A DNA stretch of 64,000 nucleotides from an uncultured Clostridia bacterium (GTDB lineage: Bacteria > Bacillota > Clostridia > Oscillospirales > Oscillospiraceae), in NCBI GenBank assembly GCA_947649615.1, contig CANSSG010000009.1, positions 1 through 64,000 on the forward strand, read 5' to 3'. A program made the translations under genes and the position numbers. The notes below the pieces were generated by a model. That model was not told where the DNA came from. It saw only the letters and a program-made list of their open reading frames with translations, and did no database searches. Shown here piece by piece: positions 1 through 64,000 of the stretch. How positions within the stretch are numbered: position 1 is the stretch's first letter; each line of letters starts with the position of its first letter.

Positions 1-1430
1 GGGCCCTGGCGGAGAAGATCGCCGGGGAGAAGCGGGTGGCCTACGGCATCACCACCGGCTTTGGCGACTTCGCCACGGTGGCCGTGTCGGACGAGCTGTC
101 CAGCCAGCTGTCCACCAACCTGATTCTCAGCCACTGCACCGGCACCGGCGAGCCCTACAGCCGGGAGCAGGTGCGGGGCATGATGGCCCTGCGGGCCAAC
201 GCGCTGTGCGTAGGCCTGAGCGGTGTGCGGCCGGTGCTGGTGGAGATGCTGGTGGACATGCTCAACCGGGACGTGACTCCGGTGATCCCCCAGAAGGGGT
301 CCCTGGGGGCCTCCGGGGATCTGGCGCCCCTGTCCCACATGGGGCTGGTGCTGCTGGGCAGGGGGGAGGCCTTCTACGGCGGGGAGCGCCTGCCGGGCCG
401 GGAGGCCATGGAGCGGGCCGGCATCGCCGTGCTGGACACCCTGGTGTGCAAGGAGGGCCTGGGCGTCACCAACGGCACCTGCGCCATGACCAGCGTGGGG
501 GCCCTGCACCTCTATGACACCCTCCAGGCCGCCCGCCTGGCGGATCTGATCAGTTCCCTGACCCTCACCGCCCTCACCGGCCAGCTGGACGCCTACCAGG
601 AGCGGATGCACACCGCCCGGGGACAGGTGGGCCAGATCCAGGTGGCGAGGAACATGCGCCTGCTCACCGAGGGCTGCGAAATTCTGGAGCGCTGCCAGGG
701 GGACCGGGTTCAGGACGCCTACGCCCTGCGGTGCATCCCCCAGGTCCACGGCGCGGTCCGGGACGCCCTGGAGTACATCAAGAGCCGGGTGGACATCGAG
801 CTCAACGCCGTCACCGACAACCCCCTGCTCTTCTGCGAGGACGAGGCGGTCATCTCCGGCGGCAACTTCCACGGCGAGCCCATGGCCCTGCCCTTTGACT
901 TTCTGGGCATCGCCTGCGCGGAGCTGGCCAGCATCTCCGAGCGACGGATTGAGCGCATGGTCAACGCCTCCCTCTCCAACGGCCTGACCCGCTTCCTCAC
1001 CACCGAGGGGGGCGTGAACAGCGGCTTCATGATCGTCCAGTACACGGCGGCCTCCATGGCCTCGGAGAACAAGGTTCTGGCCCATCCGGCCTGCGTGGAC
1101 TCCATCCCCTCCTCGGCCAACCAGGAGGACTTTGTGTCCATGGGCACCACCGCCGCCCGGAAGGCGGGGACCATCCTGGAGAACACCCGGTCCGTGCTGG
1201 CCTATGAGCTGCTCACCGCCTGCCAGGCCATTGACATCCGCCGCCAGATCGGCCGCTGGGGCACAGGCCTGTCCCCGGCGGGGGAGGCGGTGTTCCGCCG
1301 CGTGCGGGAGAAGGTGGACTTCATGGAGGTGGACCGGGAGCTCTGGCCGGACATCCAGGCCGTGGAGGCCATGGTCCGCAGCGGGGAGCTGCTGGACATT
1401 GTCCAGGAGATCGCGCCGGAGTTCGAATAA
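1..1430 (+). CDS. hutH: Histidine ammonia-lyase, 5' end outside the window
   Basis: First enzyme of histidine degradation; it removes ammonia from histidine to give urocanate in the cytoplasm. The reading frame is open from base 3, so the gene starts upstream of the window; the GTG at 36 lies inside the conserved core (AYGITTGFG) and is not the real start. The Ala-Ser-Gly triplet that cyclises into the MIO prosthetic group is encoded at 309-317 within GASGDLAPL. About 475 residues are visible against roughly 505 for the family, so some 30 are missing. The remaining hut genes follow on the same strand, which supports HutH over phenylalanine ammonia-lyase. Confidence 0.96.
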   Translation, partial: ALAEKIAGEKRVAYGITTGFGDFATVAVSDELSSQLSTNLILSHCTGTGEPYSREQVRGMMALRANALCVGLSGVRPVLVEMLVDMLNRDVTPVIPQKGSLGASGDLAPLSHMGLVLLGRGEAFYGGERLPGREAMERAGIAVLDTLVCKEGLGVTNGTCAMTSVGALHLYDTLQAARLADLISSLTLTALTGQLDAYQERMHTARGQVGQIQVARNMRLLTEGCEILERCQGDRVQDAYALRCIPQVHGAVRDALEYIKSRVDIELNAVTDNPLLFCEDEAVISGGNFHGEPMALPFDFLGIACAELASISERRIERMVNASLSNGLTRFLTTEGGVNSGFMIVQYTAASMASENKVLAHPACVDSIPSSANQEDFVSMGTTAARKAGTILENTRSVLAYELLTACQAIDIRRQIGRWGTGLSPAGEAVFRRVREKVDFMEVDRELWPDIQAVEAMVRSGELLDIVQEIAPEFE

Positions 1431-1440
1431 ATAAGTAATC

Positions 1441-1468
1441 ATTCTTTTCTTTTATAAAAGAAAAGAAT
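1441..1468. repeat. 28-bp perfect palindrome after hutH
   Basis: ATTCTTTTCTTTTA is followed directly by its reverse complement, then by TCAAAAGAAAATTTT. It sits 10 bases after the hutH stop and may fold as a weak terminator or processing hairpin. The layout (A/T palindrome, then TCAAAA-GAA-TTTT) resembles the 37-bp repeat core at 1529, 42122 and 53999, so it looks like a diverged member of the same family. Confidence 0.6.
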
Positions 1469-1528
1469 CAAAAGAAAATTTTAGATGTGCTTGTTTGGAC
1501 TGCCGGCAGCCCCCAAATATCCTTTTGA

Positions 1529-1565
1529 AGTTCTTTTTGATACTTTTTCTTTCAAGAAAAAGTAT
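1529..1565 (-). repeat. Dispersed palindromic repeat, copy 1
   Basis: Read on the minus strand, this is a 12-bp-arm palindrome built on ACTTTTTCTT/AAGAAAAAGT followed by ATCAAAAAGAACT. The 37 bases are identical to 42122-42158 and differ at one base from 53999-54035, both in the opposite orientation. It lies in the hutH-hutU gap, 29 bases before the hutU start codon and just ahead of its ribosome site. Confidence 0.85.
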
Positions 1566-1593
1566 GTTTACAAAAAACAAGGAGGTCTTTCCT

Positions 1594-3618
1594 ATGGAAT
1601 ACAATCCCAGCGCCGCCATGACCATCCGGCTGGACGACGAGCTGCCCGCCTATCCGGCCTTTGTCCCCGGCTGCCGCCGGGCCCCCCGCCGGGAGGCCCA
1701 CCTCACCGAGGCGGACAAGGCTCTGGCCATCCGCAACGCCCTGCGCTATATCCCGCCCCAGCACCACGCCCAGATGGCCAGGGAGTTCGCCCAGGAGCTC
1801 CGGGAGCACGGCCGCATCTACGGCTACCGCTTCCGGCCCGAGGGGCGGCTCTGCGGCAAGAGCATTGACGAGTACAAGGGCCAGTGCGTGGAGGCCCGGG
1901 CCTTCCAGGTGATGATCGACAACAACCTGGACTTTGACGTGGCCCTCTACCCCTACGAGCTGGTGACCTACGGCGAGACCGGCCAGGTGTGCCAGAACTG
2001 GATGCAGTACCGGCTCATTAAAAAGTACCTGGAAATCATGACCGATGAGCAAACCCTGGTGGTCATGTCCGGCCATCCCCTGGGCCTGTTCCGCTCCCAC
2101 AAGCTGGCCCCCCGGTGCATCATCACCAATGGCCTGATGGTGGGCGGCTTTGACGACCAGAAGAACTTCAACCGCGCCGCCGCCTTAGGCGTAGCCAACT
2201 ACGGCCAGATGACCGCCGGCGGCTGGATGTATATCGGACCCCAGGGCATCGTCCACGGCACCTTCAACACCCTGCTCAACGCGGGCCGGCTGAAGCTGGG
2301 CATTCCCGCCGACGGCAACCTGGCGGGGAGACTGTTCGTATCCGCCGGCCTGGGCGGCATGAGCGGCGCCCAGGGCAAGGCGGCGGAGATCGCCGGGGCG
2401 GTGTCCATCATCGCGGAGGTGGACGACTCCCGCATTGAAACCCGCTTTACCCAGGGCTGGGTCAGCGAGCGCACGGAATCCCTGGAAGAAGCCCTCTCCA
2501 TTGCCCGGACGCACCTGGCGGACAAGACCCCCTGCGCCATCGCCTACCACGGCAATGTGGTAGACCTGCTGGAATACTTGTATGACAACAACGTCCATGT
2601 GGACCTGCTCAGCGACCAGACCTCCTGCCATGTCCCTTACGACGGCGGCTACTGCCCCCAGGGCCTCACCTTCGCCCAGCGCACGGATATGCTGGACAAA
2701 GACCCGGCGGGCTTCCGCACCCTGGTGGACAAGTCCCTGCGGCGGCACTATGAGATGATCTGCAAGCTTCACGGCCGGGGAACCTATTTCTTCGACTACG
2801 GCAACAGCTTCCTCAAGGCGGTCTTTGACGCCGGCGTGAAGGCGGTATGCCGGAACGGGGAGAACGACCTGGACGGCTTTGTGTTCCCTTCCTATGTGGA
2901 GGACATCCTGGGACCCTGCCTGTTTGACTTCGGATACGGTCCCTTCCGCTGGTGCTGCCTGTCCCGGGACAGCGGGGATTTGGACAAGACCGACGCGGCG
3001 GCGGCGGAATACATCCTGGCCAACAACCGCCGCTATCAGGACTATGACAACTACGTCTGGGTGCGGGACGCCAAGAAAAACAAGCTGGTCGTAGGTACCC
3101 AGTGCCGCATTCTGTATCAGGACGCCATGGGCCGCATGAACCTGGCGCTGAAATTCAACGAAATGGTGCGGAACGGGGAAATTGGCCCGGTGATGCTGGG
3201 CCGCGACCACCATGACACCGGCGGCACCGACTCCCCCTTCCGGGAGACCAGCAACATCAAGGACGGTTCCAACATTATGGCGGATATGGCGGTGCAGTGC
3301 TACGCGGGCAACGCGGCCCGGGGCATGAGCCTCATCGCCCTCCACAACGGCGGCGGCACCGGCATCGGCCGCGCGGTGAACGGCGGCTTCGGCATGGTGC
3401 TGGACGGCTCCGAGCGTGTGGATGCGGTTTTGCGGATGTCCATGCCCTGGGACGTCATGGTGGGCGTCTCCCGCCGGGCCTGGGCCTGCAATGAGAACGC
3501 CCTCACCACCGCCGCCGAGTATAACCGGATGCGGGAGGGCAGCGACCACATCACCCTGCCCTACACGGCGGACGGCGCGCTGGTGGAAGCCGCCCTGCGG
3601 GAAGCGGGGGAGGCATAA
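1594..3618 (+). CDS. hutU: Urocanate hydratase, long form
   Basis: Converts urocanate to imidazolonepropionate using tightly bound NAD+. The chosen ATG at 1594 has GGAGG at 1581-1585; the frame is open further upstream (to 1495), but that stretch runs through a repeat element and is not family-like. The product has 674 residues. Most bacterial urocanases have about 555, so this is the longer type also known from animals and some gut anaerobes. The dinucleotide-binding loop is visible as SAGLGGMSGAQ. The stop TAA shares its last A with the ATG of hutI, so translation is probably coupled. Confidence 0.95.
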   Translation: MEYNPSAAMTIRLDDELPAYPAFVPGCRRAPRREAHLTEADKALAIRNALRYIPPQHHAQMAREFAQELREHGRIYGYRFRPEGRLCGKSIDEYKGQCVEARAFQVMIDNNLDFDVALYPYELVTYGETGQVCQNWMQYRLIKKYLEIMTDEQTLVVMSGHPLGLFRSHKLAPRCIITNGLMVGGFDDQKNFNRAAALGVANYGQMTAGGWMYIGPQGIVHGTFNTLLNAGRLKLGIPADGNLAGRLFVSAGLGGMSGAQGKAAEIAGAVSIIAEVDDSRIETRFTQGWVSERTESLEEALSIARTHLADKTPCAIAYHGNVVDLLEYLYDNNVHVDLLSDQTSCHVPYDGGYCPQGLTFAQRTDMLDKDPAGFRTLVDKSLRRHYEMICKLHGRGTYFFDYGNSFLKAVFDAGVKAVCRNGENDLDGFVFPSYVEDILGPCLFDFGYGPFRWCCLSRDSGDLDKTDAAAAEYILANNRRYQDYDNYVWVRDAKKNKLVVGTQCRILYQDAMGRMNLALKFNEMVRNGEIGPVMLGRDHHDTGGTDSPFRETSNIKDGSNIMADMAVQCYAGNAARGMSLIALHNGGGTGIGRAVNGGFGMVLDGSERVDAVLRMSMPWDVMVGVSRRAWACNENALTTAAEYNRMREGSDHITLPYTADGALVEAALREAGEA

Positions 3619-4853
3619 TGGACCGGCTTCTGGTAAAAAACATCGGCGTCCTTGCCACCCCCGAGGGCCGCGGCGCCAAGGGCGGCAAGGCCCAGGGCGA
3701 CATCCGCACCCTCCGGAACGCCTGGGTGCGGATTGAGGGCGGCCTCATCACCGGCCTTGGCGCCGGCGAGCCGGAGGGGACGGAAAACGCCCGCATCCTG
3801 GACGCCGGCGGCCGGTTGGCGACGCCGGGGCTGGTGGACGCCCACACCCACCTGGTTTTCGGCGGCTGGCGGCAGAACGAGCTGGCCCTGAAGCTGCAGG
3901 GGACGCCATACCTGGACATCCTGGCCCAGGGCGGCGGCATCCTGTCCACCGTCCGCGCCACCCGGGCCGCGTCCGGGAAGGAGCTGGAGGACAAAGCCCG
4001 CCTCGCGCTGGATGAAATGCTGGCTTTCGGCACCACTACCTGCGAGGCGAAAAGCGGCTACGGCCTGGACAAGGAGACGGAGCTGCGCCAGCTCCGGGCC
4101 ATCCGGGCCTTGGACGGCAGCCATCCCATAGACCTGGTACCCACCTTCCTGGGCGCACACGCCCTGCCGGAGGAGTACAAAAACGACCGCCAGGGATACA
4201 TCCGCCTGCTGTGCGGGGACATAATCCCCGCCGTCGCGGCGGAGGGGCTGGCGTCCTTCTGCGACGTATTCTGCGAGACCGGCGTATTCACAGCGGAGGA
4301 ATCCCGCACCATTCTGGAAGCGGGAAAGGCCCACGGCCTCCTCCCGAAAATTCATGCCGACGAGATCGACCCCATTGGCGGCTCCCGTTTAGCGGGGGAG
4401 ATAGGCGCCGTATCGGCGGAGCATCTGATTGTCTGCCCGCCGGAGGGCATTGCCGCCATGGCGGCTGGCGGAACGGCCGCCTGCCTGCTGCCGGCCACCA
4501 GCTTCTATTTAGGCGCGGCCTACGCCCCCGCCCGGGAGATGGTGTCCGCCGGGGTGCCGGTGGCCCTGGCAACGGATTTCAACCCCGGTTCCTGCCCCTG
4601 CCTGAACATGCAGCTTGTCATGAGCCTTGGCTGCCTGAAATACCGCCTGACCCCGGAAGAGGTCCTCAGCGCCGTAACCCTCAACGCCGCCGCCGCCATC
4701 GGGCGCGCGGAGTCCGTTGGCTCCTTAGAGCCTGGAAAGCTGGGGGATCTGGTGATCTGGGACGGGCCGGATTTAAATTACATCTGCTACCGTCTGGGCA
4801 GCAACCTGGCTCATACGGTGATCAAAAAGGGCGTTCCCTATGGGAAGGAGTAA
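3618..4853 (+). CDS. hutI: Imidazolonepropionase
   Basis: Third hut enzyme, an amidohydrolase that opens the imidazolone ring to give N-formimino-L-glutamate. Its 411 residues match the family length. Metal and substrate motifs are visible: DAHTHLVFGG near residue 75, HADEIDP in the middle and ATDFNPGSCP towards the C-terminus. The start overlaps the hutU stop (TAATG), and GGGGGAGG precedes it. The next gene begins 6 bases after the stop, so all hut genes appear to form one operon. Confidence 0.96.
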   Translation: MDRLLVKNIGVLATPEGRGAKGGKAQGDIRTLRNAWVRIEGGLITGLGAGEPEGTENARILDAGGRLATPGLVDAHTHLVFGGWRQNELALKLQGTPYLDILAQGGGILSTVRATRAASGKELEDKARLALDEMLAFGTTTCEAKSGYGLDKETELRQLRAIRALDGSHPIDLVPTFLGAHALPEEYKNDRQGYIRLLCGDIIPAVAAEGLASFCDVFCETGVFTAEESRTILEAGKAHGLLPKIHADEIDPIGGSRLAGEIGAVSAEHLIVCPPEGIAAMAAGGTAACLLPATSFYLGAAYAPAREMVSAGVPVALATDFNPGSCPCLNMQLVMSLGCLKYRLTPEEVLSAVTLNAAAAIGRAESVGSLEPGKLGDLVIWDGPDLNYICYRLGSNLAHTVIKKGVPYGKE

Positions 4854-4859
4854 AGAAAT

Positions 4860-5771
4860 ATGTCAAAATTAGTTGAGTGCATCCCCAATTTCAGCGTCAG
4901 CAAGGAGCGCGACCCCGCAGTATTCCAGGGCTTGGTGGACACCGCCAACAGCGTCCCCGGCTGCACGGTGCTGGATGTCCAGACCGACGGCGACCACAAC
5001 CGCTGCGTGTTCACCATGGTGGGCAGCCCGGCGGCAGTAGAAGAAGTGTCCTTCCAACTGGCGAAAAAGGCGGCGGAGACCATCGACATGACCCGCCACA
5101 CCGGCCAGCATCCCCGGATGGGGTCCACGGACGTGATCCCCTTCGTCCCCACCATGGACATGACGGTAGAGGAGTGCGTGGCGCTGAGCCGCCGGGTGGC
5201 GGAGCGCATCTGGAAGGAACTGGGCATCCCCTCCTTCCTCTATGAGGACTCCGCCGCCACGCCGGAGCGCCGGAACCTGGCCGCCTGCCGCAAGGGGCAG
5301 TTTGAGGGTATGCCTGAAAAACTGCTCCAGCCGGAGTGGGCGCCGGACTACGGCGAACGGAAGATCCATCCCACGGCGGGCATCACCGCCATCGGGGCCA
5401 GAATGCCGCTGATTGCCTACAACATCAACCTGGACACCTCCGACCTGGAAATCGCCAACAAAATCGCCCGAGCCATCCGCGCCGCCAACGGCGGGTTCAA
5501 GTACTGCAAGGCCATCGGCGTGATGCTGGAGGAACGGAACATAGCCCAGGTGTCCATGAACCTGGTCAACTACGAAGGCACCCCCATTTATTACGTCTTT
5601 GAGATGGTACGCGCCCTGGCGGACCGCTACGGCGTACGCATCACCGGCAGCGAGCTGGTGGGCCTGACCCCCGGCAAGGCGATGCTGGACTGCGCGGAAT
5701 ACTACTTGAAGCTGGAGGGCTTTGACGCCCGCAAGCAGGTGATGGAATACCACCTCATCGGCATGGAATAA
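4860..5771 (+). CDS. ftcD: Glutamate formimidoyltransferase
   Basis: Transfers the formimino group of formiminoglutamate to tetrahydrofolate, releasing glutamate. At 303 residues it corresponds to the transferase half only of the bifunctional animal FTCD. It starts with the typical KLVECIPNFS and contains the GHNR-like DGDHNRCVFT and the HPRMGSTDVIPF segment. It sits between hutI and the cyclodeaminase gene that supplies the second FTCD half. Together they turn the formimino carbon into a one-carbon folate unit plus ammonia. Confidence 0.95.
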   Translation: MSKLVECIPNFSVSKERDPAVFQGLVDTANSVPGCTVLDVQTDGDHNRCVFTMVGSPAAVEEVSFQLAKKAAETIDMTRHTGQHPRMGSTDVIPFVPTMDMTVEECVALSRRVAERIWKELGIPSFLYEDSAATPERRNLAACRKGQFEGMPEKLLQPEWAPDYGERKIHPTAGITAIGARMPLIAYNINLDTSDLEIANKIARAIRAANGGFKYCKAIGVMLEERNIAQVSMNLVNYEGTPIYYVFEMVRALADRYGVRITGSELVGLTPGKAMLDCAEYYLKLEGFDARKQVMEYHLIGME

Positions 5772-5784
5772 GGAGGAACCTGAT

Positions 5785-6423
5785 ATGGAAATGAAACTGG
5801 CGGAAATGCGGGTGGACCAATTTTCCGAGGCCCTGGCCTCTGACGCCCCCGCGCCGGGCGGCGGCTCTGCCGCCGCGCTGGAAGCCGCCCTGGGGGCGGG
5901 GCTGGTGGCGATGGTGTGCCGCCTGACCCAGGAAAAGGCCCAGTTTGCCCGCTACCGGGCGGAGCTTCTGGCGGTCCAGACGCGGGCGGAAGCCCTGCGC
6001 TGCGCCCTGCTGGATGTGATGGACCGGGACACGGAGGCCTTTTTGCAGGTAAGCCGGGCCTTCCCCATGCCAAAGAGCACCGAGGAGGAAAAAGCCGCCC
6101 GCTCCGCCGCGATCCAGAAGGGCTTGGAGCTGTGTACCCAGACGCCGCTGGAGATCATGAAGCTGGCGGCGGAAGCCCTGGACCTGGCCGCGTCCCTGCT
6201 GGGCCGGTTTAATGAGAACGCCGCCAGCGACCTGGGCGTAGCGGCCCTCTCCCTCCAAGCGGGCCTGCGGGGCGCGTGGCTGAACGTGTGCATCAACATC
6301 GGCAGTCTCCGCGACAAGGCCCTGGCCCAGCGCTGCCGCGAGGAGGGCGAAGCCTTACTGCATCACGCGCTCCCCCTGGCGGAGCGGATTACCGGAGAAG
6401 TCGGGCAGGTAATACAGGGATAA
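5785..6423 (+). CDS. fchA: Formimidoyl-THF cyclodeaminase / methenyl-THF cyclohydrolase family
   Basis: A 212-residue all-helical protein of the FTCD_C family with the diagnostic APGGGSAAALEAALGAGLV near the N-terminus. It would release ammonia from 5-formimino-THF to give 5,10-methenyl-THF, completing the hut route. AAGGAGG lies 8 bases before the ATG and 14 bases separate it from ftcD. Homologues are sometimes named methenyl-THF cyclohydrolase; the hut context favours the cyclodeaminase role here. Confidence 0.9.
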   Translation: MEMKLAEMRVDQFSEALASDAPAPGGGSAAALEAALGAGLVAMVCRLTQEKAQFARYRAELLAVQTRAEALRCALLDVMDRDTEAFLQVSRAFPMPKSTEEEKAARSAAIQKGLELCTQTPLEIMKLAAEALDLAASLLGRFNENAASDLGVAALSLQAGLRGAWLNVCINIGSLRDKALAQRCREEGEALLHHALPLAERITGEVGQVIQG

Positions 6424-6447
6424 AACGAACAAACCGCACATACAGCA

Positions 6448-6476
6448 GACCCCCGGGCAAAAGCCCGGGGGTCTTA
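6448..6476 (+). terminator. Terminator of the hut operon
   Basis: An 11-bp perfect stem (GACCCCCGGGC and its complement) with an AAAA loop, followed by TTAGT. It sits 25 bases after the fchA stop. Confidence 0.85.
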
Positions 6477-6499
6477 GTCTGTCAAAAAAGCCCTCCGCC

Positions 6500-6528
6500 T
6501 CAAAAAAGATGCGAAGCATCTTTTTTGA
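6500..6528. terminator. Bidirectional terminator between fchA and purA; repeat element
   Basis: Symmetrical hairpin TCAAAAAAGATGC-GAA-GCATCTTTTTTGA ending on the base before the purA stop codon. It reads as a terminator on both strands because each arm ends in a T-run. A near copy in the other orientation occurs at 24519-24546. Confidence 0.85.
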
Positions 6529-7800
6529 TTAAAACATCTCAATATAAGCGTCCCGCTCCGCGCCCACGGAGACATACTTAATGGGGCAGCGGACCGCCTT
6601 TTCCAGGTACTCGATATACGCCAGCGCCTCCTGGGGCAGATCCTCCTTTTTCCGGCACATGGACACATCCCCGAAGCCGGGGAAGTACTCGTAAACGGGC
6701 TTCGCCCGCTCCAGCCGTCCGCCGGTAGGGAAGTCCTCCACCCGCTCTCCGTCCACCTCATAGGCCACGCACACCGGCACCTTCTCCATCCCGGAGAGTG
6801 CGTCCAGCTTTGTCAGCGCAAGCTCTGTCGCGCCCTGCATCATCACGCCGTACCGGCTGGCCACCACGTCGAAGCCGCCTACCCGGCGGGGGCGGCCCGT
6901 CGCCGCGCCGTACTCCCCGCCGGCTTCCCGGAGGGCGTGGGCTTCCTCGCCGAAGAATTCGCAGGTAAACGGCCCTTCGCCCACGCAGCTTGCGTAGGCC
7001 TTCATGATCCCGATGGAGCCGTCCAGCTTATGCCCGGGAATCCCCGCGCCCACAGGCGCGTAAGCTGCAATGGAGGAAGAACTGGACGTATAGGGGAAAA
7101 TACCGAAGTCAATGTCCCGCAGCGCCCCTAGCTGGGCCTCGAAGAGCACATCCTTCCCCTCCGCGATGGCGCCGTTGAGGTACAAGGTGGTATCGCAGAT
7201 AAAATCCTTCCAGGGCAGGCCGTAGGCCCGCAGCCAGTCCATCATTTCCTCCACCTGGACCGGCGCGTGTCCGTAGCCCTTTTCCACCGTCAGGTTTTTC
7301 CACTCCACGATATCCGCCAGATGCTCCCGATGGGTCTCCAGGTCCAGCAAATCCCCCATGCGCAGGGTTTTCTTCATATATTTATCCGCATAAACGGGAG
7401 CGATGCCCCGGCGGGTGGAGCCAAACTTTTTCCCCGCCAGCCGGTCCTCCTCCAGGCCGTCCAGCAGCTTGTGGTACGGCATGCAGATGGTGGCCTTGTC
7501 GCTGATTTTAAGATTGTCCGGCGTCACCTCAATGCCGCCCTCCCGGAGCCTTTGGACCTCGCCGCACAGGTGCTCCACATCCACCACCATGCCAGGGCCA
7601 AGCACATTCACCGTACCCTGGCGGAGGATGCCCGAGGGCATTAAGTTCAAAATAAATTTACCCCGGTCGTTCACCACTGTATGGCCGGCGTTATTGCCGC
7701 CCTGGTAGCGGACCACCACATGATAGCGCTCACTGAGCAGGTCCACCATCCGGCCCTTGCCCTCGTCGCCCCAGTTGATGCCCACGATTGCTGTCAGCAT
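6529..7800 (-). CDS. purA: Adenylosuccinate synthetase
   Basis: Joins IMP and aspartate with GTP in the first committed step to AMP. The N-terminal GDEGKGR phosphate loop and the NNAGHTV segment are typical, and the 423-residue length fits. I start it at the ATG at 7800 because GGGGGA lies at 7808-7813; the TTG at 7815 would use that ribosome site as coding sequence. It is a single gene, convergent with the hut operon, with its own strong promoter and a leader hairpin. Confidence 0.96.
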   Translation of the reverse strand: MLTAIVGINWGDEGKGRMVDLLSERYHVVVRYQGGNNAGHTVVNDRGKFILNLMPSGILRQGTVNVLGPGMVVDVEHLCGEVQRLREGGIEVTPDNLKISDKATICMPYHKLLDGLEEDRLAGKKFGSTRRGIAPVYADKYMKKTLRMGDLLDLETHREHLADIVEWKNLTVEKGYGHAPVQVEEMMDWLRAYGLPWKDFICDTTLYLNGAIAEGKDVLFEAQLGALRDIDFGIFPYTSSSSSIAAYAPVGAGIPGHKLDGSIGIMKAYASCVGEGPFTCEFFGEEAHALREAGGEYGAATGRPRRVGGFDVVASRYGVMMQGATELALTKLDALSGMEKVPVCVAYEVDGERVEDFPTGGRLERAKPVYEYFPGFGDVSMCRKKEDLPQEALAYIEYLEKAVRCPIKYVSVGAERDAYIEMF

Positions 7801-7831
7801 TTGTTCGTCCCCCAAATATCATTCGAATGCA

Positions 7832-7854
7832 AGTGTGCGGTTTTTTTGCACACT
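7832..7854 (-). promoter_or_regulatory. Leader hairpin of purA
   Basis: AGTGTGC and GCACACT form a 7-bp stem around a 9-base loop, starting at about +1 of the predicted transcript. A perfect 10-bp palindrome CATTCGAATG follows at 7820-7829, between hairpin and ribosome site. The first may protect the 5' end; the second could be a repressor site. Neither role can be proved from sequence. Confidence 0.5.
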
Positions 7855-7861
7855 ACAGGGT

Positions 7862-7890
7862 AGTATAACACATACGAAGGGGGATGACAA
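7862..7890 (-). promoter_or_regulatory. purA promoter
   Basis: TTGTCA (7885-7890), a 17-base spacer and TATACT (7862-7867) with an upstream TG giving an extended -10. The predicted start is near 7855. Confidence 0.8.
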
Positions 7891-8005
7891 TGCCGTTTTT
7901 GTGAACCATCTGGAAATTTCAGGCAAGAATCCACCAAAAGGACGCGCCACAAAGACAAATGTTTTGTCTATGCAGACAAAATTGAGCAAACACGGGAAAA
8001 AACCA

Positions 8006-8035
8006 TTGACGGAGGGAAAAAGATTGTGTTACGAT
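8006..8035 (+). promoter_or_regulatory. Probable gdhA promoter
   Basis: TTGACG (8006-8011), an 18-base spacer and TACGAT (8030-8035), giving a leader of about 60 bases before the gdhA ATG. Between this and the purA promoter (7891-8005) I see nothing else definable. Confidence 0.6.
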
Positions 8036-8096
8036 TTAATTCATTAAAGCAACCAGTGAGGACGTTTCCTTCCTCTGGAATATCGTTTGGAGGTAA

Positions 8097-9449
<1,353 letters not shown>

Positions 9450-9461
9450 GGGGGCGCGGAC

Positions 9462-10805
9462 ATGAACGACTATATAGCCCGCGTATCTGAGAACCTGGGA
9501 AAGAAGTATGCCCACGAACCGGAGTACCTCCAATGCGTAAACACCTGGCTGGAAATGATCGCCCCGGCGGCAGACGACCCCCGGTATGAAAAGCTGGACC
9601 TCATCACCCGGATGGTGGAGCCGGAGCGTTCCTTCTCCTTTTTGATTCCCTGGGTGGACGACCAGGGCTGCACCCACACCAACCACGGCTACCGGGTGCA
9701 GTTCAACTCCGCCATCGGGCCGTATAAGGGGGGCCTGCGGTTCCACCCCGGCGTGACCGCGTCGGTGGTAAAGTTCCTGGGGTTTGAGCAGACCTACAAA
9801 AACGCCCTCACGGGCCTGCCCATCGGGGGCGCGGCGGGGGGCGCGGACTTCGACCCCCGGGGCCGGTCCAACCGGGAGATCATGCGCTTTTGCCAGAGCT
9901 TCATGTACGCCCTCTACCGCTACATCGGCGCGGACACGGACGTCCCCGCCGGCGACATCGGGGTGGGTTCCCGGGAAGTAGGCTGGCTCTACGGCGCGTA
10001 CAAGAAGGTAACGGGCCGCGCGGAAAGCTCCGCCCTCACCGGCAAGGGCCTGACCTATGGCGGCAGCCGTATCCGTCAGGCGGCGGCAGGGTTCGGCACG
10101 GTCTATTTCCTGGCCCGGATGCTGGAACACCAGGGGGAGTCCCTGGAGGGCAAGCGCCTGATCGTCTCCGGCTTTGGCAACATGAGCTGGGGGGTGTGCC
10201 GGAAGGCGGCAGAGTTGGGGGGCAAGGTAGTGACCCTCTCCGGCCCGGACGGCTATATTTACGACCCGGACGGCGTAGCCACCCAGGAGAAGTATGATTT
10301 CATGGTAAAAATGCGTTACAGCGGCGAGGACCGGGTGGAGCCATACGCCGAACGCTTCGGCGCAGTATTCCACCCCGGCAAACGCCCCTGGGAAGTCCCC
10401 GGCGATATAGCCGTACCCTGCGCCACCCAGAACGAGCTGGCGGTAGACGACGCGGTGATGCTGATTGCCAACAACGTGCGCTACTATGTGGAGGGGGCCA
10501 ACATGCCGGCCACCACGGACGCCCTGCGCCTGCTGCGGCTCAGCCCAAAGATTCTGACGGCGGGGGCGAAAGCCTCCGGCTCCGGCGGCGTAGCGGTATC
10601 GGCGCTGGAAATGGCCCAGAACGCCATCCGCTATAGCTGGTCCCGGAAAGAGGTGGACGAAAAGCTGCGGGGCATCATGAGCAGCATTTACGACGCGTCC
10701 GCCGCCGCCGCCGAGGAATACGGCCTGGGCTACGACCTGATCGCGGGGAACGACATCGCCGCCTTCAAGAAGATTGCGGAAGCGATGATGGCCCAAGGCC
10801 TGTAA
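9462..10805 (+). CDS. Glutamate dehydrogenase paralogue lacking the catalytic lysine
   Basis: A full-length (447-residue) glutamate dehydrogenase homologue, aligned end to end with its upstream neighbour and numbered like the Clostridium symbiosum enzyme. Lys89, Lys113, Asp165 and Ser380 are kept. The catalytic Lys125 is Ala (GGAAGGADFDPRGR, codon GCG at 9834-9836), the Glu and Thr of the RxEATGYG motif are Ala207 and Ala209 (RQAAAGFG), and the conserved Asn373 is Gly (ASGSGGVAVS). The frame is intact and the rest is well conserved, so this is not a decaying gene. It may be a non-catalytic or regulatory subunit of a mixed hexamer, or act on another substrate. It is probably co-transcribed with gdhA. 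Confidence 0.85.
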   Translation: MNDYIARVSENLGKKYAHEPEYLQCVNTWLEMIAPAADDPRYEKLDLITRMVEPERSFSFLIPWVDDQGCTHTNHGYRVQFNSAIGPYKGGLRFHPGVTASVVKFLGFEQTYKNALTGLPIGGAAGGADFDPRGRSNREIMRFCQSFMYALYRYIGADTDVPAGDIGVGSREVGWLYGAYKKVTGRAESSALTGKGLTYGGSRIRQAAAGFGTVYFLARMLEHQGESLEGKRLIVSGFGNMSWGVCRKAAELGGKVVTLSGPDGYIYDPDGVATQEKYDFMVKMRYSGEDRVEPYAERFGAVFHPGKRPWEVPGDIAVPCATQNELAVDDAVMLIANNVRYYVEGANMPATTDALRLLRLSPKILTAGAKASGSGGVAVSALEMAQNAIRYSWSRKEVDEKLRGIMSSIYDASAAAAEEYGLGYDLIAGNDIAAFKKIAEAMMAQGL

Positions 10806-10829
10806 CGCCGGGCTTCCCTAAAGACCCTC

Positions 10830-10858
10830 TTGCTAAATGTGCAAAATTATGCTATAAT
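10830..10858 (+). promoter_or_regulatory. Promoter of the Phd-DUF2007 gene
   Basis: TTGCTA (10830-10835), a 17-base spacer and a perfect TATAAT (10853-10858) with extended TG. It lies 25 bases after the gdh-like gene and 28 bases before the next ATG. Confidence 0.8.
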
Positions 10859-10885
10859 TATGTACACAGAAAGGAGGGCGATTCT

Positions 10886-11287
10886 ATGCCGCAGATCAGA
10901 CCCATCACGGACTTGCGCAACACCACGGAGATATCCGAGCTGTGCCACGCCCGGCGGGAGCCGGTATTCATCACCAAGAACGGCTACGGCGACCTGGTTA
11001 TTATGAGCATGGAGACCTATGAGTCCCTGACCGCCGCCCCTGCGCGCCAGGAAGCGGGGATGTGCTTCCTAACGGAAAAGGAACCGGTTTGGGCGGGGAT
11101 GCTGGCGGACGTGCTGGCCCAGAAGGACATCCCCTTCGTCAAGGAGAGCAGCCTGGGGGCAGGCATGGCCCTGCGGGCGGGTCCGCTTTTGGAGACGGTG
11201 CGTTTTTACGTTCCCGCCGCCCGCTTTCCCGCCGCCCGGGAGTTGGTCGAGGAGCTGTTTTCCAGCGGGACGGACTGCCCGGAATAA
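10886..11287 (+). CDS. Phd/YefM-type antitoxin domain fused to a DUF2007-like domain
   Basis: A 133-residue protein. Residues 1-52 (PITDLRNTTEISELCH to IMSMETYESL) match the Phd/YefM antitoxin fold, a DNA-binding dimer that normally neutralises a toxin encoded next to it. Residues 60-128 (AGMLADVLAQKDIPFV, then RFYVPAARFPAARELVEELF) resemble DUF2007, a small domain proposed to sense signals. No RelE or Doc toxin gene is adjacent: the gene has its own promoter and ends in a terminator. It may be a stand-alone repressor in which DUF2007 replaced the toxin-binding tail. AAGGAGGG precedes the ATG. Confidence 0.75.
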   Translation: MPQIRPITDLRNTTEISELCHARREPVFITKNGYGDLVIMSMETYESLTAAPARQEAGMCFLTEKEPVWAGMLADVLAQKDIPFVKESSLGAGMALRAGPLLETVRFYVPAARFPAARELVEELFSSGTDCPE

Positions 11288-11326
11288 GCGGATGCCCCTC
11301 CGGCAAAAGCCGGAGGGGCATCCGCT
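11287..11326. terminator. Bidirectional terminator between the Phd-DUF2007 gene and tsaD
   Basis: An 18-bp perfect stem (AGCGGATGCCCCTCCGGC) with an AAAA loop, ending 2 bases before the tsaD stop. The genes converge on it. Confidence 0.85.
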
Positions 11327-11328
11327 GC

Positions 11329-12327
11329 CTAAATCTCCAAATTCGCGTAAGCATTCAATCCCGCATCCCCCCGGACGCCGGCCAAATACTCATAATAGGC
11401 CTGGCTGCCGATCATCGCCCCATTATCCCCGCACAGCCGCAGGGGGGGCAGGTACAGCTTGATCCCATTTTCCCGGCAGGCCCGCTCCAAGTCCGCCCGG
11501 ATGGTCCGGTTGGCGGCTACGCCTCCTGCGGCGGCAAGAACCCTGCGCCCGGAGCGCTTGGCGGCTTCCATGGCCCTGGGAACCAGTTCGTCGCTGACTG
11601 CCGCCGCCACCGACGCCGCCAGGCTGGGCAGGTCAAGGGCTTCCCCCTTCTGCTGGGCGTTGTGGATCAGGTTCACCGCCGCCGTTTTCAGCCCGGAGAA
11701 GGACATATCCAAATCGTGGTCCAGCTTCGCCCTGGGCAGACGGTACTTATGGGGGTCGCCTCCCTGGGCCAGGTCGTCCATAGGCTTCCCCCCGGGGTAG
11801 GGCAGGCCCAGCACCCGGGCAATTTTATCGAAGCATTCCCCCGCCGCGTCGTCCCGGGTGGCCCCCATGATGGACATGCGGGTATATCCCGCCACGTCCA
11901 CCAGCATCGAATTCCCCCCGGAGATGCACAGCGCCAAAAACGGCGGCTCCAGCTCCGGAAAGGCCAGGTAATTGGCGGCGATATGCCCCCGCAGGTGATG
12001 CACGGGAATCAACGGCTTCCCCAGGGCGTAGGCGGCGCTCTTCGCGAAATTCACCGCCACCAGCAGCGCGCCAATCAGCCCCGGCCCGTATGTCACCGCC
12101 ACCGCGTCAATATCGCTTTTGCTCACGCCCGCACTGGCCAGGGCTTTGTCCGTCAATCCGGCGATGGCCTCGATATGCTTCCGGGAGGCGATTTCCGGCA
12201 CCACGCCGCCATAGAGGGCGTGGGTGTCCACCTGGGAGAGGATGGCGTCGCTCCGGATGATCCTCCCATTTTCCACTACCGCTGCCGCCGTCTCGTCGCA
12301 AGAGGATTCAAAGGCTAAAATCAGCAT
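11329..12327 (-). CDS. tsaD: tRNA N6-adenosine threonylcarbamoyltransferase
   Basis: Catalytic ATPase-fold subunit that makes t6A at position 37 of ANN-decoding tRNAs, working with TsaB, TsaC and TsaE. The iron ligands are visible in HHLRGH (His111 and His115), with the N-terminal ESSCDET, HALYGGVVPEIASR and GATRDDAAGECFDK motifs. The length of 332 residues is usual. It lies 4 bases after proC and is probably translated from the same message. TsaB and TsaE genes are not in this window. Confidence 0.96.
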   Translation of the reverse strand: MLILAFESSCDETAAAVVENGRIIRSDAILSQVDTHALYGGVVPEIASRKHIEAIAGLTDKALASAGVSKSDIDAVAVTYGPGLIGALLVAVNFAKSAAYALGKPLIPVHHLRGHIAANYLAFPELEPPFLALCISGGNSMLVDVAGYTRMSIMGATRDDAAGECFDKIARVLGLPYPGGKPMDDLAQGGDPHKYRLPRAKLDHDLDMSFSGLKTAAVNLIHNAQQKGEALDLPSLAASVAAAVSDELVPRAMEAAKRSGRRVLAAAGGVAANRTIRADLERACRENGIKLYLPPLRLCGDNGAMIGSQAYYEYLAGVRGDAGLNAYANLEI

Positions 12328-12331
12328 ACCG

Positions 12332-13138
12332 TCATTTCCCCAATTCCCTGTTTTTTTCCATCGCGGCGATCACCGCGTCCATGACCGCCCCCCGGAAGGC
12401 CCGTTCCTCCAGCACCCTGACCCCCGCGATGGTAGACCCGCCGGGGGAGCAGACCGCGTCCTTCATAGCCCCCGGGTGCGTCCCGTTGGCGAGGTACAGC
12501 GCGGCGGTACCCCGCATCATCTGGGCGGCGTAGAGCATCGCCTTCTGCCGGGGCAGGCCGCAGGCCACGCCGCCGTCAGCCAGCGCCTCCAGGAACAGGC
12601 TGGCAAAAGCGGGACCGCATCCTGCCGCCGCGCTGCCCGCGTCGATAAGCCGTTCTTCCAGCCGGTCCACGGTCCCGGACCCGGCCAGTCCGGCCATCAA
12701 CTCCTGCAATTCCTCTGGCTTCGCCTGCTCATTGGCGTCGCATAGGACTACGCCCTCGCCCACAGCGCAGGGCGTGTTGGGCATAATGCGGATCACCGGA
12801 TACGCGCCGCCGGCCATTCCGGCAATGCGCGCCATCGTCAGGCCCGCCGCCATGGAGACCAGTACGAACCGGTCCTCCCGCTGTGCCAGGACGGGGGCGA
12901 TCTCCCCCAGCAGGCCCTCCATCATCTGGGGCTTCACGCCCAGGAAAATATACCGGCCCTCCCGGGCCGCCTGGGCGGCGTCCCCCCAGGCGCACCCAAG
13001 CTCCGCCGCCAGCTTCTCTGCTTTCGCGGCGGTGCGGTTGGAGAGCAGGACTTCCCGGGGCGGCAGGGATCGCACGGCGGCGCGGGCCAAGGCGCCGCCC
13101 ATATTGCCTGTGCCGATAAAAGAAAACGTATAGGCCAT
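12332..13138 (-). CDS. proC: Pyrroline-5-carboxylate reductase
   Basis: Final step of proline synthesis, reducing pyrroline-5-carboxylate with NAD(P)H. The N-terminal FIGTGNMGGA dinucleotide loop, IMPNTPCAVGEG and the C-terminal SPGGSTIAG are diagnostic. It has 268 residues. The usual SGSGPAY is AAGCGPAF here. It is the first gene of a two-gene unit with tsaD; the ATG at 13138 is preceded by TGGAGGA. Confidence 0.95.
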   Translation of the reverse strand: MAYTFSFIGTGNMGGALARAAVRSLPPREVLLSNRTAAKAEKLAAELGCAWGDAAQAAREGRYIFLGVKPQMMEGLLGEIAPVLAQREDRFVLVSMAAGLTMARIAGMAGGAYPVIRIMPNTPCAVGEGVVLCDANEQAKPEELQELMAGLAGSGTVDRLEERLIDAGSAAAGCGPAFASLFLEALADGGVACGLPRQKAMLYAAQMMRGTAALYLANGTHPGAMKDAVCSPGGSTIAGVRVLEERAFRGAVMDAVIAAMEKNRELGK

Positions 13139-13171
13139 AAAATCCTCCAGGCGAAAAGAGATATCATACTT

Positions 13172-13203
13172 GAACCCCGCCGCCAGGTGTGGCGGCGGGG
13201 TTC
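13172..13203 (-). terminator. Hairpin between the ABC permease gene and proC
   Basis: GAACCCCGCCGCC pairs with its complement over a 6-base loop. It lies about 185 bases past the permease stop and just upstream of proC. The U-run is weak, so it may be a terminator for the ABC operon or a leader structure for proC. A second short hairpin, CCTTCCC/GGGAAGG, is at 13299-13318. Confidence 0.55.
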
Positions 13204-13387
13204 ATATAAAGAGGTGCGCCGCCGAAACGGGACCAGGTCCGCCTAAAGCCGGCTAGTACATTAAGCAAGGCCCGTCCCCGCGCCAGACGGCGCGCGTTCC
13301 TTCCCTCAGAAGGGAAGGAGGGCTTCTGAAGGTATCATACCACATTCGCGCCCATTCGGCAATAGGAAATTTTCGTATTTGCTTCCA

Positions 13388-15274
13388 TCATCCGAAAACG
13401 GCCTCCTCCATGTCCTTTTGCTCCCGGGCGAGGTCCTGCTTCCAGCGTTCCAGCCCGGCCTCGTCCAGATAGCCCAGTTCCAGCAGGGCATCAACGGTAT
13501 GGGTCATCTGGGGGAATATCTCCACGTTCTTATACCCATAGTTCCAGCTTCCGTCCCAGGGGACGCTGGGCGTCCGGTACTCTATCTGGAGCCACAGCAG
13601 TTCCCCTTTCATACTGTAAGGCTCCATTATATTTCTGGCGGGGATATTCCCCGCGTCCGCATCTTGCAGCAGGGCGGCGTAAAGCTTCCGAGTCCCCTCC
13701 GGCTCCCTCCAGGCGGCATCGCCGCCAACCCCATATTCAGAAATCACAGCAATATAATGGGCATCCGCGTCCTCAGGAATTTCCACAGCGGATTTCCGTA
13801 CCACCGGGTCCGCGCAAAACGCCGCCAGCAGGTTTTCGTAGGTTCCCGCCGTATCCAACCGGCCCGCATCGACCCACAGGTCATAGTACCGGTGCAGCTC
13901 CGTGCCGTTTTCCAGGGTATAGGTCAGCCAGACCGGGTAGCTAAACACCCGCCCTTCGTCCCTGTCCCAATTGGGCTGGAAGTCCCGGATATAATCCCGG
14001 TTGTCAATCAAGTTCTGATGGAGCGCCCGGATTTTTTCCACTTGCTCCGGATATTTTTCGGCATCGAACGGCCCGGAGACCGATCCACGGTCTTCCAACT
14101 GGACGCTTACAATCTCGCTGGACGCCGGCACCCGCCGTTCCATGCCGGTCACGTCGAAGACGATCAGCAAGCACAGCGCCGCCGCCCCTGCGCAGACGAT
14201 GGCGGCTCCCGGCAGGCTCCCCCGGAACACCCGCCTGGATTTCTCCAACAGCATGGACGCGGCATAATACCCCAGCAGCCCGCCTACAGCCATGCAGACG
14301 GCCATCGGCAGCGCATCGGCATACGCGCCGCGCTGGAACAACCCCTGCCACATCAGTTCATAAATTATCCGCCCCACAATCAGCCCGCTGAGCAGGGACG
14401 CGCCGTAGCGGAACACAGGCCGCAGCCACCGGAAAGCGGCCACGTCCCCGGCCCGCTCGCTGTGCCGCTTCTGGTAGAGCAGCCATGCCAGGGCCAGCAT
14501 CACCAAACCCGCCAGAGCATAGAGCGCCACCACCCAGAGGCCGTGAAGGACCGCCGTTTGCTCCCCGCCGGGGGTAAGCTGCTGGAAGTGGGCGTGAAAG
14601 CTGGTATAAATCTGCACAATGGGGGAGAGGACGTTAAACCGCTCCGCTTCCCCGCTAATGCCAATGAGGAACTGCTGAGCCAAATTGAACAGCAGGCTTT
14701 CCAGGATGGGGGAGAGGAAGTTTGCCAGCAGGTAAAGCGCCGGCAGCACAAAGATATGCCCCGTCAGCATGGCGCACAGCGTTGCCAGCCCGAAGAACAC
14801 CACGGACAGGAGGAGCACGGCCAGCACGGTATTTACTGTGGCCGCCAAGTCAAAAAATCCCCGGCAGACCGCCAGCAGGCAGATCAAAAATCCCGTCACC
14901 GCATAGGGAATCACTATCATGGCCAGCCCCGACAGGGTATTGGTGGCAAACAGGCACGGCCGGCTCACCGGCAGCGCGTGGAACATCCCCACGGCCCTGG
15001 GATTGTACAGGTACCCCCACACCAGCATGGCGCAAAGGATGGCGTACCCGGCGGTAAACCCGGGGGCAATAAAGGTAACCGCCGTATACAGCCCGGCGGC
15101 GAAATCCTCCGGCCGGGGCGACATCCCGGGATATTGGAGCAGCTCCAGCAGGAAATACAGCGGGACCAGCGCCCCACCCAGGCTCAGCAGCCCCCACAAG
15201 GGCCATGTGCGGCTGAGGTTTTTCCGGAACAGGGTCCGGTTAAAGAAGGATTTCCTTGACGGCATACTGCTCAC
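13388..15274 (-). CDS. ABC transporter permease, ABC-2 type, with extracellular domain
   Basis: A 628-residue membrane protein. Hydrophobic segments fall around residues 24-45, 65-90, 105-160, 165-190, 225-250 and 280-330, and one more at about 340-360 precedes a long soluble C-terminal region of about 260 residues that is probably outside the cell. It overlaps the ATPase gene upstream by 35 bases, so the two are coupled. No substrate can be assigned. YtrA-type GntR operons of this layout often export peptides or answer cell-envelope antibiotics, which is only an analogy here. Confidence 0.8.
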   Translation of the reverse strand: MSSMPSRKSFFNRTLFRKNLSRTWPLWGLLSLGGALVPLYFLLELLQYPGMSPRPEDFAAGLYTAVTFIAPGFTAGYAILCAMLVWGYLYNPRAVGMFHALPVSRPCLFATNTLSGLAMIVIPYAVTGFLICLLAVCRGFFDLAATVNTVLAVLLLSVVFFGLATLCAMLTGHIFVLPALYLLANFLSPILESLLFNLAQQFLIGISGEAERFNVLSPIVQIYTSFHAHFQQLTPGGEQTAVLHGLWVVALYALAGLVMLALAWLLYQKRHSERAGDVAAFRWLRPVFRYGASLLSGLIVGRIIYELMWQGLFQRGAYADALPMAVCMAVGGLLGYYAASMLLEKSRRVFRGSLPGAAIVCAGAAALCLLIVFDVTGMERRVPASSEIVSVQLEDRGSVSGPFDAEKYPEQVEKIRALHQNLIDNRDYIRDFQPNWDRDEGRVFSYPVWLTYTLENGTELHRYYDLWVDAGRLDTAGTYENLLAAFCADPVVRKSAVEIPEDADAHYIAVISEYGVGGDAAWREPEGTRKLYAALLQDADAGNIPARNIMEPYSMKGELLWLQIEYRTPSVPWDGSWNYGYKNVEIFPQMTHTVDALLELGYLDEAGLERWKQDLAREQKDMEEAVFG

Positions 15275-16139
15275 CTCCCAACTCGTAAATAAAGATTTCT
15301 TCCAAGGACAAGGGCAGGGCCTCCAGCATCAAGGGCTGGAACTGCCCCATTTTTTCCACGACCGCCGCCGCCGTACCCCGGACGATGTAGGTATATACCC
15401 GCCCCACATGGGAGGTATGGAGAACCTCCATGGGCGCGGACAGCACAGGGGCTTCCCCCGGCTTCCACACGGCCTGCAGCTTGACGATGTTTTCCTGCAA
15501 GTCCGTTAAGCTCCGTTCCAGCAGGACCTTTCCCTTGTTCATGATGCCCACATGGTCGCACACATCTTCCAATTCCCGAAGGTTATGGGAGGAAACCAGC
15601 ACGGTAGTGCCATGCTCGGACACGTCGCTCATCATCAGGCTCCACACCTGCCTGCGCATAACGGGGTCCAGCCCGTCCACCGGCTCGTCCAGGACGAGGT
15701 ATTTCGGGCGGCAGGACATGGTCAGCCAGAAAGCGGCCTGCTTCTGCATGCCCTTACTCATGCGGCGGATCGGGGATTTTTCCGGCAGGGCAAAGACTTC
15801 CTTGAACTTCTCATACCGCGCCATGTCGAAGGAGGGGTAAAATCCCCGGTAAAACCTCATCATATCCGCAATGGTGGCGGAAGGGAAGGCGTACCAGTCG
15901 TCAGGGATCGAGGCAATTAGGGATTTCCTCTCCGGGTTTTCGTAGACCGGCGCGCCGTCCACCAGCACCTCGCCGCTGTCGGGGCGGCAGATGCCCGTGA
16001 GGTGGCGGATAATTGTGGATTTCCCCGCGCCATTGGGTCCGACCAGGCCGTAGACCCCGCCGTCCGGGACGGCAATGGACGCGCCGTCCAGCGCGGCAAA
16101 GCCGTCAAAGGTCTTGACCACGTTTTTCACTTCAATCAT
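15240..16139 (-). CDS. ABC transporter ATP-binding protein
   Basis: Energises the permease encoded directly after it. Walker A GPNGAGKST, signature RRMSKGMQKQ (a divergent LSGGQ), Walker B YLVLDEPVDGLD and the switch histidine in SSHNLRE are all present within the first 215 residues of 299. The last 80 residues form the usual accessory domain. Its ATG overlaps the stop of the GntR gene (ATGA), so translation is coupled. Confidence 0.92.
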   Translation of the reverse strand: MIEVKNVVKTFDGFAALDGASIAVPDGGVYGLVGPNGAGKSTIIRHLTGICRPDSGEVLVDGAPVYENPERKSLIASIPDDWYAFPSATIADMMRFYRGFYPSFDMARYEKFKEVFALPEKSPIRRMSKGMQKQAAFWLTMSCRPKYLVLDEPVDGLDPVMRRQVWSLMMSDVSEHGTTVLVSSHNLRELEDVCDHVGIMNKGKVLLERSLTDLQENIVKLQAVWKPGEAPVLSAPMEVLHTSHVGRVYTYIVRGTAAAVVEKMGQFQPLMLEALPLSLEEIFIYELGGEQYAVKEILL

Positions 16140-16513
16140 TGTCCCACCCCCTCGTTTATCATTGCGATGATCTCGCTGTCCTTCAGCCCCAGGTAGCGCA
16201 GCTCCGCCACCAAGTCCCGCAGGCGGCGCACCAGCTCCGCCTGCCGGTCCGGATGGGAGCGCATCCGGGCCGCGTCCGCGCCATGGGAGGCATAGCTGCC
16301 TTTCCCAGGCACGGAGTAAATAAACCCCTCTGTTTCCAATTCCGCGTAAGCGCGGCGGATGGTATTGGGATTGATGGCCAGGTCCACAGCCATCGACCGG
16401 ATGGACGGCAGCTTCTCATCCGGCTCTAGGATGCCGGAGACGATCATTCGTCTCAGGCCGTCCTTGATCTGGCCGTATATCGGCCTGGAATCCCGGTAAT
16501 TGAGCGTCAGCAA
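16136..16513 (-). CDS. GntR-family regulator, short YtrA type
   Basis: A 125-residue repressor-like protein. Residues 5-75 form the winged helix (RPIYGQIKDGLRRMIVSG, KLPSIRSMAVDLAINPNTIRRAY), followed by a short helical tail as in the YtrA subfamily. I start it at the TTG at 16513 because AGGAGG lies 8 bases upstream and the family begins at about LTLNYRDSRPIY; the frame remains open upstream to 16573. It is the first regulator of the ABC operon and probably represses it through the palindromes at 16635-16663. Confidence 0.88.
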   Translation of the reverse strand: MLTLNYRDSRPIYGQIKDGLRRMIVSGILEPDEKLPSIRSMAVDLAINPNTIRRAYAELETEGFIYSVPGKGSYASHGADAARMRSHPDRQAELVRRLRDLVAELRYLGLKDSEIIAMINEGVGQ

Positions 16514-16526
16514 AACGTACCCCCTC

Positions 16527-16616
16527 CTAACTTTTCTTCCGAATGGCCAGCGCCGCGCCATAGAGCAGCGCAAATACGGACAGGATGCAGGCTAAAAGCA
16601 AATAGGTTATTTCCAA
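16527..16616 (-). CDS. Small single-pass membrane protein ORF, 29 residues
   Basis: An open frame starting at TTG 16616, with AGGAGGGG 5 bases upstream, encodes MEITYLLLACILSVFALL followed by YGAALAIRKKS. That is one hydrophobic helix with a basic tail, the pattern of a small transmembrane protein. Its stop TAG overlaps the ribosome site of the GntR gene, which suggests coupled translation. It is the first frame of the ABC operon transcript. It could be a transporter subunit or sensor peptide. The evidence is frame, ribosome site and hydrophobic profile only; no family is recognised. Confidence 0.55.
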   Translation of the reverse strand: MEITYLLLACILSVFALLYGAALAIRKKS

Positions 16617-16634
16617 GGAAACCCCTCCTCAAAC

Positions 16635-16687
16635 TGTACTAACCAAGATAGTACACCTACTATACAGGAATCCCACCGCAGCAGCAA
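16635..16687 (-). promoter_or_regulatory. Promoter and operator of the GntR-ABC operon
   Basis: TTGCTG (16682-16687), a 17-base spacer and TATAGT (16659-16664). Over and just after the start lies the palindrome TGTACTA-N7-TAGTACA (16635-16655); a second, overlapping one is ATAGTA-CACC-TACTAT (16648-16663). This is a convincing binding place for the GntR protein encoded downstream. Confidence 0.7.
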
Positions 16688-16762
16688 GGCATTTTATAGG
16701 AAGATTGTCTTAAGGATTGTTTAAGGGCCGGTATGCGCCGGCGCCATCCGAAAAAAAGAACT

Positions 16763-16811
16763 GCCATTTTTCAAAATGGCTATTGACAACCGATGTACTA
16801 TGTAGTACGAT
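16763..16811 (+). promoter_or_regulatory. Promoter and operator of padR
   Basis: Perfect TTGACA (16783-16788), a 17-base spacer and TACGAT (16806-16811). The palindrome GTACTA-TG-TAGTAC (16795-16808) covers the spacer and the -10 box, so a bound protein would block RNA polymerase. A second inverted repeat, GCCATTTT-TC-AAAATGGC, lies just upstream at 16763-16780. The half-sites are the same as in the divergent GntR promoter. Confidence 0.75.
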
Positions 16812-16834
16812 GCACCTATCGGAGGTGAGGTACT

Positions 16835-17167
16835 ATGAGCCTTGAGGACTGGCGTTCCCAGATCAAGCGCGGGACGCTGGAATTCTGCGTCCTGCTGATG
16901 ATTGCCGGAGGGGAGTGCTACGGCTATGAGCTGATCAGCCGCTTAGAGCGGCGCCCCGTCCTGGCGGCGAAGGAAAGCACCATCTACCCGCTGCTCCGGC
17001 GCCTGCTGAAGGAGGGGATGCTCTCGTCGGCATGGCGGGAATCAGCGGAAGGCCTGCCGCCCAGGAAGTACTACACCATCACGGACAAGGGCCGCGCGTA
17101 CTTGGCGGCCATGAAGGCCGAGTGGGGCAGCTTACTTTTGGCCATAGAAGAAATAGAAGGGGAGTAA
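16835..17167 (+). CDS. PadR-family transcriptional regulator
   Basis: A 110-residue winged-helix protein of the small PadR type: GTLEFCVLLMIAGGECYGYELI, then ESTIYPLLRRLLKEGML and PPRKYYTITDKGRAYL. Such regulators usually repress the membrane-protein gene beside them and themselves. The DUF1700-type gene follows 6 bases downstream, the standard pairing. GGAGGTGAGG precedes the ATG. Confidence 0.93.
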   Translation: MSLEDWRSQIKRGTLEFCVLLMIAGGECYGYELISRLERRPVLAAKESTIYPLLRRLLKEGMLSSAWRESAEGLPPRKYYTITDKGRAYLAAMKAEWGSLLLAIEEIEGE

Positions 17168-17173
17168 AAGGCT

Positions 17174-17743
17174 ATGGAGCAAGTATTGGACATATATCTG
17201 GACAAAATCGACCGGCACCTACGGCCCATGTCCGCCTCGGAGCGTTCCGACATCGTCCGGGAGATTCGCAGCGAGATGCTGGAGCTGTCGGCCCAAGGCC
17301 TGGCCGCCCAGGACATCACCGCCCGCCTTGGCCCGCCGAAGGCTATGGCCGCGGCCTATCTGGAAGGCGCGATTACCAAGAACCCCCGGTTCAGCTGGTC
17401 CCGGCTGGGGGCGGTGGCCGCGTTTTACAGCATGGCGGGGCTGGGCGGCATGATCGTGCTGCCCACCACCAGCATATTGGCGGTAGTGTTCATGATCTGC
17501 GGGGCGGCGATTCCGGCGGCGGCTTTGCTGTCGCTGCTGGTGTCCTTCGCCGGTGTGGAGGCGCCATGGGTCGTTATGCAGATAGGGGGCTGGACGGCGC
17601 CGCCCCTGCTGGCCTTTCCCATCGCGGTGCTGACAGGGCTGCTGCTGCTTCTGGGCGGCCTTGCCTGCTGGCGCTTCACCGTCTGGTTCATCCGCCAAAT
17701 CGGTGAAAAACACCGCAGCCTGGCATACGGCCGGCGCAGTTGA
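17174..17743 (+). CDS. DUF1700/HAAS-domain membrane protein
   Basis: A 189-residue protein. Residues 1-65 form the helical HAAS-type domain typical of partners of PadR regulators (a Leu/Glu-rich segment ending in ITARLGPPKAMAAAYL). Three hydrophobic segments follow at about 78-100, 102-125 and 143-165, with a basic tail. The function of the family is poorly known; members are often linked to envelope or antibiotic stress. It is co-transcribed with padR. Confidence 0.82.
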   Translation: MEQVLDIYLDKIDRHLRPMSASERSDIVREIRSEMLELSAQGLAAQDITARLGPPKAMAAAYLEGAITKNPRFSWSRLGAVAAFYSMAGLGGMIVLPTTSILAVVFMICGAAIPAAALLSLLVSFAGVEAPWVVMQIGGWTAPPLLAFPIAVLTGLLLLLGGLACWRFTVWFIRQIGEKHRSLAYGRRS

Positions 17744-17752
17744 AAAAACGCA

Positions 17753-17782
17753 GAAAGCGCCGCCCTTATGGGCGGCGCTTTC
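17753..17782. terminator. Bidirectional terminator between the DUF1700 gene and rny
   Basis: GAAAGCGCCGCCC and its exact complement around a TTAT loop, ending on the base before the rny stop. Confidence 0.85.
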
Positions 17783-19333
17783 TTACTTCGCATATTCAAC
17801 GACCTTCGTCTCTCGAATGACGTGGACCTTAATCTGTCCGGGGTATTCCAACTCGCTTTCGATTTTCTTAGCCAAATCTCTGGCGAGGATGACCATCTGG
17901 TCCTCGCTGACGGCCTCAGGCCGCACCATGACGCGGACTTCCCGTCCGGCCTGGATGGCGTAGCTCTTTTCCACGCCGGGATAGGTTCCTGTGATTTCTT
18001 CCAGCTTTTCCAGCCGTTTGATATAGTTTTCAAGATTCTCCCGCCGTGCGCCGGGCCGGGCCGCGCTGACGGCGTCCGCTGCCTGAACCAGGCAGGCCAT
18101 CAGGGTCTTGCACTCCACGTCGCCGTGGTGGGCTTGGATGGCGTTAAGGATGTCCTCTTTTTCTTTATATTTCCGGCAGAACTCCACACCCAGCATAACG
18201 TGGGTACCCTCGTACTCATGGTCCAGGGCCTTGCCGATATCATGGAGCAGCCCGGCCCGCTTGGCGGCGTGGACGTCCAGCCCCAGCTCGGAGGCCATCA
18301 GGCCCGCGATATGGCTGACCTCAATGGAGTGCTGCAATACATTCTGTCCATAGCTGGTGCGGTAATGGAGACGGCCCAGCATCTTCTGAACCTCCGGGTG
18401 CAAGCCCCGTACGCCGGTTTCAAAGGCGGCGCGCTCGCCCTCGCTTTTAATGACGGATTCCACTTCCCGGCGGGCCTTTTCCACCATTTCCTCGATATGG
18501 GTAGGATGGATGCGCCCGTCGGCAATCAGCTTCTCCAGGGCCACCCGGGCGATTTCCCGGCGCACCGGCTCAAAGCAGGAGACGGTAATGGCTTCCGGCG
18601 TATCGTCAATGATAAGGTCCACGCCGGTCAGGGTTTCGATGGTCCGGATATTCCGGCCCTCACGGCCGATGATGCGGCCCTTCATCTCGTCATTGGGCAG
18701 GGGAACCACACTGACGGTAATTTCGGACGCGTGGTCGGCGGCGCACCGCTGGATGGCGGTGGCAACGATTTCCTTGGCGCGCTGGTCGGCCTCCTCCTTG
18801 GCGCGGGCCTCGATCTCCTTGATTTTCAGCGCCGCTTCATGGGTGACCTCTCCTTCCACCTGGGAGATGAGGTACTGCTTGGCTTCCTCCACGGTAAAAC
18901 CGGAAATGCGCTCGAGCATTTCCGTCTGGCTGCGTTTGATGAGGTCGATTTCCTCCTGTGCCTTGTCCGCAGCGGCATGCTTCTGGGTCAGGGCTTCCTC
19001 TTTCTTCTCGATGTTTTCCGTTTTCCGGTCCAGGTTTTCTTCCTTTTGCTGTAGCCGGCGTTCCTGCTTTTGCAGGTCGGCGCGGCGGCTTTTTTCTTCC
19101 TTCTCGTACTCGGTGCGGCTGCGCAGGATTTCCTCCTTGGCCTCCAGCAGGGCTTCCCGCTTCTTGCTCTCGGAGCCTTTGATTGCCTCGTTGATAATGC
19201 GGCGGGCCTCCTCCTCCGCGCTGGAGATTTCCTTTTCCCCTACCTTTTTCCGGTAGTGGATGCCGAGCCAGAAGAAAACAGCCGCAACAACGATCGCGAT
19301 TACCAGCGTAATCACGGTATACTGCCATGGCAT
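17783..19333 (-). CDS. rny: Ribonuclease Y
   Basis: Membrane-anchored endoribonuclease that starts turnover of many mRNAs in Firmicutes. The 516 residues show the full layout: an N-terminal membrane helix (about 4-22), a long charged coiled coil (about 30-200), a KH domain ([19 protein letters not shown]) and an HD domain with [10 protein letters not shown] and [12 protein letters not shown]. It is a single gene with its own promoter and a leader of about 130 bases that contains a strong hairpin, GTCCGGC/GCCGGAC, at 19391-19408. Confidence 0.97.
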
Positions 19334-19461
19334 AACGGCGAATTTCCTCCTATTCCTATGTTTTGCTTTATGGCATGGGGGTTTTTGCTTGTCCGGCGGC
19401 AGCCGGACCTGGAAATAATCGGCAGATACCCCTTTTTATCCGCCGACAAAAATCCTATTCA

Positions 19462-19491
19462 ATAATACTCGCTCCACCCGCCTCCTGTCAA
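19462..19491 (-). promoter_or_regulatory. rny promoter
   Basis: Perfect TTGACA (19486-19491), an 18-base spacer and TATTAT (19462-19467). The T-box promoter lies 220 bases away and is divergent. The bases between them (19505-19713) hold no gene: only a GC palindrome CCGCAGG-GT-CCTGCGG at 19594-19609, an exact DnaA-box match at 19659-19667 and CTGCAATTTTGCAG at 19691-19704. Confidence 0.75.
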
Positions 19492-19713
19492 GCTGAAAAA
19501 AGCGGCGGCGGGGCTTTTTTTAACATTTTTCGTCCAGGGACCGTGCGAATAGGCGCGGCGCGGGGGACAGGCCGCCGGAGCCGGGGGCCGGGTCCGCAGG
19601 GTCCTGCGGGGCAGAATTTCTCCACTTCGTATAAAACCGAGAAATAGGGCGCAAATTTTGTGGATAACTTTGTTGAAACTGTGAAAAACTCTGCAATTTT
19701 GCAGAAAATACCC

Positions 19714-19743
19714 TTGACACGCCCCTGCCGGCCGTGCTACAAT
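19714..19743 (+). promoter_or_regulatory. Promoter of the T-box/LeuA-like operon
   Basis: Perfect TTGACA (19714-19719), an 18-base spacer and TACAAT (19738-19743). Transcription would start near 19750 and run through the T-box leader. Confidence 0.78.
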
Positions 19744-19749
19744 GCCACA

Positions 19750-20040
19750 TAATCTAGTTTTATAAATGCGTAGAAGGCGTAATGCCGTTTCGCGGACGCT
19801 CACAGAGAACCGGCGGTTGGTGCGAGCCGGGGGGCGGCGGGACGGCGGCTGGCGCCGGAGCAGGGCGGCCCAAAGAGGGGATTCTTTAGTAGGCCGCCAC
19901 GGGTTTGCCGCCGTTATCCGGGCAGGGGCTTGCTGGAGCCTTGCAAAGTGTGCGCAGCATGCGCAAAGCCGGGTGGTACCGCGGTAATGAACCATTATCG
20001 TCCCGGGGGCAGAGAACCTGTCCCCGGGATTTTTATATTT
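19750..20040 (+). promoter_or_regulatory. T-box leader, probable leucine specifier (CUG)
   Basis: The antiterminator T-box sequence TGGTACCGCG is at 19974-19983, and a terminator with a 12-bp stem, TCCCGGGGGCAG against CTGTCCCCGGGA, followed by TTTTTAT, is at 20001-20035. The stem I apical part is recognisable at 19803-19830 (CAGAGAACCGG, GGTTGGTGCGAGCCGG). I can pair GCCGTTTCGC (19784-19793) with GCGGGACGGC (19837-19846) and GGCG (19776-19779) with CGCC (19853-19856). This leaves a loop GGCTGG whose CUG at 19849-19851 is in the specifier position. Uncharged tRNA-Leu would then permit read-through. The T-box is certain; the specifier is inferred from a hand fold. Confidence 0.9.
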
Positions 20041-20081
20041 TCGGGACAGGAAGAAAAACAGGAAAAGGAGAACACAGCCCT

Positions 20082-21494
20082 ATGAAAACCATTGAAATTT
20101 CCGATGTAACCCTGCGCTTGGGGGAGGGAAGCCGCGCGTCCGCCCTAAGCTTCAAGGAGCGGGTGGAGATCGCCCGGACCCTGGACCGCCTGGGGGTCGA
20201 CCAAATCGAACTGCCCGCCCTCAGGGGCGGGCGCGGGGACGCCCTAAACAGCAAGACGATTGCCACCGCCGTGGTTTCCGCCCGGCTGTCCGCCTGCGCG
20301 GGCCTGTCGGAGGAGGAGGCAGAGGCCGCCTGGGAGAGCGTCAAAACGGCCCGCCGCCCCGGCCTGCATGTCATGCTCCCGGCGTCCCCGGTGCAGATGG
20401 AGTATATATGCCACAAGAAGGCCCCGGCCATATTGGAGCTGGCAAAAGCACTGGTAGCGAAGGCCCGCTATTTCACGGAGCACGTAGAATTTTCCGCCCT
20501 GGACGCCACCCGGGCGGAGCCGGAATTTTTGCGCCAGCTTCTCACGGCGGCAGCGGAAGCGGGTGCGGAAACGGTAACGCTGTGCGATTCTGCGGGCATC
20601 ATGACGCCGGAGGAGTGCAGGAAGTTCATATCCGGGACCGTCTCCCAGACCCCCGCCCTGGGGAAGGTCCGCCTGGGCGTCGAGTTAAGCGACGGCCTGA
20701 AGATGGCCGCAGCCTGCGCGGCAGCGGCCATGGACGCGGGCGCATCCCTCATCAAGGCCTCCATCACCCCCCTGGACCGCCCCTCCACCTCAGACCTGTC
20801 GGCCTATCTCACAGCCCGCGGGGAGGGGAAGGGCATACGCTGGAACCTGCGCAGCACGGAGTTGGCCCGGGCAGCGGGGCAGGTTCAGTGGATGATGCAG
20901 ACCCAGCGCAGCGGCGGCTCACCCTTTGACAGCGGGGTAGAGGACACGGGGACGGCGGCGTGCCTCACCGCCGGGGACGGCATTGAGGAGATGGTCAGGG
21001 CCGTGCGCCATTTAGGCTACGATTTAACGGAGGAAGACAACGCCAAGGTATACGAGGCATTCCAGCGCATTGCGGCGAAAAAGCATTTTGTCAGCACCCG
21101 GGAGCTGGACGCCATAGTGGCCTCCTCGGCCATGCAGGTCCCCTCTGTATACCGGATTATCAGCTACGTCATTACCTGCGGGAACATGACGGCGGCGATG
21201 GCCAATTTAACCTTGGAAAAGGATGGGGAAAAGCGGCAGGGCGTGTGCGCCGGCGACGGCCCGGTGGACGCGGCGTTCCTCGCCATAGAGCAGATCATAG
21301 GCCATCATTACGAACTGGCGGACTATCAGATACAGACGGTGACGGAGGGCCGCGAGGCGATGGGCTCGGCCCTGGTGAAGCTTCGCTCCAACGGGAAGCT
21401 GTATTCCGGCAACGGCATATCCACCGACGTAATAGGGGCCAGCATCCGCGCCTACATCAGCGCGCTGAATAAAATCCTATTTGAAGAAAATTGA
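20082..21494 (+). CDS. LeuA-family protein with LeuA regulatory domain but without catalytic residues
   Basis: A 470-residue relative of 2-isopropylmalate synthase. Residues 4-330 follow the DRE-TIM barrel and residues 365-465 follow the LeuA allosteric dimerisation domain (YQIQTVTEGREAMGSALVKL, then GNGISTDVIGASIRAY). Several signature residues are missing: TLRDGEQ is TLRLGEG, so the metal-binding Asp is Leu13; the catalytic Glu of FSxED is Leu140 (FSALDA); the metal-binding HxHND is V-E-L-S-D at 200-204. The frame is intact and codon use is normal. It should not be able to condense acetyl-CoA by the known mechanism. It may sense leucine or be an altered enzyme. AAGGAG precedes the ATG, and the T-box places it under leucine control. 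Confidence 0.82.
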   Translation: MKTIEISDVTLRLGEGSRASALSFKERVEIARTLDRLGVDQIELPALRGGRGDALNSKTIATAVVSARLSACAGLSEEEAEAAWESVKTARRPGLHVMLPASPVQMEYICHKKAPAILELAKALVAKARYFTEHVEFSALDATRAEPEFLRQLLTAAAEAGAETVTLCDSAGIMTPEECRKFISGTVSQTPALGKVRLGVELSDGLKMAAACAAAAMDAGASLIKASITPLDRPSTSDLSAYLTARGEGKGIRWNLRSTELARAAGQVQWMMQTQRSGGSPFDSGVEDTGTAACLTAGDGIEEMVRAVRHLGYDLTEEDNAKVYEAFQRIAAKKHFVSTRELDAIVASSAMQVPSVYRIISYVITCGNMTAAMANLTLEKDGEKRQGVCAGDGPVDAAFLAIEQIIGHHYELADYQIQTVTEGREAMGSALVKLRSNGKLYSGNGISTDVIGASIRAYISALNKILFEEN

Positions 21495-21609
21495 CGCCCC
21501 GCCTAACGCTGCGCTTCCGGCGGCCCCGCAGGGCCGCGCGGGCTTCGTGCGCCTGCGGAGCCGCCGCGGGCGGGCGTATCAAAAAACAAGCCGCAGGCTT
21601 ACGCGCGTT

Positions 21610-21632
21610 TTTGCCGCATAGGGTGCGGCAAA
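21610..21632 (+). promoter_or_regulatory. Intergenic hairpin ahead of the fusion gene
   Basis: TTTGCCGCA and TGCGGCAAA pair over a 5-base loop, immediately before the weak ribosome site (AAGAGG) of the next gene. There is no U-run, so it is more likely an RNA-processing or translational element than a terminator. The 156-base gap otherwise holds GC-rich sequence without a frame. Confidence 0.4.
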
Positions 21633-21650
21633 GAAGAAAGAGGTATAAGA

Positions 21651-24116
21651 ATGAAGCTTTCTTTTTCGATGAAATATTGGAGCCAATTGGACTGGCCGCT
21701 GGCCTGCCAGGCGGCGGCCGCCGCCAAGCTCCACGGCGTGGAGCTTGACAGCGTCAGGAACCCCGCCCTGACGGTGCGGAACAGCCCCACGAATCCGGAG
21801 CTTGCCCTGCCGGCCCGCCGCCAGTTGGCGGCAATGGATTTAACCATCCCCTGCATAGGCACGGCAGCGGACCTGACCGCCCCGGACGCAGCGGATGAGA
21901 TTACCGCCGCCGCCGTGGCGGCGGGAAACCTCCTGTCGCCCTACGTCGCGGTGCATACCGCCTGCGGGGATGAAGAGAGGATCATAGCCTGCCTGAAGCC
22001 GCTGCTCCCCCTGGCGGAAAAAAACAAGACGGTCCTCCTGCTGGAGAGCGGCGGCGCGCTGGCGGACACGAAAAAACTGGTATCGGTGCTGGACCACTTT
22101 GCCTGCGACCACCTGGCCGCCTGCTGGAACGTCCATAACACCTGCCTGATGCAGAAGGAGTCCCCCGAAGAAACCATCACCAACCTGGGCGCCTATGTCC
22201 GCTACGTCCGTCTCACCGACGGCGGGGTCCTTGGCGCCCCGGATCTGGTAGGGGAGGGCGCCCTTCCCCTGCGGGAGCTGATGAACGCCCTGCGCAGCGT
22301 AAACTACGACGGCTTCATCTCTCTTTTATGGAACCCAGCCTGGATCGAGGGCCTGGACGACCCTGAAATGATCCTGACCCACTTCTCGGTCTGCCTGTCC
22401 CAATTCGAGCGCGAGGACCGGAAAAGCCATCTCTACTACAACGCCGCCGGGACCGGCCAATACGTCTGGAAAAAGGACATTGTCATTGACAGCACCTTTC
22501 CCCAGGTCTTGGACAGAATGGTGGAGGAGTTTCCCGGCCAATACGCTTTCAAATACACGACCTTGGACTACACCCGGACCTACAGCCAATTCCGGGATGA
22601 CGTAGACCAATTCGCCCGCTCCCTGATTGCCCTGGGCGTCAAGCAGGGGGACAAGGTCGCCGTATGGGCTACCAACGTCCCGGCGTGGTTCATCACCTTC
22701 TGGGCGGCAACGAAGATTGGGGCTGTGCTGGTAACGGTAAACACGGCCTACAAGATTCACGAAGCGGAGTATCTCCTGCGCCAGTCCGACACGCATACGC
22801 TGGTCATGATAGAAAGCTACCGGGACAGCAACTACGCGGAGATTATAGCCGAGCTATGCCCCGAGCTGCAAACGGCCCGGCCGGGGGAGCCGCTGCACTG
22901 TAAAAAGCTCCCCTTCCTGCGCAACGTAATCACAGTCGGCTACCGGCAGGCCGGGTGCCTGACCTGGGAGGAAGCGGCGGCATTAGCGGGAAAAACCTCG
23001 CCGCAGGAGGTCCGCCGCCGCGCCGCCGCCGTCCGCCCCCACGACGTAGCCAACATGCAGTATACCTCCGGCACCACCGGCTTCCCCAAGGGGGTGATGC
23101 TGACCCATTACAACGTCGTCAACAACGGGAAATATATCGGCGACCACATGGATTTGTCCACCGCCGACCGCATGATGATCCAGGTGCCTATGTTCCACTG
23201 CTTCGGCATGGTGCTGTCCATGACGGCCGCCATGACCCACGGGTCCGTCATGTGTCCCCTGCCCTATTTCTCCCCGAAGCCGGCCCTGGCCTGCATCAAC
23301 CAGGAGCGCATCACCACCTTCAACGGCGTCCCCACCATGTTCATCGCCATGATGAACCACCCGGACTTCGCCACGACGGACTTTTCCTGCATCCGCACCG
23401 GCATTATGGCAGGCGCCAACTGCCCCCCGGACCTGATGCGGAAGGCGGCGGACGTCATGAACATGAAGCAGATTATATCGGTCTTCGGCCAGACGGAGGC
23501 CTCCCCCGGCTGTACCATGAGCAGCTTCGACGACCCCCTGGACGTGCGCACGGAAACGGTAGGAAGCCGTTTTGCCAACGTAGAATGCAGGATTATCGAC
23601 CCGGATACCGGCGAGGAATGCCCCATAGGCGTCAGCGGCGAATTTGTCGCCCGGGGCTACAACGTCATGAAGGGCTACTACAAGATGCCGGGGGCCACCG
23701 CCGCCGCCATCGACAGCGAAGGCTGGCTCCATTCCGGGGACCTGTGCTGCGAAGATGAAAACGGTAATTTCCGCGTAACGGGGCGGCTGAAGGACATGAT
23801 CATTCGGGGCGGCGAAAACATATATCCCCGGGAAATCGAAGAATTCCTCTACACCTGCCCCAAGGTAAAGGACGTACAGGTCATCGGCGTCCCTGACGAG
23901 CAGTACGGCGAGGAAATCATGGCCTGCATCATCCTCAAGGAAGGCGAAACCGCCACGGCGGAGGAGATCAAGTCCTTCGTCCTCTCCCACATGGCAAAGC
24001 ACAAGGTACCCCGTTATATTGAATTTGTAGACGCCTTTCCCATGAACGCGGCAGGAAAGGTGCTGAAATATAAAATGCGTGAAAACGCGGCAGAAAAGCT
24101 GGGCTTAAAAAAGTAG
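21651..24116 (+). CDS. Fusion of a TIM-barrel sugar-isomerase-like domain and an acyl-CoA synthetase
   Basis: An 821-residue two-domain protein. Residues 1 to about 260 look like the xylose-isomerase-like/AP-endonuclease-2 TIM barrel (SMKYWSQLDWPLACQAAAAA, LLLESGG, CWNVHNT, GEGALPLRELMNAL, NYDGFISLLWNP). In that family the metal ligands usually read WDxHH and SLEWEP, so several appear lost. Residues 270-821 are a complete adenylate-forming acyl-CoA ligase: P-loop YTSGTTGFPKGVML, FGQTEASPG, HSGDL, GRLKDMIIRGGENIYPREIE and the C-terminal lysine in AAGKVLKYKMRE. It should activate a carboxylic acid as CoA thioester; the acid is unknown. One continuous frame without an internal start favours a true fusion. 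It follows the LeuA-like gene under the same T-box. Confidence 0.87.
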   Translation: MKLSFSMKYWSQLDWPLACQAAAAAKLHGVELDSVRNPALTVRNSPTNPELALPARRQLAAMDLTIPCIGTAADLTAPDAADEITAAAVAAGNLLSPYVAVHTACGDEERIIACLKPLLPLAEKNKTVLLLESGGALADTKKLVSVLDHFACDHLAACWNVHNTCLMQKESPEETITNLGAYVRYVRLTDGGVLGAPDLVGEGALPLRELMNALRSVNYDGFISLLWNPAWIEGLDDPEMILTHFSVCLSQFEREDRKSHLYYNAAGTGQYVWKKDIVIDSTFPQVLDRMVEEFPGQYAFKYTTLDYTRTYSQFRDDVDQFARSLIALGVKQGDKVAVWATNVPAWFITFWAATKIGAVLVTVNTAYKIHEAEYLLRQSDTHTLVMIESYRDSNYAEIIAELCPELQTARPGEPLHCKKLPFLRNVITVGYRQAGCLTWEEAAALAGKTSPQEVRRRAAAVRPHDVANMQYTSGTTGFPKGVMLTHYNVVNNGKYIGDHMDLSTADRMMIQVPMFHCFGMVLSMTAAMTHGSVMCPLPYFSPKPALACINQERITTFNGVPTMFIAMMNHPDFATTDFSCIRTGIMAGANCPPDLMRKAADVMNMKQIISVFGQTEASPGCTMSSFDDPLDVRTETVGSRFANVECRIIDPDTGEECPIGVSGEFVARGYNVMKGYYKMPGATAAAIDSEGWLHSGDLCCEDENGNFRVTGRLKDMIIRGGENIYPREIEEFLYTCPKVKDVQVIGVPDEQYGEEIMACIILKEGETATAEEIKSFVLSHMAKHKVPRYIEFVDAFPMNAAGKVLKYKMRENAAEKLGLKK

Positions 24117-24189
24117 GACCCGGCTGCATAAATCTCTCTCCGCCGGGAAACAATGGAAGCATCCCACAAAGAAGAGAGGAGCGACGCCC

Positions 24190-24456
24190 ATGGTAAAAGG
24201 CACATCCCGCCGCGTAATCGTAGTAGACTCCCCCGATCCGAAGCTGTTCGAACAAGCCATATTCATTGTCAAAAACGACGCATTCTCCCAGGAGGGCGTC
24301 ACCTCCCAGCAGGTATTAGGCGAGGCCTGCCGCATTGCACGAAGCTGCGCGGCCCCCCAGACCATCCCGCCGCCCATCTGGCGCAGGGTCCCCCTCTGGG
24401 GCTGGATTGCGGCGGCGGCGGCCATAGCGGCGGCGGTGATGGCGGCCGTATTATAA
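24190..24456 (+). CDS. Small protein with C-terminal membrane anchor
   Basis: 88 residues. The N-terminal part (VKGTSRRVIVVDSPDPKLFE, AIFIVKNDAFSQEGVTSQQV) is soluble and the last 20 residues (WGWIAAAAAIAAAVMAAVL) are a tail anchor. Similar short proteins occur in many Clostridia and are sometimes labelled translation initiation factor 2, for which I see no support. GAGGAG precedes the ATG. It is 73 bases after the fusion gene and before the terminators, so it could be the last gene of the T-box operon, though it may be independent. Confidence 0.7.
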   Translation: MVKGTSRRVIVVDSPDPKLFEQAIFIVKNDAFSQEGVTSQQVLGEACRIARSCAAPQTIPPPIWRRVPLWGWIAAAAAIAAAVMAAVL

Positions 24457-24475
24457 GGGACCCGTATAAAAAAGG

Positions 24476-24508
24476 CAGGGGCGCATGGCTTTCCACCATG
24501 CGCCCCTG
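24476..24508 (+). terminator. Hairpin ending the T-box operon
   Basis: CAGGGGCGCATGG and its complement over a 7-base loop, followed by TCTCCG, so the U-run is weak. Confidence 0.65.
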
Positions 24509-24518
24509 TCTCCGTGTG

Positions 24519-24546
24519 TCAAAAAGATGCTTTGCATCTTTTTTGA
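24519..24546. terminator. Bidirectional terminator repeat, second copy
   Basis: TCAAAAAGATGC-TTT-GCATCTTTTTTGA. Its reverse complement matches the element at 6500-6528 except in the loop and one A. It lies between the small-protein gene and the end of the convergent symporter gene. Confidence 0.8.
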
Positions 24547-24588
24547 GGAAAAGGCCCGGGCCGGGTGCGGCCCGCAACGCATTTCGCC

Positions 24589-25806
24589 TCAGCCTTTCCG
24601 ATTGATTTTCACAGTCTCCTTCATCGCCACGGAGCAGGCCAGGTCCCCCAGCACGTTGCAGCAGGTCGCGCCCATATCGCAAAGGGTGTTGACGCTGATA
24701 TACACCCCCATGACCCCGGCGGGCAGCCCCGCAATCGCGGCCAGGGCGGCAAAGGAAGCGATGGCGCCTCCCGGTACGCCCGGCGTCCCGATGCTCAGCA
24801 GCGTATTGCTGAGCAGCACCACCGCCAGCAGGCCGAAGCTGATTTCCACGCCGCAGGCGTTGGCGAAGAACACGATCATAAACGACATCAGAATAGACAC
24901 CGCGTCCATATTGATGGTGGCCCCCAGCGGCAGCGCCAGGGAGGAAATCTCATTCGGCACCCCCAAGCTGCCGGCGCACTGCTTGCTGATGGGCAGCGTC
25001 GCCGAACTGGAGCAGGTTCCGAAGGCGTTGAGGGCCGCAGGCATGACCCTGGCAAAAAACGTCCGGACGCCGCATTTCCCCAACAGCCTGACGATCCCTC
25101 CATAGACCACTGCGGCATAGAGGAAGAAGGTCAGATACAGCGCCCCGAGCACGGTTCCCAGCGCCAGGATTGTTTCCGTGCCATTGGCGTACACCACGGA
25201 CGCGATAGAGCAGAACACGCCCACCGGCGTAAACAGCATGACCACGGAAACGACCTTCACCGCGATTTCATTCACAGCACAGGCCAGGTCCACAAACGGC
25301 TTTGCCTTCCCCTCCAGGGCGAGGCAGGCGGTCCCCACGATTACCGCGAACACCAGCACTTGCAGCATATCGCCATTGGCAAAGGCGGCCGCGGGGTTTG
25401 CGGGGATCAAATTCCTTACGGTGTCCAGCAGGCTGGTAAAATGGGTCGCTTCCACCCCGGCCTCCACCATTTCAACCGCCACCCCCCGGCCAAGGCCCAG
25501 GGCCTTTGGCAGGAACAGCCCCAGCAGGCTGGCCAGGAGCGTCGTAGCGGTATAATAAATCACCGCCTGCGCGCCGACGCGCCCGGTAGCGGACACGCTT
25601 CCAATCCCGTGGATGCCGGCCACCAGGGAGCAGAACACCAGCGGATAAATCATCATCCGCAGCGCGTTCATATACAGCCCGCCCACCAAGTCAATGGCGG
25701 GCAGCAAAAATGCAAGCCGCCCCGGCATAGCAAGCCCCAGGGCAATGCCTAGCAGCAGGCCGGTAAAGATGGCGAGGGTCAGGTGGGTGGATTTTTTGTT
25801 TTTCAT
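24589..25806 (-). CDS. Cation:amino-acid/dicarboxylate symporter (DAACS family)
   Basis: A 405-residue membrane transporter of the GltP/SstT type. It has several hydrophobic segments, the re-entrant-loop signature SSSATLPISKQ, the GATINMDAVS segment (GATINMDGTA in classical members) and a second loop GTPGVPGGAIA. It would import an amino acid or dicarboxylate with Na+ or H+. I start it at the ATG at 25806, preceded by AAAGGAG; the frame is open upstream, but that is the T-box leader. T-box control argues for amino-acid uptake. The altered signature residues leave the substrate open. Confidence 0.88.
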   Translation of the reverse strand: MKNKKSTHLTLAIFTGLLLGIALGLAMPGRLAFLLPAIDLVGGLYMNALRMMIYPLVFCSLVAGIHGIGSVSATGRVGAQAVIYYTATTLLASLLGLFLPKALGLGRGVAVEMVEAGVEATHFTSLLDTVRNLIPANPAAAFANGDMLQVLVFAVIVGTACLALEGKAKPFVDLACAVNEIAVKVVSVVMLFTPVGVFCSIASVVYANGTETILALGTVLGALYLTFFLYAAVVYGGIVRLLGKCGVRTFFARVMPAALNAFGTCSSSATLPISKQCAGSLGVPNEISSLALPLGATINMDAVSILMSFMIVFFANACGVEISFGLLAVVLLSNTLLSIGTPGVPGGAIASFAALAAIAGLPAGVMGVYISVNTLCDMGATCCNVLGDLACSVAMKETVKINRKG

Positions 25807-25845
25807 GGGAAGCACTCCTTTACACAAAACATACATATGGCAAAT

Positions 25846-26123
25846 AAAAAACGCCCGTCTTCTGCCAAAACAGAAGACGGGCGCAGCGCCCGTGGTACCA
25901 CTTCTATTCACCCCGGCGCAGGCGCGCCAAGGCCTCACAGGCATCCAACAATGCCCTCCGCGATAACGGGCGGACCCGTTGCGCCCTTACGGAAGCCGTT
26001 TGGGCGCACCTCTCCGGAGCCATGTTCACCTGCGGCCGGCTTATTCCCTTTCAGCAGCCGGGAACTCTCTGTAAAGCGGACGGGCAGGCTACTCTTTCCT
26101 TCATAGGGTTTCAAAAAATATGT
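25846..26123 (-). promoter_or_regulatory. T-box leader of the symporter gene
   Basis: On the minus strand: GAAGGAAAGAGTAG, then CAGAGAG and an apical stem ending AAGCCGG (stem I), the T-box sequence TGGTACCACG at 25891-25900, and a terminator with a perfect 13-bp stem (CGCCCGTCTTCTG) followed by TTTTTT at 25846-25883. In the usual GUGAA-NNN arrangement the specifier would be CAU (26022-26024), a histidine codon; a register shift would read ACA or AUG. The T-box identity is firm, the amino acid is not. Confidence 0.88.
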
Positions 26124-26129
26124 ATATTT

Positions 26130-26158
26130 ATTATATCCGCCCCACATCCCCTTGTCAA
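26130..26158 (-). promoter_or_regulatory. Promoter of the symporter T-box leader
   Basis: Perfect TTGACA (26153-26158), 17-base spacer and perfect TATAAT (26130-26135): the strongest consensus promoter in the window. Confidence 0.9.
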
Positions 26159-26246
26159 TGGCGCAGTTCACAGGTTCACAGCGCCCGCCCCGCCCTTTTT
26201 TTGTAAAAACCGGCAAAAAGCGATGGGCGGACCCGCAGAAAACAAG

Positions 26247-26275
26247 TAGACATTTTTGCCCTGTTGCGCTATACT
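26247..26275 (+). promoter_or_regulatory. murB promoter
   Basis: TAGACA (26247-26252), a 17-base spacer and TATACT (26270-26275), 41 bases before the murB ATG and divergent from the T-box promoter. Confidence 0.75.
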
Positions 26276-26315
26276 GGAAGCAGCAATGCCGCGCATGCAT
26301 GCAGGAGGTTTGTTT

Positions 26316-27227
26316 ATGACATGGTACGCCCGTTTTGACGCCCTGGCCCCGTCCCACTTTCCCGGCATGGAAATCCTCCGGGAGGAGCCGATGGGCCGCC
26401 ACACCACCTTCCGGGTAGGAGGCCCCGCCCGCCGCTTCGCCCGTCCCGGCACGGAGGCGGAATGCGCCGCGCTGCTGGAACTGGCGGAGGAGGAGGGCTG
26501 GCCGGTGCTGCTGCTGGGCAACGGCTCCAATCTTTTGGTATCGGACAACGGCATAGACGCCCTGGCGGTCCACACGGGTCGCCTGAACGGCGTCTCACGC
26601 ACCGGCGGGACAGCCATTCAAGCGGGAGCGGGCCTGCGCCTGTCGAATTTAGCGGCCTTTGCCCGCCGGGAGAATCTGAGCGGCCTGGAGTTTGCCCACG
26701 GCATCCCCGGCAGCTTAGGCGGCGGCGTCTGCATGAACGCCGGGGCCTACGGCGGCGAAATGAAGCAGGTTCTAACCGCTGTCGCCGCATGGCTCCCCGG
26801 CCGGGGCGTCCAGCGCCTTCCGGCGGAGGACCTGGACCTGGGCTACCGCCACAGCCTGTTCAGCAATTCCCCCGGCGCGGTTCTGTCGGCGGAATTTCAC
26901 CTGGTCCCCCAAGACGGCGAAGCGATACAGGCCATGATGGACAGCCTGAGCCTCCGCCGCCGGGAAAAGCAGCCATTGGAATACCCCAGCGCCGGCAGCA
27001 CCTTCAAGCGCCCCGCCGGCCATTACGCAGGCGGCTTGATTGAGCAGTGCGGCTTAAAGGGGCATCGCATAGGCGGGGCGCAGGTATCGGAGAAACACGC
27101 GGGCTTCATCATCAATACCGGCGCTGCCACCTGCGCCGACATCCTGGCCTTGATTGCCCACGTACAGGAGGCGGTTTACCGGCAGACCGGCGTAAGCCTG
27201 GAACCTGAAGTCCGCATCATTCCATAG
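26316..27227 (+). CDS. murB: UDP-N-acetylenolpyruvoylglucosamine reductase
   Basis: FAD- and NADPH-dependent second step of UDP-MurNAc synthesis for peptidoglycan. HTTFRVGGPA, GNGSNLLVSD, GIPGSLGGGVCMNAGAYGGE and the C-terminal SAGSTFKRP with AGGLIEQCGLKG are typical of type II MurB. The start at 26316 has AGGAGG 7 bases upstream, giving 303 residues. It leads the murB-rapZ-yvcK cluster. Confidence 0.96.
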   Translation: MTWYARFDALAPSHFPGMEILREEPMGRHTTFRVGGPARRFARPGTEAECAALLELAEEEGWPVLLLGNGSNLLVSDNGIDALAVHTGRLNGVSRTGGTAIQAGAGLRLSNLAAFARRENLSGLEFAHGIPGSLGGGVCMNAGAYGGEMKQVLTAVAAWLPGRGVQRLPAEDLDLGYRHSLFSNSPGAVLSAEFHLVPQDGEAIQAMMDSLSLRRREKQPLEYPSAGSTFKRPAGHYAGGLIEQCGLKGHRIGGAQVSEKHAGFIINTGAATCADILALIAHVQEAVYRQTGVSLEPEVRIIP

Positions 27228-27259
27228 GGCGGCCCAGCGGGAGAGAGGGAGAGAGAAAC

Positions 27260-28120
27260 ATGGAAATACTGATTATATCCGGCCTGTCAGGGGGAGGCAA
27301 AAGCAAAGCCGCGTCCTTTTTGGAGGACGCGGGCTTCTACATCGTAGACAACATGCCTGCGGGGATGATATTGAAGTTTGCGGAGTTCTGCGCTTCCGGC
27401 AGCAGCCGCTACCAGCGCGCGGCGCTGGTCTATGACGTTCGCACCGCCGACACCTTCGACGAGTTTTTAGAAGTCCTGTCCACCCTCCGCCAGCGGGAGT
27501 ACGACTGCAAGCTGCTGTACCTGGAAGCGGAGGTGGGAACGATTATCAAGCGGTACAAGGAGACCCGCCGCATCCACCCCCTACAGGAGCAGTCCGGCTC
27601 ATTGGAGGCGGCGGTAGCCCGGGAAACCGCCCTTATGGCCCCCGTCCGTGCGCAGGCGGACGTGATCATAGATTCCAGCCGCTATTCGACGGCCCGTCTC
27701 CGGGGGGAGCTTCTGCGGCTGTTCGGCGGCGCGAAGCAGGCGGGGGAGATGCAGGTCAGCCTGGTATCGTTCGGCTTCAAGCACGGCCTGCCGTTAGAGG
27801 CAGATTTGGTATTCGACGTCCGCTTTATGCCAAACCCCTTTTACATCGACTCCATGCGCCCCAAGACGGGCCTGGACCCGGAGGTCTGCGGCTATGTATT
27901 TTCCTTCCGTGAAACGGAGCAATTTGTAGAAAAACTCCGGGACCTCCTCCGCTTCGTCCTCCCCCTGTACAAGGAGGAGGGAAAGACGGTGCTGGTAGCG
28001 GCCATAGGCTGCACCGGGGGCCGCCACCGCTCCGTAGCGGTGACCCACGCCTTAGCGGAGTACATACGCACCCTGGGCTATCAAGTCACGGAAAACCACC
28101 GCGACATGACAAGAACATAA
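27260..28120 (+). CDS. rapZ: RapZ/YvcJ nucleotide-binding protein
   Basis: A P-loop protein (ISGLSGGGKSKA at the N-terminus) of 286 residues with the C-terminal VLVAAIGCTGGRHRSV motif of the family. In Escherichia coli RapZ guides RNase E to a small RNA; in Firmicutes the homologue YvcJ binds GTP and affects competence. It stands 32 bases after murB and 21 bases before yvcK, the usual neighbourhood. Confidence 0.94.
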   Translation: MEILIISGLSGGGKSKAASFLEDAGFYIVDNMPAGMILKFAEFCASGSSRYQRAALVYDVRTADTFDEFLEVLSTLRQREYDCKLLYLEAEVGTIIKRYKETRRIHPLQEQSGSLEAAVARETALMAPVRAQADVIIDSSRYSTARLRGELLRLFGGAKQAGEMQVSLVSFGFKHGLPLEADLVFDVRFMPNPFYIDSMRPKTGLDPEVCGYVFSFRETEQFVEKLRDLLRFVLPLYKEEGKTVLVAAIGCTGGRHRSVAVTHALAEYIRTLGYQVTENHRDMTRT

Positions 28121-28141
28121 AAGGAATCAGGATAAACGGCT

Positions 28142-29176
28142 ATGAATGAACAACAACGCTACCGCGGCCCCAGCGGAAAAGGACCCAAGATCACCGCCAT
28201 TGGCGGCGGCACGGGCCTGTCCACCATGCTGCGGGGCCTAAAGCGGCACACCAACAATCTGACGGCCATCGTGACGGTAGCCGACGACGGAGGCGGTTCG
28301 GGGGTTCTGCGCCAGGAGTTGGGGATGCTGCCTCCCGGCGACGTACGCAACTGCTTGGAGGCCCTGGCCAACGTAGAGCCGCTTATGGCCGAGCTGCTCC
28401 ACTACCGCTTCACGGAAGGCTCTCTGAAGGGCCAAAGCTTCGGCAACCTATTCCTCGCGGCGCTGGACGGCATATCCGGCAGCTTTGACCAGGCGGTAAG
28501 CCGCATGGGCCAAGTCCTGGCCATCACGGGCCGCGTCATCCCGGTAACCACCAGCAACGTGCAGTTGGAGGCAGAATTTGAAAACGGGGTAAAGGTTCTG
28601 GGCGAGTCCAAAATATTTTTCTGCAAAAAGCGGGAGGACTGCCGCATCCGCCGCGTCCGGCTGCTGCCGGAGCGTCCTCCGGCCCTGGAAGCGGCGCTGG
28701 AAGCCATCCGAGAAGCGGACATGATCCTTCTTGGCCCCGGCAGCCTGTACACCAGCATCATTCCGAATCTTCTGGTAGACGGCATAGCGGAAGCCATCGC
28801 GGCGTCCCCGGCCCTGAAAATCTACATCGCCAACGTCATGACCCAGGAGGGGGAGACGGAAGGCTGCACCGCCGCCGACCACATCCGCGCGCTGTTCCAG
28901 CACTCCATGCCTGACCTGTTCCGCCTGTGCCTGGTCAATTCCTCCCCGATCCCCCAGGAGGTGCTGGCCCGTTACGCCCAGGAGGGCGCGGAGCCGCTCC
29001 GTTTTGACAAGGCCAAATGCGCCGGATTGGGCGTGGAGCTGGTAAGCCGCCCGGTATCCGCAGTCCGGGACGGCTACGTCCGCCACGACAGCGAGCTGTT
29101 AGCCGCCGCCCTGCTGGAACTTCACGCCCAGCGCAGCGTCCGCATCGCCGGTCTCGGCAAATATAAAACAGAGTGA
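28142..29176 (+). CDS. yvcK: Gluconeogenesis factor YvcK/CofD-like
   Basis: A 344-residue CofD-fold protein that binds UDP-sugars and is needed for normal cell shape on gluconeogenic carbon sources in Bacillus. TAIGGGTGLSTMLRGLK, VADDGGGSGVLRQE, PPGDVRNCLEALA and LGPGSLYTSIIPNLLV are conserved. In many Firmicutes whiA follows, but here a terminator comes directly after the stop. Confidence 0.95.
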   Translation: MNEQQRYRGPSGKGPKITAIGGGTGLSTMLRGLKRHTNNLTAIVTVADDGGGSGVLRQELGMLPPGDVRNCLEALANVEPLMAELLHYRFTEGSLKGQSFGNLFLAALDGISGSFDQAVSRMGQVLAITGRVIPVTTSNVQLEAEFENGVKVLGESKIFFCKKREDCRIRRVRLLPERPPALEAALEAIREADMILLGPGSLYTSIIPNLLVDGIAEAIAASPALKIYIANVMTQEGETEGCTAADHIRALFQHSMPDLFRLCLVNSSPIPQEVLARYAQEGAEPLRFDKAKCAGLGVELVSRPVSAVRDGYVRHDSELLAAALLELHAQRSVRIAGLGKYKTE

Positions 29177-29203
29177 GGGCAACGGCCCCCACTCTGTTTT
29201 ATA
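29162..29203. terminator. Bidirectional terminator between yvcK and the phosphodiesterase gene
   Basis: TATAAAACAGAGTG pairs exactly with its complement, with an inner GGGC/GCCC stem. The left arm overlaps the last codons of yvcK and the right arm ends next to the stop at 29204. Confidence 0.85.
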
Positions 29204-30061
29204 CTAATCCTTTTCAACCCCTTCGGCTGTACAATCCGGCGCAAACCCCTCAAAGATGCAGGGTACGCCCTCTTTTTCCAGCCGCTCCATGGTTTCCTTA
29301 TCCCTGACGGTCCAAGCCACCTCATGGACCCCATAGATTTTTTTCATCGCCCGCAAGCTGGCATTATGGCGGTCTTTGCAGTTATACGCAATAAAATCCG
29401 GCCTTGTGGCGGCGGTGCTGAGCAGGTTCGTCAGTACAAACCGGGCGGCCCACGGCAGGCTCCCCACTTCGCTTTCCTTCAGGAAGTTCTGGCTCAACTG
29501 CCCCCGGATGGCCTCCGGGTATTTCTTTTTCAGCCGTAGCAGCACCCCGGGATGAAAGGACTCCACGCAGTATACCCCGTTCCAATCCTTCAGCAGCGCC
29601 ATCGCCGCGTCCGTCAGGGCGGCGGCGTTGTTTTTTTCGACCTTCAGTTCCACCACCAGGGGCGTTTTCCCTTCAAACAGCGCCAGCACCTCCGGAAACA
29701 GGGGGATGGTCTCGCCCGTTCCCTGCAAAGGATAGTCCTTCAAATCCGCCGCCGTCAAGTCCTCAATAAACGCCTTTTTCCCGCAGACCCTTGACAAATC
29801 GCTGTCATGCACCACCGCCAACTGGCCGTCGGCCATAAGATGCACATCCAATTCCGCGCCGAAGCCGCCCTCTGCCGCCGCCCGGAAAGCGGCCATTGAA
29901 TTTTCCGGCCTGCCCAGACGCAGGTCGTGCAGCCCCCGGTGGGCGTACCGGACGCCGGCCAGCTTTTCCCATCCGGGCTGGCCCCGGCGGGGAAGGAGCA
30001 TCCATCCCCAAATCCCCGCCGCGCCTGCGCAGCCCGCCGCAATCTTACCCAGCAGTTTCAT
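29204..30061 (-). CDS. Glycerophosphodiester phosphodiesterase
   Basis: Splits glycerophosphodiesters into glycerol 3-phosphate and an alcohol. YAHRGLHD, ENSMAAF, GAELDVHLMADGQLAVVHD and VVELK give the catalytic His pair and metal-binding acids. It has 285 residues, with an N-terminal hydrophobic segment (about 5-22) that looks like a membrane anchor, so it may act at the outer face of the membrane. It is the last gene of an operon with an MFS transporter and a HAD phosphatase, which suggests scavenging of phosphodiesters or glycerol phosphates. Confidence 0.92.
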   Translation of the reverse strand: MKLLGKIAAGCAGAAGIWGWMLLPRRGQPGWEKLAGVRYAHRGLHDLRLGRPENSMAAFRAAAEGGFGAELDVHLMADGQLAVVHDSDLSRVCGKKAFIEDLTAADLKDYPLQGTGETIPLFPEVLALFEGKTPLVVELKVEKNNAAALTDAAMALLKDWNGVYCVESFHPGVLLRLKKKYPEAIRGQLSQNFLKESEVGSLPWAARFVLTNLLSTAATRPDFIAYNCKDRHNASLRAMKKIYGVHEVAWTVRDKETMERLEKEGVPCIFEGFAPDCTAEGVEKD

Positions 30062-30080
30062 CCGTCCAATCCTTCCCCGC

Positions 30081-31424
30081 TTAATCGTCCATATCCTCGA
30101 AAGCGGCCAGCCCCTTCTTTGCTTCCGCCCTGCTGTCCCCGTGCTTCACAAAGCACATAGTAACAAAGCTCATAGCCACAAAAAACGCCGCATAGGGGAA
30201 CAACACCTGATAACTGACGGATTTCATCAGCGTCCCGGCCAGCATGGGGGTAACCACCTGCGCGGCCATAGACGCGGTGTAGTAGTACCCGGTAAACTTC
30301 CCCACATCGCTGCCCCGGCACATTTCCACCACCATAGGCAGGGAGTTGACGTTAATCGCCGCCCAGGCCAGCCCCACCAGGGCAAAGGCCACATACATCA
30401 CCGGCGTGATGGAAGATGCGTTGTAGGTCAGGAAGAATCCCGCCGTAAAGCAGGCCGCCAGCAGCACCACGCCGGACATGATGGTCTTTTTCCGTCCCAC
30501 CTTGGACGCGACGACGCCGATAGGGATATAGGACACGATGGCACCCACGGTAGCCACCATCAGGCAGGTGGCCGCGCCTCCCACGCCCTCGCCCATAACC
30601 TCCGCCAGGTAAGTAGAAAACCAGGTGGTCACGCCGTTGTATCCCACAAACCACAGCGCGATAGAAGCCAGCAGGAACGCCAGGCTTCTCTTGACCGGCG
30701 CGGGAAGGGCCTCATGGCCGCTGCCGTCGTCCTCGGCGAGGTTCCATTCCGGGTGTTTTTTCTCCAGCGCCCGGTTTTGCTTTACCAACTCCGGCTCTTT
30801 AATGGTAACCAGCAGAATCACCACCGCCGCCGCCATAATAAGGGACACGATTAAAAACAGCGGCCGGTAATCGACATGTGCCATTTCCTTCACCTTCGCG
30901 GTAGGATACAGCACCGCCGCCACTGCCAGATAGATAACGCCTCCCACCGCGCCCATCAGGTTAATCACAGCGTTTGCCTTGCTGCGCAGGGGTTTGGGCG
31001 TCACATCCGGCATAAGGGCCACGGCAGGGGACCGGTAAGTCCCCATCGCGATAAGCAGCAGCCCCAGCACGATAACAAAGCCGGCCAGCTTAAACCCCGC
31101 GGCTTCCTGGGAATAGCTATTGTCCAGGGCGGGGAGGAGGTTCATGAGGATCACGGCCCCGGCGGTGCCGCCGATGATATAGGGGGTGCGGCTTCCCAGC
31201 CTGGTATTGGTTTTGTCAGACAGCCCCCCGAAGAAGGGGAGCATAAACAACGCCAAAATATTATCCGCCGCCATAATCATCCCGGTAAGGGACTCATCCA
31301 TGTGGAAGGTCTCCCGAAGGATCAGCGGCACCAGATTGTCATACATCTGCCAAAAGGCGCAGATAGACAAAAAGGCCAGCCCCACCAAAATCGTGCGTCT
31401 GTTGTCCAGCTTCCGTTCATTCAT
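30081..31424 (-). CDS. MFS transporter, GPH/SLC45-like
   Basis: A 447-residue carrier with about 12 hydrophobic segments and the first-loop motif GGLSDKTNTRLGSRTPYII, close to the sugar-cation symporters (GPH) and SLC45 group. I choose the ATG at 31424 because GGGAGG lies 6 bases ahead of it; a frame-matched ATG at 31439 would contain that site. The substrate is unknown; neighbours hint at a phosphate ester or a sugar. Confidence 0.85.
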   Translation of the reverse strand: MNERKLDNRRTILVGLAFLSICAFWQMYDNLVPLILRETFHMDESLTGMIMAADNILALFMLPFFGGLSDKTNTRLGSRTPYIIGGTAGAVILMNLLPALDNSYSQEAAGFKLAGFVIVLGLLLIAMGTYRSPAVALMPDVTPKPLRSKANAVINLMGAVGGVIYLAVAAVLYPTAKVKEMAHVDYRPLFLIVSLIMAAAVVILLVTIKEPELVKQNRALEKKHPEWNLAEDDGSGHEALPAPVKRSLAFLLASIALWFVGYNGVTTWFSTYLAEVMGEGVGGAATCLMVATVGAIVSYIPIGVVASKVGRKKTIMSGVVLLAACFTAGFFLTYNASSITPVMYVAFALVGLAWAAINVNSLPMVVEMCRGSDVGKFTGYYYTASMAAQVVTPMLAGTLMKSVSYQVLFPYAAFFVAMSFVTMCFVKHGDSRAEAKKGLAAFEDMDD

Positions 31425-31467
31425 TATTTTTCCTCCCATCTCTCATCCCCAAAAGCCGCAAAAAAAC

Positions 31468-32280
31468 TCAGCGCCCACTGTCTTTTGCCTTCACCCAGGC
31501 TTCCCCCAGGGCGGCAATATCTTCAAACACCCAGGTAGGCTTTTCCCCGCTGGCCTCCACATCGTCCATCGTCCCATCGCCGGAGAGCACAAACGCCGTG
31601 TCCACCCCCGCGCGGACGCCGGAAGCGATATCGGTATACATCCGGTCCCCGACCATTACGGCCTCCTCAGGCCGGAACCCAGTGCGCTCCAAAGCCAGGC
31701 GGATCATCGCCGGCTCAGGCTTCCCGATACACCGGGGCCGCCGCCCGGTAGCGCGGCAAAGCATCTCGCATACGCTCCCCACATCCGGCACGGAGCCATA
31801 CCAGGTGGGGCAGACCCAATCCAGGTTAGCGGCAATATACTCCACCCCCCGGTTGAGCAGAATACAGGCGTCCTCCAGCTTCCGGAACACCAGCTCTGTA
31901 TCAAATCCCATCAGCAGGCAGTCAATATCATCCTCCAGCCTGTCCGTAACGGGGATTCCCGCCCCCGCAAGCTGCTGGCGGAAAGTGGCCGTCCCAAAGG
32001 CGTAGCACTTATGAAACGGCGGCCGCCTGGACAAATCGTCAATGAGCGCGTCCACGGAAGTCAAAAAATCCTCTTTTACCGAAGAAATCCCCATACGATC
32101 CAGCTTTTCAATATAAGCGTCCACGGAGCGGGAAGAATTATTGGACAGGAACAAGTACCGCCCGCCCCCGGCGCGGACGGCGTCCAAAAAGGGGACCGTC
32201 CCCGGAAACAGGTACTCGTCCACATAGATGGTGCCGTCCATATCCAGCAGGAACAGTTTTTTATCTCGCAACAAGGCCAT
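31468..32280 (-). CDS. HAD-superfamily subfamily IIA phosphatase
   Basis: 270 residues with the nucleophile motif LLDMDGTIYVD, LFLSNNSSRS, the lysine in GKPEPAM and MVGDRMYTDIASGVRAGVD. This is the NagD/AraL/phosphoglycolate-phosphatase group, with a C2a cap between motifs I and III. Members hydrolyse sugar or glycerol phosphates, and the phosphodiesterase downstream would supply glycerol 3-phosphate; the true substrate is not known. TTAGGAGA precedes the ATG. Confidence 0.9.
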   Translation of the reverse strand: MALLRDKKLFLLDMDGTIYVDEYLFPGTVPFLDAVRAGGGRYLFLSNNSSRSVDAYIEKLDRMGISSVKEDFLTSVDALIDDLSRRPPFHKCYAFGTATFRQQLAGAGIPVTDRLEDDIDCLLMGFDTELVFRKLEDACILLNRGVEYIAANLDWVCPTWYGSVPDVGSVCEMLCRATGRRPRCIGKPEPAMIRLALERTGFRPEEAVMVGDRMYTDIASGVRAGVDTAFVLSGDGTMDDVEASGEKPTWVFEDIAALGEAWVKAKDSGR

Positions 32281-32313
32281 AAGCGTATCTCCTAAGTGAA
32301 AAGGTTCCTGTCC

Positions 32314-32342
32314 ATATTACTACAAACCCACCCCGGTGTCCA
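32314..32342 (-). promoter_or_regulatory. Promoter of the HAD-MFS-phosphodiesterase operon
   Basis: TGGACA (32337-32342), a 17-base spacer and TAATAT (32314-32319). Confidence 0.6.
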
Positions 32343-32411
32343 CACAAAATCCCCAGACGTGTAAAATTTCACACCCCATAAAATTTTCTTTATTATTAAA
32401 ATAAGTGTTTC

Positions 32412-32440
32412 TTGCAATCCAAGCCGTTTTTTGGTATAAT
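32412..32440 (+). promoter_or_regulatory. dnaA promoter
   Basis: TTGCAA (32412-32417), a 17-base spacer and a perfect TATAAT with extended TG (32435-32440). An AT-rich stretch lies just upstream at 32378-32406. The leader before dnaA is about 55 bases. Confidence 0.8.
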
Positions 32441-32502
32441 AGATTAAATATATAATGCCCGGAAAGAAACCCGGAACCGAGAAAAAAGAGGGGAGAGCTT
32501 CT

Positions 32503-33816
32503 ATGCAATCTGTTTCCGATATATGGTCCATGATTCTGGACAGACTGCGGGCGGACCTGTCAGAAACCACCATCAAAACCTGGTTTGACGAAACCACCGT
32601 AGTAGCCCTGGAGGGCAGCGAACTGATCCTCCACTGCCCCAACGCCTTCAAGCGCACCAACATCCAAGACCGCTTCCTTCCCAACATCGAAGCGGGGCTG
32701 AAGGATATCTTTTCCTCCAACATGACCGTCGTACTGCTGGACGACGAAGGCCTGCGCCGCCGGGAGAGCCGGGAGGAAGCCAAGCCGGCCTCCATCATGG
32801 ACAGCGGGGAGTTCACCTTTGAGACCTTCGTGGTCGGCCCATCGAACCATCTGGCCTGTTCCGCCGCCCGGGCGGTAGCGGACGCCCCCGGCCAGCACTA
32901 TAACCCCCTGTTCATTTACGGAAGTTCCGGCCTTGGCAAGACCCACCTCCTCTACGCCATCGCCCACGTTATCCGCCAGAAGTCCCCAAACGCCAGGATT
33001 CTCTACATCAAGGGAGACGAATTTATCAACGACTTCATTGAAACCGTCCGTTCTGGCCGCTCCATGAACGACTTCCGCGTCAAGTACCGGGAAGCGGATT
33101 TAATGCTGGTGGACGACATCCAGTTCGTCGCGGGGAAGGTAGAGACCCAGAATGAATTTTTCCACACCTTCAACACGCTGTATGAGAGCAAGCGCCAAAT
33201 CGTCCTCACCTCCGACCGCCCCCCCCAGGAAATGACCCTGTTGGACGACCGCCTGCGCACCCGTTTTGAATGGGGCCTGATGGCGGACGTACAGCAACCG
33301 GTGCTGGAAACCCGGGTAGCCATCGTCAAAAACAAAGCGGCCAACCTGGGCTTAATACTGGACGACTCCATTGCCAACTACATCGCCAATAAAATCACCT
33401 CCAACGTCCGCCAGCTGGAAGGCACCGTCCACAAGATCAAGGCATTCCACGACCTGGACATGGAGATAGACCAATCCACCGTAGACCGGGCCATCCAGGA
33501 TATGATCCGCTCCAACGAATTCACCATCACCCCGGACAACATCATCCGGGAAGTATGCCGCTTCTTCCGGGTGGAGGAAGACCAAATCCGCGGGCCGTCC
33601 CGCAGCCGGGACATCCTCAACGCCCGGCAGATTGCCATGTACCTGATCCGCAGCATGACCAGCATTTCCCTGGACGAGACCGGCAAGCTCTTCGGCGGGA
33701 GGGACCACTCCACCGCATTGAACGGCATCACCAAGGTAGAAGCCCGCATGAAAAAGGACCACACCTACGCGGAAACGGTAAAGGCCATCATCACCAACAT
33801 CAACTCTACAAAGTAG
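32503..33816 (+). CDS. dnaA: Chromosomal replication initiator DnaA
   Basis: Binds DnaA boxes and opens oriC. All four domains are visible: the N-terminal interaction domain (to about 75), a short linker, the AAA+ core with GSSGLGKTHLL and LMLVDDIQFVAGK, and the C-terminal helix-turn-helix with GGRDHSTALNGITKVE. The ATG at 32503 follows GAGGGGAG. The 437-residue length is typical. Left of dnaA there is no rpmH-rnpA-yidC cluster, which is the usual neighbour in Firmicutes. Confidence 0.98.
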   Translation: MQSVSDIWSMILDRLRADLSETTIKTWFDETTVVALEGSELILHCPNAFKRTNIQDRFLPNIEAGLKDIFSSNMTVVLLDDEGLRRRESREEAKPASIMDSGEFTFETFVVGPSNHLACSAARAVADAPGQHYNPLFIYGSSGLGKTHLLYAIAHVIRQKSPNARILYIKGDEFINDFIETVRSGRSMNDFRVKYREADLMLVDDIQFVAGKVETQNEFFHTFNTLYESKRQIVLTSDRPPQEMTLLDDRLRTRFEWGLMADVQQPVLETRVAIVKNKAANLGLILDDSIANYIANKITSNVRQLEGTVHKIKAFHDLDMEIDQSTVDRAIQDMIRSNEFTITPDNIIREVCRFFRVEEDQIRGPSRSRDILNARQIAMYLIRSMTSISLDETGKLFGGRDHSTALNGITKVEARMKKDHTYAETVKAIITNINSTK

Positions 33817-33835
33817 CGGGTCCGCCTAACGGCAG

Positions 33836-34065
33836 GTTTCCACATTTTCCCCCAAGTTTTCCACAAAACAAACCGAAACTTTTCAACACACCCTGTGGAA
33901 ATCCCCTGCCCCCGCATCCCCTGTGGAAACCCGCTCCAATTTCCCGCCATTTTCCACAATTTATTTCCCGCCCATTTTCCCAGATTTCCCAATGCTTTCA
34001 CCCACTTATCCACAAAAAATCCCTCTACCGCTTCTTCTGCTGAAAAATATACTATATTTATTCTT
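33836..34065. other. Origin of chromosome replication (oriC) with DnaA boxes
   Basis: The dnaA-dnaN gap contains an exact DnaA box TTATCCACA (34006-34014), one-mismatch boxes TTTTCCACA (33857-33865, 33950-33958) and weaker boxes at 33836-33844 and, inverted, at 33894-33902 and 33922-33930. An AT-rich stretch at 34041-34065 next to the perfect box is a good candidate for the unwinding element. The purine/pyrimidine bias of the + strand changes near 35 kb. Confidence 0.88.
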
Positions 34066-34125
34066 CCAACCCCCCAAAAATACCTGAACCGTCCACAACC
34101 GCCAAAAACGAAAGGACAAAAACCT

Positions 34126-35235
34126 ATGAAGTTTTCCTGTGAAAAACTCCTTTTACAAAACGCGGCGTCCACCGCATCCCGCGCTACAGCAGCCAAAAGC
34201 ACCATCCCCGCCCTAGAAGGCATCCTTCTGCAAGCAGGAACACAACTGACCATCTCCGGCTACAACATGCAGACCGGCATCCGGACCCACCTGGAAGCGG
34301 ACGTCACGGAAGAAGGCGCCCTGGTACTCCCATCCCGCCTTTTCAACGAAATCCTCCGCCGCCTGCCGGACGACGTCGTAACATTCGCTTCCGACGGCAA
34401 TATGAACGTGCGCCTGACCTGCGGCGACGCGTCCTATAATATAACCGCCCTATCTGCCAACGACTACCCGGAACTCCCAGAAGTAGAGGACCAATACGCC
34501 ATCCGCATCCAGCAAAACATCCTCCGCTCCATGATTTCCGAGACCTCCTTCGCCATCTCCACCGACGAAGCCCGGCCCATCCATACCGGCTCCCTCTTTG
34601 AGATTGAAGAAGGCTCCCTCACCGTAGTCAGCGTGGACGGGTTCCGTCTCGCCCTCCGCCAGGAACCCCTGGACGGCGCAAAGGGCGGCTCCTTCCGCTT
34701 TGTAGCCCCCGGCACGGCGCTGAACGAAGTAGAGAAGATATGCACCGACACAGAAGAGGAAATCTCCATCACTTTGGGAAGCCGCCATCTGCTGTTCGAA
34801 TGCGGCGAAACGCAGCTCATCTGCCGCCGCCTGGAAGGCGAATTTCTGGACTACCGCACCGCCATCCCCCGCTCCAACCCCATTTCCGTCACGGCAAACA
34901 CAAAATCCCTCATCAATACAATTGACCGCGTATCGGTAGTTATCTCCGAAAAGCAGAAAAGCCCGGTGCAATGCGTCTTTGACGCCGGGAAAGTCACCAT
35001 GTCCGCCAGGACCACCAGCGGCGAGGCCCGGGATGTCTGCGCTGTAGACGGCGACGGCGGCGGCCTGACCATCGGCTTTAATAACCGGTACCTGATGGAC
35101 GCGCTCAAAAACGCCCCGGCGGATGAAGTAAGGCTGGAACTGAACACCAACATTTCCCCCTGCGTCATCCTGCCCACGGAAGGGGAAGAGCGGTTTCTTT
35201 ACATGGTTCTCCCCGTCCGGCTGAAAAACAACTGA
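34126..35235 (+). CDS. dnaN: DNA polymerase III beta subunit (sliding clamp)
   Basis: Ring-shaped clamp that holds the replicative polymerase on DNA. The 369 residues show the three-fold clamp repeat, beginning MKFSCEKLLLQNAASTASRA and ending YMVLPVRLKNN, as is usual. The start at 34126 follows AAAGGA; the frame upstream runs into oriC. The coding strand is markedly C-rich and G-poor, unlike recF, gyrB and gyrA downstream. Confidence 0.97.
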   Translation: MKFSCEKLLLQNAASTASRATAAKSTIPALEGILLQAGTQLTISGYNMQTGIRTHLEADVTEEGALVLPSRLFNEILRRLPDDVVTFASDGNMNVRLTCGDASYNITALSANDYPELPEVEDQYAIRIQQNILRSMISETSFAISTDEARPIHTGSLFEIEEGSLTVVSVDGFRLALRQEPLDGAKGGSFRFVAPGTALNEVEKICTDTEEEISITLGSRHLLFECGETQLICRRLEGEFLDYRTAIPRSNPISVTANTKSLINTIDRVSVVISEKQKSPVQCVFDAGKVTMSARTTSGEARDVCAVDGDGGGLTIGFNNRYLMDALKNAPADEVRLELNTNISPCVILPTEGEERFLYMVLPVRLKNN

Positions 35236-35252
35236 TTTGGGTATACTTGATT

Positions 35253-35468
35253 ATGGAAACAATTACCATTACAACCGAATACATCCAGCTGCAAGACCTG
35301 ATGAAGCTGGCATCCATGGTATCTACGGGCGGCGAGGCCAAACAGCTTATTCAGGACGGGCAGGTCCTTGTCAACGGGGAACCCTGTTTGCAGCGGGGCA
35401 GGAAGCTCCGTCCAGGGGACGCCGTCTCCTATCAAAACCGGACCTGCACCCCGGCCTATGCGGATTGA
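35253..35468 (+). CDS. S4-domain RNA-binding protein (YaaA type)
   Basis: A 71-residue protein that is almost entirely an S4 fold: LQDLMKLASMVSTGGEAKQL, then GQVLVNGEPCLQRGRKLRPGD. The conserved place between dnaN and recF identifies it as the YaaA-type protein of Firmicutes, whose job is unsettled (ribosome assembly has been suggested). ATG 35253 is chosen over the in-frame TTG at 35247; neither has a clear ribosome site. Its end overlaps recF by 11 bases. Confidence 0.88.
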   Translation: METITITTEYIQLQDLMKLASMVSTGGEAKQLIQDGQVLVNGEPCLQRGRKLRPGDAVSYQNRTCTPAYAD

Positions 35469-36564
35469 CCGGATCAAGCTGGCGGACTTCCGCAACTACG
35501 CCGCCCAGGAAGTATATTTTGACCCCGTCTGCAACGTGATCTGCGGCGAAAACGCCCAAGGGAAGACCAATCTGCTAGAGGCCATGGTCTGCCTGTCCAC
35601 GGGCAAATCCCACCGCACCCGCTCCGACCGCGAATTGATCCGGTTCAGCCAGCAGGGCTTCCAGCTGGAGGGCGGGATTTACGCCCGGAACCGGGCGTTT
35701 ACCAGCCGGATTGAAGTCGGCTATGGCAGGAAGAAGCGGATTACGGTCAACGAGGTCCCGGCCAAGGCCGCCTCCGACCTGAGCGCGGTATTGAATACAG
35801 TCTTTTTCTGCCCGGAAGATTTGCAGCTTATTAAAGACGGCGCGGCGGCCCGCCGCCGGTTCATTGATATTTCCCTGTGCCAGCTCAGGCCGCGCTACGC
35901 CGCCGCGCTGGCGGAGTACCAGCGGCTCCATGAGCATAAGACCCGGATTTTGCGGGATTGCGCGGACCGTCCCGATTTAATCGCCACATTGCCCGATTTC
36001 AATCTTCGCATGGCGGAGACGGGGGCGGTCTTAATACACTACCGGGCGCGTTTTGTCCGGATGCTGGCGTCCTGCGCGGCGGCGGCGCATAAGGAATGCT
36101 CCGGCGGCAGGGAAGAGCTGGACCTGCAATATAAAACGGTAAAGACCGTATCGGACCCGTTTGGCGACCACAAGCTATTGGTTGTCCAGCTTTTGGAGCA
36201 CCAGCGGCAGCATCATTACGCGGAGGTTTCCAGCCGCCAGTGTCTTTCCGGACCCCACAAGGATGACATAGAGGTCTTGCTGGACGGCCTGAGCGCGCGG
36301 TCATTTGCCTCCCAGGGGCAGACGCGGACGGCGGCGCTGTCCCTGAAGCTTGCGGCGCGCGAGATTCACCGGGAAATCATCGGGGAATACCCGGTCCTGC
36401 TGTTGGATGACGTCCTTAGCGAACTTGACCCCAAGCGGCAGGAGTATGTTTTAAACCGCATTGGCGATGGACAGGTTTTCATTACCTGCTGTGAGGAGGA
36501 CCGGCTTCACGCCTTATTGCAGGGCAGCGTATACCGGGTCAAAAACGGGATCGTAACACAATAA
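35458..36564 (+). CDS. recF: DNA replication and repair protein RecF
   Basis: SMC-like ATPase that loads RecA at gaps. Walker A GENAQGKTNLLEA near residue 30, signature and Walker B region LSGPHKDDIEVLLDG and LLLDDVLSELD are present. The start at ATG 35458 gives 368 residues and begins MRIDRIKLADFRNY as in the family. It overlaps the S4 gene, implying coupled translation. Confidence 0.96.
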   Translation: MRIDRIKLADFRNYAAQEVYFDPVCNVICGENAQGKTNLLEAMVCLSTGKSHRTRSDRELIRFSQQGFQLEGGIYARNRAFTSRIEVGYGRKKRITVNEVPAKAASDLSAVLNTVFFCPEDLQLIKDGAAARRRFIDISLCQLRPRYAAALAEYQRLHEHKTRILRDCADRPDLIATLPDFNLRMAETGAVLIHYRARFVRMLASCAAAAHKECSGGREELDLQYKTVKTVSDPFGDHKLLVVQLLEHQRQHHYAEVSSRQCLSGPHKDDIEVLLDGLSARSFASQGQTRTAALSLKLAAREIHREIIGEYPVLLLDDVLSELDPKRQEYVLNRIGDGQVFITCCEEDRLHALLQGSVYRVKNGIVTQ

Positions 36565-36605
36565 CCGTTGCCGCCAAAGGGCGGCAGCCGGGGACAGGAA
36601 GGAAA

Positions 36606-36869
36606 ATGTATCTCCATTTAGGCAGCAATGTGGCGGTGCCTGCCGCAGACATTATTGGAATATTTGATATTGACAACGCTACAACGGAAAAAACGACGCG
36701 GGAATATTTGAAGGCTGCCCAGGAAGAGGGCATGGTCATCGCCATAGGCGGCGACCTGCCGAAATCCCTTATTGTCTGCTGCCCGAAGGGGAGCTGGCAG
36801 CGGGTCTATATATCCCCCCTGACGCCGGCCACCCTGCTGGGGCGGCTGGAAGTTAACCCTATCTACTGA
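36606..36869 (+). CDS. remB: RemB/YaaB-like DUF370 protein
   Basis: An 87-residue protein of the DUF370 family (MYLHLGSNVAVPAADIIGIF, ending in a segment that places it with RemB). RemB lies between recF and gyrB in Bacillus and influences matrix genes; the related RemA binds DNA directly. Identification rests on domain and synteny. It precedes gyrB by 17 bases. Confidence 0.85.
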   Translation: MYLHLGSNVAVPAADIIGIFDIDNATTEKTTREYLKAAQEEGMVIAIGGDLPKSLIVCCPKGSWQRVYISPLTPATLLGRLEVNPIY

Positions 36870-36886
36870 CTGGAGGTCAATTATAA

Positions 36887-38857
<1,971 letters not shown>

Positions 38858-38869
38858 GGATGTGACAAG

Positions 38870-41362
38870 ATGGCACATAACAGAGACTATAAACCGGAAG
38901 AAATCGCTTTTCCCAACCAGCATATTACAGAATCCGAGCTGGTGGGGGAAATGGAGGACAGCTATAAGCAATACGCCATGAGCGTCATCGTAGGCCGCGC
39001 CCTGCCCGACGTCCGGGATGGCCTGAAGCCTGTCCACCGCCGTATCCTATATACGATGTACGAGGGCGGCCTGACCAGCGACAAGCCCTTCAAGAAGTCG
39101 GCCACCTGCGTGGGCGACGTGCTGGGCCATTACCATCCCCACGGCGACGGTTCCGTATATGACGCTATGGTTCGCCTGGCGCAAAATTTCAGCATGCGCT
39201 ACATGCTGGTGGACGGCCATGGCAACTTTGGCTCCGTAGACGGCGACCCGCCGGCGGCCTACCGGTATACTGAGGCCAGGCTGTCCAAGATTTCAAACGA
39301 GATGCTCCGGGACATCGACAAGGAGACGGTGGATTGGGACCCCAACTTTGACGAATCCCGGCAGGAGCCGCAGGTTTTGCCCAGCCGGTTCCCCAACCTG
39401 CTGGTCAACGGGTCCAGCGGCATTGCCGTAGGCATGGCCACCAACATCCCGCCCCATAACCTCCGGGAGGTCATCAACGCGGCGATTTGCGTATTGGATA
39501 ACCCGGACGCGGACTTGAACGACCTCATGGAGCATATCAAGGGTCCTGATTTCCCCACCCGTGGGATTATTATGGGGCGATCCGGCATTCGCGCGGCCTA
39601 CGCCACGGGGCGGGGCAAGATTGTCATTCGTGCCAAGACGGATTTTGAGGAATTTGGCCAGAACCGCACCCGCATTATTGTCTCCGAGCTGCCCTATCAG
39701 GTGAACAAGCGGCAGATGATAAAAAACATTGCCGAGCAGGTGAAGGATAAGAAGCTGGACGGCATCAGCGACCTGCGTGACGAGACGGATCGCAACGGCA
39801 TGCGCATCGTCATCGAGTTAAAGCGGGACGCCAATCCCCAGGTGGTCTTAAACAAGCTGTTCAAGCAGACGGCTATGCAGACCAATTTTTCCATCATTAT
39901 GCTGGCGCTGGTGGACAACCAGAAGCAGCCGAAAATTTTGTCCCTGCGCAGTATATTGGATGAATACATTGCCTTCCAGGAACAGGTCATTATCCGCCGC
40001 ACCCGCTACGACCTCCGGAAGGCCCAGGAACGCGCCCATTTGCTGGAAGGCCTGCTGATTGCCCAGGACAATATTGACGAGGTCATCCAGATTATCCGGT
40101 CCAGCTACAACGAGGCAAAAGAGCGGCTTATGGAGCGCTTTTCCCTGGACGACGTGCAGGCGCAGGCGATTTGTGACATGCGGCTGATCTCCCTGCAAGG
40201 CCTGAACCGTGAAAAGCTGGAAACGGAGTATAAGGAATTAGAAGAAAAGATTTCCTATTACCACCAGCTTCTCGCCAGCGAGGATATGCTCAAGGGGGTT
40301 CTGAAGGATGAACTGACGGTCATTCGCGACAAATTTGGCGATGACCGGGTGACTGATATCCAGGATATTGAGGACGAGATTGATATTGAAGACTTGATTG
40401 AGGAAGAGCAGTGCGTCTATACCCTGACGGACGGCGGCTATATTAAGCGTACGCCCGCCAGCGAGTACCGCATTCAGGCCAAGGGGGGCAAGGGAAACAA
40501 GTCCATGTCTACCAAGGAAGAGGACTGTGTAAACACGGTGTTCACCGCTTCCACCCACGACTATGTCCTCTTCTTTACCAACGCCGGGCGGGTTTACCGG
40601 CGGAAGGGGTATCAGATGCCGGCTTCCGGCAAGACCGCCAAGGGGACAAATTTGGTGAACATCCTCCCCCTGGAGGCCGGCGAGCGGGTCAGCGCCATGA
40701 TCCATACCAATGACATCTCCGCCGGCGAGCGGTTCTTGGTGATGGTGACCCGTTCTGGCACGGTAAAGCGTCTCCCCGGCGAGTCCCTCCGGAACCTCCG
40801 CAGCAACGGCATCCGGGCCTTGACTCTGGAAGAAGGGGACGAACTCATATCCGTCCGGGAGACCGATGGCCAGATGAAGATTCTGATTGCCACCCACGAC
40901 GGCTCTGCGGTATGCTTTGACGAAACGGATGTCCGTCCCACGGGCCGCGGCAGCATGGGTGTGCGGGGCATCCGTCTCCGGGAGGGCGACTATGTAGTAG
41001 GCGCGGCCCGGGCGCTTCCCGGCAGGAACGTGCTGACCATTACGGAGAAGGGCTACGGCAAGCAGACGCCGGTAGAGGAATACCGCATCACCGCCCGGGG
41101 CGGCGTAGGCATTAAAAACTACGGCCTGACGGACAAAACTGGCAAGGTAGTGGGGATCAAGGTAGTGGACGGCAGCGAGGACCTGATGGTCCTGACGGAA
41201 AAGGGGATTCTTCTGCGTACGGCGGTGGATACCATCAAGACCTGCGGCCGCTCCACCCAGGGCGTTATCGTTATGCGCTTCAAGGAGGAGGACGACAAGG
41301 TCATATCCATTGCCCTAGCGGACCGTGAGCCGGAAGAAGACGCCGGGGAAGGGCAGGCATAA
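38870..41362 (+). CDS. gyrA: DNA gyrase subunit A
   Basis: Cutting and rejoining subunit. The catalytic tyrosine is in [11 protein letters not shown] and the C-terminal beta-pinwheel contains the GyrA box-like segment [11 protein letters not shown]. The quinolone-determining region reads [15 protein letters not shown]: the position of E. coli Ser83 is Gly94 here, while the Asp87 equivalent is kept. The 830-residue length is usual. Short acidic tail. Confidence 0.98.
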
Positions 41363-41365
41363 GAT

Positions 41366-41629
41366 ATGGCGGGCATGATTTTCTCGACTTACGCGATGTT
41401 CCTGCCCGCCGGGACGGTTATGGCTTGCGCGATTATCTTGTGTGTTGGATTTTTCGGGATATACATTCCCTACCAGGAACGGAAAAAGGTGAAAAAGACC
41501 CATAAAGTCCAAAAAGGCTCAGTGAAAACGGAAGCTAATCACAAAAAGCTTGACCAACTGAACGCCCTGAAGAAGGCGGGAATCCTCACGGAAGAAGAGT
41601 ATCAAGCCAAAAAGCGAGGTATGAAGTAG
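41366..41629 (+). CDS. Small membrane protein with SHOCT domain
   Basis: 87 residues: a hydrophobic N-terminal helix (about 10-33), a basic linker (ERKKVKKTHKVQKG) and a C-terminal SHOCT domain (LDQLNALKKAGILTEEEYQAKKRGM). It begins 3 bases after the gyrA stop, so it is the tail of the gyrase transcript. SHOCT domains mediate oligomerisation; no function is known for this protein. Confidence 0.8.
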   Translation: MAGMIFSTYAMFLPAGTVMACAIILCVGFFGIYIPYQERKKVKKTHKVQKGSVKTEANHKKLDQLNALKKAGILTEEEYQAKKRGMK

Positions 41630-41641
41630 AGCGTGGGACAC

Positions 41642-42079
41642 ATGAAAACAGTAACCATATACACGGACGGCGCCTGTTCCGGCAACCCCGGCCCTGGCGG
41701 CTGGGGAGCGATCCTGCAATATGGGGAGCATACGAAGGAGCTGTCTGGGGGGGAGCGCAATACGACGAACAACCGGATGGAGTTGACCGGCGTGATCCGG
41801 GCGCTGCAAATTTTAAAGGAGCCATGTATTGTCGATCTTTACTCCGATAGCAAATACGTGATAGACGCGCTGGAAAAAGGCTGGGCGCGGGGCTGGCGCG
41901 CCCGCAACTGGGTAAAAAGTGATAAGAAGCCTGCCTTGAATCCAGATTTATGGGAGGTTCTCCTGGATTTATGTGATTATCACCAGGTCCGCACCCATTG
42001 GGTCAAGGGCCACGCGGAGAACAAGTATAATAACCGCTGCGACCAGCTTGCCGTCAGCGAGTGGCAGAAGCTAAAATAA
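41642..42079 (+). CDS. rnhA: Ribonuclease HI
   Basis: Degrades RNA in RNA-DNA hybrids. The acidic active-site set is visible: Asp in [16 protein letters not shown], Glu in [10 protein letters not shown], Asp in LYSDSKYV and the late Asp in NNRCDQLA, with the basic loop [12 protein letters not shown] prefer ATG 41642 ([10 protein letters not shown], 145 residues) to the GTG at 41633. It ends the origin-proximal + strand gene run. Confidence 0.95.
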
Positions 42080-42082
42080 GAG

Positions 42083-42120
42083 GATACCTCCTCGGGGCTA
42101 TGGGCCGGGGAGGTATCTTC
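42083..42120 (+). terminator. rnhA terminator
   Basis: GATACCTCCTCGG pairs with CCGGGGAGGTATC (one G-U), followed by TTCT, 4 bases after the rnhA stop. Confidence 0.75.
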
Positions 42121-42121
42121 T

Positions 42122-42210
42122 ATACTTTTTCTTGAAAGAAAAAGTATCAAAAAGAACTTTTGCACCGGGACTGAAACCACTGCTGTTCCGGGATTTCTGC
42201 CCGGTGACGG
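42122..42210 (+). repeat. Dispersed palindromic repeat, copy 2 (about 89 bp)
   Basis: The first 37 bases are identical to the minus-strand copy at 1529-1565. The likeness to 53999-54088 continues for about 50 bases more, ending in a shared GCCCGGTGACGG. It follows the rnhA terminator. Confidence 0.85.
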
Positions 42211-42425
42211 TACTGCCCTTCTGATGGGGGAACTGTATTGGGTAAGATGGAGAAATCGGTGCAGCTTTATCCGGCAAAAATCAACTTACTTCCCTAAAAA
42301 CCGCACGAACGTTCATAAAAAGTTAACATGGTTGTCATGATTTCTTCTTAAAGATGCAGTAATATCATAATCAGCAAAGGGGTAACACCCGATGCGATTT
42401 CTCCCTCCTAAAACACACACAACAC
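42211..42425. other. Intergenic stretch without recognisable gene
   Basis: AT-rich in its middle (GTTAACATGG, TTGTCATGA). An ATG at 42392 opens a frame, but this runs antisense through lrgB and has no credible ribosome site. I see no tRNA-like fold and no convincing promoter pair. Confidence 0.5.
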
Positions 42426-42465
42426 ACACCAAGAAACCCCACCGAAAGGTGGGGTTTCTTGGTGT
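42426..42465. terminator. lrgB terminator
   Basis: An 18-bp perfect stem (ACACCAAGAAACCCCACC) with a GAAA loop, 7 bases past the lrgB stop. Confidence 0.88.
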
Positions 42466-42472
42466 TTCTTTG

Positions 42473-43168
42473 TCAGGTGAGCTGTGCGAAAATAGGCGCG
42501 GCGAGCACCGTCAGCAGGCCCGTCACCACGATAGCCAGACTGCTGGCGGCGCCCTGTACCTCGCCCATCTCCACAGCCCTGGAAGTCCCCGCCGCATGGG
42601 AGGAGGTGCCAATTGCGAGGCCTTGGCTCAGCTTTTCCGTAACGCCAAACCATTTCAGCAGGGAAGGGGCCGCCACGGCCCCGAACAGCCCCGTCAGCAT
42701 AATGGTAGCCATGGTAATTGCGGGGAAGCCTCCCAGTTCCTCGCTGAGGCCCTTGCCGATGGCCGTAGTGATGGATTTAGGCAGCAGGGAGATATAGGCT
42801 GCCCCCTCCATGCGGAACAAGGCCAGCATCAGTACGCATCCCAGCATATGCGCGGCCACGCCCGCCGCACACCCGGCCAGGACTGCGCCTGCGTTTTTCC
42901 GCAAGAGTTCGAACTGCTTGTACAGGGGGATTGCCAGGCAAATTGTGGCGGGGGTAAGGAAAAATTCCAGGATGTTCCCGCCGTTATCATAAAACACCTG
43001 GTAATCGGTCCCCGTAGCCAACAGCAGCCCGCCGCAGGCCAGCGTAGCGAACAGCAGAGGGTTGCAGATTTCTTTTCCGCTCCGTTTATTGATGGCTCTG
43101 GCCAGTTGGTAGCTCCCGGCCGCCAGGAACAGCCCGAAGCAGGAGCAGGCCGCGAATATTTCACTCAT
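42473..43168 (-). CDS. lrgB: LrgB/CidB-family membrane protein
   Basis: 231 residues with several hydrophobic segments and the family motif LPKSITTAIGKGLSEELGG. With the holin-like LrgA encoded directly upstream (8-base overlap) it forms the LrgAB/CidAB pair, linked in Firmicutes to autolysis control and, in some species, to pyruvate uptake. No LytSR sensor pair is nearby. Confidence 0.9.
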   Translation of the reverse strand: MSEIFAACSCFGLFLAAGSYQLARAINKRSGKEICNPLLFATLACGGLLLATGTDYQVFYDNGGNILEFFLTPATICLAIPLYKQFELLRKNAGAVLAGCAAGVAAHMLGCVLMLALFRMEGAAYISLLPKSITTAIGKGLSEELGGFPAITMATIMLTGLFGAVAAPSLLKWFGVTEKLSQGLAIGTSSHAAGTSRAVEMGEVQGAASSLAIVVTGLLTVLAAPIFAQLT

Positions 43169-43517
43169 GTCCCTTCCTCCTCCGGATAAGGGCCTGTGAA
43201 ACCCGCCCTGTGACCAGCATCACAACGGAAGTTCCCACAAACCCCATAATCAGCACCGGCAGCAGCATAGTTTGCAGCGTATCCAGCACCGTCAAAAAAC
43301 TGACCGACGCGGGGACCAGCAGCAGGGGCATACATTCCAGCAGCAGCCCGCCCACATGCTCGACCTGCTCCAGCTTCAAGACGCCGCTTTTGAGCAGGAT
43401 AAACAGCAAAACCAATCCGTAAATACTGGCCGGGATAGGCAGCGGCAGGAAAAACTTCAGAATTTCCGCCAAAAAAGTGACCGCCGCAATGATGACGGCT
43501 TCATGTAAATACTTCAT
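43161..43517 (-). CDS. lrgA: LrgA/CidA-family holin-like protein
   Basis: 118 residues with four hydrophobic segments. LPLPIPASIYGLVLLFILL is the conserved second segment and the tail is basic (RRRKGHE). Paired with lrgB. It follows alaX by 6 bases and so may share the transcript of aspS and alaX. Confidence 0.9.
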   Translation of the reverse strand: MKYLHEAVIIAAVTFLAEILKFFLPLPIPASIYGLVLLFILLKSGVLKLEQVEHVGGLLLECMPLLLVPASVSFLTVLDTLQTMLLPVLIMGFVGTSVVMLVTGRVSQALIRRRKGHE

Positions 43518-43523
43518 ATTGCA

Positions 43524-44669
43524 TCAACCACACTGAAAGAATTTTCGGATTTCATCCCCGCTGGCCCTGACGCTGCCTTGGACGAACGCCGGCTTGCCGC
43601 CGCCGCGGCCATTGAGCGAGGCGTTCAGTTCCTTGACAAACCCCCGCAGGTCTCCGCCATCCAGGGCGACGGCGTACTGATAAGCGCCGTCTTCCCCGGC
43701 AAACACCGCGCACCGCCCGCCGCAGGTTTCTTTGACGGCGCCGCACAGCTTCCGCAGGGAATCGCCGTCCATAGGGCCTTCGACCAGCAGAACGTCGCCT
43801 TTTCCGGCCAACTGCGCCGCTTTCCCGGCGAAATCCCGTTCCTCCAATTGGGATACCCGGCCCTTCAGCAGGTAGGCTTCCTTTTGCAGCCGCTCCACGG
43901 CAAGGGCGGTTTCCCCCGGCTTGGCGGAAAGAAGCTGGGAGACCCTGGCATTCTGCCCCGCAATTTGATTGACCCATTGCAGGGCGCGGCTTCCCGCCGC
44001 CATTTCGATCCGGACGCCCTCCCGGAATTTCTGGCAGGAAATCAGCTTCACCATGCCCACCTGGCCGCTTGACTTGACGTGGGTGCCGCAGCAGGCGCAG
44101 CAGTCGGCCCCAGGCCAGCTTACGATCCGCACCTGTCCCGACAGCGCCTTTTTGCTCCGGTATTCCAGCTTTTCCAGCGCAGCGGGGGAGGGGAACTCCA
44201 CTTGAATAGGATGGTCCTCCCAGATATATCTATTCGCCAACTTTTCCACAAAAGAGACGTCCTCTGTGGATAACGCCGCGTTAAAGTCGATGGTCACCAG
44301 CTCATGCCCGATATGGAACCCCACATTATCGCACCCAAATTTTCCGCACAAAATCCCGCTGACAATGTGCTCTCCGCTGTGCTGCTGCATAAAATCGAAC
44401 CTTCTGTCCCAGTCAATCCGGCCAACTACCGTCTTGCCAACCTCCACCGGCCCATCGCAGAAGTGCAGGACTTTTCCACAATTTTCACGTACATCGTGGA
44501 CAACCCGTCCATCCAGCGTCCCGTGGTCTGCCGGCTGTCCGCCGCCCTCGGGATAAAAGGCGGTCTGGTCCAGCACGACCGCCCATCCATCCTTTTCCTC
44601 CGTGCATTCCAGGACAGTCCCCTGGAACTGCGTTAAAAACGCATCCTGATAAAAAAGCTTTTCCGTCAT
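43524..44669 (-). CDS. Alanyl-tRNA editing protein, AlaX-L type with DHHA1 domain
   Basis: 381 residues. Residues 1-235 match the editing domain of alanyl-tRNA synthetase, with zinc ligands in MQQHSGEHIV and CACCGTH; residues 300-380 are a DHHA1-like domain (GGGKPAFVQGSVRASGDE). It would hydrolyse Ser or Gly mischarged on tRNA-Ala. The synthetase gene alaS is not in the window. Confidence 0.9.
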   Translation of the reverse strand: MTEKLFYQDAFLTQFQGTVLECTEEKDGWAVVLDQTAFYPEGGGQPADHGTLDGRVVHDVRENCGKVLHFCDGPVEVGKTVVGRIDWDRRFDFMQQHSGEHIVSGILCGKFGCDNVGFHIGHELVTIDFNAALSTEDVSFVEKLANRYIWEDHPIQVEFPSPAALEKLEYRSKKALSGQVRIVSWPGADCCACCGTHVKSSGQVGMVKLISCQKFREGVRIEMAAGSRALQWVNQIAGQNARVSQLLSAKPGETALAVERLQKEAYLLKGRVSQLEERDFAGKAAQLAGKGDVLLVEGPMDGDSLRKLCGAVKETCGGRCAVFAGEDGAYQYAVALDGGDLRGFVKELNASLNGRGGGKPAFVQGSVRASGDEIRKFFQCG

Positions 44670-44684
44670 AGCAATCCTTTCCTA

Positions 44685-45551
44685 TTACAGCGGGAGCAGC
44701 CCCGCCCACACCAGCCTAACAGCGGCCCACCCCAGGGCATAAGAAGAAGCGTTGGCGGCAATCCCATACCAAAACGCCTTTCGCATAGAGCAGCCCCGGA
44801 ATTTGTATTGGTAGATATTGGCCTCCACCGCCGCAATCAGCAATTCCACCGGAATCATGAACAGCAAGGCAAAGGGCATCGTATCAGCAAAACCCCTCTG
44901 CACCAGCGCCGTAGCCAGGAACCACGACAGCGCCCCTTGGGTCGCCAGGTTGACAAGGAGGAATACCAGCCAATTTCTCTTGGAGGACAGCCCAAAGGCC
45001 AGCAGCACCAGCCCTTCCACCACCAACGTAGGAATCAGCGTAGCCAAAAGCTGCCGCACCAGGGCAATCCACTTTGGCGGCATTTTTGCCGTCCCCGCCT
45101 CCCAGTCCACGGTAACGAGGGAGTGCATAACCTCCCGTTCCAACGGCTCTGATATCCAGTTCTCCCCGGATTCCGTGACCATCAGGATACGGAACACCCT
45201 TGGCGTATCCATCCCATGAAAGGTGTGGACGCCATTTACGCCAACGATGTCGCCGTCGTAGTGGTCCCCCATAGCCGACAGCGCACACGGCCGCCATCCC
45301 GGCGGCGCCGCTGCCGCCATAGCGCCCAGCAGCGCTTGGTTCAATCCTTCCGGCGGATTGCCCGTCCTTCCGCCGCCGGCCTGTTCCAGCAAGTCCAGAT
45401 AATAGGCCTCCCCCGGCCCATTGATCACCTTAACATCCACCCGGTAGTCCGGCGGCGCGGAGTTTGCCAGCGCCGTCCCCGCAAGCAGGAGGGCGGCCAT
45501 GCAGAACAGGAGGAAGCTTCTTCCGAGCCGTTTCATCCTTCTTCCATTCAT
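44685..45551 (-). CDS. Exported membrane protein of unknown function
   Basis: 288 residues: an N-terminal signal sequence (RSFLLFCMAALLLAGTALA, then NSAPPDYRVDV), an extracellular part of about 135 residues and four hydrophobic segments at about 160-185, 192-217, 224-249 and 257-285. I recognise no family beyond this layout. GGAGG stands 7 bases ahead of the ATG. It sits between aspS and alaX on the same strand. Confidence 0.72.
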   Translation of the reverse strand: MNGRRMKRLGRSFLLFCMAALLLAGTALANSAPPDYRVDVKVINGPGEAYYLDLLEQAGGGRTGNPPEGLNQALLGAMAAAAPPGWRPCALSAMGDHYDGDIVGVNGVHTFHGMDTPRVFRILMVTESGENWISEPLEREVMHSLVTVDWEAGTAKMPPKWIALVRQLLATLIPTLVVEGLVLLAFGLSSKRNWLVFLLVNLATQGALSWFLATALVQRGFADTMPFALLFMIPVELLIAAVEANIYQYKFRGCSMRKAFWYGIAANASSYALGWAAVRLVWAGLLPL

Positions 45552-45565
45552 GTAAAATCCTCCAA

Positions 45566-45594
45566 TGCCCCCGCCGGAAAAACCAGCGGGGGCA
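45566..45594 (-). terminator. Hairpin between aspS and the exported-protein gene
   Basis: TGCCCCCGC and GCGGGGGCA around an 11-base loop, followed on the minus strand by TTGGAGG, the next ribosome site. A partial terminator or processing site is likely. Confidence 0.5.
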
Positions 45595-45601
45595 AAAGCG
45601 T

Positions 45602-47380
45602 TTACTCGTCTTCCTTTTCCGTCACCACAATATGCAGCTCATCCAACTGCTTCTGTTCCACGAAGGAGGGCGCGTCCATCATCAAATCCTGGGCGTTTTT
45701 GTTCATGGGGAAGGGGATAATCTCCCGGATCGAATCCTCTCCGGCCAACAGCATCACCATCCGGTCTACGCCCGGCGCGATGCCCGCGTGGGGGGGCGCA
45801 CCGTAGCAGAAGGCGTTATACATAGCGGGGAACTTGGCCTTCACATCCTCCTCGCCCAGCCGGACCATCTGGAAGGCCTTAATCATGATTTCCGGGTCAT
45901 GGTTCCGCACAGCGCCGGAGCTGAGCTCCACGCCGTTGCAGACCAGGTCGTACTGGAAAGCGGTAATCGTCAGGGGGTCCACCTCGCCCCGGATTGCCTT
46001 TTCCAAAACCTCAGCGCCGCCGTTAGGCATAGAGAAGGGGTTGTGGCAGAATTCCAGTTCTCCGGATTCCTCCCCGATTTCATACATGGGGAAATCCACA
46101 ATCCAGCAGAAGGCGTACTGCTCCTTGTTAAAGTGGTTGGGGCAAAGCGCACCCAGCTTATTGCGCAGTACGCCGGCAGTTTTCTGGGCCGCGCCCTTCT
46201 TCCCGGCGGTGAGGCCTACGAAGCAGTTAGGCGTCAGCCCCAGCTTTTCCACCACGGCATCCTTATGCTCCGCCACAAACTTGGCAATACCGCCCACGAT
46301 TTCGCCCTTTTCATCCAGCCGGAACCAGTAAGCCTTTTCCCCGGCCTGGACCTCCACATCGGCGCAGAGCTTGTCGATCTGCTTCCGGGTGGCGGAAAAA
46401 TCGCTGGCCACAATAGCCTTGACGGTGTTCCCCTCAAAGGGTCCGAACCCGCAGCCGCCCAGCACTTCGGTAGCGTCCTGGACGGTCAGGTCGATACGCA
46501 GGTCCGGCTTATCGGAGCCGTAGGTCTCCATGGCCTCCCGGAAGCCGATCCGCCGGAAGGGCGCGGAGGAAGCGGTGTTATAAACGCCATACTTGGCAAA
46601 GATAGGGGGCAGCACGTCCTCCAGCACGGCGAACACATCGTCCTGGGTAGCGAAGCTCATTTCCATATCCAGCTGGTAGAACTCGCCGGGGGAGCGGTCG
46701 CCCCGCGCGTCCTCGTCCCGGAAGCAGGGAGCGATTTGGAAGTACCGGTCAAACCCGGACGCCATCAAAAGCTGCTTGAACTGCTGGGGCGCCTGGGGCA
46801 GGGCGTAGAACTTCCCGGGATGCTTCCGGGCAGGCACCAGGTAGTCTCTGGCCCCCTCCGGGGAAGAAGCGGTCAGGATAGGCGTGGTAATTTCCAAAAA
46901 GCCATGTTCTGTCATAGCGGCCCGCAGGGAAGAGACCACATTGCACCGCAGGATAATATTCTTTTTTACCTCCGGGTTGCGTAAATCGAGGTATCTGTAT
47001 TTCAGCCGCAGGGTCTCGTCAGCATCCCTGCTCCGGTTTACCTGGAAGGGCAGTTCATTGTACCGGCATTTCCCCAGCACCTCGATTTTCTCCGGCAGGA
47101 CTTCGATTTCCCCGGTGGGCAGGTTTTTATTTTTACTGCTCCGTTCCCGGACGGCGCCTTCCACAGAGATGACGGTTTCTTTATTCAGCCCATGGACGAT
47201 GTTCATCATTTCTTCCGTCTCAACGACGATCTGGGTCGTTCCATAGAAGTCCCTGAGGATTACGAAGCCCAGATTTTGCCCAACTTCCCGGAGGTTCTCC
47301 ATCCAGCCGGATAGCTTTACTTTTTCCCCCACATGCTCCAACCGGAGTTCATTGCAGGTATGGGTCCTGTTTTGCGTCAT
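45602..47380 (-). CDS. aspS: Aspartyl-tRNA synthetase
   Basis: Class II synthetase of the bacterial type (592 residues) with an N-terminal OB-fold (VKLSGWMENLREVGQNLGFV), motif 2 (RYFQIAPCFRDEDARGDRSP), the bacterial insertion domain and motif 3 (HAGIAPGVDRMVML). hisS usually lies directly upstream; here a small anchored-protein gene separates them. A GC-rich inverted repeat around GCCGCATGCGGC (47460-47471) lies between. Confidence 0.97.
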   Translation of the reverse strand: MTQNRTHTCNELRLEHVGEKVKLSGWMENLREVGQNLGFVILRDFYGTTQIVVETEEMMNIVHGLNKETVISVEGAVRERSSKNKNLPTGEIEVLPEKIEVLGKCRYNELPFQVNRSRDADETLRLKYRYLDLRNPEVKKNIILRCNVVSSLRAAMTEHGFLEITTPILTASSPEGARDYLVPARKHPGKFYALPQAPQQFKQLLMASGFDRYFQIAPCFRDEDARGDRSPGEFYQLDMEMSFATQDDVFAVLEDVLPPIFAKYGVYNTASSAPFRRIGFREAMETYGSDKPDLRIDLTVQDATEVLGGCGFGPFEGNTVKAIVASDFSATRKQIDKLCADVEVQAGEKAYWFRLDEKGEIVGGIAKFVAEHKDAVVEKLGLTPNCFVGLTAGKKGAAQKTAGVLRNKLGALCPNHFNKEQYAFCWIVDFPMYEIGEESGELEFCHNPFSMPNGGAEVLEKAIRGEVDPLTITAFQYDLVCNGVELSSGAVRNHDPEIMIKAFQMVRLGEEDVKAKFPAMYNAFCYGAPPHAGIAPGVDRMVMLLAGEDSIREIIPFPMNKNAQDLMMDAPSFVEQKQLDELHIVVTEKEDE

Positions 47381-47502
47381 TTTTTCATTTCCTTTCTGTA
47401 TAGATAAAGTTCAAAAGTACTAATTGTATATATTCTCCACGCCAGCCAGGGTTCTGCCTGCCGCATGCGGCGCGGCCTGCGGGCTGGTGGGAGGCGGGGC
47501 GT

Positions 47503-47982
47503 TTAGTGGGTCTGCCAGCCGTATGCCTGTGCAAAGGCCAATAGTTTTTCTGATATTTCCGGGTCATCGGCTTGGATAATCAACCCGTCAATTGTTGCTG
47601 TCCGTCCCTTGTAATACCCTATAAAGTTGGAATCATCGTTAAGCGCCACGACGAGGGTAATGAAGGTATTCCCATCTCCCGGAATACCGTTAAAGGCCGC
47701 CGGTGGCAGAAAGCTTTGCAGTGACGCCCGGTATTTGCAGCTTGTTAAAATCTTTTTTAATTCTGCTGCCGTATTTTCCCGTCCCTCATAGTTGTCCATC
47801 TGCCAGGTTTCCTGGTATGGCTTACCATTTTCCACTGTCATAGGGGGGCTGGCAAGCATGCTGTAATTCTTGATTTCCCCGTCCCCAACCAACTCCTCAA
47901 ACCCTCTGGGCCGTGTATACCACAAGCAGAAAACCAAAACCGCCGCCAAAACACCCAGCGCAATTTTCCATTTTTTCGCCAT
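47503..47982 (-). CDS. Membrane-anchored protein of unknown function
   Basis: 159 residues with an N-terminal signal anchor (IALGVLAAVLVFCLWYT) and an extracellular domain without a family I recognise. It is inserted between hisS and aspS, 32 bases after hisS. AAGGAG precedes the ATG. It is likely co-transcribed with hisS. Confidence 0.65.
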   Translation of the reverse strand: MAKKWKIALGVLAAVLVFCLWYTRPRGFEELVGDGEIKNYSMLASPPMTVENGKPYQETWQMDNYEGRENTAAELKKILTSCKYRASLQSFLPPAAFNGIPGDGNTFITLVVALNDDSNFIGYYKGRTATIDGLIIQADDPEISEKLLAFAQAYGWQTH

Positions 47983-48014
47983 ACCGTGCTCCTTTCAGCG
48001 GGGCAGGGGCGGCC

Positions 48015-49367
48015 TCACCCCAGGATGACCTTCCCCTGGCCCATCGCGTCCAAGCCCTTTTGGACTCTGGCCAAGGTCTCCTCGAATCCCAGCTTTGTCT
48101 GCTCGCCGGACTGCATATCCTTGCAGGCCACCACGCCGTCCCGAATTTCATCCTCGCCCAGGAACACCACGAAGGGCGCCCCGATTTTATCGGCATAGCT
48201 CATCTTCGCCTTAAATTTTTTCTGTTCCGCGTAAAGCTGCACCCGGATGCCTCTGCTTCTGAATTTCGTCGCCAGTTCCACGGCAGGGGAGAGGTCGTCC
48301 GTCATAGGGATAAGGAGCACATCCGCCGGGGCGGCGTTAAGCTGTTCATTGAGCATTTTCTGTTCATGCAACACGTAAAATAGCCTGGTCAGCCCAATGG
48401 AAATTCCGACTCCCGGAAGTACTTTATCCGTATAATATTCCGCCAAGTTATCATATCTGCCGCCGGAGCAGATGGAACCGATCTCCGGATGCTCCAGCAT
48501 AAGCGTCTCATAGACGGTGCCGGTGTAGTAGTCCAACCCTCTGGCGATGGTCAGATCCACTTTAAAGTTCTCTTCCGGCATTCCGAAAGCGGCCAAATAC
48601 CGGACCACGGCGGCCAATTCATCCGCCCCGGCGTCGAATAATTCGTGCTTTCCCCGGTAGGCGTCCAGGGCGGCCAGAACCTCCTGGTTTCCGCCCTTAA
48701 TAGCGATGAACTTCAAAATATCCACCGCCTGCCCGTCTGTGAGGCCCAGTTCGCCGGTGAGCAGTTCCCGGACCTTATCCGCGCCGATTTTCTCCAGCTT
48801 GTCCACGGTCCGCATAATATCCCCGGCCTTTTCCTGGAGCCCCAGCATAGCGTAGAAGCCGTTCAGGATTTTCCGGTTGTTGACGCGGATCTGGAATTTC
48901 CGCAGCCCCAGCCGGGAAAAGACTTGATAGATGATGGCCGGGATTTCGGCCTCATTGGAAATATCCAGTTTTCCGTCGCCGATGACGTCAATGTCGGCCT
49001 GGTAGAATTCCCTGAACCGCCCTCTCTGCGCGCGCTCGCCGCGGTAGACCTTTCCGATTTGGAACCGCCGGAAGGGGAAGGCCAGTTCCCCGTAGTGCAG
49101 GGCCACATATTTCGCCAGGGGGACGGTCAGGTCGAACCGCAGGCTCAAATCGCTGTCGCCCTTTGTAAAGCGGTAGATTTGCTTTTCTGTCTCCCCGCCT
49201 CCCTTAGCCAGCAGGACTTCACTTGCCTCGATCAGGGGCGTATCCAAGGGCGTGAAGCCATAGAGGCTGTAGGTTTCCCGGAGGGTCTGCATGATTTTTT
49301 CCATCAACACCTGCTGTTTTGGCAAAAGCTCCATAAACCCGGAGAGGGTGCGCGGCTGCATTTTCAT
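48015..49367 (-). CDS. hisS: Histidyl-tRNA synthetase
   Basis: Class II synthetase (450 residues). Motif 2 is FRRFQIGKVYRGERAQRGRFREFYQ; the histidine-specific motifs are LTIARGLDYYTGTVYE and SICSGGRYDNL. The ATG at 49367 is chosen because GAAGGAG lies ahead of it. It has a consensus promoter and a leader of about 160 bases with three hairpins, described separately. Confidence 0.96.
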   Translation of the reverse strand: MKMQPRTLSGFMELLPKQQVLMEKIMQTLRETYSLYGFTPLDTPLIEASEVLLAKGGGETEKQIYRFTKGDSDLSLRFDLTVPLAKYVALHYGELAFPFRRFQIGKVYRGERAQRGRFREFYQADIDVIGDGKLDISNEAEIPAIIYQVFSRLGLRKFQIRVNNRKILNGFYAMLGLQEKAGDIMRTVDKLEKIGADKVRELLTGELGLTDGQAVDILKFIAIKGGNQEVLAALDAYRGKHELFDAGADELAAVVRYLAAFGMPEENFKVDLTIARGLDYYTGTVYETLMLEHPEIGSICSGGRYDNLAEYYTDKVLPGVGISIGLTRLFYVLHEQKMLNEQLNAAPADVLLIPMTDDLSPAVELATKFRSRGIRVQLYAEQKKFKAKMSYADKIGAPFVVFLGEDEIRDGVVACKDMQSGEQTKLGFEETLARVQKGLDAMGQGKVILG

Positions 49368-49399
49368 AGTGGTAAAATCTCCTTCCAAAAATCAACAAA

Positions 49400-49502
49400 T
49401 CAAAAGAAAGGCCCTGCGCGTCGGCAAGGGAGCAGGGCATAGGGTTTGTGTACCCCATAAAGAGCAATGCTCCCGTCCCCTGTCCAAGCGGGACGAGAGC
49501 AT
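49400..49502 (-). promoter_or_regulatory. Structured hisS leader with terminator-like hairpin
   Basis: On the minus strand: ATGCTCTCGTCCC pairs with GGGACGGGAGCAT (49467-49502), a smaller hairpin forms at about 49438-49457, and GCCCTGC/GCAGGGC (49411-49438) is followed by CTTTCTTTT. This looks like transcription attenuation, but I find no T-box sequence and no histidine-rich leader peptide. Confidence 0.6.
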
Positions 49503-49539
49503 GACAAAAAGTCATACCATCGTGGCGGAAACTGGGGGT

Positions 49540-49568
49540 ATTATACGCAGTTTCCGGGGAAAAGTCAA
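49540..49568 (-). promoter_or_regulatory. hisS promoter
   Basis: TTGACT (49563-49568), a 17-base spacer and a perfect TATAAT (49540-49545). The -35 box touches the last codon of the upstream gene. Confidence 0.85.
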
Positions 49569-49985
49569 CTACATACGGTTATACTTCTGCTTTGGATTGA
49601 CAATGTTCCTCCAATCCAAATCACCCCGGTCCATACCCAGCACCAGCATCTCAGCGGTAGCCACATTGGAAGCAAACGGAATATTGTTCTGATCACAGAG
49701 CCGGGAGATGTAGAGCAGCTCCTTCTCCATGGACGAATCATTGGGGTCAACGAAAAACAGGACCATATCCATCTCGTTGTAGGCAATCCGCGCGCCAATC
49801 TGCTGGCTCCCGCCATGCTGGCAGGTGAGGAACCGGTGGACATGGAGTCCGGTGGCTTCCATTACCATCTGTCCGGTGGTGCTGGTAGCGCAGAGGTTAT
49901 GCCGGGACAAGATTCCCGCGTAAGCTGTGCAGAACTGGACCATCAGGTCTTTTTTGTTGTCATGGGACATAAGAGCAATATACAT
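49569..49985 (-). CDS. Methylglyoxal synthase homologue lacking catalytic residues
   Basis: 138 residues clearly related to MgsA (IALMSHDNKKDLMVQFC, IGARIAYNEMDMVLFFVDP, NNIPFASNVATAEMLV). The catalytic Asp in GGDQQ is Ser60 (HGGSQQ). The TGTTG phosphate loop is TSTTG. The PHEPDV segment that carries the catalytic His and a second Asp is replaced by NDSSMEKE. The known dihydroxyacetone-phosphate chemistry is therefore doubtful. It lies after minD. It may be a binding protein or a subfamily with another activity. Confidence 0.82.
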   Translation of the reverse strand: MYIALMSHDNKKDLMVQFCTAYAGILSRHNLCATSTTGQMVMEATGLHVHRFLTCQHGGSQQIGARIAYNEMDMVLFFVDPNDSSMEKELLYISRLCDQNNIPFASNVATAEMLVLGMDRGDLDWRNIVNPKQKYNRM

Positions 49986-50085
49986 GCGTCTCCCTTCCTT
50001 TCTCCGCTGCCTTTATGTCTATCTACTAGCCTTAAAGGTACAGGCAGTATTATTTCGTAGTAGAAATACAAAGCATAATCAGTTG

Positions 50086-50829
50086 TTAGCGAATTTTCAT
50101 AAGTGCAGCCTTCCGCCCATCTATCCTCTTGGCGATATTGCGGAAAGCGCGGGCGGCATAATTATTGTTGGTATTCAGCAGGGCCTCGCCCCGCCCGGCG
50201 TATAGCGGCATGGTTTCATCCTCAGGGATTACCCCCAGCAGGGGAAGCCCCGCGCTGTCGATTGCGTCGTCAATGGTCTGGTGGAGGGATTTCAGCAGCT
50301 TTTGCCTGCACCGGTTCACCACCAGATGCACCTGCCCCCGCCCCAGCCAGTTCAGTTCCATCACCGTCCGCTGGGCGTCCCGGAGGCTGCTTGCCTCCGT
50401 AGTAGTCACTACCACCGCCCGTCCGGCCCCGGCCAGCGCCAGTTGGAACCCGCTGCCAAGCCCTGCCGGCGCGTCTACAAGACAGTAATCGAATTTCGCC
50501 CGGATTTCCGGGAACAGCCGCCGGAAGGCTTCCCGGTCCACATCCTGCGCCCCCATCCGAGTAGGGGCGGTGAGCAGGAACAGGTTTTTTTGCGTTGGAT
50601 GCTGGACCGCGGCCTCCTGAAGGGAGCAGCGTCCATACATCACGTCGGTAAAGTCCATCATGGCCCTGTCGGTCATGACCAAGGCGATATCCAAATTCCG
50701 CAGCCCCACGTCGCAGTCCAAGCACAGGGTAGCGCGTCCCATCTGGGCCAGCGCCATCCCCACGTTGGCGGTAAACGAAGTTTTCCCTGTGCCGCCCTTA
50801 CCGGACACGACGGCAATCACTTGACCCAA
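50086..50829 (-). CDS. minD: MinD-like ParA-family ATPase
   Basis: 247 residues with the deviant Walker A GKGGTGKTSFTANVG, DCDVGLRNLDI and LVDAPAGLG. This fits MinD, the membrane-cycling ATPase of division-site placement. The C-terminal FRNIAKRIDGRKAALMKIR could form the amphipathic membrane helix. minC and minE are not beside it; mgsA-like and rsmG genes flank it, so a specialised MinD paralogue is possible. Confidence 0.8.
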   Translation of the reverse strand: MGQVIAVVSGKGGTGKTSFTANVGMALAQMGRATLCLDCDVGLRNLDIALVMTDRAMMDFTDVMYGRCSLQEAAVQHPTQKNLFLLTAPTRMGAQDVDREAFRRLFPEIRAKFDYCLVDAPAGLGSGFQLALAGAGRAVVVTTTEASSLRDAQRTVMELNWLGRGQVHLVVNRCRQKLLKSLHQTIDDAIDSAGLPLLGVIPEDETMPLYAGRGEALLNTNNNYAARAFRNIAKRIDGRKAALMKIR

Positions 50830-50880
50830 AACACCACCTCCTGCAACCTGCGCGAAAACGCGCTTGCCCCGGACAAGCCG

Positions 50881-51576
50881 CTACAGCGGCGATTTCTTAA
50901 TCAACGCAAACCGTCTGGGGTATTTCCCCGGACAGCTTTTGACTTTTTCTATACAGACCACCCGATGGACTACCTGGGTTCCGGGGATCTGGTAATCCCT
51001 GACCCAGGCCGTCCGGCCTCCCAGGATATGGACGGCGTTTTCCGCCCCTTGGATTTCCTCCTGGCTGTGGCTGGACTTCATGGCCAGCATCCGTCCGCCT
51101 ACCTTCACCAGCGGCAGGCACAGTTCGCACAGCACTGGGAGGGAAGCCACTGCACGGCTGACGGCAATATCGAATTGTTCCCGCTGTTCTGCTGCGAACT
51201 CCTCGGCCCTGGCGTGGACGCATACGGCGTTTTCCAGCCCCAGCATCCCGCAGGCCTCTCGCAGGAAGTCCACTCGTTTTCCCAAGCTGTCCAGCAGCGT
51301 GACGCTGCGTCCCGGCCGCGCAATAGCCAGCGGCACCCCTGGAAATCCTGCGCCGCAGCCCACGTCCACCACGGACTCGTCCTCCAACCCGGCCACGAAA
51401 GCTAAGGCCAGGCTGTCCAGCAGGTGCAGCGCGGCGAACTCCTCCGGCCCGGTAATGGCGGTCAGGTTCATCACCTGGTTTCGTTCCAGCACCAGACCGG
51501 CAAACCGCTCCAGCGGGGGGAGGATGGCCAAGTCGAAGCCAAGGGCCGGCAGGCCCCGTTCCAGCGTTTCCCTCAT
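50881..51576 (-). CDS. rsmG: 16S rRNA (guanine527-N7)-methyltransferase
   Basis: S-adenosylmethionine-dependent modification of 16S rRNA. VVDVGCGAGFPGVPLAI is the cofactor loop, and NLTAITGPEEF with HLLDSL near the N-terminus is typical. 231 residues. Its ATG overlaps the mscL stop (ATGA). In other Firmicutes rsmG sits near parAB by the origin, as here, but without mnmE and mnmG. Confidence 0.95.
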   Translation of the reverse strand: MRETLERGLPALGFDLAILPPLERFAGLVLERNQVMNLTAITGPEEFAALHLLDSLALAFVAGLEDESVVDVGCGAGFPGVPLAIARPGRSVTLLDSLGKRVDFLREACGMLGLENAVCVHARAEEFAAEQREQFDIAVSRAVASLPVLCELCLPLVKVGGRMLAMKSSHSQEEIQGAENAVHILGGRTAWVRDYQIPGTQVVHRVVCIEKVKSCPGKYPRRFALIKKSPL

Positions 51577-51962
51577 GGTTTATTTTTCAGCAGGTCTCGA
51601 ATTTCCGTTAACAGCTTTTCTTCGTTGGAAGGCGTGGGAGGGGAGGGGGGAGGGGCTTCTTCTTTCTTCCTGGCAATCCGGTTCACGGCTTTGACCAAGC
51701 AGAACACCACGAAGGCCATAATGACAAAGTTCAGCACGGCCTGGATAAAATTCCCGTACATGATGACGGCGTCCCCGATGGTGAAGCTCAGGTCTGCGAA
51801 ACTGGCCTGGCTGACAAAGATACCAATAACCGGCATCAAGATATCATTAATCAGCGAAGTAGTAATAGAACTGAACGCGCCGCCGACGATCACGCCTACG
51901 GCCAAGTCCATTACATTCCCCCGCATAGCGAAGTCTTTAAATTCCTGCAAAAATTTTTTCAT
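51573..51962 (-). CDS. mscL: Large-conductance mechanosensitive channel
   Basis: 129-residue pentameric channel that opens under hypo-osmotic stress. The N-terminal FKDFAMRGNVMDLAVGVIVG, first helix GGAFSSITTSLINDILMPVIG and C-terminal charged helix are characteristic. Confidence 0.96.
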   Translation of the reverse strand: MKKFLQEFKDFAMRGNVMDLAVGVIVGGAFSSITTSLINDILMPVIGIFVSQASFADLSFTIGDAVIMYGNFIQAVLNFVIMAFVVFCLVKAVNRIARKKEEAPPPSPPTPSNEEKLLTEIRDLLKNKP

Positions 51963-51993
51963 TTCCAGGCTCCTTGCTTTTTAGTAAAGGAAA

Positions 51994-52025
51994 GCCCCAG
52001 GGGCGGGGCGTTCTGCCCCTGGGGC
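51994..52025 (-). terminator. Terminator before mscL
   Basis: GCCCCAGGGGC and GCCCCTGGGGC around a 10-base loop, then TTTCCTTT on the minus strand. It ends the gene at 52038. Confidence 0.8.
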
Positions 52026-52037
52026 CGTCTGCGGTTC

Positions 52038-52538
52038 TCAGGCTTCCGGCTCCGCCGTCCCGGCAATCTTCTCCGCCTCAGATTCAGCGGCTTCTGCCGT
52101 CTCGACAATTTTTTCCATCTCCTGTTCAGCGGCTTCCGCCATCCCGGCAACCTTTTCAGCCGCGCACTCAGTGGCCTCCGCAGCTTCAATAATCTTTTCA
52201 ACCTCGCGTCCGGCCGCTTCCCCGTCCACGACGGGGACGGTTTCTTCCCCATTTTCGTCGGTCTTGGCGACATTGTACTCAATGCTGATTTCGTCGCTGA
52301 AGAGATGCGGCTCATCGCCTTTTTCCATCTTTTCCATCATCTTTGCGGTCAAGGTGCCTTCGCCCAGGTTGATGCCGAATTTCCGGCCTTTTCCCTCTTC
52401 CTGGCTGGGGGCGCTGGTGATGCGCCACAGGAGGGCCTGATAGCTGTTTTCACCAGTTTCCTCATTCTTTTCCACCTTGTAGGGCGTCAGGCCAGCGGCC
52501 AAAGCGGCGAACCCAAGGACTTTCCAAAAGTTTTTCAT
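52038..52538 (-). CDS. Acidic protein with C-terminal Ala/Glu repeats
   Basis: 166 residues. The N-terminal 90 (NFWKVLGFAALAAGLTPYKV onward) are not recognised. Residues 108-166 are imperfect repeats of about 14-18 residues with the pattern AEAxExxxEKIxxx, probably a long amphipathic helix. The DNA repeats visibly at 52040-52200. AAAGGAG precedes the ATG at 52538. Such A/E repeats vary in number between strains. Confidence 0.65.
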   Translation of the reverse strand: MKNFWKVLGFAALAAGLTPYKVEKNEETGENSYQALLWRITSAPSQEEGKGRKFGINLGEGTLTAKMMEKMEKGDEPHLFSDEISIEYNVAKTDENGEETVPVVDGEAAGREVEKIIEAAEATECAAEKVAGMAEAAEQEMEKIVETAEAAESEAEKIAGTAEPEA

Positions 52539-52573
52539 ATCATGCTCTCCTTTATAAAATATTGTGAGTAGGA

Positions 52574-52605
52574 TTCTTTTTCTCCGCGGAAAAAGAACTA
52601 AAAAG
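52574..52605. repeat. Diverged palindromic repeat, between serS and the acidic-protein gene
   Basis: TTCTTTTTC and GAAAAAGAA arms around TCCGCG, then CTAAAAAG. The architecture matches the 37-bp repeat core although the sequence has drifted. Confidence 0.5.
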
Positions 52606-52641
52606 GCCAAATCAATTGCCCGGTTTTACATCTGCGGCCTA

Positions 52642-53946
52642 TTAACGTTTAGGCGTGATGACCGCAGCGCCGCCCATATAGGGCCGCAGGGCTTCCGGGA
52701 TTCGTACACTGCCATCGGCCTGCAAGTTGTTTTCCAGGAAGGCGATGAGCATCCGGGGCGGGGCGACGACGGTATTGTTCAGGGTGTGGGGCAGGTAGTT
52801 TTTGCCGTCCCCGCCCTTGATGCGGATTTTCAGCCGCCGTGCCTGGGCGTCGCCCATGTTTGTGCAGGAGCAAACCTCAAAATACTTTTTCTGCCTGGGG
52901 CTCCAAGCCTCGATATCGCAGCTTTTGACCTTCAAATCCGCCAGGTCGCCGGAGCAGCATTCCAACTGCCGGACGGGGATATCCAGGCTTCTAAACAGCT
53001 CCACGCTGAACCGCCACATTTTCTCATACCAATCCATAGATTCCCCGGGCTTACAGACCACAATCATTTCCTGCTTTTCGAACTGATGGATGCGGTACAC
53101 GCCCCGTTCCTCCAAGCCGTGGGCGCCCTTTTCCTTCCGGAAGCAGGGGGAGTAGGAAGTCAATGTCTGGGGCAGGGCGTCCTCCGGCAAGATCTGGTCA
53201 ATAAACCGCCCGATCATAGAGTGTTCGCTGGTGCCAATCAGATAGAGTTCTTCCCCCTCTATTTTATACATCATGGCGTCCATTTCTGTCTGGCTCATGA
53301 CGCCCTCAACCACATTTCTGCGGATCATAAAAGGCGGGATGCAGTAGGTAAAGCCCTTTCCAATCATAAAATCCCTGGCATAAGCCAACACGCCCTCATG
53401 GAGCCTGGCGATATCGCCTACCAGGTAATAGAACCCATTTCCGGCAACCCGTCCGGCGGCGTCCATGTCAATGCCGTCGAAGCGCTCCATAATTTCGGTG
53501 TGGTAGGGGATGTCGAAGTCTGGAACTACCGGATCGCCAAACCGCTCCAACTCCACATTGGCGCTGTCATCCGGCCCGATGGGTACGGAAGGGTCGATGA
53601 TATTGGGGATTACCATCAGGATATGGCGGATTTCCTCTTCTAATTCCCCTTCACGCTTTTCCAGGGCGGCCAGGCGCTCGGCGTTGGCTTTTACTTTGGC
53701 TTTGACGGCTTCCGCTTCTTCCAGCTTGGCGGGGTCTTTTTTAGCCTGGCCCATAAGCATGCCGACCTGTTTGCTGAGGGTGTTCCGCTGGGCGCGCAGC
53801 TCGCTGGCTTCCGTGATAGAGCGGCGGTTTTCTTCGTCCAGGGCAAGGACCTGCTCCACCAGGGGAAGCTTTTCGTCCTGGAATTTTTTCCGGATGTTTT
53901 CCTTTACTGTTTCGGGGTTTTCCCGGATGAATTTAATGTCTAACAA
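52642..53946 (-). CDS. serS: Seryl-tRNA synthetase
   Basis: Class II synthetase (434 residues). The N-terminal antiparallel coiled coil (about 30-100) binds the long arm of tRNA-Ser; the core contains SPCFRKEKGAHGLEERGVYRIHQF and the C-terminal motif 3 segment NNTVVAPPRMLIAFLE. The start is a TTG at 53946, since the family begins LDIKFIRENPE and AAGGAGG lies 11 bases ahead; the open frame continues upstream through a repeat element. Confidence 0.96.
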   Translation of the reverse strand: MLDIKFIRENPETVKENIRKKFQDEKLPLVEQVLALDEENRRSITEASELRAQRNTLSKQVGMLMGQAKKDPAKLEEAEAVKAKVKANAERLAALEKREGELEEEIRHILMVIPNIIDPSVPIGPDDSANVELERFGDPVVPDFDIPYHTEIMERFDGIDMDAAGRVAGNGFYYLVGDIARLHEGVLAYARDFMIGKGFTYCIPPFMIRRNVVEGVMSQTEMDAMMYKIEGEELYLIGTSEHSMIGRFIDQILPEDALPQTLTSYSPCFRKEKGAHGLEERGVYRIHQFEKQEMIVVCKPGESMDWYEKMWRFSVELFRSLDIPVRQLECCSGDLADLKVKSCDIEAWSPRQKKYFEVCSCTNMGDAQARRLKIRIKGGDGKNYLPHTLNNTVVAPPRMLIAFLENNLQADGSVRIPEALRPYMGGAAVITPKR

Positions 53947-53998
53947 GGTTATAGAGACCTCCTTTGCGCCGCGAGACGCGCGGCATCGTTTTGCGGTC

Positions 53999-54088
53999 AT
54001 ACTTTTTCTTGAAAGAAAAAGTACCAAAAAGAACTTTTTGCCTCGAGACTCAGGTCACTGCTGGTCCCGGATTTCCGCCCGGTGACGG
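53999..54088 (+). repeat. Dispersed palindromic repeat, copy 3 (about 90 bp)
   Basis: The first 37 bases match 42122-42158 with one change (T to C); the following 50 bases align with 42159-42210 with small indels. It lies between the parB stop and serS and may contribute to 3'-end formation. Confidence 0.85.
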
Positions 54089-54098
54089 GGGCGGGTTC

Positions 54099-54959
54099 TT
54101 AGCCCAGGGTTTCAAGGGCTTCCAGCAGGTCGTTGAGGTCGTCCATGCTGTAATACTCGATTTCGATCTTGCCTTTTTTCTTGCCTTGGGAAATGTGGCA
54201 CTGCCTGCCCAGCTTGGAGGAAAGGGAACGGGCGGCTTCTGCGGCGTAGTCCGGCTGTGTGGTTTTTGGTTCTTTGGGCTTCTCCGGGCCGTCCCCGGCT
54301 AGAAGCTTCCGCACCAATTGTTCCGTTTGGCGCACATTGAGCTTGTACTTGACAATATCGTCAACGGCTTTTTTCCGCATGGGAGGGGAGAGGGGCAATA
54401 AGGTTCTGGCGTGGCCGGCGGAAAGTTCGCCTTGTTCTACTAGGTGTTGGATGGATACGTTTAGTTCTAACAGACGTATGGCGTTGGCTACCGCGCTGCG
54501 GGAGCGGCCTACCCGTTCGGCGGCCTCCGCTTGGGTCATGCCGTAGGTGTCGGTGAGGACGCGGAAGCCTTCGGCTTCTTCAATCGGGTTCAGGTCCTCC
54601 CGCTGTAGGTTTTCGATCATGGCCAATTCCATAGCCTTCTGATCGTTTGCTTCGATGACGATGGCAGGCACTTCGTCCAGTCCCGCCATCCGCGCGGCCC
54701 GCCAGCGCCGTTCGCCGGCAATAATCTGGTAATATCCGCTGGACAGCTTGCGGACGGTCAAGGGCTGGATCAAGCCGTGCTGGCGGATGGAGTCCGCCAG
54801 TTCCGACAGCTTTTCCGCATCAAAATTTTTTCTTGGCTGGTTCTGATAACTCTCAATTTGGGAAATGGGCAGGGTGGAGGAGGGCGTCGAAAAATCGGCG
54901 GAAAAATCCTCACCCAACAGCGCGCTAAGGCCCTTACCCATACCTTTTTCTTTTGCCAA
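54099..54959 (-). CDS. parB: Chromosome partitioning protein ParB
   Basis: 286-residue CTP-dependent clamp that loads at parS and spreads. GLSALLG at the N-terminus, the CTP-binding GERRWRAARMAGL, ENLQREDLNPIEEAEGF and the helix-turn-helix TQAEAAERVGRSRSAVANAIRLL are clear. Three parS sites stand upstream of parA. Only one ParB-family gene is seen here, so no Noc paralogue. Confidence 0.96.
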   Translation of the reverse strand: MAKEKGMGKGLSALLGEDFSADFSTPSSTLPISQIESYQNQPRKNFDAEKLSELADSIRQHGLIQPLTVRKLSSGYYQIIAGERRWRAARMAGLDEVPAIVIEANDQKAMELAMIENLQREDLNPIEEAEGFRVLTDTYGMTQAEAAERVGRSRSAVANAIRLLELNVSIQHLVEQGELSAGHARTLLPLSPPMRKKAVDDIVKYKLNVRQTEQLVRKLLAGDGPEKPKEPKTTQPDYAAEAARSLSSKLGRQCHISQGKKKGKIEIEYYSMDDLNDLLEALETLG

Positions 54960-54989
54960 AGCAAAGCCCTCCTACTCTATCAAATATCA

Positions 54990-55748
54990 TCATTTTTGGT
55001 TCTTGCGCAAAAACTCCTGTGCCAGGGCGGCATAGGCTTCGGCCCCCCGGCTGGTCCGGTCGTAGGCGTTGATGGGTTTCCCATGGCTGGGCGCTTCGCT
55101 GAGCCGGACGTTCCTGGGGATGACGGTGGAGTACACCTTTCCCGGGAAGAAGCGCTTGACCTCCTCCGCCACCTGCAAGGCCAAATTGGTTCTGCTGTCG
55201 TACATTGTCAGCAATACGCCCTCCAGTTCCAATTGGGGATTCAAGCCCTTCCGGACTGCCCGGATAGTATACATCAGGTCGCTGAGGCCTTCCAGGGCAA
55301 AATATTCGCTCTGCACCGGCACCAGTGCGCTGTCGGCAGCGCACAATCCATTCAGCGTCAGCAGCTCCAGGGAGGGGGGGCAGTCAACGAATATGTAATC
55401 GTAATGCGGCGACAGCTTTTCCAGGGCCTTGCGCAATAGATGCTCCCGGTCCTGGATGGAGACCATCTCCACGCCCGCGCCTGCCAGGCCCTTGGAGGAG
55501 GGGAGCACGTCGCCGTATTTGGTGGGGACGACCCGTTTTTCCGGCGCAATGTCATTGAGGAGCACGTCGTAAATTCCCAGGGACAGGGATTTGTCTACGC
55601 CCATGCCGGATGTGGCGTTGGCCTGGGGGTCGAAGTCGCAGAGGAGCACCCTCTGGCCCATTTCCTTCAAGGCGGCGGTCAGACTGACGCAGGTGGTGGT
55701 TTTGCCCACGCCGCCCTTTTGATTTACAATGGTAATGATTTTACCCAC
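54990..55748 (-). CDS. parA: Chromosome partitioning ATPase ParA (Soj)
   Basis: 252 residues starting at GTG 55748 with GGAGG ahead; the family begins at GKIITIVNQKGGVGKTT, which carries the deviant Walker A. DFDPQANATSGMG and FVDCPPSLELLTLN follow. It works with ParB to separate origins and modulate DnaA. The frame is open upstream to 55829 without a ribosome site. Confidence 0.96.
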   Translation of the reverse strand: MGKIITIVNQKGGVGKTTTCVSLTAALKEMGQRVLLCDFDPQANATSGMGVDKSLSLGIYDVLLNDIAPEKRVVPTKYGDVLPSSKGLAGAGVEMVSIQDREHLLRKALEKLSPHYDYIFVDCPPSLELLTLNGLCAADSALVPVQSEYFALEGLSDLMYTIRAVRKGLNPQLELEGVLLTMYDSRTNLALQVAEEVKRFFPGKVYSTVIPRNVRLSEAPSHGKPINAYDRTSRGAEAYAALAQEFLRKNQK

Positions 55749-55801
55749 AAGGCACCTCCGGGAAAGGGCGCGCCGCCCATTATTGTTAAGGGATATAGTG
55801 T

Positions 55802-55829
55802 AGTATATCACAATCCGGCAACATTTCAA
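55802..55829 (-). promoter_or_regulatory. Probable parA promoter
   Basis: TTGAAA (55824-55829), a 16-base spacer and TATACT (55802-55807). Confidence 0.6.
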
Positions 55830-55914
55830 CAGGAAAAGGGAAAATTTTTCTTATATTTCAAAATTATTTTTTGGAGCCGCAATGGAATGGAGATTACGGA
55901 GGGCGGCTGTAAAA

Positions 55915-55930
55915 TGTTTCATGTGAAACA
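55915..55930. promoter_or_regulatory. parS: parS site 1 (one mismatch)
   Basis: TGTTTCATGTGAAACA differs from the consensus TGTTTCACGTGAAACA at one position. It lies nearest to the parA promoter. Confidence 0.85.
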
Positions 55931-55999
55931 ATTCCTTTTTCATTTTTGCCGCTAACAAGAGGGGGCGTTCTCCCCTCCGCTATGTTGCCGCTAAAAAAA

Positions 56000-56015
56000 T
56001 GTTTCACGTGAAACA
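56000..56015. promoter_or_regulatory. parS: parS site 2 (perfect)
   Basis: Exact 16-bp palindrome TGTTTCACGTGAAACA, 85 bases from site 1. ParB nucleation site. Confidence 0.95.
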
Positions 56016-56038
56016 CTTGGCCTTTCGGGATGGGCCGG

Positions 56039-56054
56039 TGTTTCACGTGAAACA
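56039..56054. promoter_or_regulatory. parS: parS site 3 (perfect)
   Basis: Second exact copy of the 16-bp palindrome, 39 bases from site 2 and 20 bases from the rnfB stop. Confidence 0.95.
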
Positions 56055-56073
56055 TGTTCCATATGCTGCGGGT

Positions 56074-56895
56074 TCAGGCGACCGGCTCTACTTTGCCGGT
56101 GGCGTGGATGTCGCGGATTAATTTGCGGGGACACTTCTCTACACAGAAGCCGCAGGAAGTGCATTTGGTGTAGTCAATGGCCGCATGGTTATCCGTGACC
56201 GTAATTGCCCCGGCGGGGCAGTTCTTTTCGCAGAGACGGCAGCCAATACAGCTTACGGTGCAAAGGCTCTTTGCGGCCGGGCCTTTGTCCCTGTTGCCGC
56301 AGGGAACCATAATGTCCGAGGCGTAGGGAACGTCGGTAATCACGCCGCGGGGGCAGGCCTTCGCACACTGCATGCAGTGGGTGCATTTGTTTTGATCGAC
56401 AATAGCCGCACCATACTCGTTGATGTGGATAGCGTCGAACTTGCAGGCGCGGACGCAGGTGCCAAGGCCCAGGCAGCCATAGGCGCAGTCCAATGGGCCG
56501 TTGCCCGCAACCTTCATGGCGGCGACGCAGTCGTCAATCCCCACATATTTGCGGAACTTGTGGCTGGCGCGGCTTCCGCCGGAACACCGGACGAAGGCGA
56601 CGCGCCGTTCCTGGGCCTTGACCTCGACGCCCATGACCGCCGCGATGCGGCTGGTTTGCAGGCCGGAACAGCTTGGACAGGCGTTGACCGGGGCTTTCTT
56701 CGCCAGAATCGCGGCGGCGCATCCGGCACAGCCGGGATAGCCGCATCCGCCGCAGTTGGCGCCTGGCAGGCAGTCTAAAATCAACGCCAGCTTGGGGTCG
56801 CTTTTAACCGCAAAGACCTTGGACGCAATTGCCAGAACCAGGCCAAAGACGCCGCCTAAAATGCCCAAAATCAGTACTGCATAGAAAATATTCAT
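56074..56895 (-). CDS. rnfB: Rnf complex subunit B, iron-sulfur protein
   Basis: 273 residues: an N-terminal membrane helix (about 4-26), the four-cysteine cluster [12 protein letters not shown], and further Cys groups ([47 protein letters not shown]). It is thought to accept electrons from ferredoxin and pass them into the membrane complex. Last gene of rnfCDGEAB. Confidence 0.96.
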
Positions 56896-56917
56896 TCTTT
56901 CCTCCTATTTGCTGGCA

Positions 56918-57505
56918 TTACCAGGGAATCTTAAGGCCTGAAAAACCCATGAAGCACAGCGCCATCAATCCCGCCGTCACCAATGCGATGGGGAAGCCCT
57001 TGAATGCTTTCGGCGGGTCGGAAAATTCCAGGCGCTCGCGGATGCTGCTGAACAGGACGATTGCCAACAGGAAGCCTATGCCCCCCGTGACGCCGTAGAC
57101 CACCGATTCTATAAAATTGTAGTCGTTTTGGACGTTTAAGAGGACTACGCCCAGCACGGCGCAGTTGGTGGTAATGAGAGGGAGGTATACGCCCAGGGCT
57201 TCATAGAGGGTTGGCACAGCCTTTTTGAGAAACATTTCTACAAGCTGCACCAGCGCCGCAATGACCAGGATAAAGGCGACCGTGCGCATGTATTGCAGCT
57301 CCAATGCGTCCAGCAGCAGGCTTACCGGATAGCAGAGGGCGGAGGCGAGACCCATGACAAATATTACCGCGAAGCCCATGCCAATGGAGGTGTCCATTTT
57401 CTTGCTTACGCCCATGAAGGGGCAGATGCCAAGGAACTGCACCAGAATGAAGTTGTTGATTAAGACCGCTCCCAGCGCGATGTCCAGTAAAATTCTCCAA
57501 TCCAT
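56918..57505 (-). CDS. rnfA: Rnf complex subunit A, membrane protein
   Basis: 195 residues with six hydrophobic segments. [20 protein letters not shown] and [12 protein letters not shown] are the conserved half-helices; with RnfE it holds a membrane-embedded iron-sulfur cluster through these cysteines. It starts 3 bases after the rnfE stop. Confidence 0.95.
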
Positions 57506-57508
57506 CCG

Positions 57509-58108
57509 TTACTTACCTCCCTTGGCTTTGCTCTGCACCCACTGCATGAACGCAATCAGACAGCCCAGCGTCAAGAAGCCGCCTACGGGAAGGGCCAGCA
57601 TGCTGGCCGCGTATTCCGTGGGGAAAACCTGGGCGCCGTTTAATGTGCCTGAGCCTAACAGTTCGCGGATGGCGCTCATGACGATCAGAACCATCGTATA
57701 GCCTAAGCCCTGGCAAATGCCGTCAATGGCGGCGGGGAGGGGCTTGCTCTTGCTGGCAAAGGACTCCGCCCGGGCCAGGATGATGCAGTTGACCACAATC
57801 AGGGGGATGAAAACACCTAAGCTCTCCGCAATGTCCGGGAAAAAGGCTTGCAGGAGCAGGTCAACCATGGTGACGAAGCCCGCAATGACGACGATGTAAG
57901 CCGCAATACGGACCTGCTCAGGGATAATCTTGCGCAGAAGGGAAATGAAAATGTTTGATAAGGTCAGGATCACCGTAACCGACAGGCCCATGCCAATGCC
58001 GTTGGATACCGTCGTGGTGATAGCCAGGGTGGAACACATGCCTAAGAGCTGAACCAAAACCGGGTTCTGGGTTAGAAGCCCTTCCTTGATCTGTTTGCCA
58101 ATATTCAT
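57509..58108 (-). CDS. rnfE: Rnf complex subunit E, membrane protein
   Basis: 199 residues, paralogous to RnfA, with NPVLVQLLGMCSTLAITTT and FIPLIVVNCIILARAE. Six hydrophobic segments. Part of the ion channel through which Na+ or H+ crosses during ferredoxin:NAD+ electron transfer. Confidence 0.95.
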   Translation of the reverse strand: MNIGKQIKEGLLTQNPVLVQLLGMCSTLAITTTVSNGIGMGLSVTVILTLSNIFISLLRKIIPEQVRIAAYIVVIAGFVTMVDLLLQAFFPDIAESLGVFIPLIVVNCIILARAESFASKSKPLPAAIDGICQGLGYTMVLIVMSAIRELLGSGTLNGAQVFPTEYAASMLALPVGGFLTLGCLIAFMQWVQSKAKGGK

Positions 58109-58120
58109 ACCATACCTCCC

Positions 58121-58714
58121 TTATGGCGTAACGCCTATGGCCGCCAAGGCGGCGTTGACGCCGGCAGCTACGCCGCGAGAACTTACAGTGGCGCCGGATA
58201 CGCCGTCAAACCGGTTGGCCCCTCCGTTGACCGTAATCTCGCCGGCTTCAAGGCTCATGCCGGTAAAGCGGTCCAAAACGGCCTGGTCGCCAACAACCTT
58301 GGTGCCGATATTGGGGGTCTCGCTGTGCTTGACGATGGATACGCCGGTGACCTTGCCCTCTGAATCAATGCCCACCATCATCTCAATAGGTCCCTGGGAA
58401 CCGGCGGCGGAGGTTTCCACCACCCAGCCGGTATCCTTGCCGTCAGAGACCGCTTGGTAAATGGCCGTTACATTGGCTGCGGTGAAGTCCAGCGGTTCGT
58501 AGCTGTCCGCAGGGAGCACCTGGGACATGGCGGCGCGGATCTTCTCCGCCTGGATGGCGTCGATGCGGGGCTTGGTTACTTGGTTGACAATGCCTAAAAG
58601 CAGTGCAACTGCAAGGCAGACGCCCAGAAGCACACCGGTGATGCGGAGGACGTATGGAGGGTCTATATCCGGCTTCGGCCTGCCGGGGGTTCGGGATGCT
58701 TTTTCTGCCATCAT
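58121..58714 (-). CDS. rnfG: Rnf complex subunit G, flavoprotein
   Basis: 197 residues: one N-terminal membrane helix (about 24-45) and an FMN-binding domain with SGATVSSRGVAAGVN, whose Thr carries covalent FMN. It overlaps rnfD by 4 bases. Confidence 0.95.
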   Translation of the reverse strand: MMAEKASRTPGRPKPDIDPPYVLRITGVLLGVCLAVALLLGIVNQVTKPRIDAIQAEKIRAAMSQVLPADSYEPLDFTAANVTAIYQAVSDGKDTGWVVETSAAGSQGPIEMMVGIDSEGKVTGVSIVKHSETPNIGTKVVGDQAVLDRFTGMSLEAGEITVNGGANRFDGVSGATVSSRGVAAGVNAALAAIGVTP

Positions 58715-59751
58715 TTCTTCAGGGCCTCCTTTTTGGGGGATTGCCGGGGCTTCCGCCTGCGCTCCGCCTTAGCTTTGACTACGCCGAAACGGTGGGGCTT
58801 GATGCTCTTGTCAATCAGCCAGACCGTCAGGTTCATGAAAAGAATCGCGTAGCAGACGCCCTCGTTGTAGGAGCCAAAGTAGCGGATAAATACGGTGATA
58901 AGGCCGCAGCCAATGCCGAAAATCGCTTGGCCCAAGTGGCTCACCGGGCTGGTGACGTAGTCCGTCGCCATGAAAAACGCGCCGAGGAGAAGGCCGCCGC
59001 CTAAAAGGTTATAGAGCATCCACTGGAGCGGGTCATTGCCGCGGGGGAAGAGGAAGGTCAAAAGGGCTACCGTGCCGATGTAGCTGACGGGAATGTACCA
59101 GGTGATGACCTTGCGCCAAATCAGGAACAACCCGCCGAGAATCAGCAGGAGGGCGCTGACTTCCCCCATGGAGCCGCCGGTGAGGCCTACAAACATCTTG
59201 GGGATGTCGTACATCTGTTGCAGGCCGGACAGGTTGCCCTCGTGAAGGAAGGACATGGGCGTGGGGTAGGTGGCCGCGTCAAAGGACCCCCAGGCGGGGA
59301 TCGTGCTGCGGGGGCCTACCCAGGTGGTCATCTCCCCGGCCCAGGAGAGCATGAAGGCGCGGGCAGCCAGGGCGGGGTTCAGGAAGTTTTTTCCTACGCC
59401 GCCAAATAGCTGCTTGACAACTACTATGGCGAAAAAGTCGCCAATCAGAAGAATCCAATAGGGAATGGTGACCGGGCAGACAAAGGCAATCAGTACGCCC
59501 GTCACCGCCGCGCTCAGGTCGCCCAGGGTGTTGCCCTTCTTCATCATCAAGCGGTAAAGCAGCTCAAACAGGCAGCAGCCTGCAACGCTTACCGCCGCCG
59601 TGGACAGGGCGCGGGGACCAAAGTTGTACACCGCGAAGGCCAGGGGCAGAACCATGGCAATCAGGACCTCGCCCATGATGTGGCCGGCGCCGTCCCTGGT
59701 GCGGATGTGGGGGGAGGAGGAGCCTATGAGGTTTAAGTCTTTGTAGTCCAT
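58711..59751 (-). CDS. rnfD: Rnf complex subunit D, membrane flavoprotein
   Basis: 346 residues with about ten hydrophobic segments. SSPHIRTRDGAGHIMGEVLIA at the N-terminus and the probable FMN-attachment segment AATYPTPMSF are recognisable. Starts 3 bases after rnfC. Confidence 0.95.
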   Translation of the reverse strand: MDYKDLNLIGSSSPHIRTRDGAGHIMGEVLIAMVLPLAFAVYNFGPRALSTAAVSVAGCCLFELLYRLMMKKGNTLGDLSAAVTGVLIAFVCPVTIPYWILLIGDFFAIVVVKQLFGGVGKNFLNPALAARAFMLSWAGEMTTWVGPRSTIPAWGSFDAATYPTPMSFLHEGNLSGLQQMYDIPKMFVGLTGGSMGEVSALLLILGGLFLIWRKVITWYIPVSYIGTVALLTFLFPRGNDPLQWMLYNLLGGGLLLGAFFMATDYVTSPVSHLGQAIFGIGCGLITVFIRYFGSYNEGVCYAILFMNLTVWLIDKSIKPHRFGVVKAKAERRRKPRQSPKKEALKK

Positions 59752-59754
59752 GGG

Positions 59755-61122
59755 TTAATCCTCCTTCTTATCTGACGCTGCCCGGGCTGCTTCCGCTGCG
59801 GCCTTGGCGGCGGCTTTCGCGTTGTTGATCTTCTGCTTGCCCGCCTGGAAGGCCTGCACCAGATGGAGACGGCCCGGGCAGATGTAGGTACACGCGCCGC
59901 ACTCGATGCAGTCCGGAAGATGGGCCGCTTCCAGCTCCGGAAGCATCCCGGCTTGCTCGTACTGGTACATGAATACCGGCTGAAGGTGCATGGGGCAGAC
60001 CGATATGCACTTGCCGCAGCGGATGCAGGCGGGATAGTCAACAGTGCGCTCCTCCTTATCCGCGAAGGCCAGAATGGCGTTGGTGCCTTTGCCTATGGGG
60101 GCCGCCATGTCGTACTGGCTGTGGCCCATCATGGGTCCTCCCATGAGGATTTTGAAGGTGCTCTGCTTGACGCCGCCGCAGGCATCCAGCAGGTCGCTGA
60201 TGGGGGCGCCTATGGGGCAGTAGAGGTTTTTCGGCTCATGCACCCCGGAGCCGGAGACGGTGACGACGCGGTGGGTCACCGGCTTGCCCTCGTGGATGGC
60301 GCGGTAAATGGCCGTGGTGGTGACAATGTTGAACACCGCGCAGCCGATGGACGCCGGTAAAGCGCCGGGGGGGACCTGGCGGCCCGTGACGGATTGGCAG
60401 AGCTGCTTTTCCGCGCCCTGGGGGTAGCGGGTGCGCAGAACGTCTACAACCGCCGGGGCCTTCTCCTCCTCAATCTTCAGGCGCAGCATTTCCGCCGCGT
60501 TGGCTTTGTTGGCCTCTATGGCGATATGGACGCGGTCTACGCCGAATATGCGGGCCAGGAGCCTGACGCCGCCCAGGACCTCCTCAGGGTGCTCCAGGAG
60601 GATGCGGTGGTCGCTGGTGATATATGGTTCGCACTCGCAGGCGTTGACAATCACTGTATCCACCTTGCCCAGGCCAGAGCTGATCTTGACGTGGGTGGGG
60701 AAGGTGGCGCCGCCCATGCCTACAATGCCCGCTTCCTTGACCAGGGCGCTGATTTGCTCCGGGGTCAGGCCGTCGGGATTGCGGGGCGGGGCCAGGGCGG
60801 GGCAGGGGGTGTCGTTGAAGTCGTTTTCAATCACTACGCTCATCACCGGGACGCCGGAAAAGTGGATGCGCGGTTCTACTGCGGATACCGTGCCGGATAT
60901 GCTGGCGTGGACCGGGGCGGAGATGAAGGCGGGGGCGTCCCCAACCTTCTGCCCGACCGTTACCTGATCCCCCACCGCTACGCAGGGCGTACAGGGCGCG
61001 CCAATGTGCAGGGACATGGGAATTACCACGCGGGCGGGTGGCGGCAGGGTTTCGATGGGCTTCTTATTGGTGGCGGCCTTCTGGTCGTTGGGATGGATGC
61101 CGCCGAAAAAAGCTTGTGGCAT
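59755..61122 (-). CDS. rnfC: Rnf complex subunit C, NADH-binding
   Basis: 455 residues. The segment GIVGMGGATFPTHVK is the NADH/FMN-binding motif, and two 4Fe-4S sites are given by CIRCGKCISVCPMHL and CIECGACTYICPGRL. The Ala/Lys-rich tail is typical. First gene of the operon, with a consensus promoter. The complex conserves energy from reduced ferredoxin, which is in line with an amino-acid-fermenting anaerobe. Confidence 0.96.
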   Translation of the reverse strand: MPQAFFGGIHPNDQKAATNKKPIETLPPPARVVIPMSLHIGAPCTPCVAVGDQVTVGQKVGDAPAFISAPVHASISGTVSAVEPRIHFSGVPVMSVVIENDFNDTPCPALAPPRNPDGLTPEQISALVKEAGIVGMGGATFPTHVKISSGLGKVDTVIVNACECEPYITSDHRILLEHPEEVLGGVRLLARIFGVDRVHIAIEANKANAAEMLRLKIEEEKAPAVVDVLRTRYPQGAEKQLCQSVTGRQVPPGALPASIGCAVFNIVTTTAIYRAIHEGKPVTHRVVTVSGSGVHEPKNLYCPIGAPISDLLDACGGVKQSTFKILMGGPMMGHSQYDMAAPIGKGTNAILAFADKEERTVDYPACIRCGKCISVCPMHLQPVFMYQYEQAGMLPELEAAHLPDCIECGACTYICPGRLHLVQAFQAGKQKINNAKAAAKAAAEAARAASDKKED

Positions 61123-61189
61123 TAATTCACCTCATTTTCTGGTTTTTCCGCTTTTTGCAAGAGCCTGCGGCCCTGTTTTGCACGACCTT

Positions 61190-61218
61190 ATCATACTCCC
61201 ATTTGCCCCCCGTGTCCA
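61190..61218 (-). promoter_or_regulatory. rnf operon promoter
   Basis: TGGACA (61213-61218), a 17-base spacer and TATGAT (61190-61195), about 68 bases before the rnfC ATG. Next to it, CGTCG-TTT-CGACG followed by GCTTTTTT (61228-61248) looks like a short hairpin with a T-run on the + strand, of unknown use. Confidence 0.7.
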
Positions 61219-61315
61219 GAAATTTTTCGTCGTTTCGACGGCTTTTTTCAGGGTTTTACCGGAAATTGGCAGGCTTGTTGTAGAAAGCGCAACAAAAACA
61301 GGGTATTTCAGCGGG

Positions 61316-61344
61316 TTGCTTTTCTTGGAAATTCATGGTATGAT
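61316..61344 (+). promoter_or_regulatory. Possible promoter of the DUF975 gene
   Basis: TTGCTT (61316-61321), a 17-base spacer and TATGAT (61339-61344); the -35 box is poor. Confidence 0.45.
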
Positions 61345-61396
61345 ACTGCCACCGCGCCGGAAAGGGCGGGAGACTTTTCGCTTGGAGGGTGGAAAT

Positions 61397-62170
61397 ATGA
61401 TAAATCGTGGGGCCGTGAAGGCCGAAGCCAAGGAAATTATGCGGGGCGCGCGGGTGCCGCCAATCCTGATGACGCTGGTGGTTATGGCAATCCTCTTTGT
61501 GTTGGAACGGGTCAGCGACCTGGTGCGGGGCGGGTCCCTGTTCTATTCTTATGGGATGGTGTGGCGGTACTATGACATCCTCGCCAGCGGGGACATCGGC
61601 GCGCTGGACCAGTTTATTGCCATGCTGCCGGAAAATACCGGCGGGGCCTTCTTCTTCTCCATTTTGGTTTCTTTGGTGGCGCTGGTGCTCAACGGCGGGT
61701 ACTACATCTATTGCATGGGCATCCGGAGAGGGGCTGAGATGCCTTTTTCCACCCTGGCCGATGGGCTGGGCGTGGCAGGGAAGCTTATTTGGTGCGCTGT
61801 GCAGATGGGCGTGAAAATCTTTTTGTGGTCCATGCTGTTCTGGATTCCCGGCATCGTGGCCGCGTACCGCTACCGGTTCGCTTACTACAATATCCTGACC
61901 GACAGCTCCTTATCCGCCAGCGCCGCCATACGCCTGAGCTGCCAGCAGACCTATGGCATGAAAATGGAACTGTTTGTGCTGGATCTCAGCTTTATCGGAT
62001 GGGCCATACTGGCAAGCTTGACGGCGGGGATTTTGAACGTGTGGCTGACGCCCTATATGACGCTGTGCGATATCGCCTATTTTGAAGAAGGCCAGCGGAG
62101 GGCCGGCAGAGACAGCTTCTGCGGCGGGGAGGAGCCTCCCCAGGCCGGAGATCCCTGGGGCAAGTTGTAA
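61397..62170 (+). CDS. DUF975-family membrane protein
   Basis: 257 residues: the N-terminal family motif AVKAEAKEIMRG, then about five hydrophobic segments (25-40, 85-115, 125-160, 190-225) and the segment IPGIVAAYRYRFAYYNILTD. The ATG follows TTGGAGGG. DUF975 proteins are widespread in Clostridia and of unknown function. A stand-alone gene with its own terminator. Confidence 0.85.
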   Translation: MINRGAVKAEAKEIMRGARVPPILMTLVVMAILFVLERVSDLVRGGSLFYSYGMVWRYYDILASGDIGALDQFIAMLPENTGGAFFFSILVSLVALVLNGGYYIYCMGIRRGAEMPFSTLADGLGVAGKLIWCAVQMGVKIFLWSMLFWIPGIVAAYRYRFAYYNILTDSSLSASAAIRLSCQQTYGMKMELFVLDLSFIGWAILASLTAGILNVWLTPYMTLCDIAYFEEGQRRAGRDSFCGGEEPPQAGDPWGKL

Positions 62171-62189
62171 AAGCTTCCCATGTATGTAA

Positions 62190-62223
62190 AACCCCCGGCG
62201 GTGTGGCTGCACCGCCGGGGGTT
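62190..62223. terminator. Bidirectional terminator between the DUF975 and metallopeptidase genes
   Basis: AACCCCCGGCGGTG and its complement around a 6-base loop, 9 bases before the convergent stop at 62232. Confidence 0.85.
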
Positions 62224-62231
62224 CCTTCACG

Positions 62232-62753
62232 CTATTCTTTCAGCAAGCCCCGGCGCGTACGCCAGTCGGGAAGGATGGATTCAATACAGGCGTAAAATTC
62301 CTTGCCGTGGTTCTTGTGGCGGATGTGGGCCAGCTCATGGACAACCACGTAGTCAATGGCCGCCTCCGGATAGGCCATCAGACGCCAGGAGTAGCAGATG
62401 CGGTTTTTCGCGCTGCAACTGCCGAAGCGCTTTTCCGCGCCGGTGATGGTGACGCCCGTGGGGTGCAGGTTCATCAAATTGCCGTAATAGGCCGTTTTTG
62501 CGGGGAGAACCTCCTGGGCCTTGCGGATGAAATCGGCCCGCTCCGATGCCGATGGCTCGGGATGGGCCGCGCGGCGCTGGGCCTGGCGGGCTTGCTGGGC
62601 GGCAATCCAGTCCCGGTGGGCGGCGGCAAAGGCGTCGATGCGCTTTTGGGACAGGCCCATGGGGGCGCGGACCAATACCCGGCCGTCCCGGGATACCTCC
62701 AGGGCCAGCGTGCGGCGGGCGGAGCGGATCAGCTCGTAAGAGGGAGGGGTCAC
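62232..62753 (-). CDS. YgjP-like metallopeptidase
   Basis: 173 residues with the zinc signature VVVHELAHIRHKNHGKEF. The N-terminal part (RRTLALEVSRDGRVLVRAP) is the usual lead-in of this DUF45/WLM-like family. It starts at GTG 62753, whose bases overlap the stop of the transporter gene upstream (GTGA). The substrate is unknown. Confidence 0.9.
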   Translation of the reverse strand: MTPPSYELIRSARRTLALEVSRDGRVLVRAPMGLSQKRIDAFAAAHRDWIAAQQARQAQRRAAHPEPSASERADFIRKAQEVLPAKTAYYGNLMNLHPTGVTITGAEKRFGSCSAKNRICYSWRLMAYPEAAIDYVVVHELAHIRHKNHGKEFYACIESILPDWRTRRGLLKE

Positions 62754-64000
62754 TGGATGTCACCCCGTTCCTTGAGGTGCTGGATGATCTCGTGGTACAT
62801 GGATTCGTCAATGCGGTAATGGCGCAGGTAGACAAAGTAGCCCAGGGCGATGGATAGCAGGGGCAGGGCCATCATGGCGGACTTCATGATAAGAAGGCCT
62901 TGGGCGGTTACGTCCGCCGCCGACGCCGCGCGGTTGATGCCGGATAAAATCAGGGTGAGGGTCACTATGCCGGTGGCAACGGCGGCGCCCAGCTTGTTGA
63001 TAAGGGGCTGGATGGAAAAGGTGATGGAGTCGTTGCGCTTGCCCAGCTTCCACTGGCCGTATTCAATAGTGTCCGCCAGGAACATCAGCATCAGGGTTTG
63101 AATGAAGGCCTGGCCTACGAACAGGAGGACGCCGGCGATGGCAATGGGAACCATGTGCATGGGGGCGAAAAAGAATACGGCGTAGCCCGCGGCTACCAGG
63201 ACGGTGGCGGCGGTATAAAGAACCTTCCGGCTGAATTTGCGGGAGAACAGGGGAAAAACCGCCAGGGCCGCAAGCTGGCTAACGCCAAGGACGGCGGCAA
63301 AGACGGAATACATGGCCTCGTCGCCGTAGGCGTATTTGAAGTAATATGTGCCGAAGCTGGTGGTGGTGCAGTAGCCGGCCATGAAAAGCGCCATGCTTAC
63401 CGTTGTCCACATGAGCTGGTCGTTGCCGAAGAGGACCTTTACCATATCCCGGAGGGAGGTGCTTTCCTCCTCCTTGAAGATGCGGGATTCCTTGACGCCG
63501 CATACGGTAATCATTTGAAAGCCTACCATCAGCAGACAGACGCCGGCGGCGGTGAACAGCCATGCCTTCGTACCGCTGCCCAGGGCTTCCGTCAATGCGC
63601 CCGTCAAGGGGATGATGCCTACGACCGCCGCGTACATGCCGATGTTGGCGCAGATGCGGGCGAAGGAACCCATGTCCTCACGCTGGCGCTGGTCTACGCT
63701 CAGGGCGGGAAGCTGCGTCCAGTAGGCGATGTCGTTGACGCCGTAAAAAATATCCCAGAGGATGTAGGCGGCGGCAAACACCGCGACGTAAGCCCCGCCT
63801 GCCAGGGGCAGGTCCGCAAACAGGAGCAGCATGCAGGCAGAACTGACAAGGGCGCCAATTACCATCCAGGGCTTGAACTTTCCCCAGCGGGTGCGGGTGT
63901 TGTCGATGATGATGCCTGTGATGGGGTCGTTGAAGGCGTCCAGGATGCGCAGGACGGTCAGTACGCCGCCTACAAGGGCTAACATGGCGTCGTCCAGGCG
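62750..64000 (-). CDS. GPH-family sugar:cation symporter, 5' end outside the window
   Basis: The frame remains open to the window edge, so the N-terminus (about 40-50 residues) is missing. About 416 residues are visible with ten or more hydrophobic segments. DAFNDPITGIIIDNTRTRWGKFKPWM is the signature of the MelB/XylP group, and DTIEYGQWKLGKRNDSI in the C-terminal half supports it. Substrates of the group are galactosides, xylosides or glucuronides; none can be chosen here. Confidence 0.9.
   Translation of the reverse strand, partial: RLDDAMLALVGGVLTVLRILDAFNDPITGIIIDNTRTRWGKFKPWMVIGALVSSACMLLLFADLPLAGGAYVAVFAAAYILWDIFYGVNDIAYWTQLPALSVDQRQREDMGSFARICANIGMYAAVVGIIPLTGALTEALGSGTKAWLFTAAGVCLLMVGFQMITVCGVKESRIFKEEESTSLRDMVKVLFGNDQLMWTTVSMALFMAGYCTTTSFGTYYFKYAYGDEAMYSVFAAVLGVSQLAALAVFPLFSRKFSRKVLYTAATVLVAAGYAVFFFAPMHMVPIAIAGVLLFVGQAFIQTLMLMFLADTIEYGQWKLGKRNDSITFSIQPLINKLGAAVATGIVTLTLILSGINRAASAADVTAQGLLIMKSAMMALPLLSIALGYFVYLRHYRIDESMYHEIIQHLKERGDIQ

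Follow-up and report, generated by a model that had tools for sequence, protein, structure and literature searches.

The operon described here lies in a window of 64,000 nucleotides (the whole stretch of DNA that was analysed), and probably encodes the entry enzyme of an isovalerate-based leucine pathway together with the control of that enzyme, with the charging of tRNA-Leu acting as the switch. The normal leucine pathway seems to have been lost from this gut bacterium, and its genome, together with those of its relatives, suggests that leucine is rebuilt from the waste acid isovalerate. This view is built on sequence analysis, namely on the T-box and its codon, the loss of the active site of a LeuA-like protein (hereafter dead LeuA), the conservation of the genes, the scarcity of leuB in carriers, and the genes for a 2-ketoisovalerate ferredoxin oxidoreductase (VOR) and an aminotransferase. 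We infer the substrate of the ligase (isovalerate), the direction of the flux and the role of dead LeuA as a sensor. The features of the locus, all on the + strand and thus on one strand as the initial annotation had stated, are the following.

19714..19743, + strand: sigma-70-type promoter TTGACA-18-TACAAT, with 11 of the 12 consensus bases
19762..20008, + strand: T-box leader (RF00230, covariance-model match) with specifier CUG (Leu) and T-box UGGU
20000..20030, + strand: leader terminator hairpin (stem of 13 pairs) followed by a T-run, overlapping the antiterminator
20082..21494, + strand: LeuA-like pseudoenzyme, an HMGL-like TIM barrel without the metal ligands plus a conserved LeuA_dimer regulatory domain (Pfam domains)
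21651..24116, + strand: fusion of a xylose-isomerase-like TIM barrel (residues 1-276) and an AMP-forming acyl-CoA ligase (Pfam domains), the proposed isovaleryl-CoA ligase
24190..24456, + strand: 88-aa open reading frame, not conserved (no family, no homologue in the loci compared), probably outside the system

A leucine-type T-box precedes the genes

A promoter and a T-box with a terminator had been claimed for this region, and our analyses bear this out. Firstly, a shuffled version of the region yields on average only 0.1 sites as good as the promoter. Secondly, the leader matches RF00230 over the full length of the model (positions 1-219) with 90.2 bits (E 4.3e-20), a score just short of the gathering score of 93. 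Furthermore, the 79-nt stretch comprising antiterminator and terminator folds with a z of -3.5, and only one of 200 shuffles was as good; the folding of the 43-nt antiterminator alone is unremarkable compared with shuffles (z -0.4).

The specifier in the window reads CUG, followed by G, according to the rule that the triplet is followed by one base and then by the lower stem. Applied to the Rfam alignments of other T-boxes of the same genome, this rule gives GUC, UAC, GGC, GCC, UUC, ACC and UGG, and the genes behind these T-boxes encode ValS, TyrS, GlyS, AlaS, PheS, ThrS and a TrpB-like protein, respectively (open reading frames read by eye). Among 76 homologous leaders, the 70 that were parsed all have a leucine specifier (CUC in 49 and CUG in 21), and CUC was read by eye in five of the six left unparsed. 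The use of two synonymous leucine codons among the relatives, together with the CUG of the window, upholds the earlier assignment of the T-box to leucine. Next door to the operon, a Met-reading T-box precedes a symporter gene.

The T-box motif is present at 63 of 77 dead-LeuA loci and absent from the other 14, four of which have at most 331 bases of upstream DNA. When seven of the motif-negative loci were scanned with the covariance model, a T-box that the motif search had overlooked was detected in L039, and none at the dead-LeuA loci L033, L080, L092 and L129 or at the cupin-ligase loci L281 and L302. Since six of the seven scanned loci gave no T-box, some relatives may truly lack one.

Dead LeuA has lost the active site and kept the regulatory domain

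The protein encoded at 20082-21494 contains HMGL-like and LeuA_dimer domains and scores below every LeuA cut-off, its best LeuA equivalog score being 299.3 bits where the cut-off is 532. It had been described as a LeuA-like protein without an active site, and this agrees with what we find: RDG is replaced by RLG and HxH by ELS (ExS), and the Asp of RDG and both His residues of HxH are the metal ligands of LeuA. Among 88 aligned rows, the two His residues of HxH are kept in one and three rows, respectively, the residue following R/K is never Asp in the 79 rows in which the RDG-type motif was located, and a segment with an invariant His of ordinary LeuA is gone in all 88. The allosteric domain (PF08502), in turn, scores 106.9 bits against a gathering score of 24.9, and the LeuA positions G391, G423, G428, G445 and N463-K464 of this domain (window numbering) are kept in every one of the 88 rows.

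The pattern points to dead LeuA as a probable leucine feedback sensor: catalysis would have been lost and the leucine-binding domain retained, most likely so as to place the ligase, or its complex, under feedback by leucine, like a brake that has outlasted its lost engine. Alternatively, dead LeuA may have taken on a different function, catalytic or structural, such as that of a scaffold channelling isovaleryl-CoA, with leucine binding as a relic. Such a function would fit the many invariant residues of the barrel among 23 aligned homologues (including D8, E43, D141, R144, D169 and K225), as well as the position of the gene upstream of the ligase gene in 79 of 80 loci; however, the regulatory domain has been kept too, at all the positions listed above, and we regard this alternative as rather unlikely. 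The feedback sensor is the reading that we prefer.

The second gene encodes a fusion ligase

The fusion of a TIM barrel and an acyl-CoA synthetase proposed in the initial annotation was recovered, with AP_endonuc_2 at residues 20-227 followed by AMP-binding (308.7 bits) and AMP-binding_C (69 bits). The core motif YTSGTTGFPKG (residues 471-481) is invariant in 21 aligned rows. The xylose-isomerase-like barrel (PF01261) scores 43.3 bits against a gathering score of 31.1, and barrels of this type have a conserved metal-binding Glu/Asp/His/Glu set; the barrel of the fusion has conserved residues as well, which may correspond to this set. A PDB sequence search with the barrel returned a single match (E 0.078). 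In the predicted structure of the fusion the barrel is confident and the ligase part is poor (mean pLDDT 64.6), so that the PDB matches of this structure add little to the Pfam result. The nearest NCBIfam model of the ligase is PRK12583, which scores below its cut-off and does not name isovalerate. We propose, from sequence and context, that the fusion would be an isovaleryl-CoA ligase.

The gene pair is conserved and in relatives has candidate pathway genes as neighbours

Database searches for dead LeuA found 229 loci, of which 80 were kept; the titles of at least 53 of the kept loci carry ruminant labels. The initial annotation had proposed looking for the two genes together behind a T-box in other genomes, and the pair does recur: at 79 of these 80 loci the fusion gene lies downstream of dead LeuA, no more than about 0.7 kb away (in the 80th the contig ends), and the T-box motif occurs at the proportion of loci given above. 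The small protein that had been counted as a third member does not share this conservation. The 88-aa open reading frame has no family and no homologue in the loci compared, its only exact match being its own locus (L002); there is therefore no support for including it in the unit. Hairpins, read by eye, occur soon downstream of the ligase gene in several close relatives.

In three relatives, the genes for VorB, beta, gamma and an aminotransferase adjoin the operon, and two relatives have three consecutive ligases (Leu, Ile and Val units) beside VorABC and an aminotransferase. Furthermore, a PFOR-type gene lies at most 3 kb downstream in 31 of the 45 loci whose downstream DNA extends for 1.5 kb or more. 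The operon in the window itself lacks VOR and the aminotransferase, both of which are encoded elsewhere in the genome. Dead LeuA is present in just three of 98 Lachnospiraceae relatives of the genome of locus L079, and in these three genomes there is no other LeuA match.

A probable route from isovalerate to leucine

The genome of the window has no LeuA match besides the dead one, no leuB over the cut-off, and one aconitase. IlvB, IlvN, IlvC and IlvD score over their cut-offs and lie behind a valine T-box (GUC). An isoleucine T-box (AUC) stands upstream of genes for a cupin-ligase, a ferredoxin, VorABC and a branched-chain aminotransferase; VorB scores 544.7 bits against a cut-off of 399, and the aminotransferase 455.9 against 307. 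Thus, an acid ligase, a 2-oxoacid:ferredoxin oxidoreductase and a branched-chain aminotransferase are all present in this genome; PFOR is represented only by fragments at contig ends. A ligase-IorA-IorB cluster on contig C8 was considered as the source of the partner oxidoreductase and rejected, because the own-genome list places no T-box in its vicinity and IOR takes its name from indolepyruvate; IOR is a possible second route.

In the mechanism that we propose, uncharged tRNA-Leu would stabilise the antiterminator, upon which the two genes would be transcribed. Isovaleryl-CoA would be formed from isovalerate by the AMP-forming ligase and then carboxylated reductively to 2-oxoisocaproate by a ferredoxin-dependent 2-oxoacid oxidoreductase, and the branched-chain aminotransferase would produce leucine. 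The oxidoreductase would here be the VorABC of the isoleucine T-box operon, and in many relatives the PFOR-type enzyme encoded close downstream.

The distribution of leuB is consistent with this route. It is over the cut-off in one of 31 carriers (G031) and in 46 of 68 non-carriers, with a p-value of 4e-10 when the genomes are treated as independent, which is too small given the relatedness of the genomes and the incompleteness of many of them. Outside the genus of the window, the counts are 1 of 14 carriers and 43 of 60 non-carriers, and in a set of carriers reached from genome-contig loci leuB is over the cut-off in 5 of 41. Intermediate scores, of about 185-267 bits against the cut-off of 353, were obtained for G014, G071 and G075 among the 31 and for several of the 41. 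VorB is over its cut-off in 29 of the 31 carriers and 34 of the 68 non-carriers.

That most carriers have no leuB over the cut-off would also be expected of leucine auxotrophs in which the operon serves the uptake or salvage of leucine-derived compounds (e.g. 2-oxoisocaproate or peptides) and the ligase acts on another acid, and the Met T-box before the neighbouring symporter gene could be taken in the same sense. We find this very unlikely: the operon has no transporter, the ligase, VOR and aminotransferase make up a complete biosynthetic set, and there is the PFOR-type gene downstream of most testable loci (31 of 45). The pathway could also run in reverse, breaking leucine down to isovalerate with a gain of ATP, given that VOR, PFOR and the ligases are reversible and that many gut Clostridia ferment leucine. 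This is hardly to be expected. T-boxes turn genes on at amino-acid shortage, which makes them unsuited to a catabolic operon, AMP-forming ligases normally consume ATP, and leuB is scarce in carriers. Synthesis of leucine by reductive carboxylation of isovalerate, as suggested initially, is supported by the scarcity of leuB, by the VOR, aminotransferase and PFOR-type neighbours, and by the sister ligases described below.

Sister ligases of the isoleucine and valine types

For the Ile-type cupin-ligases, the specifier is AUC in all 29 readable leaders, and for the Val-type ones it is GUA or GUC in 17 of 20 leaders as parsed; in G035 a Val-type ligase has a Leu codon, and in G090 a weakly Val-like ligase has an Ile codon. 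These counts were made with stricter parsing, as looser parsing misreads some leaders. Looser parsing had given CUG for the Ile-type leader of the window's own genome (L011), a reading that we rejected because both the Rfam alignment and stricter parsing give AUC. In a tree of the AMP-binding domains, which has one very long outgroup branch, the Ile and Val types, contrary to expectation, do not form two clean clades, whereas a separation into Ile and Val is seen for the N-terminal types and for the leaders. Thus, it is the N-terminal domain, and not the catalytic core, that the T-box code follows; our guess is that gene conversion has taken place between tandem ligase copies. None of the 19 genomes with a clear Val-type ligase has ilvC, which is present in 46 of the other 80; nine carriers have neither ilvC nor a clear Val-type ligase.

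It is conceivable that the ligase activates isovalerate or mixed branched acids for branched-chain fatty acids of the membrane, with the leucine T-box just signalling a shortage of precursors. MbcS of S. aureus offers a precedent, being described as an ATP-dependent ligase through which 2-methylbutyrate and isobutyrate are supplied to fatty-acid synthesis (PMC10026030). Nevertheless, three kinds of ligase are matched here to three amino-acid T-boxes, VOR and aminotransferase genes adjoin the operon in relatives, leuB is scarce in carriers and ilvC is absent alongside the Val-type ligase, and we consider a role in lipid synthesis highly improbable.

Amino-acid synthesis, our preferred role for the ligases, can be extended to a broader scheme, about which our confidence and our doubt are equal. 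In gut and rumen Clostridia, modular, T-box-addressed CoA ligases for branched acids would feed a shared VOR and aminotransferase, each replacing one lost classical branch: dead LeuA and the TIM-barrel ligase would serve leucine (from isovalerate), and the cupin-ligases isoleucine and valine (from 2-methylbutyrate and isobutyrate), with dead LeuA a fossil enzyme reused as a leucine feedback subunit. For each branched-chain amino acid, the ligase genes would be candidates for the step in which the acid is activated, and the product could be read from the T-box codon. If this is true, requirements for branched acids as growth factors, and cross-feeding, could be read from genomes, the calling of uncultured gut Clostridia as leucine auxotrophs would change, and dead LeuA would be a clear example of a regulatory domain outliving its enzyme.

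Comparison with known systems

T-box control of leucine genes is known in Firmicutes, where it acts on leuABCD or leuS. The leader in the window shares the riboswitch class and the CUN specifier with these, but governs the activation of an acid. Compared with LeuA itself (2-isopropylmalate synthase, e.g. 3fig, the leucine-bound enzyme of M. tuberculosis), dead LeuA has lost the Asp of RDG, both His residues of HxH and the segment with the invariant His. HisZ derives from an aminoacyl-tRNA synthetase, whereas the relic proposed here comes from a pathway that was lost. The HisZ-HisG ATP phosphoribosyltransferase is similar in that a regulatory protein carries the amino-acid feedback on an enzyme, as described in the available text of PMC9734150. 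MbcS, according to the portion of its description available to us, is like the proposed ligase an ATP-dependent acyl-CoA ligase for branched short-chain acids, but it is poor on isovalerate and feeds fatty acids, and this text mentions neither a T-box nor a TIM barrel, both of which the ligase in the window has (PMC10026030).

The closest parallel is found in the rumen. It has been recognised since the 1960s that branched-chain volatile acids serve rumen bacteria as growth factors and are turned by them into branched-chain amino acids, isovalerate giving rise to leucine, 2-methylbutyrate to isoleucine and isobutyrate to valine; in the available text, Allison et al. (1962, 1966) are cited for the carboxylation of isovalerate to leucine, as seen by isotope incorporation (PMC7356843). 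A T-box-coded gene set with dead LeuA was not found described in the open-licence literature (preprints and most subscription papers being outside this scope). The reactions proposed here are identical to those of the rumen pathway, which in that text is known from isotope incorporation, whereas genes, T-box coding and dead LeuA come here from sequence. The chemistry from isovalerate to leucine is classical, and what may be new, as judged from the open-licence literature, is the T-box-coded gene set.

The operon and its neighbours

The LeuA-like pseudoenzyme without metal ligands (dead LeuA) and the fusion of a TIM barrel with an acyl-CoA ligase lie in one T-box operon, whose upstream neighbour, on the opposite strand, is RNase Y. 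The operon has the following elements.

19714-19743, plus strand: near-perfect promoter (consensus match)
19762-20008, plus strand: full-length T-box leader (covariance model)
20000-20030, plus strand: leader terminator (hairpin)
20082-21494, plus strand: LeuA-like gene (domain search)
21651-24116, plus strand: fusion gene, xylose-isomerase-like TIM barrel and AMP-forming acyl-CoA ligase (domain search)
24190-24456, plus strand: 88-aa ORF after the fusion gene (ORF only)

The 88-aa ORF matched no family and had no counterpart among the loci compared. Elsewhere in the window, a second T-box, scoring 105.2 bits (25870-26113, minus strand), whose specifier (the leader codon that names the tRNA) is apparently AUG, for methionine, precedes a gene of the sodium:dicarboxylate symporter family (24589-25944, minus strand). 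This suggests that a transporter of an unusual family is controlled here in response to methionine. By eye only, an apparent histidine-degradation operon (HutH, urocanate hydratase, imidazolonepropionase and formiminotransferase) occupies 36-6423 on the plus strand.

Conservation of the gene pair

The initial annotation had treated the two genes as one T-box-controlled system, and they do occur together elsewhere. Among the best 80 of 229 relatives found in one scan, the fusion lies downstream of the dead LeuA, on the same strand and within about 0.7 kb, in 79 loci; at the remaining one (L116) the contig ends 117 bases further on. At least 53 of these 80 record titles bear ruminant labels (RUG, RGIG, Reindeer), RUG presumably denoting rumen genomes. 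In a second sample of 99 genomes from the genus, family and order of the window, 31 contain the dead LeuA (carriers), and the pair is adjacent in 29 of them; in carrier G052 the contig ends, and in carrier G032 the dead LeuA follows the 2-ketoisovalerate ferredoxin oxidoreductase (VOR) genes vorABC and an aminotransferase gene, with the fusion on a separate contig. Judged from gene order, the dead LeuA and the fusion are an old unit. A T-box motif was present in 63 of the 77 loci from the searched contig collection with at least 180 bases upstream. This motif search undercounts, as a covariance scan gave a T-box in a motif-negative locus outside the 77 (L039); the same scan found none in six further motif-negative loci.

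The codon of the leucine T-box

The specifier of the window leader is CUG, taken as the three bases that precede the lower strand of stem I with a one-base gap. This rule was checked, using Rfam alignments, against the remaining T-boxes among the genome's 11: the specifiers GUC, UAC, GGC, GCC, UUC and ACC precede ORFs named by eye as ValS, TyrS, GlyS, AlaS, PheS and ThrS, respectively, and UGG, in a leader whose T-box sequence is UGGC, precedes a gene that looks TrpB-like by eye (L250 7114-8487, minus strand). A script parsed 70 of the 76 distinct dead-LeuA leaders, all 70 with a leucine codon (CUC in 49, CUG in 21), and CUC is visible by eye in five of the six others. If the leaders are under selection for tRNA-Leu, such use of two synonymous codons is to be expected. 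The leucine type proposed initially is thus upheld, and by its codons the T-box of the dead-LeuA operon addresses leucine.

A T-box code of three ligases

Sister ligases with an N-terminal cupin (cupin-ligases) were typed by whether this domain better matched the copy of the window's genome or the second copy of genome G036, with a margin above 40 bits. Among 30 Ile-type genes, all 29 readable leaders carry AUC, the remaining gene being cut by a contig start. Twenty of the 21 Val-type genes have a T-box motif, with GUA in 15, GUC in two and three deviating: that of G035 reads CUC, and its ligase opens a contig on which VorB and the dead LeuA also lie, in the same orientation; that of G090 reads AUC and is only weakly Val-type; and that of G047 is a misparse, its leader, truncated where the contig begins, showing GUC on inspection by eye. 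The 17 unclassified genes comprise ten with AUC, one unparsed and six without the motif.

Val-type cupin-ligases directly follow Ile-type ones at L163 9921-12212 and L162 13334-15637. The G036 locus (L163) has, on one strand, a Leu T-box with dead LeuA and TIM-ligase, an Ile T-box with a cupin-ligase and a Val T-box with a cupin-ligase, followed by nitrilase-like and aminotransferase genes and, after a gap of about 0.9 kb, VorB, beta and gamma. G081 has the same three-ligase order; its Ile and Val codons could be read, and the leader before its dead LeuA matches the covariance model.

A clear Val-type ligase occurs in 19 genomes, none of which has ilvC, versus 46 of the 80 others; this ligase is therefore found where the valine branch is missing. 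On this reading of leaders and neighbours, the three ligases follow a T-box code (Leu, Ile, Val). Two observations speak against a simple code: the tree mixes the ligase cores of the Ile- and Val-types, for which gene conversion is a possible cause, and ilvC and a clear Val-type ligase are both absent in nine carriers.

The classical leucine branch in carriers

Across the 99 genomes, leuB exceeded the cut-off in 1/31 carriers versus 46/68 non-carriers, a comparison for which Fisher p-values are guides only, since the genomes are related and many assemblies are incomplete. The corresponding counts are 0/17 versus 3/8 within the genus of the window, 1/14 versus 43/60 outside it, and 1/18 versus 33/45 in the 63 genomes at least 90% complete and at most 5% contaminated. 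Three carriers (G014, G071 and G075) have intermediate scores of 244 to 262 bits (cut-off 353). In the 41 carrier genomes behind 41 of the 80 loci, leuB exceeded the cut-off in five; one scored 351.2, just below it, and several 185 to 267. The window's genome (95.8% complete) gave no LeuA match except the dead one and no leuB above cut-off; its single aconitase adjoins a gene read by eye as isocitrate dehydrogenase. Its ilvB, ilvN, ilvC and ilvD are above their cut-offs, behind a T-box with a GUC (valine) specifier, so that the leucine-specific branch is the part that was lost. By these profile scores, carriers for the most part lack the classical leucine branch. G031 is the sole carrier of the 31 with leuB, ilvC and an ordinary LeuA in addition to the dead-LeuA operon; by gene content, its genome naturally combines the two pathways.

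Oxidoreductase and aminotransferase genes

VorB was above cut-off in 29/31 carriers versus 34/68 others. In the window's genome it lies in a further T-box operon:

L239 5069-14666 (contig C24), minus strand: Ile-type T-box operon, specifier AUC

Behind the T-box, all on one strand, come first a cupin-ligase and a P-loop protein that matched no family. After two small ORFs follow a ferredoxin and the VorB, beta and gamma subunits, and then a branched-chain aminotransferase preceded by a nitrilase-like protein. Pfam places an HTH domain in the G036 cupin-ligases; none was found in the copy of the window's genome at E 1e-5. Near the operon, L239 17155-17238 (plus strand) matches the Twister-sister ribozyme (37.6 bits, gathering score 34).

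Downstream of the ligase gene, 45 loci have 1.5 kb or more of sequence; in 31 of these a PFOR-type oxidoreductase gene follows it within 3 kb, and in 21 of the 45 an amidohydrolase-family gene stands between the two (for example Amidohydro_2, L091 4410-5240). Ruminant labels are found on 25 of these 31 loci. The 31 PFORs share 72 to 89% identity with that of L091, which shares 55 to 59% with full-length PFORs of window-related genomes. On contig C8 of the window's genome, an AMP-forming ligase adjoins IorA and IorB (L161 5616-9652), likely the equivalent, for aryl acids, of this kind of pathway.

Proposed mechanism and known systems

Under leucine shortage, uncharged tRNA-Leu would allow read-through of the leader; the ligase would convert isovalerate to isovaleryl-CoA, which VOR or PFOR would carboxylate with reduced ferredoxin, and an aminotransferase step would yield leucine. 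The dead LeuA would probably sense leucine and slow the ligase. Gene content points to the enzyme steps; we infer what the substrate is, which way the flux runs and that the dead LeuA acts as a sensor.

The pathway itself is already known. Rumen bacteria are stated to use isovalerate for leucine, 2-methylbutyrate for isoleucine and isobutyrate for valine (PMC7356843), conversion of 2-methylbutyrate to isoleucine was thought probable in a rumen methanogen (PMC2812497), and methanogens are said to draw on such acids for isoleucine and leucine (PMC10658910). Riboswitch class, ligase family, VOR and aminotransferase all belong to kinds already described. A search of open-licence literature found no description of this set of genes, addressed by T-boxes and including a reused dead LeuA. 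As far as that literature shows, what is new beside the known pathway is thus the gene-level set, its T-box addressing and the reuse of a dead LeuA.
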